From a virus: a stretch of DNA of 35,023 bases. The position numbers were made by a program, and so were the translations under genes. The notes beneath the pieces are model-generated. The model ran no database searches. It worked only from the letters and a program-made list of their open reading frames with translations, and had not been told where the DNA came from. This document shows, in pieces, positions 1 to 35,023 of the stretch. The stretch is from positions 1-35,023 of the IMG/VR virus record IMGVR_UViG_3300006336_000012. One strand, 5' to 3'. How positions within the stretch are numbered: the stretch's first letter is position 1; each line of letters begins with the position of its first letter.

Positions 1-240
1 AAGAACCATGCAGTTGCCCTTAGCCTTCGATACCTAAAACCTTTGGTCTGCGAACTTCTCACGAATCGTCATCACCGCTCTAGTGTATGCATTTCTGCAA
101 CAACTTGCACATAACATTCCTACCTCAGAGTCACGAGTGGGGGAGTTACCCCTAGTAGAGCAGTACACGAACTGTTACTATCTCTGAACCATTCCAACCA
201 TTGGGTTTAACCCCATCTTACTCAGAATGCTTAGGTTCTT
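1..240 (-). ncRNA. Candidate structured RNA at the window edge
   Basis: No convincing gene is present, but the stretch folds in nested fashion. Positions 1-7 (AAGAACC) pair with 234-240 (GGTTCTT). Positions 125-130 pair with 182-187 and enclose two hairpins, 140-143/149-152 and 161-164/171-174. A separate hairpin 88-91/96-99 has the loop GAAA when read on the minus strand. The strand is inferred from the fact that all neighbours are on the minus strand. The element could extend past the left edge of the window. It resembles no RNA family that I recognise. The pairings are seen in the sequence; the function is unknown. Confidence 0.42.
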
Positions 241-245
241 AATTT

Positions 246-332
246 TTATAAACTTAAAACAACAACTGATGCAAGGTAAAACATACCAAACAATAATACA
301 GCTGTTGCAATTTCTTCTAACCACATTTTCAT
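246..332 (-). CDS. Tiny single-pass membrane protein, 28 aa
   Basis: This short frame runs from ATG at 332 to TAA at 246. The product starts MKMWLEEIATAV and has a hydrophobic stretch from about residue 8 to the end, long enough for one membrane segment. It lies 7 nt after the stop of another small membrane frame, a typical phage arrangement. The ribosome-binding site is poor. No family was recognised. The frame is seen in the sequence; its being a gene is inferred. Confidence 0.4.
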   Translation of the reverse strand: MKMWLEEIATAVLLFGMFYLASVVVLSL

Positions 333-339
333 ATCTAAC

Positions 340-441
340 TTATATATAAAATATTGTATCAAATATCATTACAAACATTGGTAATAAAATCAATGCAAGA
401 AATAAAATATGATATGTTGTTCTTTCAATTCTCTCAATCAT
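340..441 (-). CDS. Tiny single-pass membrane protein, 33 aa
   Basis: This frame runs from ATG at 441 to TAA at 340. The product starts MIERIERTTYH and continues with about 20 hydrophobic residues, so it has a charged N-terminus followed by one membrane segment. It sits directly upstream of a second tiny membrane frame, and the pair could be co-translated. The ribosome-binding site is weak. The family was not recognised. The 129 bases from 442 to 570 show neither a gene nor a clear signal. Confidence 0.42.
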   Translation of the reverse strand: MIERIERTTYHILFLALILLPMFVMIFDTIFYI

Positions 442-570
442 AATGTAAATAATTTGCCTGTTTGAAGTACATACATTATATACCAATTCCATTTCTCGAA
501 AAAAGATATATAAGAATATGCTATAATCAATAAAATAATAACTCTTAAATTAAAAATGTTTAGTACCATA

Positions 571-873
571 TTAAAATAAACTCGTATACATTCCAGTATG
601 AGCAGTAAACTGATCTGTCAACATATCATTGTAAATATTATTATATTCTGTGACAGATTTTTTCTCACCCATTTTGGAAACTTTAGCAAATTCCATATCA
701 TAAGTATCCATTGAGTTCAATGTGATTTTCAAATAATTAGAATTTGAACTGTTTCGACCAATCTTCATTACAAGACCTTCAGCAAAGCCCATAAAGTTTT
801 TCGCGCCGGTCATCATACGGAATTTGTTTCCGCCTAGTTGTTTTAGAATTGTTTTTGCTACTGAATCACTCAT
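571..873 (-). CDS. Conserved phage hypothetical protein, 100 aa
   Basis: This is a small soluble protein with the early motif LGGNKF..MTGAKNF (about residues 13-27). That pattern recurs in small proteins of many tailed phages whose function is not known. The start ATG at 873 overlaps the stop of the upstream gene (ATGA), so the two are translationally coupled. There is no signal peptide, membrane segment or catalytic motif. The reading frame is well supported, but no function is proposed. Confidence 0.8.
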   Translation of the reverse strand: MSDSVAKTILKQLGGNKFRMMTGAKNFMGFAEGLVMKIGRNSSNSNYLKITLNSMDTYDMEFAKVSKMGEKKSVTEYNNIYNDMLTDQFTAHTGMYTSLF

Positions 874-1067
874 GAAATTATCTCGGCTAAAAGTGCATCA
901 TTTTCCATTTCAAGTCTTTCAATCCTTTCCTTTAGAAACTCTATGTGATATCGCTCAGCTGGATAGTTTTCATTCCAAGCAGTTTCTTCTGTATCATTTA
1001 CTGGATCAAAAATTGCTTCAGAATCTTCTCCAAAGTCTTCTTCTATTGCCCTTACATAATTGCTCAT
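870..1067 (-). CDS. Small acidic protein with C-terminal coiled coil, 65 aa
   Basis: The N-terminal half is acidic, with many Asp and Glu. Residues about 42-63 show a leucine/isoleucine heptad pattern (FLKERIERLEMENDALLAEI), which suggests a short coiled coil and probably dimerisation. It overlaps the genes on both sides by ATGA junctions, so three small genes form a tightly coupled set. The family was not recognised. Confidence 0.72.
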   Translation of the reverse strand: MSNYVRAIEEDFGEDSEAIFDPVNDTEETAWNENYPAERYHIEFLKERIERLEMENDALLAEIIS

Positions 1068-1225
1068 ATTGCTCCTAAATCACTAAGGTAATTTTCTAAT
1101 ACATGATAATCACTTATCTCTTCTTCAGAAGAATCATCATCAATATCTACACCGGCTCCATGAGCCTCAAAATAAGAACCAACTAGTTCTTCTAAACTTC
1201 TATTTAAACTTAAATCAATTTCCAT
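1064..1225 (-). CDS. Small acidic hypothetical protein, 53 aa
   Basis: The frame runs from ATG at 1225 to TGA at 1064. The product starts MEIDLSLNRSLEELV and ends in a very acidic region (IDDDSSEEE). A purine-rich GAGAAAGAGAG sequence stands before the ATG and is a good ribosome-binding site. The stop overlaps the next ATG (ATGA). This is the first gene after the promoter at 1263-1291, so it heads a three-gene early cassette. Function unknown. Confidence 0.68.
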   Translation of the reverse strand: MEIDLSLNRSLEELVGSYFEAHGAGVDIDDDSSEEEISDYHVLENYLSDLGAI

Positions 1226-1262
1226 AATTTTCTCTCTTTCTCAATTATTAACTTACAGGTAT

Positions 1263-1291
1263 ATTATATCAGGTTCCAGGCACAATGTCAA
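1263..1291 (-). promoter_or_regulatory. Sigma70-type promoter, extended -10
   Basis: On the minus strand, TTGACA (1291-1286) and TATAAT (1268-1263) are separated by exactly 17 bp, with TGA directly before the -10. Both hexamers match the bacterial consensus. It points at the three-gene cassette ending at 571 and lies just downstream of tRNA-Val. Confidence 0.88.
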
Positions 1292-1310
1292 GTTTTATTC
1301 AGGCTTTTTT

Positions 1311-1386
1311 TGGTAGGCGATGCTGGAATCGAACCAGCGACAATCTGCGTGTAAAACAGGCGCTCTCCCTACTGAGCTAATCGCCT
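1311..1386 (-). tRNA. tRNA-Val (anticodon UAC)
   Basis: The 76-nt cloverleaf includes an encoded CCA end. The acceptor stem AGGCGAT/ATCGCCT pairs perfectly. The D stem is GCTC/GAGC, the T arm is GCTGG-TTCGAAT-CCAGC, and the seven-base anticodon loop TTTACAC reads UAC. The anticodon stem has one C-A mismatch at its outer pair and one G-U pair. It lies between the small gene at 1400-1612 and the promoter at 1263-1291, so it must be cut from a longer transcript. Confidence 0.93.
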
Positions 1387-1399
1387 ATTAAACTATCTC

Positions 1400-1612
1400 T
1401 TATGAATATTTCGCAACAATTGCTGCGAGATCTTCTTTAGATAGTGAATCCTTAATGGAAACACATTTACCATTTTCCTTCTTCATCGCCGCAGGGGTCA
1501 TCTTCGCCCATGCTGCTTTTGAAGAACCAAGTCCCTTATTATTTGAATAAGAGGTAATGAACATTGGATCACATTTTTCGTGATTCGTAGAACGGATATT
1601 TGAACCTGCCAT
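1400..1612 (-). CDS. Small hypothetical protein, 70 aa
   Basis: This is a basic protein that starts MAGSNIRSTNHEK and ends in a predicted helix (SKEDLAAIVAKYS). The purine-rich AGAGAAAAAA sequence before ATG 1612 serves as ribosome-binding site. It is the first gene after the promoter at 1663-1691 and is followed by tRNA-Val. No domain was recognised. Confidence 0.75.
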   Translation of the reverse strand: MAGSNIRSTNHEKCDPMFITSYSNNKGLGSSKAAWAKMTPAAMKKENGKCVSIKDSLSKEDLAAIVAKYS

Positions 1613-1662
1613 ATTTTTTCTCTATTAAAGGTTTCTCATTTACTCATTTAACTTACACTTAT

Positions 1663-1691
1663 ATTATATCAGGTTTCAGGCACAAAGTCAA
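1663..1691 (-). promoter_or_regulatory. Sigma70-type promoter, extended -10
   Basis: On the minus strand, TTGACT (1691-1686) and TATAAT (1668-1663) are 17 bp apart with TGA before the -10. It drives the 70-aa gene and probably the tRNA-Val precursor. The flanks, including downstream AAGTGTAAGTT, are almost identical to the copies at 2989 and 5305, so this is a repeated element and not a chance match. Confidence 0.88.
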
Positions 1692-1709
1692 GTTTTATTC
1701 AGGCTTTTT

Positions 1710-1883
1710 TTAGCCCGCCTCAGTTATTGTATGTATGTAGTCTACTATGGCATCACCTAAAGCTGACACCAAATTCGCTGCACCTTCAACACCAGCTTCA
1801 ACATTGTCTGGAAAATAATATCCCAACACAATACCAAATCCTATAAAAAGGACAGGAGTAAATACCTCTCTAAAAATAAACAT
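1710..1883 (-). CDS. Small membrane protein, 57 aa
   Basis: The frame runs from ATG at 1883 to TAA at 1710. The product starts MFIFREVFTPVLFIGFGIV. Residues about 7-23 form one membrane segment, followed by an amphipathic region rich in Ala, Val and Gly. AGAGAGAAGAT before the ATG is a good ribosome-binding site. It follows the oxygenase gene at 1915-2376 and ends just before a promoter. The family was not recognised. Confidence 0.7.
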   Translation of the reverse strand: MFIFREVFTPVLFIGFGIVLGYYFPDNVEAGVEGAANLVSALGDAIVDYIHTITEAG

Positions 1884-1914
1884 ATCTTCTCTCTTTAAAA
1901 TTAATGGAAGAACG

Positions 1915-2376
1915 TTAGTCCATCCAAGTTATTAAAACACGTCTGGTTCCCTCAACAACTTTAGCAACCCCGTGTTTCACGGTCTGATCATAAAAATAAG
2001 TTTCACCAACCTGCAAGTCTATGCGGGAAGTCGAAACATTATCTGATATAAGAAGTTCTCCACCTCTCAAATCCTTACTCTTATTTAATATTGTAACGGT
2101 GGTTAACTTTGATCTGTGATCATGATGTAATTCAGCAAAGGAACCTTTACCATATTCCAGCATGTAACAAGTGTCCAATTTATAGAATGGAGAAACTTGC
2201 TCAATATATTTTATTTTATCAAAAAATTCTTTGTGTGTGGAATACGGATGTAGTCTGCGAACATTGTGTAGTTTATGATATTTTTCGTCAAACAATAATC
2301 TATCCGTATCACAATGCTCTAGCCAATACTTATTAAAGTATTCTATAACATCGTCTTCAAACAGGCAGGTTTTCAC
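1915..2376 (-). CDS. 2OG-Fe(II) oxygenase, prolyl 4-hydroxylase-like
   Basis: This is a compact 153-aa double-stranded beta-helix oxygenase that would use O2 and 2-oxoglutarate to hydroxylate an unknown substrate. The iron ligands are H84-x-D86 in ELHHDH and the distal H135 in KHGVAKV. R146 is placed to bind 2-oxoglutarate. GGELLI (about 105-110) is the strand that usually follows the first ligands. Phage P4H-like proteins are often this short. The start overlaps the upstream gene by 20 nt. Family assignment is firm; the substrate is unknown. Confidence 0.86.
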   Translation of the reverse strand: MKTCLFEDDVIEYFNKYWLEHCDTDRLLFDEKYHKLHNVRRLHPYSTHKEFFDKIKYIEQVSPFYKLDTCYMLEYGKGSFAELHHDHRSKLTTVTILNKSKDLRGGELLISDNVSTSRIDLQVGETYFYDQTVKHGVAKVVEGTRRVLITWMD

Positions 2377-2605
2377 TATTCTTAATTATCTCTTCTGATG
2401 AAATCTCATAACCAAAAAAGTGTTTATCAATTTCAACAATGACATCATCAGCTTTACATTTTCTCAAAAAAGAATCTGAAACTAATAATTTGGTTTCTTT
2501 CATCGCCCACAATCTTGCGGCTTCTAATGTCTCAAAAATATCTGATGAAAGGAATTCACCTTCCTTAGATAATTTCGCAATGTAATATGTTTCGTTCTCA
2601 CTCAT
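2357..2605 (-). CDS. Hypothetical protein, 82 aa
   Basis: The product starts MSENETYYIAKLSKEG. An in-frame ATG exists at 2620, but ATG 2605 is preferred: AGGG stands 9 nt before it and it overlaps the stop of the preceding gene by 8 nt. The N-terminus resembles small phage proteins with a beta-beta-alpha start (YYIAKL, then FETLEAARLWAM). No catalytic motif is visible. It overlaps the oxygenase downstream and is probably co-translated with it. Confidence 0.74.
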   Translation of the reverse strand: MSENETYYIAKLSKEGEFLSSDIFETLEAARLWAMKETKLLVSDSFLRKCKADDVIVEIDKHFFGYEISSEEIIKNSENLPV

Positions 2606-2771
2606 AACAATATCCCTCATCTATTAAATTTTTAGCGGTTCTCCCAAACCATCCTTGTAATGACCATACAATACCTGTATTAATAAGGTGTTGCCATGCC
2701 CTAATAAATTCTTCTTCTGAAGATGCTTCCTCTGCACCTTCTGCAATCATCACTGCTTCAAAATTTTCCAT
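2598..2771 (-). CDS. Conserved small phage protein (AWQ..LQGWFGRTA type), 57 aa
   Basis: The frame runs from ATG at 2771 to TGA at 2598. The core AWQHLINTGIVWSLQGWFGR (about residues 25-44) is a pattern I know from small proteins encoded by many tailed phages, where its role is unknown. AAGAGAT before the ATG is a suitable ribosome-binding site and lies just after the stop of the 50-aa gene. Family recognition is from memory of the motif. Confidence 0.78.
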   Translation of the reverse strand: MENFEAVMIAEGAEEASSEEEFIRAWQHLINTGIVWSLQGWFGRTAKNLIDEGYCYE

Positions 2772-2776
2772 ATCTC

Positions 2777-2929
2777 TTATACTAAATCAATATGTTCGGT
2801 GATGACAATTCGACCACCAGTTTTCCAATGTCTGATATGGCCCGCAATGTCATCTTCATAGGAAAGGACAATCTCAGCCCATCCCATTGTTCCATCTGAA
2901 CATTCATAAAAAGTTCTCAATCTACACAT
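2777..2929 (-). CDS. Small hypothetical protein, 50 aa
   Basis: The frame runs from ATG at 2929 to TAA at 2777. The product starts MCRLRTFYECSDGTMGW. It looks like a small beta-rich protein with two Cys residues near the N-terminus. AAGAGAGAAAATATT before the ATG is the usual ribosome-binding site of this region. It is the first gene after the promoter at 2989-3017 and stands 5 nt before the 57-aa gene. Confidence 0.7.
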   Translation of the reverse strand: MCRLRTFYECSDGTMGWAEIVLSYEDDIAGHIRHWKTGGRIVITEHIDLV

Positions 2930-2988
2930 AATATTTTCTCTCTTATTTAATTAAAGGACAATTCCTCACTTATTTAACTTACACTTAT

Positions 2989-3017
2989 ATTATATCAGGA
3001 TCCAGGCACAATGTCAA
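2989..3017 (-). promoter_or_regulatory. Sigma70-type promoter, extended -10
   Basis: TTGACA (3017-3012) and TATAAT (2994-2989) stand 17 bp apart on the minus strand with TGA before the -10. It drives the genes from 2929 down to the oxygenase at 1915. The -35 lies immediately after the stop codon of the 70-aa gene at 3019. Confidence 0.9.
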
Positions 3018-3018
3018 G

Positions 3019-3231
3019 TTATTTCTTCATTATTTTATCATAAGGATTAGCAAGTATTCCACCTTCCCACGATTCGATAGCGGCACCTGCTTCTGAGAGA
3101 GTGCGGTGAAACTCTCCACCCATCTCGACACCATCCTCATATCTTCTTACCATATATTCTCCTGAAGTTGGAGAACCAAATATAGTTTCACCTTCATTTA
3201 AAATTTCAATGGTTGCTATTTTCTTACTCAT
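3019..3231 (-). CDS. Small hypothetical protein, 70 aa
   Basis: The product starts MSKKIATIEILNEGE and looks like a small beta-rich protein (YMVRRYEDGVEMGGEFHRT, then helix LSEAGAAIESW). This resembles the short proteins in phages that resemble a beta-beta-alpha fold, but no family is claimed. It overlaps the upstream gene by ATGA. Confidence 0.75.
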   Translation of the reverse strand: MSKKIATIEILNEGETIFGSPTSGEYMVRRYEDGVEMGGEFHRTLSEAGAAIESWEGGILANPYDKIMKK

Positions 3232-3458
3232 TTTATTTCACCTTTCAATTTTTCAATATAGACGCAGGCATCCATAAGTTCTTCCTGAAAATGTTGGAGC
3301 CATTCTAGTGTGCTTAAATCCCCCCTCTCAGTAGTTACGCCGTATTTTATATAACCTTTCATTTCTCTAAACTCAAGTTGCTCTATTACACTCACAACAT
3401 TCTTATCCCTTTTGGGATTAGCGGAAAGTCCACTAACTATTATCTTATCTTTACTCAT
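3228..3458 (-). CDS. Small helical phage protein (WLQHxQEELMDA motif), 76 aa
   Basis: The C-terminal half carries YGVTTERGDLSTLEWLQHFQ followed by EELMDACVYIEKL, a motif common in small phage proteins. The EELMDA helix recalls one half of a MazG-type metal site, but the paired EExxE helix is absent, so pyrophosphatase activity cannot be claimed. ATG 3458 (MSKDK) is preferred over ATG 3476 because AGGAAAAG lies ahead of it. It is coupled to the next gene by ATGA. Confidence 0.78.
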   Translation of the reverse strand: MSKDKIIVSGLSANPKRDKNVVSVIEQLEFREMKGYIKYGVTTERGDLSTLEWLQHFQEELMDACVYIEKLKGEIK

Positions 3459-3501
3459 GCGTTCTTTTCCTGGCAAAAATTAAAAAAAAATTTTCATTCT
3501 C

Positions 3502-3696
3502 TCAATGGTTATGGTTTTTTAGAAAAACATCAACCGAGTCAATCCAATTATTCTTAGCACTCTCAGCACACTTATTAGAACATGCCCAAGCTAATTCCTT
3601 AGACAAGTTCCAAAACTTTCCAATATCTATTTTACATTCAGACCGGACAAATACTTTCTTACATCCGGAACAAATTCTCGAAGACGGGTAAGACAT
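3502..3696 (-). CDS. Small putative zinc-binding protein, 64 aa
   Basis: The product starts MSYPSSRICSGCKKVFV. Cys pairs at CSGC (about residues 9-12) and CSNKC (about 39-43) could form a zinc ribbon or treble-clef finger. The start at 3696 shares one base with the stop of the upstream gene (TAATG), which favours it over the in-frame ATG at 3714. The function is unknown, with nucleic-acid or protein binding as possibilities. Confidence 0.72.
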   Translation of the reverse strand: MSYPSSRICSGCKKVFVRSECKIDIGKFWNLSKELAWACSNKCAESAKNNWIDSVDVFLKNHNH

Positions 3697-4124
3697 TATC
3701 CAATCCCCGTCCAACGAACATTACCTTCGAAAGTATCCTTACGGAAAACATTCCCGCGACTAAAATTTCTGGCGGGGGCTTTCCAACCAGCCGGTTTCAA
3801 CATATCCCCGCGACTAAACTTACGGTCTCCGTCTTCCTTAACAATGAAACCTTTGACACTCTCTTGAGTACCGCCACCGTTGCTTCCAATCAGTTTGTAA
3901 TACTTGCGCCCTTCTTCTACTCTCAGGCCACTACAGTAATTGTGTATCATTTCATTCTTGACATCCATATTTTCTGAATGTGCATTAGGTTTGTAATTAC
4001 TACTCCAGTTGCTCCACTCTACATAGTTCTCTCGCATGAAATCTAATACGCTCTCTATCGCATCTTCTATATCCACTGCTTTACCATCTATGAAATTTTC
4101 TTTTGTAATTATTTCGCTTCTCAT
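3696..4124 (-). CDS. Conserved phage hypothetical protein, 142 aa
   Basis: The C-terminal half has a pattern seen in many phage proteins of unknown function: YYKLIGS, then GFIVKEDGDRKFSRGDMLKP, then PARNFSRGNVF and RWTG. Two short K/R-F-S-R-G-D/N repeats (KFSRGD and NFSRGN) suggest a small beta-barrel binding domain. AAAGAGAGAG before ATG 4124 is a strong ribosome-binding site. It heads the operon behind the promoter at 4186-4214. Confidence 0.8.
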   Translation of the reverse strand: MRSEIITKENFIDGKAVDIEDAIESVLDFMRENYVEWSNWSSNYKPNAHSENMDVKNEMIHNYCSGLRVEEGRKYYKLIGSNGGGTQESVKGFIVKEDGDRKFSRGDMLKPAGWKAPARNFSRGNVFRKDTFEGNVRWTGIG

Positions 4125-4185
4125 CTAAACTCTCTCTTTGTTAATCACTTATTATTCACATCCGCTGAATTGAGAATGTACTCCT

Positions 4186-4214
4186 ATTATACCATAGTCC
4201 TGCGGACATGTCAA
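4186..4214 (-). promoter_or_regulatory. Sigma70-type promoter, extended -10
   Basis: TTGACA (4214-4209) and TATAAT (4191-4186) are spaced by 17 bp on the minus strand, with TGG before the -10. The spacer and downstream sequence differ from the near-identical group at 1663, 2989 and 5305, but the spacing is kept. It drives the genes from 4124 to 3019. Confidence 0.88.
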
Positions 4215-4229
4215 GTTTTATTTTAAGAA

Positions 4230-4260
4230 GGGCGTGCCGCTGGAACGACACTCCAGGCCC
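4230..4260 (-). other. GC-rich hairpin between gene end and promoter
   Basis: Minus-strand GGGC-CTGGA and TCCAG..GCCC pair around a 7-nt loop, with a six-base bulge on one side (4234-4239). The hairpin follows the stop of the coiled-coil gene at 4284 and precedes the promoter. Only a short broken T-run follows (TTCTT), so it may be a weak terminator or a 3'-end stabiliser. Confidence 0.35.
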
Positions 4261-4283
4261 CTCTCAAATAATCGGTCTTCTCT

Positions 4284-4544
4284 TTAAAGCATATCTTGTT
4301 TCCAGTTGTAATCATATGTTTCATTATTCATTGGTATGTCTGGCAGAATTTTTTCTTTGGAGACTGTGATAACTTCTTTCTCCCAAAACTCTAATTCTTT
4401 CATGAGTTCATTGTTTGCTCCTATTAGATATTCAATCCGCTTTTCATATTTGGATTCTATCTCTTCTTTTATCTGTGCTCTTAATCCTTTTTCGTAGACA
4501 AGTGCTGCTAGACGTTTTGTTCTGTGTTGGTTAACCTTATTCAT
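4284..4544 (-). CDS. Coiled-coil protein, 86 aa
   Basis: Residues about 8-65 are strongly helical and charged (EKGLRAQIKEEIESKYEKRI, then YLIGANNELMKELEFWEKEV), suggesting a long coiled coil. It starts 30 nt downstream of the GNRA-capped stem at 4574-4632 and is the only gene right after the 1.3-kb non-coding region. The ribosome-binding site is weak (AAAAGAAT). The function is not known. Confidence 0.72.
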   Translation of the reverse strand: MNKVNQHRTKRLAALVYEKGLRAQIKEEIESKYEKRIEYLIGANNELMKELEFWEKEVITVSKEKILPDIPMNNETYDYNWKQDML

Positions 4545-4559
4545 ATTCTTTTTATTTTC

Positions 4560-5298
4560 TAATTAATGTTTGGATGCTGGTTACTGCTCTTGCGAGCACC
4601 CACTCTACTTTTAACCCAACCCTCACCAGCATATATGCTCAGGAAATTTTTTATTTATTAAAGAGTCGCGACATGCTCAGGATTTTTCATATACATCCCC
4701 CCCGGGGTCCCCCTCGCTATCTCTACCAGGCCCCCCGGCCCGTCGGTCGGCGACACACATAGTTCAGCGTGCGGAAAGCCCCAGCGTGAAGTGCACCTGT
4801 GACTTTTTTTAATCAAATTTTCATAGATCTTGTATGGGGGTCGACGGGGTGACGTACTCTAGCGACACACCTTCCCTCACCCGTGTCTGAGAGGCTTGTT
4901 CCCTCTCTCTGATCCCTGATACTCATCTCAATCGCCGTGACATCAGCCGTCTACGTCCCGTTACTCCGTGTCTTACTCATGTCCCTTAGTCGAACATGAA
5001 CCACGTGGGTACTCCGTAGGTCACTAGCGGGGGTGATCCAGAGAATCTAATCTCCCCTATTTTATACGGTCAACTCTACCTTAAATATCTTACCTTTTTG
5101 CCTCTCTAACTTTCAGGGGTTAATTTAAATTTTAATCTTATCTCTTGAGGAGCTTCTACTCCCGGCGCTCCCCCATCCGGGCCGACCTATTTGCATTAGT
5201 GCCGATTTAATTTGTTGACCCAACATGTTCGCCGAGTCTCCTCAGTAGGAGCCGGGTCGTTCCCATTCAAAAGGGATTCATTCATTTATTTAACTTAC
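4560..5298 (-). ncRNA. Candidate large structured non-coding RNA, about 0.75 kb
   Basis: The stretch has no convincing gene, is much richer in G and C than the flanking genes, and starts at the predicted initiation point of the promoter at 5305-5333. Helices seen include 5217-5221/5254-5258 around hairpin 5238-5242/5247-5251, 5161-5165/5177-5181, 4937-4941/5020-5024 beside 4951-4955/5015-5019 around 4978-4982/4994-4998, 4889-4894/4902-4907, and 4864-4868/4883-4887. The 3' part holds an 8-bp stem (4574-4581/4625-4632) with an inner GCAA-capped hairpin. A 10-bp direct repeat (TCCTGAGCAT) occurs at 4635-4644 and 4673-4682. Length and setting recall the ornate large phage RNAs such as GOLLD. I cannot align it to any family, so that link is only an analogy. 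Confidence 0.55.
4574..4632 (-). ncRNA. GNRA-capped stem element before the coiled-coil gene
   Basis: Minus-strand ATGCTGGT (4632-4625) pairs with ACCAGCAT (4581-4574) over 8 bp. Inside, GCTC-GCAA-GAGC (4597-4586) forms a hairpin with a GNRA tetraloop. The element ends about 30 nt before ATG 4544. It could be the 3' domain of the large RNA or a leader that controls the coiled-coil gene. Confidence 0.55.
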
Positions 5299-5304
5299 AC
5301 TTAT

Positions 5305-5333
5305 ATTATATCAGGACTGTGCGGAAATGTCAA
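5305..5333 (-). promoter_or_regulatory. Sigma70-type promoter for the large RNA region
   Basis: TTGACA (5333-5328) and TATAAT (5310-5305) are 17 bp apart on the minus strand, with TGA before the -10. Transcription would begin near 5298 and read straight into the 0.75-kb non-coding region. The downstream AAGTGTAAGTTAAATAA is shared with the copies at 1663 and 2989. Confidence 0.9.
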
Positions 5334-5422
5334 GTTTATTCGTGCTCGCATCAATCTTTTTTTTGTCTCCAGATATTATCAGATCAATTAAGTCATGTCT
5401 GATTTATCGGATCACACTGTAT

Positions 5423-5451
5423 ATTGTATCATCATAACGGGTCAATGTCAA
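5423..5451 (-). promoter_or_regulatory. Second, tandem sigma70-type promoter
   Basis: TTGACA (5451-5446) and TACAAT (5428-5423) are 17 bp apart on the minus strand with TGA before the -10. It stands 118 bp upstream of the promoter at 5305 and points the same way, so the non-coding region is served by two promoters. Confidence 0.8.
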
Positions 5452-5821
5452 GTCTTTTCTTTCGAGTGGGCGTTTTTTTCGAAACATTCAATGTGACGTT
5501 CTTATGTCACCCAGATTGCATGCGAGGAATGGCAGACAGAGTTCTCAGATTGCTCTATATGCTTTCTTTTTTCGTCGTTTGATATTTGGTACGGGCAGCC
5601 CGGTGTAGGCAGCCCATCGTCGGGGGGTATTTGGGAGCTTGGATTGTTTTGCTGGATTTTTCGCGGCGCTCGCGGGCGCTCCACTTACTTCTGTGGTCTA
5701 TTATCTGATACTGAATGAGTAATAAATTGACTTTACGTGGGGAGAAACGCCATGTATCATTAGGAAACGTGTATCATTAGGGAACATGTGTCATTAAGAA
5801 ACACTTTTTTCGCTCTCTGTT
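5452..5821 (-). other. GC-rich stretch without a convincing gene
   Basis: No frame here shows phage-like coding. It contains a hairpin formed by GGGCTGCC and GGGCTGCCC (about 5594-5616, with a U-U mismatch), a weak GTGAC/GTCAC hairpin (about 5493-5510), clustered GCGCC repeats near 5664-5682, and three 17-bp repeats at 5754-5804. It may be the 3' end of the transcript from 5822-7643, or part of a regulatory region for the promoters below it. Confidence 0.4.
5754..5804. repeat. Three 17-bp imperfect direct repeats
   Basis: Three head-to-tail 17-bp units lie at 5754-5770, 5771-5787 and 5788-5804, each of the form GTATCATTAGGAAACGT with two to five changes. They abut the end of the gene at 5822 and are followed by CTTTTTTCGC. 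Spaced by about one and a half helical turns, they look like binding sites for a DNA-binding protein (iteron or operator), though a small satellite is possible. Confidence 0.7.
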
Positions 5822-6136
5822 TCATCTTTCTTCTGCTCTTATCTGAAACCATGCCTCATCAGGGAATTTCTTTCCAATCAAAGGGTCATTATTAGTCTTC
5901 TTGAGCATATGAATAGTGTCCTTTCTTTGATGTTCTGGCAGTTCTAAAATCATCTTTCTAAGAAGCGACCAATTTTCGCTTAATGCATGTCTCTGTAGAA
6001 TCTGTAGCATTTCATGTTGCTCTAGATGTTCAGGGTGTTTCACTTGACCATCAGGATGTGGCAACAGTATATGTCCTAGTTCTTTATCTGCTGCTCTCTT
6101 TTCTGTGGCGTTTTCAAAGTTGTATTTGTGTATCAT
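5822..6136 (-). CDS. Hypothetical protein, 104 aa
   Basis: This is a soluble, His-rich, mostly helical protein (start MIHKYNFENATEKRAADK, later HPEHLEQHEMLQILQRHAL). The start overlaps the stop of the oxygenase gene (ATGA), which suggests a coupled role. There is no signal peptide, Cys motif or catalytic signature. The family was not recognised. Confidence 0.72.
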   Translation of the reverse strand: MIHKYNFENATEKRAADKELGHILLPHPDGQVKHPEHLEQHEMLQILQRHALSENWSLLRKMILELPEHQRKDTIHMLKKTNNDPLIGKKFPDEAWFQIRAEER

Positions 6137-6654
6137 GCTATTCCTACATTAAAAGCGATTACGTATCTCTCTTTACTCTGATTCTCTTCTGTTCCGTGTT
6201 CTGCCCAACTCGGAAACAAATATAGATAGCCTTCTCTTATGTCTATCTCTTCGCCTTCTATTATAAGATTTACGCTACCCTTTGGAAAATGTGGATAATA
6301 TACGCCGGATACTATACTTCTCTCATGTGCATGGAATGATAATTTTTGTCTTTCTTCCATTATACTGAACCATGATGATTCTATCTTTAGATTTTGTTCA
6401 GGTAAGTATGGAAGCTTTTGGACAGGCAACTGGAGTGTGTATTGTTTCCACTCTCTTATATACTTTTTGATTCTCTTTTGAAATTGTGCTTTGAGTGGTG
6501 TGAATTCTGCGCTGTCTAGTAGAGATACGCATATTTCGCATGAACATCCTAGTACGTGTTCTGGAATGTGTTTGTATTTTTCGTGTTTGAGATGGTTTAA
6601 TATTATGTGAGGCGCTGGGGTTAATATTCTGGACCTCATTAGTCTTTTCTTCAT
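6133..6654 (-). CDS. Putative 2OG-Fe(II) oxygenase, TIGR02466-like
   Basis: The C-terminal half follows the pattern of the TIGR02466 group: a SWF..M motif, H108-A-H110 before SGVYYPHFP, then LYLFPSWAEHGTEEN with H153 and RYVIAFNV with R163. These supply probable iron and 2-oxoglutarate ligands. The usual acidic ligand after the first His is not obvious (HAHE), so E111 or H110 must serve, or the protein is altered. The N-terminal CSCEIC could bind metal. It is coupled by ATGA to genes on both sides. Substrate unknown. Confidence 0.75.
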   Translation of the reverse strand: MKKRLMRSRILTPAPHIILNHLKHEKYKHIPEHVLGCSCEICVSLLDSAEFTPLKAQFQKRIKKYIREWKQYTLQLPVQKLPYLPEQNLKIESSWFSIMEERQKLSFHAHERSIVSGVYYPHFPKGSVNLIIEGEEIDIREGYLYLFPSWAEHGTEENQSKERYVIAFNVGIA

Positions 6655-7643
6655 GTATATTCTATTCTGTCAAGCCACTTGAAATTGTAGTCTGGTAATT
6701 TCTCTTTTATTACTTTAACATTTCTTTCAGTGTATACTTTATACTTTTCCGCCAAGCCTTCATCAATGAGATCTAATTCAGCGGGTGTAATGAGTTCTAT
6801 ATCATCTTGTTTTACTCTTGCTTTATAATCTTCGTAAAGTGGTTTATCTTTAGTTTCTAAGTCGAGATAGTAATCGCCATCGAGTTCGCCCAATGCATTC
6901 ATCCATTCAATTGTATATTTGTTATCTAGTCCTTCAGTAAAATGTCCACCCGTCTGCAGCCAAAGATGGGGATTCTGTTTAATTTGGCCAGCCATAGTCC
7001 ATACTAATCTTAATGCGAAATTATTAGATATCAAGCCATATGCTTTAATATCTTTAAAAAACTTGTGAATGTTAAAATGATTATGTAGAATTAAAATTGG
7101 GGTTCCCAGGGTCAGCCCGGGTTCACAGAACACCTTATCTTTAATGTCTGCCTGATGGGTATATTGGTATTGTAAAATGGGTTGCGAGTCATATGATTCG
7201 ATTTCCGCTGCTGCTTCCGCATTTTCTGACTCAAGTAGATCATTCAGCCGAGTCCCTGACAAGTGTCCATGATCGGCAAAAAATAGGGGAGTGAAAATAT
7301 ACCCTGTGAATCCTATTTCTTCGGGTTGTTCTGCTGGTGAGTAATTTTCTCTTGGTTGTATGTTCGGAGCAGATTCGGAGTGCACATTCCAGCCATCGTC
7401 AGCCCAAGATCTCCATCCTTCCAGAGAGAAATGATGAGATTCAACATTTATGAAATCATTGTATGTTTCATAGTCCTCTTTGCTTCTCTGTTGATCCGGT
7501 GGGAATATGGCATTACCTTTATAATAATATCGATTTATTTCTGGAAGATTCTCATTTTTGAACCACTTGCTGGGATTGGGGTTCACGGTGCAACCAATAA
7601 ATTCACCACCTGCACCTATAGGATATATTAATAAAATACTCAT
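6651..7643 (-). CDS. Large protein of unknown function, 330 aa
   Basis: The N-terminus MSILLIYPIGAGGEFIG looks like a buried beta-strand followed by a glycine-rich turn, as in some nucleotide- or sugar-binding folds, but no Walker Lys is present. A central strand-helix segment (PILILHNHFNIHKFFKDI) and acidic C-terminus follow. It is the first gene of a three-gene ATGA-coupled group with the oxygenase. No good ribosome-binding site is visible; a weak hairpin (7650-7655/7666-7671) lies before it. I do not recognise the family. Confidence 0.75.
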   Translation of the reverse strand: MSILLIYPIGAGGEFIGCTVNPNPSKWFKNENLPEINRYYYKGNAIFPPDQQRSKEDYETYNDFINVESHHFSLEGWRSWADDGWNVHSESAPNIQPRENYSPAEQPEEIGFTGYIFTPLFFADHGHLSGTRLNDLLESENAEAAAEIESYDSQPILQYQYTHQADIKDKVFCEPGLTLGTPILILHNHFNIHKFFKDIKAYGLISNNFALRLVWTMAGQIKQNPHLWLQTGGHFTEGLDNKYTIEWMNALGELDGDYYLDLETKDKPLYEDYKARVKQDDIELITPAELDLIDEGLAEKYKVYTERNVKVIKEKLPDYNFKWLDRIEYT

Positions 7644-7681
7644 GTTTAACTATTGTTTAATGTATAGTTTTTTAAGTCACC

Positions 7682-7972
7682 TCACTTCCTTATAGTCTGC
7701 CCTAGATAACTCGTAAACAACGCATCTAGTATCACTTGTTTCATCTCTTCATAATCTTCGCCATGATGTGCTCCATTGCCATCGGCTACCTTGACTACGG
7801 AATATTGCTTTAGGACTTCATCTAGACGCTTAATATATGGATGGTCTTTTTTAAATTTTATATTCTTCTTTTCTTCTTCTGGCATGCGTAATTTAAATGC
7901 TGAATTGATTTCTTTTTCTATAATCCCCTGTATATAGTCCCATGAATTATTCTCGATTGATACAGGCATCAA
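7682..7972 (-). CDS. Hypothetical protein, 96 aa
   Basis: This is a charged, helical soluble protein that starts MMPVSIENNSWDYIQ. Translation may start at either of the first two Met codons. The start overlaps the stop of the membrane protein gene upstream (ATGA). No motif was recognised. Confidence 0.7.
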   Translation of the reverse strand: MMPVSIENNSWDYIQGIIEKEINSAFKLRMPEEEKKNIKFKKDHPYIKRLDEVLKQYSVVKVADGNGAHHGEDYEEMKQVILDALFTSYLGQTIRK

Positions 7973-8304
7973 TAAGACAAGTAATAGATAACTGCATCAA
8001 CAATATCTGGATCACCTGCACATACAAGACAAGTCATGATGGTGACAATTATAACACCGCCCATACATAGAGTAGTAACGTTACTATCCCACTTAGCAGA
8101 CTCCCATAGAAAAGCATTTGATCGAACAGGCTTATCATCGTCATATGACTTTACTCTATATCGTTCGAGATTTCTACTCAGTACAAATTCGTTTACCTCA
8201 GCCCATGTCTTAAAGTACTTCTTAAAGTCTACAGCTTCGAGTCTCTCGGCGTGCTTCTTTTCAAACTCACCTTGGGGTTCCATTTTATAAATTACTTCAA
8301 TCAT
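7969..8304 (-). CDS. C-terminally anchored membrane protein, 111 aa
   Basis: A charged N-terminal region of about 75 residues is followed by one hydrophobic segment (LCMGGVIIVTIMTCLVC, about residues 79-95) and a short tail that is also hydrophobic (IVDAVIYYLSY). This fits a tail-anchored inner-membrane protein. It overlaps the upstream gene by 8 nt. The role is unknown. Confidence 0.7.
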   Translation of the reverse strand: MIEVIYKMEPQGEFEKKHAERLEAVDFKKYFKTWAEVNEFVLSRNLERYRVKSYDDDKPVRSNAFLWESAKWDSNVTTLCMGGVIIVTIMTCLVCAGDPDIVDAVIYYLSY

Positions 8305-8557
8305 TTTCTAATTGTTGAATTGTATCTGGATAAGGCCAGGAATGCTTCTCAACTTCAATCTTGGATTCCGCTTCTTTCGCTTCCCTATGGTTGAACAAAT
8401 CAAGAATGTCTTGTCCTAACGTAGTAAGATCATCATTTGTCAAGTAGGGTAAGAAGTTATTAATTGCTGCTACTATATTCTGATGTGAATATAACATCTC
8501 TTTTCCGTCAATGTATATTCTGATTGTCGCTTTATTTTCTTTCTTTAATTCTTGCAC
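8297..8557 (-). CDS. Hypothetical protein, 86 aa
   Basis: The product has a short beta-strand (KATIRIYIDGKEML) followed by helices (IVAAINNFLPYL and LTTLGQDILDLF). The longest frame uses GTG at 8557, inside the 3' end of the 57-aa gene upstream, with AGAAGAGAG ahead of it. The next ATG is 20 codons further in and would remove the first strand. No family was recognised. Confidence 0.68.
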   Translation of the reverse strand: MQELKKENKATIRIYIDGKEMLYSHQNIVAAINNFLPYLTNDDLTTLGQDILDLFNHREAKEAESKIEVEKHSWPYPDTIQQLEND

Positions 8558-8705
8558 GCTTTGCTACTCTCTTCTGTTCCTCTTGTTCTTGTTTGTATGT
8601 TTGTGCTTCCTTCTTCATATTGGTCGTCAATATAATCCAAAGAGATTTTACTGTGAACAGAAATAGTCCATAGAAAGTCTTGAAAAATTCACTTATCTTA
8701 TTCAT
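8532..8705 (-). CDS. Small membrane protein with basic tail, 57 aa
   Basis: The frame runs from ATG at 8705 to TAA at 8532. The product starts MNKISEFFKTFYGLFLFTV, with a membrane segment at about residues 8-28, then a strongly charged helix (KQEQEEQKRVAKRARIKERK). It overlaps the neighbours on both sides, by 8 nt with the upstream gene. With the lipoprotein and a second membrane protein it forms an envelope-directed cluster. Confidence 0.68.
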   Translation of the reverse strand: MNKISEFFKTFYGLFLFTVKSLWIILTTNMKKEAQTYKQEQEEQKRVAKRARIKERK

Positions 8706-8901
8706 CATATTCTTCCTTTAATATAAATTTTCCACCGTAGTCTAATTTACAGTATCGATGGATGTCAACAGCGTTAACTAAGACTCCGCCATTCTCTTGT
8801 GTTACTCTATATTTTCTAGGACAGGGTTCTGGTGTTGTCCACATTATGGTTCCAATAACAATGGCCTGAACTATTAATATTGTTGTAGTAGTTATTATCA
8901 T
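8698..8901 (-). CDS. Small membrane protein, 67 aa
   Basis: The product starts MIITTTTILIVQAIVIGTI, one membrane segment followed by a periplasmic or cytoplasmic domain with two Cys residues. A GTG at 8949 extends the frame, but ATG 8901 overlaps the lipoprotein stop as ATGA and has AAGGA directly before it, so it is preferred. A short membrane protein coupled to a lipoprotein recalls a spanin pair, but the coiled coil of an i-spanin is absent. Confidence 0.72.
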   Translation of the reverse strand: MIITTTTILIVQAIVIGTIMWTTPEPCPRKYRVTQENGGVLVNAVDIHRYCKLDYGGKFILKEEYDE

Positions 8902-9320
8902 AGTCCTTCGTTTCTTCCTTTTATGTCGCAGGTCAACCACATCATCCACCCCCCGAAATTCTTGTACATTCTGGTTGGGTATACTCGGTGCGATGGGCGA
9001 TGTTTTTTCATGTATTCTGCGTCAGGCTTATTGCCTTGATGGTCTAGAACTTGTGTGCCGTAGTCATTGAGCATTTTACTTTCTCCTGCACCATTATCGT
9101 AGTAGTTCCAACAATTTACTTCAGATGAAAATTCTTTGTCTATTGTATAAACGACAGGGTTCCATGTCATGACTATTGCGACCCATGCCGTACCACTAGC
9201 ATCCGCAGTTCTATTTTGTTGTTCTTCAGCAGGCGTGGTCGCCGTTGAGTCTTCAGCATCTGCAGTATTTGCACATCCACTCAAACTTAGTGCTATCGCT
9301 ATAATGAGTATCCACTTCAT
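8898..9320 (-). CDS. Lipoprotein, 140 aa
   Basis: The N-terminus MKWILIIAIALSLSGC ends in a lipobox (LSGC), so the mature protein would be lipidated on Cys16 and face the periplasm. An acidic, Thr/Ala-rich linker follows, then a small folded domain (WNPVVYTIDKEF, then Cys- and Trp-rich C-terminus). ATG 9320 is chosen over ATG 9350 because the longer form would overlap the upstream gene and spoil the signal sequence. No family was recognised. Confidence 0.8.
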   Translation of the reverse strand: MKWILIIAIALSLSGCANTADAEDSTATTPAEEQQNRTADASGTAWVAIVMTWNPVVYTIDKEFSSEVNCWNYYDNGAGESKMLNDYGTQVLDHQGNKPDAEYMKKHRPSHRVYPTRMYKNFGGWMMWLTCDIKGRNEGL

Positions 9321-9324
9321 AATT

Positions 9325-9597
9325 TTATTTCTTATTCCTTTGAATGTCATCTAAATAATCTACACCTTCTTTTAAATGGTCATAAGGTCCTTCAAGTTTT
9401 CCTTCATATTTTTTTAGCATATCTTTTCGACGTTGTTTCACAGTCTTCTTGGGTAACAACATCTCTTTAGCCATTTTCTTTCTCTTTTCAAATCTTTCCA
9501 TCCACTCAACGTTCTGTTGCTTATTCTTGTCCTGCATATCCTTAACTATCTTGTCACGTTGGTTGTCAAAGTACTCTCCAAATGATGTTTTTGTCAT
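9325..9597 (-). CDS. Basic helical hypothetical protein, 90 aa
   Basis: The product starts MTKTSFGEYFDNQRDK and is rich in Lys, Met and Gln with long helices (MERFEKRKKMAKEMLL, then VKQRRKDMLKKYEG). GAGAGAGAAG before ATG 9597 is a strong ribosome-binding site and lies at the stop of the upstream gene. It may bind nucleic acid, but that is a guess from charge alone. Confidence 0.72.
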   Translation of the reverse strand: MTKTSFGEYFDNQRDKIVKDMQDKNKQQNVEWMERFEKRKKMAKEMLLPKKTVKQRRKDMLKKYEGKLEGPYDHLKEGVDYLDDIQRNKK

Positions 9598-9598
9598 T

Positions 9599-9817
9599 TT
9601 ATCTTCTCTCTCTATCATCTATTTTTGGAAAACGGTGAGATATTTTTTCACTAGTGGCCTTGATGTAGGGATCATCAGTTTTGCGTCTGTTCCTTTGATG
9701 AATCTCATCTATATCTTTTAGGGCATCATAGCCTAGTGGGTCAAAGAGCATCTTTAACTCTTCTTCAGATAATCCTTCAGGTATAGGTGGTATTTCTAAT
9801 TTGTTATCGATTTCCAT
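9599..9817 (-). CDS. Hypothetical protein, 72 aa
   Basis: The product starts MEIDNKLEIPPIPEGLSEEE and has a proline-rich beginning followed by a helix (LSEEELKMLFDPLGYDALKD). ATG 9817 is preferred; a TTG three codons upstream is possible. It overlaps the end of the HIT gene by 22 nt. Function unknown. Confidence 0.7.
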   Translation of the reverse strand: MEIDNKLEIPPIPEGLSEEELKMLFDPLGYDALKDIDEIHQRNRRKTDDPYIKATSEKISHRFPKIDDRERR

Positions 9818-10359
9818 GTCGACCAAGGGCCAGTACTTTCATCAATGTAAGCAACTTCATTCTTTGTGAGTTTATTTGTTTCGCTATATTCTTTTTCCAA
9901 ACCCTCTAACTCAGCCATTGGTATTTTTTTCTTCCACTCTCTATAACTTTTATACTTTTTTTTGTTCTCTGTTCCATCATAATCTCCCTTATATGGAATC
10001 ACGTGCCGAACACCACCTTTTGGATTTGGTGTATCACCCCTTCTTCGTGGAATGAGATGTACATGTGGCCACATTACAGATTGTCCTGCACATTCATTCT
10101 GATTGATTCCAACATTAAATCCTTCCCATTTATAATCACGTACACCCTTTACTCCCCAATCATATGCATATTCAAAACAAATTGTAATATCAGTTCTCTT
10201 GGATCTTTTTTTCGGGACAAACAATAAGTGTCCTTCTGTTACTGGAAATCCATCTTTATACACTATTACGTTTTCATCTTCGTGTACTATATTTACCCAA
10301 GGCGCTTCTTTGTATGAATTTAATTGGTCAATTTTTGGTTTGCCTGTCATTTCTGTCAT
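9796..10359 (-). CDS. HIT-family nucleotide hydrolase or transferase-like protein
   Basis: This 187-aa protein has the hallmarks of HIT proteins, which hydrolyse or transfer nucleotidyl groups. GHLLFVPK (about residues 43-50) matches the conserved GHLLVIPK strand and GINQNECAGQ (84-93) the usual NxGxxAGQ region. The triad segment reads W97-P-H99-V-H101-L-I-PRRRGD. The first triad His is replaced by Trp, but the central, catalytic His (H99) and the last His are present. It is coupled by ATGA to the ClpP-like gene. The substrate is unknown. Confidence 0.84.
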   Translation of the reverse strand: MTEMTGKPKIDQLNSYKEAPWVNIVHEDENVIVYKDGFPVTEGHLLFVPKKRSKRTDITICFEYAYDWGVKGVRDYKWEGFNVGINQNECAGQSVMWPHVHLIPRRRGDTPNPKGGVRHVIPYKGDYDGTENKKKYKSYREWKKKIPMAELEGLEKEYSETNKLTKNEVAYIDESTGPWSTWKSITN

Positions 10360-10940
10360 GTCATTTTCATTTCTTGAACTGTATCACATAGTCCCAATTT
10401 CTTAGCTTGTTTTGCATCCAACCAAACATCATGTGGCGGAAGCAATTTTTCACGAATCACCTTTTCAGACAATCCAGTACATTTTCTGTAATGATTCAAC
10501 AACCGGCTTGTAGTTAAATCAAATTCTTTTACTGTCGCAAATAGCTCATGTTCTTTTCCATACGACCCCCATGTATATTGATGAGATAAAATTGATGTAT
10601 TTGGTGTAAGAATTCTTCTTCCTTTAGTTCCAGTAATGAACATCAAAAGACCACATGACGCAATCATACCCATTCCAATTGTGCGTATTGGAATTTTAGA
10701 TCCCATCATAACATCCAACAGAGCAAAACACGCATTCAAATCACCGCCAGGAGAACAAATCCCCAAAGTCAACTCTTTGTGTTTCTTTTCTTTAGCAAAA
10801 TTGGCTGCAATAATCCAATTAATTATCGGATGCATTGATTCCATTGTTACATCCCCCATAAACACATGAAACCCCCTTTGGAATAACTCTGAGTTGGGGT
10901 CTGTTGCGCTTTGTGGTTTTTGTCCTTCTTCTTCTGTCAT
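10356..10940 (-). CDS. ClpP-like serine protease
   Basis: This 194-aa protein matches the Clp protease fold. CSPGGDLNACFALLDVM (about 62-78) is the SPGG oxyanion region. S95 in MIASCG is the nucleophile, H120 in ILSHQYTW is the base, and D171 in PPHDVWLDAKQAKKLGL completes the triad. ATG 10940 is chosen because GGAGGT stands just before it; the longer frame starts inside the upstream gene. T4-like marine phages often carry such a gene, perhaps for capsid or host protein processing; that role is inferred. Confidence 0.9.
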   Translation of the reverse strand: MTEEEGQKPQSATDPNSELFQRGFHVFMGDVTMESMHPIINWIIAANFAKEKKHKELTLGICSPGGDLNACFALLDVMMGSKIPIRTIGMGMIASCGLLMFITGTKGRRILTPNTSILSHQYTWGSYGKEHELFATVKEFDLTTSRLLNHYRKCTGLSEKVIREKLLPPHDVWLDAKQAKKLGLCDTVQEMKMT

Positions 10941-10962
10941 ATTTACCTCCATTTCTTTAACA

Positions 10963-11580
10963 TCATTTACCTGAAGCATCATGTAATCCTTTTCCTCCAG
11001 TGAACCATCCCGTAACATACATTTTATCACCCTTCAACGGAGGATTGCCTCTATGTAAGTGAGTATATGTTGCTGGCCATATTAATGTTCTTCCTACAAT
11101 CGGTTCTATACGCATCGACTGATGAAGAAATTCTGTTTCTCCACCTTCAGACGGAACCTGAAGATATGTCATGTATACTATAAGTCTATCTAAATGATTT
11201 CCATCATAATTTTCATAATGCCATGTATGATATCCTTCTGATGGCTGGCATTTGTGAATCTTGAAAACATCATTGAAAAGAGGTCCACCATAACTGAAAG
11301 AATATCTTTTTGCGTAATCCATAAAACACTCTTTTAAACAATCAAAATATTTATGAACCGGTGGAACCGGATATATGGTGGATGATAATGGCCAAATGTT
11401 TGCAGCCTCATCCTTTCTTTCTAAGGGATTTCGTTGAGGATGAAAATCAACATGGTTGGGGTCTTCTATTATTGTTCTTTTGTCTATCGCTTCATCCCAA
11501 CGTGTTACAAATTCTTCGCATACTTCTACTGGTACGCTGTTATCATAAATTCCTATAAATTCTTTATATTCACTATCCAT
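10963..11580 (-). CDS. 2OG-Fe(II) oxygenase
   Basis: This 205-aa beta-helix oxygenase has the ligand pattern H121-Y-E123 (WHYENYDG), followed by RLIVYMTYLQVPSEGGETEF. A distal His lies in YTHLHRG (H174 or H176), and K186 in GDKMYVTGWF is in the 2-oxoglutarate position. The use of Glu instead of Asp in the first motif is a less common variant. The transcript leader carries the structured element at 11599-11700, 18 nt before the start, so expression may be controlled there. Substrate unknown. Confidence 0.84.
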   Translation of the reverse strand: MDSEYKEFIGIYDNSVPVEVCEEFVTRWDEAIDKRTIIEDPNHVDFHPQRNPLERKDEAANIWPLSSTIYPVPPVHKYFDCLKECFMDYAKRYSFSYGGPLFNDVFKIHKCQPSEGYHTWHYENYDGNHLDRLIVYMTYLQVPSEGGETEFLHQSMRIEPIVGRTLIWPATYTHLHRGNPPLKGDKMYVTGWFTGGKGLHDASGK

Positions 11581-11598
11581 AATATATTTTCTATTGTA

Positions 11599-11700
11599 TG
11601 GGGCTCAAATGGTCAAATAGAACCTCCGGATGTGTTAAGGAACTACGGAGGTTTATGATTGCAGTTCGTCAACTCCGGTCTTTTTATTTATTGAGCCCCA
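11599..11700 (-). ncRNA. Structured leader element before the oxygenase gene
   Basis: A 10-bp closing stem joins 11599-11608 and 11691-11700 (TGGGGCTCAA/TTGAGCCCCA). Inside are a hairpin AGTT-GACG-AACT (11674-11663) and an 8-bp stem AACCTCCG/CGGAGGTT (11653-11646 with 11628-11621), making a three-way junction. The CTCCG strand can also pair with a second CGGAG copy near 11674-11678, so two folds compete. This is the layout of a riboswitch-like or protein-binding leader. No known family was recognised. Confidence 0.6.
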
Positions 11701-11799
11701 ATCAAAATCCATGAGGTTTATCTATATAATATAAAAATTGTAATGATGCACATATGAATACAAGATTTTTCCAGAACCATGTAACATAATATGCTTCAA

Positions 11800-11964
11800 T
11801 CAATCCCACAAGTCCACGTCCCAATCTTTACGGAAGTGTTCATGGACAACATGTTTCTGTTTCTTTCGTTTTCTTCTTCCTTCTGCGTCCCTCGCAGCCA
11901 TTCTAAGGGCTGAAGGTTTTCTATTCAAAAAACTAGGACCATGCCATATTTCTCTAAAACTCAT
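11800..11964 (-). CDS. Small basic protein, 54 aa
   Basis: The frame runs from ATG at 11964 to TGA at 11800. The product starts MSFREIWHGPSFLNRKPSA and has a very basic central helix (RRKRKKQKHVVHEHFRK). It overlaps the stop of the upstream Lys-rich gene (ATGA). The charge suggests nucleic-acid binding. From 11701 to 11799 I see no gene; two frames of about 20 codons exist there but are not supported. Confidence 0.66.
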   Translation of the reverse strand: MSFREIWHGPSFLNRKPSALRMAARDAEGRRKRKKQKHVVHEHFRKDWDVDLWD

Positions 11965-12164
11965 TTTGCTCTTTTCTTTTTCTTTTTTTTGGGGTTCAAT
12001 CCTTTGGGTTTCTTCCCTATGTTCTTATTGGTTTCTCTGATCATCTGTTCTTCTTCAGCAAACATCATATCTTCATCGTGTTTAGATCTACCATGACTTG
12101 CGTTCGAATGTGAGGTTTCTGGCCAACCTGATAACCACGCACAAAATTTAGAATATAGTGACAT
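11961..12164 (-). CDS. Small hypothetical protein with Lys-rich tail, 67 aa
   Basis: The product starts MSLYSKFCAWLSGWPET, has a His/Ser-rich middle and ends with a run of lysines (KKPKGLNPKKKKKKRAK). It is the first gene after the structured RNA at 12196-12384. A phage nucleic-acid-binding or host-interaction protein is possible but not shown. Confidence 0.7.
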   Translation of the reverse strand: MSLYSKFCAWLSGWPETSHSNASHGRSKHDEDMMFAEEEQMIRETNKNIGKKPKGLNPKKKKKKRAK

Positions 12165-12195
12165 ATTATTTTCCCTTTATATATATTTTATTAAA

Positions 12196-12384
12196 GTTGG
12201 GTAGAGCTCTGGATGTGCGAATGAGAGGTATCACCGAGTGATACGTCATCCCCTAAGTTATGTCTCGTCCTGTGGCGTATACCGGCGGATCCCCACATAA
12301 CACCTTAAATTTCTCCAGAGTAGAGCATTTGTACCCACAGATACGGTCTACCTCCGTCTGCCCACAAACTGTCATTTACCCAAC
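12196..12384 (-). ncRNA. Structured RNA of about 190 nt with its own promoter
   Basis: The helices are all nested without conflict. The closing stem is 12196-12203/12377-12384 (8 bp). Inside it, 12207-12213/12314-12320 (7 bp) encloses a perfect 7-bp hairpin with a three-base loop (12228-12234/12238-12244) and the stem 12257-12263/12295-12301 (7 bp). A separate two-part hairpin lies at 12338-12346/12354-12360. The promoter at 12394-12422 would start the RNA almost at the closing stem. It precedes the gene at 12164, so it is either a free small RNA or a leader. No known family was recognised. Confidence 0.66.
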
Positions 12385-12390
12385 ATACCC

Positions 12391-12822
12391 TTAATTATAC
12401 ACGATTTTTTCTTCATTGTCAAGTTCTTTCTCTTCATCACCCTCTTTTATAGTCAACATTTTTCTTTTAATTTCTTCATTGTTTCTTATATGAACTTCCC
12501 ACAATTTATTTTCATCATACACTTTTGCTTGTTCTGCTTGTAATTTAATGGCGAGTTTTAGTCCTTCCTGTGGAGTATCTAACCACTCGCTGTTCCAAGT
12601 TCCTTTAACAAAATATCTAGGATTATCATACTCAATTCCTGAATCTTCATTCACCCACCATAAGTGTAACATTCCTATGTAACCAATTTCTTCGTTGGGT
12701 GCTTCAAATCCTTGCATAATATGTCTAATTCCCATGCTTGGTAAAAATGGAAATTCTGTTGAGTTATAGAATTTATAACGGAACTGAGTTTCCATAGCAT
12801 GTCTGAGTTCTTTTTGTTTCAT
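12391..12822 (-). CDS. Hypothetical protein, 143 aa
   Basis: This is a soluble mixed alpha/beta protein (start MKQKELRHAMETQFRYKFY, Trp-rich core MLHLWWVNEDSGI, acidic C-terminus EGDEEKELDNEEK). Its last ten codons contain a complete promoter on the same strand. The start overlaps the stop of the 30-aa membrane protein (ATGA). The family was not recognised. Confidence 0.75.
   Translation of the reverse strand: MKQKELRHAMETQFRYKFYNSTEFPFLPSMGIRHIMQGFEAPNEEIGYIGMLHLWWVNEDSGIEYDNPRYFVKGTWNSEWLDTPQEGLKLAIKLQAEQAKVYDENKLWEVHIRNNEEIKRKMLTIKEGDEEKELDNEEKIVYN
12394..12422 (-). promoter_or_regulatory. Sigma70-type promoter inside the 3' end of a gene
   Basis: TTGACA (12422-12417) and TATAAT (12399-12394) are 17 bp apart on the minus strand, within the final codons of the 143-aa gene. 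Unlike its relatives it lacks the TGn before the -10. It would start transcription near 12387, at the structured RNA. Confidence 0.8.
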
Positions 12823-12911
12823 AGTAAATAATAAATTGCTATTAATTCAATTACAATTAATGGAATAATAATTTCAGCTCGAAACCAATGTTCAAAAAGC
12901 TTCCCCTTCAT
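12819..12911 (-). CDS. Tiny membrane protein, 30 aa
   Basis: The frame runs from ATG at 12911 to TGA at 12819. The product starts MKGKLFEHWFRAEIII and continues as one membrane segment to the end. Its start lies inside the 3' end of the 53-aa basic gene, and its stop overlaps the next ATG (ATGA), which is typical of phage operons and supports it as a real gene. Confidence 0.58.
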   Translation of the reverse strand: MKGKLFEHWFRAEIIIPLIVIELIAIYYLL

Positions 12912-13053
12912 CTTTTTCTCCCATTTGACGATAATAGGAGTGTCGCTTACGTTCCTTAGTATTTCCAAGCCATCTATAAGTGGTGCATAACGTACATCTA
13001 GGCGAACGCTTACGCCATCCCTTACCCTTACGTTTTCCGACTTTCTTTTTCAT
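12892..13053 (-). CDS. Small basic Cys-containing phage protein, 53 aa
   Basis: The frame runs from ATG at 13053 to TGA at 12892. The product starts MKKKVGKRKGKGWRKR and holds a CxxC (RCTLCTTYRWLGNTKERKRH). This basic pattern with C-x-x-C followed by W/M-x-G-N-T/S-K recurs in small phage proteins of unknown function. It probably binds nucleic acid, perhaps with zinc. It is ATGA-coupled to the gene upstream. Confidence 0.7.
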   Translation of the reverse strand: MKKKVGKRKGKGWRKRSPRCTLCTTYRWLGNTKERKRHSYYRQMGEKDEGEAF

Positions 13054-13235
13054 ATTGATACTACCGGTTCTTCATAATCTTCAAACATAGGAATACATCC
13101 TTTGTTTCCCATCTTTTGTCGCCTTTGCCATATCTCTTCACCGACTGATTCCCTAAATCTAATCTCCTTTGTCAACTTGTTCAATAAATTTCTCATTTCT
13201 ACAGTTGACATATTTTTAATTTCCATTATTTCCAT
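13050..13235 (-). CDS. Small hypothetical protein, 61 aa
   Basis: The product starts MEIMEIKNMSTVEMRNLL and is mainly helical (LLNKLTKEIRFRESVGEEIW). A longer frame begins at GTG 13292 inside the speD gene, but ATG 13235 has AAAGGT at a good distance and lies just after the speD stop. No family was recognised. Confidence 0.68.
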   Translation of the reverse strand: MEIMEIKNMSTVEMRNLLNKLTKEIRFRESVGEEIWQRRQKMGNKGCIPMFEDYEEPVVSI

Positions 13236-13245
13236 TATATTACCT

Positions 13246-13671
13246 TTATGTGTTATCAGTATGTATCTCTGAGGTGTACCCGCCCCGACCACTTTGTAAA
13301 ATATTAGTGTTAACTACTTTAAGGTCTTCTGATCTGTCCAAAAATTTCCATTCTATTTTAGATGGCTTCATCTCTTTAAATTGAAATAATACATCTTGTA
13401 TTAAAAAATCCGCACAAGAATATACATCAAATTGAATTAATGCTGGGGTTACTTCATCCCAAACATGGATAGCGGCATGACTTGTTTCAATCATCACCAC
13501 TCCCGTTACTCCACGATTCCCTTCCTTAGAAACATAAGATGCATAAGGTCCTTTAATAATTTTCATTTCTATTACTTTTATTAAATTTCGAAGCCACTTT
13601 TTACATTCTTTTTCCGATGTTATCGGCTCATTCACCTCTGCTCGAATTAATAAATGTTTGTGCTGTGGCAT
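13246..13671 (-). CDS. speD: S-adenosylmethionine decarboxylase-like protein
   Basis: This 141-aa protein matches the SpeD proenzyme family, which makes the aminopropyl donor for spermidine. The core is VVMIETSHAAIHVWDE, where S64 would become the pyruvoyl group and H65 is the processing His. FDVYSC supplies the active-site Cys (C86). The residue before the processing Ser is Thr instead of the usual Glu, which may slow self-cleavage. Length is near the usual bacterial value. T4-like marine phages commonly carry this gene, presumably to support polyamine supply or DNA packaging. Confidence 0.86.
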   Translation of the reverse strand: MPQHKHLLIRAEVNEPITSEKECKKWLRNLIKVIEMKIIKGPYASYVSKEGNRGVTGVVMIETSHAAIHVWDEVTPALIQFDVYSCADFLIQDVLFQFKEMKPSKIEWKFLDRSEDLKVVNTNILQSGRGGYTSEIHTDNT

Positions 13672-13858
13672 TTTGTTGCTTTATCTCCTTGATTCTAGTT
13701 TCTATTTCTCTGATATCCTTTCTTATTTCTACACGGTCACTATATGTTTCTTGATAATTTAAAACTTCTTTTAGCATCTTCTTAGCAGATACAAGTTCTT
13801 TTAATTCTGTACGCTTTTCTGCTTTAGTTAATATGGTTGGTATTCCATTTACTCGCAA
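13628..13858 (-). CDS. Coiled-coil protein, 76 aa
   Basis: The product is helical and charged (LKELVSAKKMLKEVLNYQ, then RKDIREIETRIKEIKQQ), a probable coiled coil. The start is TTG at 13858, with GAGGAA about seven bases ahead of it, just after the stop of the gene upstream. It overlaps speD by 44 nt. Confidence 0.7.
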   Translation of the reverse strand: MRVNGIPTILTKAEKRTELKELVSAKKMLKEVLNYQETYSDRVEIRKDIREIETRIKEIKQQNATAQTFINSSRGE

Positions 13859-13861
13859 TGT

Positions 13862-14047
13862 TCATTCCTCATCAGGAAAAGCTTTACCATCTTTTGACAA
13901 AAATCTATAATATACATTATTGAGTCTTTTTATTTCTTTCTCCAACTCTTCACATTCATTTTTATAGTGGTCACGCTCTTGTTCTAAATCTAAAATATCT
14001 TGATCCAACTCTGTATTATGATTCTGCATCTCTGAAATATATATCAT
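13862..14047 (-). CDS. Coiled-coil protein, duplicated copy 1, 61 aa
   Basis: The core EQERDHYKNECEELEKEI (about residues 22-39) is a coiled coil and is nearly identical to the protein encoded just upstream at 14016-14159. ATG 14047 or the later ATG at 14029 could be the start; both lie inside the end of the upstream gene. The two genes are a tandem duplication. Function unknown. Confidence 0.7.
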   Translation of the reverse strand: MIYISEMQNHNTELDQDILDLEQERDHYKNECEELEKEIKRLNNVYYRFLSKDGKAFPDEE

Positions 14048-14159
14048 TAATTCTTTTTAGTTCTTTTTCTAACTCTTCACACTTGTTTTTATAGTGGTCA
14101 CGCTCTTGTTCCACTTCTTGTAATTCTGATAGATGATCTTCATGTTGCCAGTAAGCCAT
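14016..14159 (-). CDS. Coiled-coil protein, duplicated copy 2, 47 aa
   Basis: The frame runs from ATG at 14159 to TAA at 14016. The product starts MAYWQHEDHLSELQ and contains EQERDHYKNKCEELEKEL, almost the same as in the gene downstream. The shared DNA includes a long identical stretch coding for ERDHYKN. It lies right after the Fe-S protein gene. Confidence 0.7.
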   Translation of the reverse strand: MAYWQHEDHLSELQEVEQERDHYKNKCEELEKELKRINDIYFRDAES

Positions 14160-14160
14160 A

Positions 14161-14526
14161 TTATACTTTCATCCAAGCTGGTTGATTAAAATCCTCTGCT
14201 GGTTTAATTGAGAAACTGGTTGAACATCCACACGTTGACGCTGCTTTTGGGTTTTGAAACCTCGGCCCTGGTGCTGATAAATCAGTTGACCATTCTATTT
14301 CAAGACCATCAATAATTACATGACTTTTTCTATCTACTACTATATTAAGACCTTTTGACTCAAATGTTAAGTCACGTTTGTTTGGATTATCAAACGTGAG
14401 TACATATTCATACCCAGCACAACCACCACCCTTCACAGCTATTCTCAATGGTATATCTTCAGCCAATTCTTCATCCTCGCGTATTCTCTTAAAGTTTCTT
14501 GCTGCTATTTGTGTTAGACTAATCAT
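14161..14526 (-). CDS. A-type Fe-S cluster carrier (IscA/ErpA-like)
   Basis: This 121-aa protein starts MISLTQIAARNFKRI and matches HesB/IscA proteins, which carry or transfer Fe-S clusters. C36 in GGGCAGYEY and C99/C101 in STCGCSTSF are the three conserved cluster ligands. ATG 14526 overlaps the stop of the oxygenase gene (ATGA) and is preferred over the longer frame from 14589. Coupling to an iron-dependent oxygenase is suggestive but does not prove a shared pathway. Confidence 0.9.
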   Translation of the reverse strand: MISLTQIAARNFKRIREDEELAEDIPLRIAVKGGGCAGYEYVLTFDNPNKRDLTFESKGLNIVVDRKSHVIIDGLEIEWSTDLSAPGPRFQNPKAASTCGCSTSFSIKPAEDFNQPAWMKV

Positions 14527-15035
14527 ATCATCGTTGCCTGTTCTATAAAGTTTTTTGGGAGATCCTTCTTTCCATCTAATACCCAACAAACTAATGCGTA
14601 TCGAACTCCCTTTCTAACCGGTTCTACTTTATGTAATAAATTAGAATCAAAAGAGATAACATCTCCTGTTCCTAATTTAAATGTCTTCCTCCACCCCTCT
14701 TCATCATTTCTAATTACGAAATCACCTCCTTTAAAATCATCATTTAATACCAATGAATGGGACTGTACTCGATTGTGGTCATCATGCCATTTATAAAATT
14801 GTCCTGCATTATACTCTGTAAATTGTATACCCAATTCATAATTTTTATATTCTTTATTAGTAATGTTTTTAAAATCTTCTTTCAATTCATCACCATATAA
14901 AAAAACAGAGGATGAATTTCTATATTCTGGATCAAAAACACTATTAGCTATAACTGATGGCACCACATCCTTAACATGCTGTGTAATTATATCAAAACAT
15001 CGCTCTTCATCAAAATATGACCTTCTAATTTGCAT
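14523..15035 (-). CDS. 2OG-Fe(II) oxygenase, prolyl 4-hydroxylase-like
   Basis: This 170-aa oxygenase has the full ligand set: H84-x-D86 in KWHDDHNR, distal H135 in NLLHKVEPV, and R145 in RYALVCWV for 2-oxoglutarate. SLVLNDDFKGGDFVI is the typical core strand pair. It resembles the oxygenase at 1915-2376 in size and motif order. It overlaps the lipase gene by 11 nt and the Fe-S gene by ATGA. Substrate unknown. Confidence 0.87.
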   Translation of the reverse strand: MQIRRSYFDEERCFDIITQHVKDVVPSVIANSVFDPEYRNSSSVFLYGDELKEDFKNITNKEYKNYELGIQFTEYNAGQFYKWHDDHNRVQSHSLVLNDDFKGGDFVIRNDEEGWRKTFKLGTGDVISFDSNLLHKVEPVRKGVRYALVCWVLDGKKDLPKNFIEQATMI

Positions 15036-15780
15036 GTGCCTTCAATGTTTCAACATATTTTGCTATGGCATGAGTTAATCCATCTGTTTGTGAAATCAAA
15101 CCATTATCATTATCTGCACCCCAATCCAAATCCTGACTATCTATAAAAAGTCCTGTATGACTGTAAGGCCAAGGAGGAGTAAAAGGAATAGGATCACTAA
15201 GGCGAACCACACGCCAATGAGTGGGTTGTCCACCAGACAAAACTTGATCAGAAACTTTTGGTGATCCGTAAGAGTAAATTTGTACATTCTTACCTCTCTT
15301 GTGGAGCCACATTCCTATTATTTGTGCAACAGCTCCACCTAAACTGTGACCTGTAACGTGTACAGTATGTTCAAGAGTTTTTGTAGTATCTATAATTTGC
15401 ATTATGGTTACAGCTACATCTCTAAATCCTTTATGAAGCCTGATTCCTGTACGAGTATCACTAACTAATCTTACATCAACATCTGATAATACATTTGCAT
15501 CATTTGCCGTACCCCTAATAACAATTATTGATATTCCATTATCTTGTTTTACCTCAAACGCAACCTCATCTTTTTGATCACCACCACTATCGTAAATTGC
15601 TTTACAATACTCTGCGTGTTCAATGAGTGAGGTTATTGTAACTGGTAAATTTGACTTATCACCACTACCCAAATCATTATGTGTTTTATCGTCTTTATTG
15701 TGCTTTGCACAACTAGTGAGAATCAGGCTTATCGCCATTCCCATTAGTATTTTCTTTATGTTTATTCCAAGATGTCGCAC
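15025..15780 (-). CDS. Class 3 lipase-like lipoprotein
   Basis: The N-terminus (KKILMGMAISLILTSC) is a lipoprotein signal with lipobox LTSC, so the enzyme should be anchored in the envelope. The catalytic domain has the lipase elbow GHSLGG (Ser about 146), LSDPIPF (Asp about 196) and SHTG (His about 208), the triad order of class 3 lipases. The start is uncertain: GTG 15780 with GGAG ahead is chosen; TTG 15795 and ATG 15744 are alternatives. Next to a holin-like gene it may act on host membrane lipids at lysis, which is inferred. Confidence 0.86.
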   Translation of the reverse strand: MRHLGINIKKILMGMAISLILTSCAKHNKDDKTHNDLGSGDKSNLPVTITSLIEHAEYCKAIYDSGGDQKDEVAFEVKQDNGISIIVIRGTANDANVLSDVDVRLVSDTRTGIRLHKGFRDVAVTIMQIIDTTKTLEHTVHVTGHSLGGAVAQIIGMWLHKRGKNVQIYSYGSPKVSDQVLSGGQPTHWRVVRLSDPIPFTPPWPYSHTGLFIDSQDLDWGADNDNGLISQTDGLTHAIAKYVETLKAHAN

Positions 15781-15994
15781 CCAATATTGCTCCAAAACTC
15801 AAATGTAACATGGCACCCCCTTGTAATGTAAGAGGAACCCATCTACTAGTGTTCATTTTTACTTCATCACTCATCATTGTCATGCCTATGTTCCACATCA
15901 AAGGAGCAATGAAGAAATCTACTACACAAAGGAATAAATATACTACTGCTGCCCAATCTCTCCAATGTTCGTGTACTGTTTTATTTATTCCCAA
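15713..15994 (-). CDS. Holin-like membrane protein, 93 aa
   Basis: Hydrophobic segments lie at about residues 15-38 and 52-73. The C-terminal segment LTLQGGAMLHLSFGAILGAT resembles the 'holin of 3TMs' group found in marine phages. The tail is hydrophilic. The start is TTG at 15994, with AAAGGT five bases ahead. It overlaps the lipase gene by 68 nt. A role in lysis timing follows from the family and the lipase neighbour. Confidence 0.76.
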   Translation of the reverse strand: MGINKTVHEHWRDWAAVVYLFLCVVDFFIAPLMWNIGMTMMSDEVKMNTSRWVPLTLQGGAMLHLSFGAILGATSWNKHKENTNGNGDKPDSH

Positions 15995-16655
15995 TTGATA
16001 CCTTTCTTAACGGATATGTATATATATTCTTCTCTGGCATCTCAATATATCTTGCTTCACCACACTCTAACGCATCCTTCACTCTCTGAGCAAAAGGTTT
16101 TAACATTTTTCCACCACTTTTATTAATATAATAGGTTCTTATACACTTGTCATGATAAAATTTACCTTTATAATCAATAACTTTACCCTTAGTTGTCATT
16201 CCAACATGTTTGAAATTGGATGCTTTATAAATGACTCCACTATGACCATAAAATGTATCAGCGTATGATACTATCAGATCATAATCAGTATTTTGTTTCA
16301 ACCATCTCAGTGTCTTACCAATAAAATAACTCTCTGTATTTTTTGGTGTGTTATCAATACAACAGAGTCTTTTTAATTCAATTACTTTACTTTCTTCTTT
16401 TGCGTACTTTTTCCAGATATTAGGCATCCCTAGAGGGCCATAAATCATCGCACCAATCAAGTTACCTTGGTAGAACAGACCAAAAATCTGAGAGATTCTC
16501 AATCCATTTACACTACCAGAATAGTGCCAATTTTCAATAAAAAGTCTGGTTCTTTTTAGATCTGTTAACTTAACAACAAAATCTTTTACATCACTTTTAG
16601 TATAGTCGAAATTATCTTCACCAAAGAGCAATTCAACTAAATTCAATTTGTTCAT
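15981..16655 (-). CDS. Mom-like DNA modification protein (GNAT-type fold)
   Basis: This 224-aa protein follows the pattern of phage Mu Mom and its relatives, which alter adenine in phage DNA and protect it from restriction. Matching parts are NWHYSGS (about 42-48), LIGAMIYGPLG (66-76), VIELKRLCCI (91-100), ESYFIGKTLRWLK (108-120) and SYADTFYGHSGVIYKASNF (130-148). Mom proteins are acetyltransferase-like. It overlaps the SGNH hydrolase gene by 23 nt. Family placement is good; whether the DNA is modified is unknown. Confidence 0.8.
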   Translation of the reverse strand: MNKLNLVELLFGEDNFDYTKSDVKDFVVKLTDLKRTRLFIENWHYSGSVNGLRISQIFGLFYQGNLIGAMIYGPLGMPNIWKKYAKEESKVIELKRLCCIDNTPKNTESYFIGKTLRWLKQNTDYDLIVSYADTFYGHSGVIYKASNFKHVGMTTKGKVIDYKGKFYHDKCIRTYYINKSGGKMLKPFAQRVKDALECGEARYIEMPEKNIYTYPLRKVSIGNK

Positions 16656-17427
16656 CTATATGATCTAGTACTGCTGATGCTGTTATTTTATTTGATTTTA
16701 TTCCTGGATGTACACTATCACGCGCACATTTATCTTGTTCTATGATATTTGCTTCGAGACTACAAAATTTCACTCCATAATTCTCACATATATGCTTCAC
16801 TGCCATTACATTTTTTAATCGATTTAGTTCACCATTCCATCTGTTAATTGCCCATTTTTCATATGTGAATTTTTGCTCATTATCCTTTTCTCTTCTGTTA
16901 TATTTTCTTCTATCATAAGGTTTATATAGACCATATCCTGCAAAGTTTAAATCACTTGGATAACAAACCTTAACACTATCATATGCAGTTGGGCTGTCCT
17001 TATCAAAAATTTCCAATCTATCATCAAAAGTGACCATATAACATACAATTTGCGGTTTTAATTTACCAATCCAATAACTTGCTAAACGAAAACATGTATC
17101 ATTAGCCGCACCACCATTCCCCAAGTTAAATTCCTCTAACCCAAGCATATTTGCTACTAGATATGTCCAACATGATTCTTTAGGCATCCCAATTCCAAAA
17201 GTTAATGAACATCCCAAAAACATGATTGCGGGGCTATCATTAAATTCATTACATCTAAAACCATGAGAATTAAATTTATACTCTATACTATCTTCTGTCC
17301 AATTTAATTCTTTGACTACTTCAGAATTATGTTTACAATTATAATTCCAAGCTTCTTTTGTATCACATGGATAAAATTTAAAGGTGAGTCCCGCATCATC
17401 AATATGCAGAGAATCATGTATTTTCAT
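16633..17427 (-). CDS. SGNH/GDSL-type hydrolase
   Basis: This 264-aa protein has the SGNH blocks: S74 in MFLGCSLTFGIG, the glycine block NLGNGGAAND (about 101-110), and D237-x-x-H240 in ARDSVHPG. Such enzymes cleave esters or acyl groups on lipids and sugars. No signal peptide is seen, so it should act in the cytoplasm. It overlaps the membrane protein gene by 4 nt. The substrate is unknown. Confidence 0.82.
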   Translation of the reverse strand: MKIHDSLHIDDAGLTFKFYPCDTKEAWNYNCKHNSEVVKELNWTEDSIEYKFNSHGFRCNEFNDSPAIMFLGCSLTFGIGMPKESCWTYLVANMLGLEEFNLGNGGAANDTCFRLASYWIGKLKPQIVCYMVTFDDRLEIFDKDSPTAYDSVKVCYPSDLNFAGYGLYKPYDRRKYNRREKDNEQKFTYEKWAINRWNGELNRLKNVMAVKHICENYGVKFCSLEANIIEQDKCARDSVHPGIKSNKITASAVLDHIDEQIEFS

Positions 17428-18029
17428 ATAACAGGGTAAATGTGATATTTCAAAATAGTATAAACAAATCCCGCTAAGAATATACCCATACCAATTTCAT
17501 GTATTCTTTTATTGTTACTAAACACCATCGGAGCCATGACACATAACATAATGACTCTGCCAACAAACTTGAGTGATTCAACCTCTCCCTGAAAAAATAC
17601 GAATAAATTTCCTATGAGTAATAGTTGTAATGTCCATGCTAGACCTAGTATGACCTTATGATTATGGTAATAATATTCCTTTAGATTAACCTCTTTGTCC
17701 TTATATGTCTCTGGTTGTGGTGCTACTACTTCACTAACCATAAAGAACATGAATGGCACTCCCAAATATAATAGAAATGTGAATAGGTTCCATCCCTCAT
17801 TTGGGTAATAAGATAAGTCTCTCAGGGGATAGGATGTCCACCAAAATAGTATAATAGTGAAGAAGGTTATGAAACAAATGGCAGTATGAGGCCAGTAAAA
17901 TATAACATCATCATTTGGATCATCATTATAGTTCTTTGCAAATAAAGAGCTGTAATTTATCATTAATCTCACCATAGACAAACCTAATATCACAAAAGCA
18001 ATCATTGACAAATGTGAAAATGCTACCAT
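17424..18029 (-). CDS. Polytopic membrane protein, 201 aa
   Basis: About six hydrophobic segments are visible (near 5-24, 49-66, 80-99, 125-145, 152-170 and 176-194), so this is an integral membrane protein. Between segments 3 and 4 lies a charged loop with HNHK. GGGAAAA precedes ATG 18029. No transporter or enzyme signature was recognised. It is the first gene after tRNA-Asn and is coupled to the SGNH hydrolase. Confidence 0.78.
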   Translation of the reverse strand: MVAFSHLSMIAFVILGLSMVRLMINYSSLFAKNYNDDPNDDVIFYWPHTAICFITFFTIILFWWTSYPLRDLSYYPNEGWNLFTFLLYLGVPFMFFMVSEVVAPQPETYKDKEVNLKEYYYHNHKVILGLAWTLQLLLIGNLFVFFQGEVESLKFVGRVIMLCVMAPMVFSNNKRIHEIGMGIFLAGFVYTILKYHIYPVI

Positions 18030-18072
18030 TTATTTTTCCCATTGTTTTAAATTCCTAAATACTTTCTCTAGA

Positions 18073-18149
18073 TGGCTGCGGAGGGTGGAGTCGAACCACC
18101 AGATTCTCTGCCAACAACAGATCGCGTTTGCCTATTTCGCCACTCCGCA
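18073..18149 (-). tRNA. tRNA-Asn (anticodon GUU)
   Basis: The 77-nt cloverleaf includes CCA. The acceptor TGCGGAG/CTCCGCA pairs perfectly, the D stem is GCG/CGC, the anticodon loop TTGTTGG reads GUU, and the T arm is GGTGG-TTCGACT-CCACC. The discriminator base is G, as in bacterial tRNA-Asn. Its 5' 18 bases overlap the end of the AsnRS-like gene, whose TAG stop lies in the D loop. Confidence 0.94.
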
Positions 18150-18962
18150 GTTAGTTAAGGCACTTAGAAGTCTTGTCACACCTATTCCTCCACCAAATCG
18201 TGGAAAGAAATCATTGCTTAAAAACTCTTCTAATTCCTTTTCAACTCGCTCATGACCAAATAATTCGTACAGTAAATTAGCATATTCTCCATCAGATATT
18301 GTATGAAATTGTTCTCTCATTTCATCTGTATCTGCAGACCTTTCCGCTGAACCTATAGTTTCCATACCTCCCATAATAACATCACATTTTTTCGCTATAT
18401 CACCTTCCTTTTTCATGTTCCAAAATGGTGATGTAGAATAAGGGAAATCAGTAATAAATGCTACTCCGGATGCATGCATTTCTCCCATATTAGTTTCTTC
18501 TTGATGGGTTAATTCTTCTACGTTAAATATATTACACCATATTTCATAAGGATGTCTTAAATAATCTGTTGGAAGAAATCCGAGATGCTCACATAAATTA
18601 TGTTCCAGTTTTATTAAATCTTCAAATTGTCCTGGAGCCTCAAATTCAAACATTGGGAAGATTAATTCATGTCTTCCTTTTACTGGATTATCTTCTTGTC
18701 TATATGATGTCGATACGCAATAAACCCCTGGAAGTGTGGGGTCTTTAAGTAACTCATATTCCAACCACATTTGACCAGTTTGAGGTAAAGGCCAAACTTC
18801 ACCAGAGTAATTATAAGTAGCTACTGTGGTTGGGTCTTCACATGCCGCAAGAATCGAAAGACGATTTTGCGTGTGAACTTCAAGGAATCCAAGGTTAGAA
18901 AAAAAGGTACGGAGTTGAGTTACGGTTTGAGTAAAATCTTGAGGTGTTATTAGTGTTGTCAT
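18132..18962 (-). CDS. Class II aminoacyl-tRNA synthetase-like core (AsnRS / asparagine synthetase A type)
   Basis: This 276-aa protein carries the class II catalytic core of the Asp/Asn/Lys group: QTGQMWLEYELL (about 61-72), motif 2 with R88 in STSYRQEDNP and HELIFPMFEFE, the ETIGSAERSADTDEM block (201-215) like AsnRS EIIGGSxRE, and motif 3 GGGIGVTRL with R264. The N-terminal anticodon-binding domain is missing. Such stand-alone cores can make asparagine from aspartate or modify proteins or tRNA. The adjacent tRNA-Asn makes an asparagine link likely. A T4-late-like TATAAATA (18986-18979) precedes it. Confidence 0.82.
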   Translation of the reverse strand: MTTLITPQDFTQTVTQLRTFFSNLGFLEVHTQNRLSILAACEDPTTVATYNYSGEVWPLPQTGQMWLEYELLKDPTLPGVYCVSTSYRQEDNPVKGRHELIFPMFEFEAPGQFEDLIKLEHNLCEHLGFLPTDYLRHPYEIWCNIFNVEELTHQEETNMGEMHASGVAFITDFPYSTSPFWNMKKEGDIAKKCDVIMGGMETIGSAERSADTDEMREQFHTISDGEYANLLYELFGHERVEKELEEFLSNDFFPRFGGGIGVTRLLSALTNCGVAK

Positions 18963-19002
18963 GAGTAATTTCTTTTTTATTTATAATATACAAAATTTCT
19001 GA

Positions 19003-19170
19003 TTAAGGTGTCGGTTTAACTTTCTTACTTTTTCTAACTTTAACGAGCCAGCCTCTGCCTCCCTTACATGGCCCGTCTGGTACACGATAAGACTTCAAAG
19101 TTATAATGTCTATATATTCTCCTGTTCTCCATAGATAAACAGTTTTAATACTTTCATATTCTTTTGCCAC
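19003..19170 (-). CDS. Small basic hypothetical protein, 55 aa
   Basis: The frame uses GTG at 19170 and ends at TAA 19003. The product begins with a Glu/Lys-rich helix and goes on to YLWRTGEYIDIITLKSY and a Gly/Lys-rich end (KGGRGWLVKVRKSKKVKP). It overlaps the upstream 53-aa gene by 17 nt. Small beta-rich phage protein of unknown role. Confidence 0.56.
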   Translation of the reverse strand: MAKEYESIKTVYLWRTGEYIDIITLKSYRVPDGPCKGGRGWLVKVRKSKKVKPTP

Positions 19171-19315
19171 TCAATTTTTCCTCAACATCTCTTAATGTGA
19201 AGAACTTTCCATGTCCGGCTTTCATGTATGAATCCCATCCTACTGCCCATCTAAATAATTCAAATTGTCCTGTACCACCTTCCTCTATCATAACATTAAA
19301 ACCCAATTCTTTCAT
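19154..19315 (-). CDS. Small hypothetical protein, 53 aa
   Basis: The frame runs from ATG at 19315 to TGA at 19154. The product starts MKELGFNVMIEEGGTGQFEL and continues RWAVGWDSYMKAGHGKF. The open frame extends about 12 codons upstream of the ATG (KPEAESLSAEM) without a start codon, so the true beginning may differ or have been lost. A GCAGAA/TTCTGC hairpin stands directly before the ATG. No known family. Confidence 0.58.
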   Translation of the reverse strand: MKELGFNVMIEEGGTGQFELFRWAVGWDSYMKAGHGKFFTLRDVEEKLSGKRI

Positions 19316-19367
19316 TTCAGCAGAAAGACTTTCTGCCTCTGGTTTGTAGTTTCAAGAACCACAATAT

Positions 19368-19523
19368 TTAATCATCCACTTTGGCATTTTCTAACTCCCC
19401 CCTTCTATCCTTATCTAAAATCGCATTTCTCAATCTACGTTCCACATCTTCTTGTCGAAGAGGGAAAGCTATTACATTATTTGCATTATTTTCTTTAATC
19501 TTCTTCAGTATCCAATCCTTCAT
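19368..19523 (-). CDS. Small hypothetical protein, 51 aa
   Basis: The product starts MKDWILKKIKENNANNVIAF and ends with a charged helix (EDVERRLRNAILDKDRRGEL). ATG 19523 is preceded by GGGAGGTGATAATT, one of the strongest ribosome-binding sites in the window, which decides the start against ATG 19583. It overlaps the upstream gene by 29 nt. Confidence 0.7.
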   Translation of the reverse strand: MKDWILKKIKENNANNVIAFPLRQEDVERRLRNAILDKDRRGELENAKVDD

Positions 19524-19713
19524 AATTATCACCTCCCGGCACTTCTTCCCAAAATGAACATCGAAAATTCTTTCCATACGCATCTATTTCCTCTTGAGGA
19601 TATCCATTTTCTACCAGCCACGCATTAAGATCTTTAGTCTGTATGTTTGGCACCACTTTTGGAAAACCATACTGTTTCCCACCAGGAGGAAAAATTAATA
19701 AGTCTGTTTCCAT
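19495..19713 (-). CDS. Small acidic hypothetical protein, 72 aa
   Basis: The product starts METDLLIFPPGGKQYGFPKV and contains IQTKDLNAWLVENGYPQEE, a possible short helical domain, before an acidic tail (YEGLDTEED). No motif was recognised. It is followed by a well-initiated 51-aa gene that starts within its last codons. Confidence 0.7.
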   Translation of the reverse strand: METDLLIFPPGGKQYGFPKVVPNIQTKDLNAWLVENGYPQEEIDAYGKNFRCSFWEEVPGGDNYEGLDTEED

Positions 19714-19716
19714 TAT

Positions 19717-19890
19717 TTATCTTTCAATCATTAACGCTATCCTATAGCTGTTATATAATTGTCTTAATTCTTTTTGAATCTCTTCTTTTGTTAATTCTTT
19801 TGTCTTAGTATAACTAGAATTTTCACATTTAATTTTAAAAGTAAATATACATTTTATATTATCAATATTGTACCAATCTTCGTTCCCCAT
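19717..19890 (-). CDS. Small hypothetical protein, 57 aa
   Basis: The frame runs from ATG at 19890 to TAA at 19717. The product starts MGNEDWYNIDNIKCIFTF; a beta-strand region (IKCIFTFKIKC) is followed by a charged helix (TKEEIQKELRQLYNSYRI). Its ATG follows directly after the stop of the 59-aa gene. Function unknown. Confidence 0.66.
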   Translation of the reverse strand: MGNEDWYNIDNIKCIFTFKIKCENSSYTKTKELTKEEIQKELRQLYNSYRIALMIER

Positions 19891-20070
19891 TTATCCCGTT
19901 TGCTGACCGTTTGCTTTATCTTCACAAATACGAGAACGCACTTCTTGTGTTTTCCACATAGTTGCGGCAAATTCTAGTGCTTCCGCTCGTGTATTAAAAA
20001 ATCTTCTACTTTTCATATCATCTAATTTATCTTCATCTTCTTTTTTCCACCACTCTACCCAAATATTCAT
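19891..20070 (-). CDS. Small hypothetical protein, 59 aa
   Basis: The frame runs from ATG at 20070 to TAA at 19891. The product starts MNIWVEWWKKEDEDKLDDM and contains FFNTRAEALEFAATMWKTQE, a small beta-beta-alpha-like arrangement as in other short phage proteins. AGGAGAAACTC before the ATG is a strong ribosome-binding site, ten bases after the PRPP synthetase stop. Confidence 0.7.
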   Translation of the reverse strand: MNIWVEWWKKEDEDKLDDMKSRRFFNTRAEALEFAATMWKTQEVRSRICEDKANGQQTG

Positions 20071-20079
20071 GAGTTTCTC

Positions 20080-21048
20080 CTATTCGAACAATATAGAAAT
20101 TGATTCGTTATGATTGATTCTTCTAATCGCTTCTGCAAACATGGGTGCTATTGATAACACTTCTACACTATTATTTCTACCAGTCGGTACGGAGAAATTA
20201 TGTCTCAATTTCTCTTGCTGAATAGTATCTGTTATTACCAAAGTTGATAAAGCCTCAGAATCTTCCATTCTCTGAGCACCACCGTTACTTAACACCCCGT
20301 GAGTGATATATGCCATGACTTGACTTGCACCTTCATTTCTTAATGCTTCAGCGCCCTTTATTAATGTTTTTCCAGTATCTACAATATCATCAACTATTAT
20401 ACATTTTTTCTTCTTTACATCTCCAATAACATTCATCGCCTCAGCTTGATTGGCACGCTCTCTACGTTTATCAATAATTGCAATATCCAATTGTAATTTT
20501 TTAGCGACTTTCCTTGCTCTAGCAACACCACCAGCATCAGGAGAAACTATAACTCCATTCTTTGCTATTATCATGCGTTTAGGATGTGTTTCTAAATCTT
20601 CAACAAACAACGGCATGGCTCCCAAATCATCTACCGGTATATCAAAAAATCCTTGTATCTGTCCAGCATGTAAATCCATTGTCACTATTCTATTAGCGCC
20701 CGCCACTTCTAACATATTCGCCACCAACCTACCTGTTATTGGTGTTCTGGAAACCGGTTTTCTATCTTGTCTTGCATAACCGAAATAAGGAATCACGGCA
20801 GTAATTCTACCAGCGGATGCTCTTTTACACGCATCTATTATAATTAACAATTCCATCAAATAGTCATTAGCGGGATTACTTGTACTTTGTATAATGAATA
20901 CGTCCTCACCACGAACATTCTCTTTAATCATACATGAGAGTTCATTGTCTGCAAATTTAATAAGTTCTACTTCACATAAATGTTGTCCACAATGATGTGC
21001 GATAGACTTTGACAATTGTTTGTTTGAATTACCAGCAATTATTTTCAT
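20080..21048 (-). CDS. prs: Ribose-phosphate pyrophosphokinase
   Basis: This 322-aa protein is a full-length PRPP synthetase, which makes PRPP from ribose 5-phosphate and ATP for nucleotide and NAD synthesis. Diagnostic parts are FADNELSCMIKENVRG (about 37-52), the flexible loop YFGYARQDRKPVSRTPI, the metal-binding VTMDLHAGQIQGFFDIPVD, and the PRPP motif IIVDDIVDTGKTL. No truncation is apparent. Together with the phosphoribosyltransferase at 34029 it points to phage control of nucleotide supply. Confidence 0.96.
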   Translation of the reverse strand: MKIIAGNSNKQLSKSIAHHCGQHLCEVELIKFADNELSCMIKENVRGEDVFIIQSTSNPANDYLMELLIIIDACKRASAGRITAVIPYFGYARQDRKPVSRTPITGRLVANMLEVAGANRIVTMDLHAGQIQGFFDIPVDDLGAMPLFVEDLETHPKRMIIAKNGVIVSPDAGGVARARKVAKKLQLDIAIIDKRRERANQAEAMNVIGDVKKKKCIIVDDIVDTGKTLIKGAEALRNEGASQVMAYITHGVLSNGGAQRMEDSEALSTLVITDTIQQEKLRHNFSVPTGRNNSVEVLSIAPMFAEAIRRINHNESISILFE

Positions 21049-21051
21049 AGT

Positions 21052-21198
21052 TTATTCATATATGAAAGGGTCCTGTTCTCTGAGTTCTTTTAATCTCTTT
21101 TTATATTTCTTCCTTATTTTATACTCATCATAAGGCCTTCTAATATATAGCCAGAGATTGATAAGTTTACTTTTAAAGTCTTGAAAAATCTTCAACAT
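21052..21198 (-). CDS. Small conserved T4-like phage protein (RDPFIY-type end), 48 aa
   Basis: The frame runs from ATG at 21198 to TAA at 21052. The product starts MLKIFQDFKSKLINLWLYI and ends RLKELREQDPFIYE. The central YDEYKIRKKYKKRLKELR and the DPFIY end are familiar from small proteins of T4-like marine phages, with unknown role. It overlaps the SGNH gene by 26 nt and leads into the PRPP synthetase gene. Confidence 0.74.
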   Translation of the reverse strand: MLKIFQDFKSKLINLWLYIRRPYDEYKIRKKYKKRLKELREQDPFIYE

Positions 21199-21946
21199 TT
21201 ATCTTTTTCCCTATAAATTTATTACCTTCAACATTTGGATGACTTTTATACTGATGTCCCTCTGGAATTTTATTTTCTCTAATAGCAACATGTTTGTTTA
21301 AATCAAATTTACTATAAACATTATCTACTCCCCATAACCTATTTAAGTGTATACATTTCATTATTGGTTTATTAATTGACCAAACATATCCTTTAATTTT
21401 ATTTTCTTTACATATACTATCTATTTCATTAGCACATGACCTAGTGAATAAATCAAAAATATCATTAGGCCATAAACCTTTTATACGTTTTGATAGAGTC
21501 TGATTAGCTGTATCATTCTCTTCCCATAGTTGTTTCGGTGTTATTGGGTAAACCTTCCAACTATCAATAGAAAATCTCATCTTTTGATCAGTTGATATAA
21601 TCCGTTTTTCTACTCTGGAGCGAGCTTTAGTATCCTTATATTTAAGTTCCATTTGTTGTGGATATACTAAAGAACATCTTGGCTCCCAACTTTCTTGAAA
21701 CCAAATCTCATCAAAATTACTTAAATCATTATGTAAAATTATATTAATGTATTGATACCAAAACCAATAGCCTTCTCCATGTGTGGCTATGACTGTTAAT
21801 TCCTTATCTCCTAAATGGTCAACATAATTGTACCATCCTGGACTTTCTGGAAGCACCACCTCAGATTGATTTATAGATTTGGCATTGGGTACATACTCAT
21901 AACTACCCGCAGAAAAACTACAACCAAATATTAATACTCTACTCAT
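21173..21946 (-). CDS. SGNH-like hydrolase, possibly inactive
   Basis: This 257-aa protein starts MSRVLIFGCSFSAGSY, an SGNH block I with the nucleophile S10. The C-terminal HPNVEGNKFIG (H236) matches the block V His region, but the Asp expected three residues before the His is Tyr, so the triad is incomplete. It differs from the SGNH protein at 16633-17427, although the two share the GCSxT/S-like beginning. It is ATGA-coupled to the polysaccharide-lyase-like gene. Function unknown. Confidence 0.74.
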   Translation of the reverse strand: MSRVLIFGCSFSAGSYEYVPNAKSINQSEVVLPESPGWYNYVDHLGDKELTVIATHGEGYWFWYQYINIILHNDLSNFDEIWFQESWEPRCSLVYPQQMELKYKDTKARSRVEKRIISTDQKMRFSIDSWKVYPITPKQLWEENDTANQTLSKRIKGLWPNDIFDLFTRSCANEIDSICKENKIKGYVWSINKPIMKCIHLNRLWGVDNVYSKFDLNKHVAIRENKIPEGHQYKSHPNVEGNKFIGKKINVEDFSRL

Positions 21947-22680
21947 TTTTGAGCTGGAGCAATATCTTCATAACTAGCTCCCCTTCTATAAGAATCGAAA
22001 TAAACAATATGAGTATTCTTTTCAGACCTATAACGATAAATACCATATTTGAAATAAGGCCCCTTTGGATCAAAATAACCAATAGGCCCCCTATACGCTA
22101 CTACTTGTTCACCATTTAACCACACATTCAAATATCCATCATCTTCTGTACTCCAACGCACTTGATATATAAGATCATTCCATTCTCCAAGAGTGAAATT
22201 TGTTAAATTATAAAATTTTCTTTTCACATGTGATGTGGAGTCAGGAGAATTGGGAGCACATCTTTTTTCAGTTTCATAACGAACTATAATTTGAAAAGTT
22301 TTAGTTAGATGAAGTTCATTTGATAAAACCGAAGGTCGATCACACCACACTTTATCTCCATTTATCATATGGCTTGTTCCATGCCACTGCCCAATAACAA
22401 GTCGTTTTAAAATAGGTTGAATATCTTTAGGAATAAAAATACTCATTCCATACCACGTTTCATGATTAAGAGGAGCATTCCATTTCTCACTTAATTCTGC
22501 ACGAGAACTCTTTTTGAACCCATCTCCCCAACCATCTCCAGGACGGACTTCAAAACGATATGCAGTATTTTGTTTCTGTATTGACCAAGACTTAATATCT
22601 GCCTGTTTATTCCACGGCCCTCCTGTTGTAGCCGTACATCCAACTAAAAATATAAGTGGTATAATTAATAATCTATTCAT
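21943..22680 (-). CDS. Polysaccharide lyase-like lipoprotein
   Basis: The N-terminus MNRLLIIPLIFLVGC is a lipoprotein signal (LVGC). The mature part shows jelly-roll features of the heparin-lyase-like family (PF14099-like): FEVRPGDGWGDG..SSRAELS, GQWHG (about 98-102), LGEWNDLIYQVRWS with DGYLNVWLNGEQVVAYRG, and YFKYGIYR. Such proteins bind or cleave uronic-acid polymers. ATG 22680 is chosen over 22692 because transcription should start near 22697. It may attack capsule or matrix from the cell surface, which is inferred. Confidence 0.82.
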   Translation of the reverse strand: MNRLLIIPLIFLVGCTATTGGPWNKQADIKSWSIQKQNTAYRFEVRPGDGWGDGFKKSSRAELSEKWNAPLNHETWYGMSIFIPKDIQPILKRLVIGQWHGTSHMINGDKVWCDRPSVLSNELHLTKTFQIIVRYETEKRCAPNSPDSTSHVKRKFYNLTNFTLGEWNDLIYQVRWSTEDDGYLNVWLNGEQVVAYRGPIGYFDPKGPYFKYGIYRYRSEKNTHIVYFDSYRRGASYEDIAPAQK

Positions 22681-22703
22681 GACTTTTCTCATTTACTACT
22701 TAT

Positions 22704-22732
22704 ATTATATCAGGGTTTTTCGGAAAAGTCAA
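22704..22732 (-). promoter_or_regulatory. Sigma70-type promoter, extended -10
   Basis: TTGACT (22732-22727) and TATAAT (22709-22704) are 17 bp apart on the minus strand, with TGA before the -10. It lies between the carbamoyltransferase stop (22736) and the lyase start, giving a leader of about 17 nt. Confidence 0.88.
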
Positions 22733-22735
22733 GTT

Positions 22736-24106
22736 TTACAATACTTTAAGCCCAGTATTTTGTTCAAATTTCTTAACATCATATTCATCATTAACAATGG
22801 GTTCACCTTTAAGATTGAGTGATGTATTCAATATCATAGGACAACCAGTTTCTGCTTTCCATTCTTCCAATAATGTCCTATGGGGATTATTTTCAACTAT
22901 CTGTAATCTTGAAGTACCATCAGCATGAACCACTCCAGGAAACTGTACTTTTGTTCTAGATTTAGCATTATATGTTGAATTCATATATGTCGAAAAAACA
23001 TTTCCTTGAAAATATTCATTAACATCTTCTTTCAATATCATTGGGGCAAATGGTCTAAATTCTTCTCTACCCTTAATTCTATTTACCCTATCTTTAATGT
23101 CTACTATTGAAGGATCTGCTAACAAACTACGATTACCTAAAGCTCGTGGACCAAACTCTGCCCTTCCTTTTGCCACACCTACTATTTTGCTATTTTTTAA
23201 CGTTTTCACTATCTCTTTTGTTGGATATTCACCTCTTAATTCATATCCAATATAGGGTGATGGATCTATCTTCTTTTCTGTTCTCGCTAATACGCATCCA
23301 ACCGCCGAACCAGCATCACCAGGATTTGGTGGTATGTATACATTACAATGCTCTAATTGAGAATTTGCTTTTACATTTAATGCACATCCACCAACAAATA
23401 CTAAATTGCCCTGTATATTTTTAACTATGTCCCAAAGAATACCTTCATATACTGATTGAGCACACGCTGAGATCTGCAGTTTACCCAATCCATTTAATTT
23501 CACACCTCTATGAAAGTTAAAATTGTCATCCCACAATTTTCTTATTTTTCTATATCCATCAGGAGTAATATTACCAAGTGGTGCCGCTCCCATCATAATA
23601 TATTCTTCTTCATTTGGTTTCCACCCCGCCGCTTGAGTCATCGCAGAATAAAATAAACCAAGTGATTTAGGATATTTCCAATGAAGGCCCTTTCTTTTTA
23701 ATTTCCCACCCTTTGCTTGCCATGTTGTCAAAGTGTCCCATTCACCTATTGCATCAATAACTAAAACTGTACATTCATCAAATGGTGATGTATAATAACC
23801 ATATGCGGCGTGTGATAAGTGATGACTTGTATATGTTAATTTATATTTAAATTTTGGTAAGACTAATATTGGTGATTGTTTTGCGTAGGTTCTTCTGAAT
23901 GATTTAAAGATGGGATTTTCATAATAATATACTTTCTCTGGAATACCATATTTCTTTTCAACATACTCAATCAGATTGGGCGGAATTATAGGATCGTTTT
24001 TCTTTCTAGAAAACCGCTCAGCGTCTGTCGCAAATAATAACTCATCATTTTTAAATACTGACAATGCACCATCATGCGATCCCTGTGTCACTCCCCAACA
24101 TATCAT
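22736..24106 (-). CDS. Carbamoyltransferase (NodU/CmcH/TobZ family)
   Basis: The 456-aa protein has both family domains. The N-terminal part shows SHDGALSVF (10-18), TSHHLSHAAYGYYTSPF (93-109, metal-binding His), EEYIMMGAAPLG (168-179) and VGGCALNVKAN (238-248). The C-terminal YrdC-like part shows GRAEFGPRALGNRSLLADP (314-332) and NTSLNLKGEPIV near the end. These enzymes transfer carbamoyl from carbamoyl phosphate via carbamoyl-AMP to a hydroxyl group. It is shorter than most relatives. In phages some members carbamoylate modified bases in DNA; here the acceptor is not known. Confidence 0.92.
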   Translation of the reverse strand: MICWGVTQGSHDGALSVFKNDELLFATDAERFSRKKNDPIIPPNLIEYVEKKYGIPEKVYYYENPIFKSFRRTYAKQSPILVLPKFKYKLTYTSHHLSHAAYGYYTSPFDECTVLVIDAIGEWDTLTTWQAKGGKLKRKGLHWKYPKSLGLFYSAMTQAAGWKPNEEEYIMMGAAPLGNITPDGYRKIRKLWDDNFNFHRGVKLNGLGKLQISACAQSVYEGILWDIVKNIQGNLVFVGGCALNVKANSQLEHCNVYIPPNPGDAGSAVGCVLARTEKKIDPSPYIGYELRGEYPTKEIVKTLKNSKIVGVAKGRAEFGPRALGNRSLLADPSIVDIKDRVNRIKGREEFRPFAPMILKEDVNEYFQGNVFSTYMNSTYNAKSRTKVQFPGVVHADGTSRLQIVENNPHRTLLEEWKAETGCPMILNTSLNLKGEPIVNDEYDVKKFEQNTGLKVL

Positions 24107-24218
24107 CGTCTATCCTTTCGCAGCATGGACAATCTTGCCCATGAATCCTATTCAGGTTCAATTGTTTTTTTACTCGCCGTTGTCTGGCTTTTCTTTTAGC
24201 TTCTTTTTTCTTAGTCAA
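24072..24218 (-). CDS. Small basic putative zinc protein with TTG start, 48 aa
   Basis: The frame runs from TTG at 24218, with GAGGAG seven bases ahead, to TGA at 24072. The product is very basic at first (TKKKEAKRKARQRRVKKQ) and ends with DCPCCERIDDDMLG, where CPCC could hold a metal. It overlaps the acyl-carrier-like gene at one end and the carbamoyltransferase at the other. The strong ribosome-binding site is the best evidence. Confidence 0.55.
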   Translation of the reverse strand: MTKKKEAKRKARQRRVKKQLNLNRIHGQDCPCCERIDDDMLGSDTGIA

Positions 24219-24444
24219 CTATTAACTCCTCAAGTTCTTCAATTATTTCTTCGATTGTAGAATTATTTTCAAATATTTCATCATCCATCTCTATATGAAA
24301 TTTGTCTTCACATAGTATTTTTATTTTCATTTGTTCTAAAAAATCTGGTTCCAAAGATTCTAAACGTGTAGTAATTAATATGTCTTCTTCTTCAATATTT
24401 AAATATTTTATTAATATTTCATAGAACTGTTTTTCTACATCCAT
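24211..24444 (-). CDS. Acyl carrier protein-like, lacking the attachment serine
   Basis: This 77-aa acidic helical protein has the size and helix pattern of acyl carrier proteins, including KIKILCEDKFHIEMDDE, close to the LEEEFxIEIPDE helix III region, and a TIEEIIEEL last helix. At the expected DSL attachment site it reads D34-F35-L36, so it cannot carry 4'-phosphopantetheine there. GGAGAG stands before ATG 24444. It may be a protein-binding ACP mimic. The relationship is judged from pattern, not from a search. Confidence 0.66.
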   Translation of the reverse strand: MDVEKQFYEILIKYLNIEEEDILITTRLESLEPDFLEQMKIKILCEDKFHIEMDDEIFENNSTIEEIIEELEELIVD

Positions 24445-24510
24445 GTACTCTCCAAATAATTAGTAAATCTAACCACTATATATGTTTTCTAATTATTCTA
24501 AGAAATATCT

Positions 24511-24951
24511 TTACTTACTGTTAATCATTGTCCAGAGAGTTTTAAATTTTACATCTACTGATCTTGCAACATCCCCCTCAACTTTATGCAATCCAAAGTT
24601 TAATTCACTTCTCAGTTTTTGAAGTTTTGTTTCAATTGTTTTTACTTGGGTTCTTAATTCTCTCTCTCGAATAGCAAATTTTTCCTTAACTTCCTCTTCA
24701 AGTGCTTGAACTTCCATTTGTTTTTTATTTAATATATCTACAGACTTTTTTATACGAGTCTCTATATCTTGAAGATTCTTTTGAAACGCTTCTAAATCAC
24801 GTTCAAGCTCCAATGCGTTGATTAGGGTAATTTTAGGAAAATTAATATCTCCCATATATTGCCAACCCACTAAAATTGCCATCACTACTATGATTAACCA
24901 TTTTATAACTTCACTATAAATTTTTAAAATCTGTTTACGTTTGTGTTCCAA
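24511..24951 (-). CDS. Membrane-anchored coiled-coil protein, 146 aa
   Basis: A short basic N-terminus is followed by one membrane segment (WLIIVVMAILVGWQYM, about residues 18-33) and a coiled coil that runs from about residue 46 to 125 (LELERDLEAFQKNLQDIETR and on). The layout is that of a type II membrane protein with a periplasmic rod, like an i-spanin or tail-associated protein. It overlaps the gene upstream by 17 nt. Function is not settled. Confidence 0.74.
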   Translation of the reverse strand: MEHKRKQILKIYSEVIKWLIIVVMAILVGWQYMGDINFPKITLINALELERDLEAFQKNLQDIETRIKKSVDILNKKQMEVQALEEEVKEKFAIRERELRTQVKTIETKLQKLRSELNFGLHKVEGDVARSVDVKFKTLWTMINSK

Positions 24952-25135
24952 CTGTTATCCAAGCTGCAGAGGTCTTCACCTTCAGAGTTTCAGTAGTCGT
25001 ATCATATACGATTTCTCCTTCCAATCCTGCTGGTAAACTGCCTGTTGCATATGATGGTACATGCAGCGCTGTCGTTGCGAATGTTGTTGTCACATTCTGA
25101 GTTGTCACATTTATAGTTGATGATACTAATCCCAT
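24935..25135 (-). CDS. Small beta-rich protein resembling tail-fibre modules, 66 aa
   Basis: The sequence is Thr- and Val-rich, starting MGLVSSTINVTTQNV. GLEGEIVYDTTTETLKVKTS resembles short modules in phage fibre and baseplate proteins (GxEGxIVYDTTTxTLxVxxG). AAGGAGAATAAG before the ATG is a strong ribosome-binding site. It could be a small virion decoration or a fibre part encoded on its own. Confidence 0.7.
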   Translation of the reverse strand: MGLVSSTINVTTQNVTTTFATTALHVPSYATGSLPAGLEGEIVYDTTTETLKVKTSAAWITVGTQT

Positions 25136-25137
25136 TC

Positions 25138-25581
25138 TTATTCTCCTTGTGTTTGAGTTTCTTCCTCTGTATCCAGATTCCAGATTCCCAATTTTCCTTT
25201 AATTTGTATAGGTAAATTTGCTATTTCAGGGTTTTCAAATACCCATGCATATTTATCTTTCTCGTCTATGTCACAACAGCCCCATTTACTAGCCTCTTCT
25301 ACAGTTACTTGTTCTGATATTCTTAAAATATTAACAAGTTCCACTTTCCCCAATAAAGAACCATGAGTTGTCATGAAATGCCAATCTAAATGATTGGGTT
25401 TCAGTCTTTCAATACCATTTGTTAAATATATAGAATTTTCTTTTGATGGTTGTTTAGCTGAATGTATGTATAATTGACCTCGATACTTTGTATTCCAAGA
25501 TCTAATCTCATACTTTTTTACCCCCGCTAAAATTAAAAAAGCGAATGGATTTTTAACTGTTAAAACTTTTAAATGATTCAT
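25138..25581 (-). CDS. ASCH-domain protein, 147 aa
   Basis: The N-terminus matches ASCH/PUA-like domains, small beta-barrels thought to bind RNA or modified nucleotides: LTVKNPFAFLILAGVKKYEI, then RSWNTKYRGQLYIHSAK, and later GSLLGKVELVNI. The family is known for KTxExR..W, here KKYEIRSW. It starts inside the 3' end of the upstream gene. A role in RNA handling or nucleotide damage is inferred only from the family. Confidence 0.82.
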   Translation of the reverse strand: MNHLKVLTVKNPFAFLILAGVKKYEIRSWNTKYRGQLYIHSAKQPSKENSIYLTNGIERLKPNHLDWHFMTTHGSLLGKVELVNILRISEQVTVEEASKWGCCDIDEKDKYAWVFENPEIANLPIQIKGKLGIWNLDTEEETQTQGE

Positions 25582-26203
25582 TACTTGATCTAAGGAGCTT
25601 CCTGCCTCCGGTATGCTTGTAGAATGTCTGTTTTGTCAAGTTTGTAAGTTTAAGTGCATCTTTTAAAGTTCTACCATTTAAAACCAAATTCGAAGCTTCC
25701 TTTACTTTAACTTTTATCTTTACCTTTCGCTCTGGTTCATAATCTGTATATCTTTCAATCGCCGGCCATCTTGATTTATTTCTTGTCATGGCCTGATGTA
25801 ATGTCCAATTCCCTCTTAAATAATCAGAATAAGCCATCTGTGCTCTCTTTTTTGTTATAGAAAGATCATATGGCCTACCTGCTGGAATATGATATACTGG
25901 AACAAGCGACTGTTTACCCTTTTTTGTATTATATTTTGCTATTCTATTAATTGGAAAACATAACCTAATTGGTGTATTGATATCAATTTTATTTCCAAAT
26001 TTATATTCAACATCTTCCACCATCTGTTCATGACTTGAACAATGTTCATCAAATATATCCCACATCCACCAATGAAATGAATTGGCATAACATGCATCTT
26101 CAAATGTATACTCATCCATAGTAACAGGCCTCCAAGGATCACCTGTTACTGGATGATAATCACACAATTCTTCTAAATATGTTCTTCTAATTAATGAAGT
26201 CAT
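25553..26203 (-). CDS. Hypothetical protein with C-terminal helix-turn-helix-like region, 216 aa
   Basis: The first half is Trp- and acidic-rich (SFHWWMWDIFDEHC). The C-terminal third is basic (KVKIKVKVKEA) and ends with RTLKDALKLTNLTKQTFYKH, which has the spacing of a helix-turn-helix of the resolvase or homeodomain-like type. It could bind DNA. It is ATGA-coupled to the bS21 gene. The family was not recognised. Confidence 0.7.
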   Translation of the reverse strand: MTSLIRRTYLEELCDYHPVTGDPWRPVTMDEYTFEDACYANSFHWWMWDIFDEHCSSHEQMVEDVEYKFGNKIDINTPIRLCFPINRIAKYNTKKGKQSLVPVYHIPAGRPYDLSITKKRAQMAYSDYLRGNWTLHQAMTRNKSRWPAIERYTDYEPERKVKIKVKVKEASNLVLNGRTLKDALKLTNLTKQTFYKHTGGRKLLRSSNESFKSFNS

Positions 26204-26436
26204 TTTTTAAAATCACGCCCCATCTCTTGATCTCTTTCAGCAGATTTCAACATTTGTTTAAAATCTCGCTGTTTTTGTTTTCTTGCCTCATCACTTTTCA
26301 TTCTTTTTTTAAGAGAGGGCTTAGCATAATATTTTCTAGATTTTAATTCCTTAAAAAGTCCTTCATTTACTAAAATACTTTTCAATTTTGAAATAGCTTT
26401 AACTGAATTATTATCATAAACTTTAATACTTATCAT
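26200..26436 (-). CDS. rpsU: Phage-encoded ribosomal protein bS21
   Basis: The 78-aa protein starts MISIKVYDNNSVKAISKLKS and follows the bS21 pattern with GLFKELKSRKYYAKPSLKKR and a basic helical tail. In ribosomes bS21 sits near the anti-Shine-Dalgarno region of 16S rRNA and helps initiation. Phage copies are known and are thought to replace the host protein, steering ribosomes to phage mRNA. AAGGAAAATT before the ATG is a strong ribosome-binding site. Confidence 0.93.
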   Translation of the reverse strand: MISIKVYDNNSVKAISKLKSILVNEGLFKELKSRKYYAKPSLKKRMKSDEARKQKQRDFKQMLKSAERDQEMGRDFKK

Positions 26437-26445
26437 AATTTTCCT

Positions 26446-27534
26446 TCATGGTTTTTTTTCAATTTTTGGTTTAAATGCATTCACACCATACATTTTATCT
26501 ACATCTATATGCAGCACTTTTACAAGAACATCTTTTATACGTAAAAAACGTTTATCTCGAATAATAGAAACATTAATTCTATCACCAATATGATAGTTTA
26601 TTAATTTGTCTGAAAATTCAACACCATTATTTATAAATGTATTATCTATCCCTATTATAGTATCCCATGGCCGTAAACCTTTTGGTATTGTTTTATCTAC
26701 ATACTTTTCATCATTCATCAACAATCCATATGTATTTGGAATTGTCACAGTAATTGTAGGAAAATCTTTTGATATTTTATCCAGTTGTGATTTTTTTCCC
26801 CATAATGGAATAATCATTATTCCCAATGCAGGGCGATCAGCTTTACCTGTTGTTATCATCTGAGCCACTGAATTTCTAACAATATCACTCCTAATTGCTA
26901 TACCAACCCCCGCATTAGAATTGCCTCTAGATACAAGTAATGAATTAATTCCAACAATTTCACCCTTTGAATTAAGAAGAGGGCCTCCGGAATTTCCTTT
27001 ATTGATTGCAGCATCTGTTTGAAGTGCTTTAATATAGGGATGTCTCGCATATCTTTCAGTACTAGAAATTATACCCTTTGATAAACTAAATACCATTCCC
27101 ATAGGATGTCCAAGTGCAAATACTTCTTCTCCTAGTCTTATGTTATTTTGTGGGGCAAACTTTAGAAATGGTACATCTTTTCCTTTACGATTGAGAACTT
27201 TAAGTAGGGCTAAATCAGCTAAAGGGTCTATACCTATAACTTCTACTGAATAATCTCCCCAATCATTATCATCAAAATAATATAATTTTATACTTTTTTG
27301 GTCATGAACACAATGATAATTTGTTACTATATATCCTTCTTTGGTAACCACTGCTCCAGCACAAGTAGCCGTAGGCGTAGTTATTCCTGGATTATTTACT
27401 GTGCTCACTTGTAATAATACTACTGATTCTCTCGCTTGTTCAATTATTTCTGTAGTGATATCTGATGCTTCCAGAGTACTAGAGAACATGAATATAGAAA
27501 AGCATAACAAAATAACTCTTTTGAGCTTGTTCAT
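26446..27534 (-). CDS. HtrA/DegP-type serine protease with PDZ region
   Basis: The 362-aa protein begins with a Sec signal peptide (LKRVILLCFSIFMFSSTLEA). The trypsin-like domain has all three catalytic residues: H74 in TNYHCVH, D107 in DPLADLALL, and S182 in NKGNSGGPL. A PDZ-like domain follows from about residue 233. It should work in the periplasm, degrading or folding envelope proteins. One PDZ is present, as in DegS, but without a membrane anchor. HtrA is rare in phages, so its role here is open. AAGGAAAAG precedes the ATG. Confidence 0.93.
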   Translation of the reverse strand: MNKLKRVILLCFSIFMFSSTLEASDITTEIIEQARESVVLLQVSTVNNPGITTPTATCAGAVVTKEGYIVTNYHCVHDQKSIKLYYFDDNDWGDYSVEVIGIDPLADLALLKVLNRKGKDVPFLKFAPQNNIRLGEEVFALGHPMGMVFSLSKGIISSTERYARHPYIKALQTDAAINKGNSGGPLLNSKGEIVGINSLLVSRGNSNAGVGIAIRSDIVRNSVAQMITTGKADRPALGIMIIPLWGKKSQLDKISKDFPTITVTIPNTYGLLMNDEKYVDKTIPKGLRPWDTIIGIDNTFINNGVEFSDKLINYHIGDRINVSIIRDKRFLRIKDVLVKVLHIDVDKMYGVNAFKPKIEKKP

Positions 27535-27541
27535 CTTTTCC

Positions 27542-28207
27542 TTAAAAATTTAATGTGTTAGGTTCTTGAGGGGTTCTCTCTAATTCTTTGTTTTGGTCTG
27601 GTAATGACTCTTCTCTTAATGAATTAGTAGAATTGTCTGCTCCCTCATCTTTTTTAAGTTCCTTTTTTGTTTCATTATCTGGTGTCGGCATTTTCATAAA
27701 AAAACTTGGTAAAGTTTCATACTTTCCAACGCATTCCATTGCTTTCAGCATAAAAAGATTTCCTCCCCATTCTGGATCAATAACCTTTTTTTTGTATTCC
27801 TTTACTTTATGTTCTTTTCTTAGCATATCCATTACACAAAAACAATGTTCGACCATTTGTCTTTGTGCTATGGGGCTTGGTATCTGACCTAGAATAGATG
27901 GATTGCTTAATACTACCCATCTTATAGTTCCTTGATAACATGCGCCTATTGTATCATAGATAAGTTGTGAAGTCCATGTATCATCATCTAATATTTTCGG
28001 AAATCCTCTTTCTGTGAACTGAGGCTCTTCTCCAGTTTTTAACTGGTTCCTTGCTTTATTCAGTTCATCTGCGCTCGCTTCTTCTGCTTTTACTACCGTA
28101 AGTTGCATGATGAACATACTCACAGGAAGTAATATTATTAAAAATATTAAAACCTTTTTTATAAAATATATTGGCGTAAATATTGTTTTACTAATATAGT
28201 GTCTCAA
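27542..28207 (-). CDS. Exported or membrane-anchored hypothetical protein, 221 aa
   Basis: A hydrophobic segment near residues 18-37 (KKVLIFLIILLPVSMFIM) acts as signal or anchor, followed by a Cys-containing domain (IGACYQGTIRWVVL, HCFCVMDMLRKE, AMECVGKYE) and an acidic, Pro/Asn-rich tail. The frame begins at TTG 28207; a later start just before the hydrophobic segment is possible. It lies 7 nt upstream of the HtrA gene, so the protease could act on it. The family was not recognised. Confidence 0.72.
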   Translation of the reverse strand: MRHYISKTIFTPIYFIKKVLIFLIILLPVSMFIMQLTVVKAEEASADELNKARNQLKTGEEPQFTERGFPKILDDDTWTSQLIYDTIGACYQGTIRWVVLSNPSILGQIPSPIAQRQMVEHCFCVMDMLRKEHKVKEYKKKVIDPEWGGNLFMLKAMECVGKYETLPSFFMKMPTPDNETKKELKKDEGADNSTNSLREESLPDQNKELERTPQEPNTLNF

Positions 28208-28277
28208 CTCAAACCCAACTTTCTCTATTTAAAATTTAGATCCCTCATCGTCAATTGTTTATTCAATGGATCACTAA

Positions 28278-28289
28278 GGTAGGCCTACC
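28278..28289. repeat. 12-bp perfect palindrome between gene and tRNA-Arg
   Basis: GGTAGGCCTACC is self-complementary over 12 bp and lies 31 bp from tRNA-Arg. It has no T-run after it, so it is not a normal terminator. It may be a protein-binding site or a processing signal. The remaining bases from 28208 to 28320 show no gene. Confidence 0.45.
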
Positions 28290-28320
28290 GCTTTCCTATT
28301 GATATTTAGGTGTTTGGAGA

Positions 28321-28396
28321 TGGTGCGCCAGAGAGGATTCGAACCTCTGGCCAACAGCTTAGAAGGCTGTTGCTCTATCCGCTGAGCTACTGGCGC
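28321..28396 (-). tRNA. tRNA-Arg (anticodon UCU)
   Basis: The 76-nt cloverleaf includes CCA. The acceptor GCGCCAG/CTGGCGC pairs perfectly, the D arm is GCTCAGCGGATAGAGC, the anticodon stem-loop ACAGC-CTTCTAA-GCTGT reads UCU, and the T arm is AGAGG-TTCGAAT-CCTCT. It reads AGA and AGG codons, which are frequent in the AT-rich phage genes here. It lies between the exported 321-aa gene and the 221-aa gene. Confidence 0.95.
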
Positions 28397-28411
28397 ATAG
28401 AGAATGTTTGC

Positions 28412-29377
28412 TTATAGTTGAACAAAAGTACTAATATCTGTTCTAATTGTATCTGCACAATCTTCACAACCTACAATCCAAGTGGTGTGTTTTCTCACCC
28501 AAATAGTTCTGATTGTGTTCGCATCTACATTATAATATCTAAAACTAATGGTATTGTTAGGATATTTGTCCCAACATGTACCCTTTACTAAAGTCTTTCT
28601 CACTTCACTGACACCATCTTTATCTACAGTAGCAAATTTTGTTGATGGTATTGGGCATGCTATAACTTTTGTACCTTCAAAACTACTACCCGTATATTCC
28701 GCTGCACCGGATGTAGTAATCAAATAAGATCCAGGCGTAACTTCTTTATAATTGGCTAAAAATCCGGGTGCTAATGATTTTTGGTATATTTTAGAACCAA
28801 TTATGGTCGTCATATGTCTCCAATGATAATCACCTTCAGGAATTCCAAAAAATTTATCTTTTTTAGGAAGAACTGAATGAGCGATTTCCGGTTCTTCTTT
28901 AGGAAGTTTTATAACCGTTTTTTCTTCATATACTTTGATTTTCTTACATCCAACACATTTTCCATCTTTAAATGGACAACCTGAGGGCACAGTACAAACA
29001 TATTCATAGTAGACTGAATCTGATTCAGTCTTTTCTGTAACTTCAGACTTATCTGGACTTTCAGAAACAACTCCTTTAGGTATTTCATAACCAGTGATGC
29101 CAGATGCATCCACAGAATCACCTAACGGAGAAGAACTCTCTGGTAGTACTTCTTTCTTTAATTCTACTGCTTTTGGTAGGTTTAGGGCCAGAACTTTGGT
29201 GACTTTTGGGCCGAGTGGGACTTTTTTAACTGGAAGTAGTGTAAATTCACCAGAATCAGGGTCCTGAAATACCTGAAACTTTACACCATCCATTGTTATT
29301 ACTTTAGCACTAACTGTAGGAACAGTAAGTCCTACTAGCGCAATTGCACCAAGTGCAATTAATATCGCCTTCTTCAT
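28412..29377 (-). CDS. Exported hypothetical protein, 321 aa
   Basis: A clear Sec signal peptide (MKKAILIALGAIALVGL..VSA) should be cut near residue 24. The mature part has a Val/Lys-rich beginning, a Ser/Glu-rich linker and a Cys cluster CTVPSGCPFKDGKCVGCKK (about 128-146). The C-terminal domain ends with GCEDCADTIRTDI. Several Cys pairs suggest disulfides in the periplasm or metal binding. AGAGATGAATT precedes the ATG. No family was recognised. Confidence 0.76.
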   Translation of the reverse strand: MKKAILIALGAIALVGLTVPTVSAKVITMDGVKFQVFQDPDSGEFTLLPVKKVPLGPKVTKVLALNLPKAVELKKEVLPESSSPLGDSVDASGITGYEIPKGVVSESPDKSEVTEKTESDSVYYEYVCTVPSGCPFKDGKCVGCKKIKVYEEKTVIKLPKEEPEIAHSVLPKKDKFFGIPEGDYHWRHMTTIIGSKIYQKSLAPGFLANYKEVTPGSYLITTSGAAEYTGSSFEGTKVIACPIPSTKFATVDKDGVSEVRKTLVKGTCWDKYPNNTISFRYYNVDANTIRTIWVRKHTTWIVGCEDCADTIRTDISTFVQL

Positions 29378-29455
29378 AATTCATCTCTTTTGAAGGGTTT
29401 AATAGACCATAATGAATCATCACCTTGTGTGATGGTTTTCTCATTATTTCCTACT

Positions 29456-29484
29456 ATTATATCAAATATTCTCGAAAAAGTCAA
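29456..29484 (-). promoter_or_regulatory. Sigma70-type promoter overlapping a stop codon
   Basis: TTGACT (29484-29479) and TATAAT (29461-29456) are 17 bp apart on the minus strand, with TGA before the -10. The -35 contains the TGA stop of the gene at 29481-29963. It drives the exported 321-aa gene, tRNA-Arg and probably genes beyond. A CATCAC/GTGATG hairpin lies in the leader near 29418-29434. Confidence 0.87.
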
Positions 29485-29963
29485 GTTTTTTGGGGCTTTT
29501 TTCCCTTTGGTTTCTTAGCCTCCGGTGCTGGTAACTTTATCTCTGGAAGAGCTTGCCTCACTAGATCATAAGTAATGTTACTATAAAGTTCAGTGAATTT
29601 TTTATCCTTCATAGCAATCACCACTTGTGCTTCGTCAGGATGTATTGTTTCGAGTAATTCAATAAAAATTTGCTCTCTCTTCATTCCGTCTATGTTTGCT
29701 CCACCTCCTTCACAAAACAAATAAAACTTGCGAACTTCAGGATACAAAGTCATTGGAAACCCCTCCGGAGTTCCTCTAAAAACATAAGGTGGGGTGCCCG
29801 GTGGTAGTAAAAACTTGATATTAGGATGAAATGCGTGAATTAATATTTGTTTAACTTGATCATTTGCGGGTGGCCCGTTGACCATATGTCTCAATATATT
29901 AATCCTATTCTTTTTTGGAGAGTTTTGTATCGCTTGAAAAATATAAGGTATACTATCTGCCAT
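29481..29963 (-). CDS. DUF6433-like T4-type phage protein, 160 aa
   Basis: The product starts MADSIPYIFQAIQNSPKKN and has HAFHPNIKFLLPPGTPPYV, a signature I associate with the DUF6433 proteins of T4-like marine phages. The C-terminus is Lys/Pro-rich. The function is unknown. It stands 2 nt after the RNase H gene in the same operon, as in other T4-like genomes. Confidence 0.78.
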   Translation of the reverse strand: MADSIPYIFQAIQNSPKKNRINILRHMVNGPPANDQVKQILIHAFHPNIKFLLPPGTPPYVFRGTPEGFPMTLYPEVRKFYLFCEGGGANIDGMKREQIFIELLETIHPDEAQVVIAMKDKKFTELYSNITYDLVRQALPEIKLPAPEAKKPKGKKPQKT

Positions 29964-29965
29964 AA

Positions 29966-30865
29966 TTAAAAGTCCTCTATAACATCCATTAAATTTTTAA
30001 GTCTAAATTTAATGAAATAATTTAATAATTTCTTTCTATCGTTACATTGATCAGTTGTTTTCCATTCATGAATAATATTGGTTTGTATGTTCTCTGGAAT
30101 TTGACTCAAATCTATGAGAGTCTTATTTCGAGAATATCCAATACTTTCTTTTTCTGTAAGATCTCCCCCTTTTATTATAGAAAGTCTCTTCTTAGTTAAT
30201 GGTGTTTGTCTCTGACCTTGAACAAAACAATCGTCCGACGATAGAACATTAGGAATTCCGTCACTTCTATCACCACTAATAATATGTTCTTCTAAAAAAT
30301 CTACAGGATCTTCATGTATAAGATGCTTTTTAGTTAGTGGTGAAAATTGCGTTACATTACCAAAATGTTGCAATTGAATAAAATCTTTATCACTTGATAT
30401 AATTAATATTTTTTGTTTTTCTTCAAATAAATTACCATTTCCAGTTGGAATGGTTTCTTCAGTTTGAAAATATTTACAAAGAGCGGCGATGACATCATCA
30501 GCCTCACAGTGTTCTACATGCATTACTGTGTAAGGTAATGATTCCTTTATCTCATCTCGAACCTTATTTAGACTTTTAAATAATTCATCCCAAGTATATG
30601 TAATTTTACCAGAAATATAATCTTTTTCATCTTTCGCCCTCTTATGTTTCCTTGTCGCCTTATAAGCTGGAAAAAATTGTTTTCTCCAAGTATTATAATG
30701 ATCACAACATACAACTATTTCACCATAGTCTTTACTATATTTTTTATTATAAAATCGTATGGTATTCAACGCCACGTGGCGTACCATATCCTCATCAGGT
30801 GGCTCATATTTGGCTACTTGCATAAAAGAGCCAATGAACACCTGACTAAAATCTACTAGTATCAT
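29966..30865 (-). CDS. rnh: T4-type RNase H (5'-3' exonuclease/flap nuclease)
   Basis: The 299-aa protein matches T4 RNase H, which removes RNA primers and flaps from lagging-strand DNA. Acidic metal-binding residues lie in MILVDFSQ, CCDHYNTWRKQFFPAYK, HCEADDVIAALCKYF, ISSDKDFIQLQ and ISGDRSDGIPN, in the family order. The C-terminal helix-rich part may contact the clamp or SSB. It is coupled by ATGA to the upstream gene. Confidence 0.93.
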   Translation of the reverse strand: MILVDFSQVFIGSFMQVAKYEPPDEDMVRHVALNTIRFYNKKYSKDYGEIVVCCDHYNTWRKQFFPAYKATRKHKRAKDEKDYISGKITYTWDELFKSLNKVRDEIKESLPYTVMHVEHCEADDVIAALCKYFQTEETIPTGNGNLFEEKQKILIISSDKDFIQLQHFGNVTQFSPLTKKHLIHEDPVDFLEEHIISGDRSDGIPNVLSSDDCFVQGQRQTPLTKKRLSIIKGGDLTEKESIGYSRNKTLIDLSQIPENIQTNIIHEWKTTDQCNDRKKLLNYFIKFRLKNLMDVIEDF

Positions 30866-31359
30866 TTTCCTACAAATTGTTTATCAGTTATCGCAACAAG
30901 TTCACTCATCACTGTCATATTATTAGACCACTTCTTTTTAATATCTGGATACCATACTCCTTCTGATCTTTTTGGTGTACCATCAGGATAATATGCCATT
31001 GCGACACATTTCCAATTTATTTTTTGATTTTCCTCTTTGCCCATATAATTTGAAATCCAATCTCCTGTTCTCAAATAGTGTTCCATGAAACGGACATATC
31101 CTAATTTATTATCTGCTGCTGCTTGTGCCCTCTCTTTTGCTTTTGAAGATGAACCTCTCGCAGACCTAGCAAATGCAGAAGCCTCTTCTTTAGCATGTTT
31201 AATCCATTCTTTCACATTTTTAAGAGAAAGTGGATCATCATCTGGTTTCGCCAATACTGATGGATAAATGTTTTTATATTTGGCTGGTTTTCTTTTGGCT
31301 CTCAATTTTGCCATTCTTTCTGCTGCCTGTTTGGGGGTTTCTTTTGCTTTTTTTGCCAT
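30862..31359 (-). CDS. Basic hypothetical protein, 165 aa
   Basis: The product starts MAKKAKETPKQAAERMAKLR. A Lys/Ala-rich helical N-terminus is followed by a domain with GYVRFMEHYLRTGDWISNYM and CVAMAYYPDGTPKRSEGVWY. The longer frame from 31524 lies within the upstream gene and is rejected. I recall proteins of this kind in T4-like marine phages, with unknown role. Before it, 31360-31439 contains a CTAGAAG/CTTCTAG hairpin and no gene. Confidence 0.76.
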   Translation of the reverse strand: MAKKAKETPKQAAERMAKLRAKRKPAKYKNIYPSVLAKPDDDPLSLKNVKEWIKHAKEEASAFARSARGSSSKAKERAQAAADNKLGYVRFMEHYLRTGDWISNYMGKEENQKINWKCVAMAYYPDGTPKRSEGVWYPDIKKKWSNNMTVMSELVAITDKQFVGK

Positions 31360-31439
31360 TTGGTTTCTCAATTTATTGTTAAGAGGAAGGACAGAGGTTA
31401 TGCCTAGAAGGTTCAGGGAATCTTCTTCTAGTATGTTGT

Positions 31440-32441
31440 CTAACTTGCCCTTCCAGTTGGTGGTTGTATCATCGCAGACAGACCTTCTAATAATTGTTGC
31501 CACAATTGAAGTCTTATTTGCCAATTATAAAAAGTGTCTGCATAGACTTTTTGTAATCCTATCATATTTTGACAATCTATATTTTCATAGGTCATCAATA
31601 CATTTTTCAAAAGATGTGAAAAAAGATAACGATGCCTACTTTTATCATGTTCCATATTATATGTCCAAGCAAATTGTCCAGTTGTTTCCGGTAATGCTCC
31701 AAATTGCGGACAGACGATTAAATTTTTAGCGCTCATCGCCTCCATTGCGACTATGCATGACGTTTCCAAATATGTATTAGGATATGCTAATACATGAGAA
31801 TCGACCATAGCTTTCCTAACTTCCTCATTAGGTCGATTACCATAATAATTTATCCTATCATTCTTCTCACATCTGTCAAATAATTTTTGATATTGGATAT
31901 CATTTGCTGGTCTATTATATAATTTAAAAGACGAAAATACATCCAATTCCCAATCAAAATCATTCAAATCATTTTCAACAACATCTAATAATATATCCAA
32001 TCCTCGATGTGGCGTTGAAGCATAAATTAATTTTATTGGTTGTCCTAAAGATTTTTCTTCTATATGAATTGGATCTATAGCATTTTGCACGACCATTGAA
32101 ATTTCATAAGGCACACCATACATAATATGAAACATCTGTTGTTGCCAATAAGATACAAATACAATCTTAACAAATTGTTTGCAGTAATTGGGGTCTTTAA
32201 ATTGTGATTGTATCCCCTGATCAAATGGGGTTTCGTGCATCCATAAAATGGTTGGTCTTTTGGGATCAATTGGTTTTTTAGGATAAGATAAAACCCAATC
32301 AAATTGATCACACAAGTCTGGTAATTCACTAAAGAGTCTTCTTGCTTGAATTTCAGTTCCACCGTTAGCCTTTGGATCTATTAATTCAACGGGGTCATCA
32401 TCAGATTTTCCACCATCAATTACTGTTAATTTCGGTCTCAT
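31440..32441 (-). CDS. Glycosyltransferase, GT-B fold (family 4-like)
   Basis: The 333-aa protein starts MRPKLTVIDGGKSDDD. It has a Rossmann-type pattern with NGGTEIQARRLFSELP, FVSYWQQQMF, NAIDP, KLIYASTPHRGLDILLDVV (start of the second half) and PNTYLETSCIVAMEAMSAKN, close to the E-x7-E donor-binding motif of GT4 enzymes. ATG 32441 overlaps the upstream stop (ATGA). It could glycosylate modified DNA bases, as T4 enzymes do, or surface sugars; the sequence does not decide. Confidence 0.84.
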   Translation of the reverse strand: MRPKLTVIDGGKSDDDPVELIDPKANGGTEIQARRLFSELPDLCDQFDWVLSYPKKPIDPKRPTILWMHETPFDQGIQSQFKDPNYCKQFVKIVFVSYWQQQMFHIMYGVPYEISMVVQNAIDPIHIEEKSLGQPIKLIYASTPHRGLDILLDVVENDLNDFDWELDVFSSFKLYNRPANDIQYQKLFDRCEKNDRINYYGNRPNEEVRKAMVDSHVLAYPNTYLETSCIVAMEAMSAKNLIVCPQFGALPETTGQFAWTYNMEHDKSRHRYLFSHLLKNVLMTYENIDCQNMIGLQKVYADTFYNWQIRLQLWQQLLEGLSAMIQPPTGRAS

Positions 32442-32869
32442 ATGTTTTGGGAATTTTCTACTTGGGCAGACCAATGTTTTGTTTCACCTTCAAGAACATC
32501 AGTTTCACTTGATCTTATATTGTTAGTAGTGATAGGATCTTCAGTACTACCAACATTTTTTATGAGTTGAACTCGATTAAAATAGGTTTGGTCTTGACCA
32601 TCTAAACTATTCTTTCCATGATTACATGTGGCATGAATAATTATACAGTCACCCACTCTAGCTTCTGGAATTTCACCTTTAGTTGTATATTTAAAAAATA
32701 TACCACGTCTTTCAGATCTATCTTCAATGACATGAACTTTTCCATATTTTGGTGAGTTTGTTATTTTGGAAACCTTGACAAAAAAATTCTTTCTTTCTTT
32801 ATCTTTTCCCATGAACGGATCACTGGGCTCAACTTTCACTTCTTCCATATTTCTATCACGCCAAGACAT
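32438..32869 (-). CDS. Hypothetical protein, OB-fold-like, 143 aa
   Basis: The central part has the strand pattern of a small beta-barrel (KNFFVKVSKITNSPKYGKVH, then FFKYTTKGEIPEARVGDCII, then FNRVQLIKNV). This is compatible with an OB fold but I claim no homologue. The C-terminal tail is polar and probably disordered. It stands 2 nt after the 107-aa gene and overlaps the glycosyltransferase by ATGA. Confidence 0.7.
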   Translation of the reverse strand: MSWRDRNMEEVKVEPSDPFMGKDKERKNFFVKVSKITNSPKYGKVHVIEDRSERRGIFFKYTTKGEIPEARVGDCIIIHATCNHGKNSLDGQDQTYFNRVQLIKNVGSTEDPITTNNIRSSETDVLEGETKHWSAQVENSQNI

Positions 32870-32871
32870 TA

Positions 32872-33195
32872 TTAATTTAGTAAGGTTCCCTCTGGTGCTT
32901 CTTCTGGAGTTAATTTAATCTTTTCATCAGACTTCATTAAATCACTTAAATCAAATGGCTGTGGGTCACCATTTTCATCTAAAGTAAATGTTGTTATTTT
33001 TCCTGTAACATTTCCTTCATCAGTATAACCTATTTTAAACTTAACTACCACATTATCTGTAGATTTTAAAAATAAGTCGGCGTTAGTCCAAGTCATTTCT
33101 CCTTCAGCAAAGTTTCCAGTAGAAGAAATCATCTCAGTAAGGGTACTCTCTAAACACTCTAATATTCTATCTTTTTCTACGTCTTTCTTATTCAT
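32872..33195 (-). CDS. Hypothetical protein, 107 aa
   Basis: The product starts MNKKDVEKDRILECLESTL, a helix, then a beta-rich region (NVVVKFKIGYTDEGNVTGKI) and an acidic tail. Its ATG overlaps the TATAAT of the promoter at 33194-33222, so a transcript from that promoter would lack this start codon. The full-length protein must come from a longer transcript. No family was recognised. Confidence 0.72.
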   Translation of the reverse strand: MNKKDVEKDRILECLESTLTEMISSTGNFAEGEMTWTNADLFLKSTDNVVVKFKIGYTDEGNVTGKITTFTLDENGDPQPFDLSDLMKSDEKIKLTPEEAPEGTLLN

Positions 33196-33222
33196 TATAT
33201 CATCCTATTTTGTAATTGTCAA
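33194..33222 (-). promoter_or_regulatory. Sigma70-type promoter overlapping a start codon
   Basis: TTGACA (33222-33217) and TATAAT (33199-33194) are 17 bp apart on the minus strand, with TGA before the -10. The last two bases of the -10 are the first two of the ATG at 33195, so transcripts start inside the 107-aa gene and serve later genes. Confidence 0.78.
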
Positions 33223-33813
33223 GTTATTATACCCATATTTACAAATATAGTATGAGTCTACAATGTCACTTGTAGGATTCTTTATTGTATCAGACTTTGG
33301 AGATATTGTCAAGTTTATTTTAGTTTTGGTTTCTTCACAAAAATTTTCGTACATCAGATCCTTATTAGCGGTTCCCTTGCCTGTCGCAAATTTTTTAATT
33401 ACTGTTGGTGGTACTATTATATATTTAACACCATGTTTTTTCAATTTATATTTCAAAATAGCCATGTTTTCAGCAATATGAAAGACTCTACCAGTTGCCG
33501 CATACGCATAATCTTCCAATACAACAAGATCTGGTTTATCATAGGGTATATTTACAGTCTTATTAAAATTTGCATATAATAGATTGTGTATTACCCAATC
33601 TGCTAAAAATTCATACCGTTCTAAGGCATCAGTCCAAGATTCATATAATGTAACTTTTACATTTTGAATGGCGGACCACCTCCCCATTTGGCTAGTATTA
33701 TTAGCAATACAATAATGCTCAACGTTATTATAATTCCATCTGTTGCCATGATATATCGTAACTGCGGGACTAGTTAATGAGTAATCAATCCCCGCTATCT
33801 TGTGAGTTTTCAT
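33205..33813 (-). CDS. RuvC-like nuclease of the RNase H fold
   Basis: The 202-aa protein starts MKTHKIAGIDYSLTSPAV, with an acidic metal ligand at D10, a second in VVLEDYAYAATGRVFHIAE, and a C-terminal pair in TSDIVDSYYI. FATGKGTANKDLM matches the basic loop of RuvC-type Holliday-junction resolvases. Phage relatives cut branched DNA before packaging or in recombination. The 3' coding part contains two promoters, one of them fully inside the frame. It overlaps the gene upstream by 29 nt. Confidence 0.84.
   Translation of the reverse strand: MKTHKIAGIDYSLTSPAVTIYHGNRWNYNNVEHYCIANNTSQMGRWSAIQNVKVTLYESWTDALERYEFLADWVIHNLLYANFNKTVNIPYDKPDLVVLEDYAYAATGRVFHIAENMAILKYKLKKHGVKYIIVPPTVIKKFATGKGTANKDLMYENFCEETKTKINLTISPKSDTIKNPTSDIVDSYYICKYGYNNLTITK
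33284..33312 (-). promoter_or_regulatory. Sigma70-type promoter inside the RuvC-like gene
   Basis: TTGACA (33312-33307) and TACAAT (33289-33284) are 17 bp apart on the minus strand, with TGA before the -10. It lies within the coding part of the RuvC-like gene (codons for LTISPKSDTIK) and 90 bp upstream of the promoter at 33194. It would supply the full start of the 107-aa gene. Confidence 0.8.
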
Positions 33814-34003
33814 AATAATCTTGAATACTGTTTAGAGCATCTAATGAAAATTGAAGTCCTCGTATATAATATTTAAGTTGTTGTGGTAGAATAATTTCCT
33901 CCACATCAGTAGACTTCTTTTTTCTTACTTCTGTAATAAAACGTTTTGTTTTATCTATTTCATTTATTAATATACTCTGAAATGCTTCAAATGTCTTTGT
34001 CAT
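33785..34003 (-). CDS. Helical hypothetical protein, 72 aa
   Basis: The product starts MTKTFEAFQSILINEIDKTK and is nearly all helical (RFITEVRKKKSTDVEEI, then QLKYYIRGLQFSLDALNSI). There are no Cys or membrane segments. It overlaps the RuvC-like gene by 29 nt. A small protein of this form next to a resolvase may be a partner, but that is a guess. Confidence 0.7.
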   Translation of the reverse strand: MTKTFEAFQSILINEIDKTKRFITEVRKKKSTDVEEIILPQQLKYYIRGLQFSLDALNSIQDYYENSQDSGD

Positions 34004-34028
34004 TGTTATTTATAATTGTAAGGAGGGT

Positions 34029-34367
34029 TCAAATTACTGGCATTTGAAACAGTGCTTTTATCCACTTAGGGGGTCTAACCCTAGCAAATACTACCCATCC
34101 CAGAGCACAACTCTTCTGCCATCTCTCTATATCCATCTCTTCCCTATAGGTATTCATACTCATTCCGGTAGTTAACACATCATCTACTATACATATAGGG
34201 TCTTCTTCCTTACCTGTTCCATGTCGATTCAGTAATTTTCCTAATACATTACCGCCTCTAGGAATTCCAATTGCTTCTCGAAATGGTGGTGAAATCTCCA
34301 TAATCATTTGTGTTATACATTCCCACTCTCTATGTGAAAGTGCATCCATTTCGATTTTCCATTTCAA
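34029..34367 (-). CDS. Phosphoribosyltransferase (orotate PRTase-like)
   Basis: The PRPP-binding motif is ICIVDDVLTTGMSM, and IGIPRGGNVLG is the loop usual for type I phosphoribosyltransferases. The first standard start in frame is TTG 34367, giving 112 aa. The open frame continues upstream to about 34427 and encodes FQKIEFTSHAGLDLK, which matches the FxLxSG start of orotate phosphoribosyltransferases, but has no ATG, GTG or TTG. The true start may be a rare codon such as ATA, or the gene may have been damaged. AAGGATAGAA lies near 34428. Confidence 0.78.
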   Translation of the reverse strand: MKWKIEMDALSHREWECITQMIMEISPPFREAIGIPRGGNVLGKLLNRHGTGKEEDPICIVDDVLTTGMSMNTYREEMDIERWQKSCALGWVVFARVRPPKWIKALFQMPVI

Positions 34368-34417
34368 ATCTAATCCGGCGTGAGATGTAAACTCTATTTT
34401 TTGAAATATATCTATTT

Positions 34418-35023
34418 CTATCCTTTGCTATATTTTTGTTGTTCTGGTAAATATTGTTCTCCATCTTCTCTCACTTGCTCATCTTCTATATATTCATTAT
34501 CCTCATAAGATTGTGCTAATCTCCACTTCAAATATTCATACGCAGAGATTGGTGGATATTTTGCTGGTGTACCCATAAGATTTTCAATCATAACATCTCG
34601 ACCAGGATCTACGAAATAAGGCATTGAGTATCGTGGTCTATCCATTGCCACATTCACTACTCTATGTGGAGTAGATTTAAACAAATCATTTGTCCATCTC
34701 GCAAACATATCTGCAATATTAAGTACGATACTATTTTCAACTATTGGTACATCTGCCCATTCATCTTTTTTATTATCAAATAACTGTAAGCCGGGACAAT
34801 CATCAAATCTCCAAAGTAATGTTTGAGTTCCATAATCAGTATGTTCATTTGCTCTCAATTGACCTTCTTTGATTTCTCCATCCCATACAGGATATTTAAT
34901 CATCCTCATAGTCGCAGAACCATCTAAATGTTTCTCTACTAATTTTCCAGTAGGAATTCCTAAAACTTGTTCAAATCTATAAAGGAATTGATAAGAGAAC
35001 ATTCTTGAAATACGTTCTATCCT
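34418..35023 (-). CDS. 2OG-Fe(II) oxygenase, isopenicillin N synthase-like, 5' partial
   Basis: The frame is open to the window edge (seven further codons before the Met at 35002), so the N-terminus is outside. The visible 201 codons hold the catalytic part of the DIOX family: H-x-D in NEHTDYGTQTLLW, VPIVENSIVLNIADMFARWT, distal His in STPHRVVN, and R-x-S in RYSMPYFVDP for 2-oxoglutarate. Family members are about 300-350 aa. Plant and bacterial relatives oxidise small molecules, so this one differs in substrate class from the short P4H-like proteins here. Confidence 0.87.
   Translation of the reverse strand, partial: RIERISRMFSYQFLYRFEQVLGIPTGKLVEKHLDGSATMRMIKYPVWDGEIKEGQLRANEHTDYGTQTLLWRFDDCPGLQLFDNKKDEWADVPIVENSIVLNIADMFARWTNDLFKSTPHRVVNVAMDRPRYSMPYFVDPGRDVMIENLMGTPAKYPPISAYEYLKWRLAQSYEDNEYIEDEQVREDGEQYLPEQQKYSKG

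Follow-up and report, generated by a model that had tools for sequence, protein, structure and literature searches.

Ocean-VII is the tip of a larger RNA with a predicted pseudoknotted core in marine phages

An RNA feature on the minus strand of a marine phage genome, running from position 5298 down to about 4560 between two small genes, is a member of the Ocean-VII family, greatly extended; only the 41-letter tip of this RNA had been catalogued before, under that name. The window, which is the whole stretch of DNA analysed here, corresponds to the 35,023-bp virus record IMGVR_UViG_3300006336_000012 of IMG/VR. By computation we established the promoter, the fold, the conservation across phages, the swapping of modules and the independence from neighbouring genes. 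The feature is most likely a noncoding phage RNA with a pseudoknotted core, serving in trans as a modular scaffold or decoy, a reading to which we assign a probability of about 0.6.

Nearly every gene of the window is carried by the minus strand. The T4-like genes include an RNase H/flap exonuclease, whose closest counterparts are in Methylophilales phage Melnitz and in cyanophages, and a RuvC-like resolvase closest to that of pelagiphage Mosig; a Nol-like carbamoyltransferase is also encoded. A preliminary description of the sequence had pointed to a GC-rich stretch of about 740 nt devoid of a convincing gene, and both observations hold: the GC content is 48.2%, compared with 34.9% for the window, and tops every other 739-nt stretch sampled in it, while the longest frames reach 52-62 aa and no core frame stays long throughout the homologues. 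The tRNA nearest to the feature is a single tRNA-Val at 1386-1311, about 3.2 kb off. A tRNA-Asn was also predicted at 18149-18073 (minus), overlapping the end of a 276-aa ORF (18962-18132) whose sequence, on our own reading, resembles an asparagine synthetase.

The preliminary description had made no family match by eye, but the region does have one in Rfam. The Ocean-VII match (Table 1) spans the whole 41-position model, from 4925 to 4885, its score exceeds the gathering cut-off, the hairpin and the 5' strand are the same, and four of the six pairs of hairpin H6 change on both sides in the relatives. The Rfam model consists of 41 nt with one hairpin, whereas here the 5' strand would contribute one of the two strands of a pseudoknot and the motif forms the 3' tip of a roughly 240-nt core, itself part of an RNA of about 330-740 nt. 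A sensitive Rfam scan of the region gave nothing beyond Ocean-VII. Rfam gave no support for the GOLLD class suggested earlier: the covariance models of GOLLD, ROOL, OLE and HEARO were all without a match, either at the gathering cut-off or at E up to 1.

Table 1. Features of the RNA and its surroundings in the window
Feature	Position	Strand	Evidence or remarks
Upstream tandem promoter, TTGACA-17-TACAAT	5423..5451	-	11/12, TG extended
Main promoter, TTGACA-17-TATAAT	5305..5333	-	12/12 sigma-70, TG extended; predicted start ~5298
5' outer region, only in window, L002, L003, L012	5079..5298	-	Alignment; other loci lack a good match
Entry strand GACC...AAAAUAG, conserved	5058..5071	-	Also present in L027, L031, L034
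Hairpin H1, stem 5057-5051/5036-5030, loop 5047-5037 in predicted pseudoknot	5030..5057	-	5/7 pairs change on both sides
Long arm H2-H5: CGC.UA.GUGAC/GUCAC.G.GCG, CUAC/GUAG, CGUG/CACG, hairpin CAUGUUC-GACUAAG-GGACAUG	4933..5029	-	Covariation
Pseudoknot 3' strand AUCAGGGAUC, in 5' half of Ocean-VII, predicted to pair with 5047-5037	4911..4920	-	97% of cells paired
Ocean-VII RNA (Rfam RF03092), includes hairpin H6 (4907-4902/4894-4889)	4885..4925	-	69.4 bits, cut-off 53.5
Exchangeable hairpin H7, between conserved GAC and GUCG	4842..4887	-	Three unrelated versions among relatives
3' outer region, GNRA hairpin 4597-4586	4560..4841	-	Alignment; no intrinsic terminator found
Small downstream gene, 86 aa, no PHROGs match	4284..4544	-	L013-L018: homologues without such an RNA in front

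Relatives were drawn from IMG/VR by means of Ocean-VII patterns, conserved-core patterns and the neighbouring protein. Ocean-VII was found in 16 other records (L002-L009, L012, L019, L021, L022, L024-L026 and L029), two of which (L002 and L003) are nearly identical to the window, and, judged by sequence, the core recurs in many other marine phages. In L005, L007-L009 and L026 a tRNA-Cys is situated about 2.1 kb away from the RNA. The pattern matches in L020, L028, L030, L035 and L050-L054 were regarded as chance, as was a second weak match in L004 (17.4 bits, E 0.011). Searches elsewhere were negative: blastn of window positions 4300-5500 and of the L027 and L021 regions against GenBank phages gave no match, the covariance model found nothing significant in six isolate myovirus genomes, and plasmids contained no match to the 3' region. 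When 84,980 prokaryote species were scanned once with an exact pattern, two matches came up, both within coding sequence and judged to be chance.

The near-consensus promoter that had been placed at the start of the RNA was confirmed, with its 17-nt spacer and TG extension, together with the second of the two tandem promoters. Promoters of this type occur throughout the phage, about ten good matches being found on the minus strand, so the promoter predicts strong transcription without being unique to the RNA. At 1291, 1691, 3017 and 5333 (minus) the initial transcribed sequence that goes with the promoter is conserved as well (TGATATAATATAAGTGTAAGT). A further non-coding stretch (5822-5452), located upstream of the tandem promoters, holds three imperfect tandem repeats of approximately TTAATGAYACATGTTYCC (5760-5822, minus). 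Good promoters also lie directly 5' of the RNA in relatives: they are 12/12 in L004 and L005, L021 shows three tandem 12/12 promoters (L021:8685-8955), and L029 has an 11/12 promoter before the RNA and a 12/12 one further upstream. An additional, apparently structured stretch is located between the first two promoters of L021. Terminators 3' of the RNA were detected by scan in L004 and L021 and by eye in several other relatives. Read from these promoters and terminators, the RNA is probably transcribed from the minus strand. For most relatives, transcription is predicted to begin about 32-96 nt 5' of the core, with an apparent terminator within about 60-300 nt past H7; several are short, with about 330-410 nt separating the promoter and the apparent terminator.

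To define the fold, 14 core sequences were aligned (A1) and a structure of 47 pairs was assigned. In the core, of about 240 nt (5074-4842, minus), H1 with its predicted pseudoknot is followed by a long arm, then by the Ocean-VII hairpin and finally by an exchangeable one. Given the 14-sequence alignment, RNAalifold came up unprompted with an extended pairing that joins the first hairpin's loop to the Ocean-VII 5' strand, and addition of the H1 stem by hand turns this fold into a pseudoknot, in which GAUUCUCUGA would pair with AUCAGGGAUC. Standard pairs occupy 98.0% of the pair cells, and 19 of the 47 pairs change on both sides. The covariation score was 0.294, compared with 0.136 for shuffles (0 of 500 as high) and at most 0.072 for slid structures; because A1 is made up of related sequences, significance is somewhat overstated by the shuffle control, while the slid control, which preserves relatedness, gives an advantage to a structure that was itself derived from these sequences. 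The folding energy of the feature is no better than that of shuffled sequence (z = -0.26), and the structure could therefore not have been established from energy.

Several exchanges illustrate this covariation. H2 reads GUGAC/GUCAC in the window versus GUCAC/GUGAC in the other sequences, the arm pairing CGC/GCG alternates with CCC/GGG, and the closing pair of H5 changes from C-G to U-A in L025. H7 always runs from GAC to GUCG, three unrelated modules having been swapped within these fixed boundaries. In the pseudoknot (5047-5037 with 4920-4911) six pairs are invariant, another three show compatible variation on one side, and one, broken in the window, changes from U-A to C-G in three sequences; being nearly invariant, the pseudoknot shows change on both sides at that pair only, and on comparative grounds the predicted pairing is well, though not richly, supported. 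In the short-form relatives a 5' AGAGAAU could pair with the same H1 loop instead. The local and nested helices and the coaxial pair noticed earlier correspond to real nested helices and two abutting hairpins backed by covariation, which is strong across homologues in the core.

Beyond the core, the window and L012 carry extra regions of about 220 nt (5') and 280 nt (3'); in the window the latter holds the GNRA structure noted earlier at the 3' end, a GCUC-GCAA-GAGC hairpin inside an 8-bp outer stem. L012 has the same outer regions as the window and a different core, so the outer parts are conserved and the core appears to have been swapped by recombination. Within the 3' region, the block 4790-4698 (minus, about 93 nt) differs from L012 by about one change, compared with roughly a fifth of positions in the cores, suggesting that it is unusually constrained or was recently exchanged. 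The outer regions are represented by only two truly distinct sequences and are conserved in close relatives only, so covariation backing is confined to the core: of the structured phage RNA of about 740 nt originally proposed, the portion of about 240 nt stands, by covariation and by the lack of a conserved frame, and the remainder is unproven. An intrinsic terminator 3' of the RNA was sought in the window and L012 and none was found; in the window the RNA may therefore run on through the 86-aa gene, and 4560 stands as a provisional 3' end, taken from the preliminary description.

Three further records (L027, L031 and L034) contain sister RNAs, which share the H1 hairpin and the arm and do not have the Ocean-VII hairpin. 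A covariance model built without the pseudoknot (R1) scores them at E 1e-9 to 1e-12, values that are not independent of their choice, since they were first found by exact core patterns; these patterns cover the arm only, and R1 also matches GACC..AAUAG and H1. When the sister RNAs were added, in an alignment fitted to the structure, 99.3% of cells were paired and the score was 0.312, compared with 0.125 for shuffles. In L034, CUAC/GUAG is replaced by CUGC/GCAG. The L027 RNA has a predicted length of 593 nt from promoter to terminator, and its H1 loop GGGAC could pair with a downstream GUCCC in the same topology, where there is no variation between the sequences. Positions 983-1450 of L027, 3' of the sister RNA, and their counterpart in L034 form a second conserved non-coding cluster. 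It includes an element resembling a tRNA T-arm (GGTTCGACTCC...GGGGATTG) and a further conserved one, GGACGGGAAGGGGTGGGC; ARAGORN and Rfam name neither of the two.

The compact core, the conserved loops and the exchangeable arms fit a trans-acting scaffold or decoy. According to this proposal, host RNA polymerase would transcribe the RNA strongly, and probably early, from the tandem consensus promoters. In the noncoding product H1 would close, and its loop would then pair with the Ocean-VII 5' strand across the long arm abutting H1, to be followed by two more hairpins, H6 of Ocean-VII and the exchangeable H7. The resulting rigid core would present the conserved loops GACUAAG and GAACAAR, the internal loop ACGGCYGAU and the interchangeable arms to a putative partner, which may be either a protein or a ribonucleoprotein, of host or phage origin. 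More tentatively, the H1-pseudoknot-arm core might define a new superfamily, with the Ocean-VII RNAs and the L027/L031/L034 class as two branches with interchangeable outer modules, that would serve as a rigid, possibly self-assembling scaffold seizing host ribonucleoprotein early in infection.

GOLLD is known as a closed 14-mer cage, located in or beside a tRNA island. GOLLD and ROOL are large pseudoknotted RNAs of phages and prophages that form cages and have no known function (PMC12286853), and the RNA described here could likewise assemble with itself, its homo-oligomers being held by loop-loop and A-minor contacts and enclosing or displaying other molecules. The phage setting, strong promoter, pseudoknot and GNRA loop, as well as the lengths of the complete window RNA and the L027 sister RNA, agree with such assembly. 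We consider it unlikely, given that the GOLLD and ROOL models do not match, that several relatives fall below the size of known cage RNAs and that a conserved self-complementary loop was not seen. A further difference is the much smaller covariation-backed core. As for the tRNA surroundings, the window has a single tRNA-Val about 3.2 kb from the RNA and no tRNA array directly beside it.

A cis-acting leader of the small downstream gene, either riboswitch-like or an attenuator, would agree with the lack of a terminator between the RNA and the 86-aa gene in the window and L012. The genes downstream of the RNA differ between groups of relatives, in which it is closed by terminators, and homologues of the 86-aa gene occur without it, making a cis role quite improbable. 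A very improbable reading is an RNA that poisons translation like the lambda bar minigenes, whose AUG-NNN-stop frame ties up initiating ribosomes and tRNA. An AUG-NNN-UGA, downstream of a strong promoter, does precede the conserved GACC by 16-18 nt in 12 of the 12 short forms examined (L004-L009, L019, L021, L024-L026 and L029), with four different middle codons (AUC, UUC, AAA and GAU) and a chance of 3-14% in shuffles of the six short forms tested; but the frame is absent from the window, L012, L027 and L031, the Shine-Dalgarno appears weak or absent in most, the short-form sequences are related, and the covarying core is left unexplained. The lambda bar minigenes are not known to have a structured core. 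A CsrA-type sponge, considered for its several AGGGA motifs, was set aside: the best conserved motif is paired in the predicted pseudoknot, and others are missing in L019, L025 and L029 (read from the alignment). That the region encodes a protein is hardly tenable, for although frames of 52-62 aa exist and one in the 3' region apparently stays open in L012 (read from the alignment), the core frames are not conserved in homologues and the changes track base pairs, not codons.

To our knowledge, few large structured phage RNAs have been described, and GOLLD and ROOL are without an established function. The present analysis supplies boundaries for the RNA, together with a covariance model and natural short forms of about 330-410 nt that lend themselves to probing, pull-down and cryo-EM. 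What was a small orphan motif in Rfam turns out to be the tip of a modular RNA, predicted to be pseudoknotted and provided with strong promoters of its own, in many marine phages, and a second, longer RNA has the same core.
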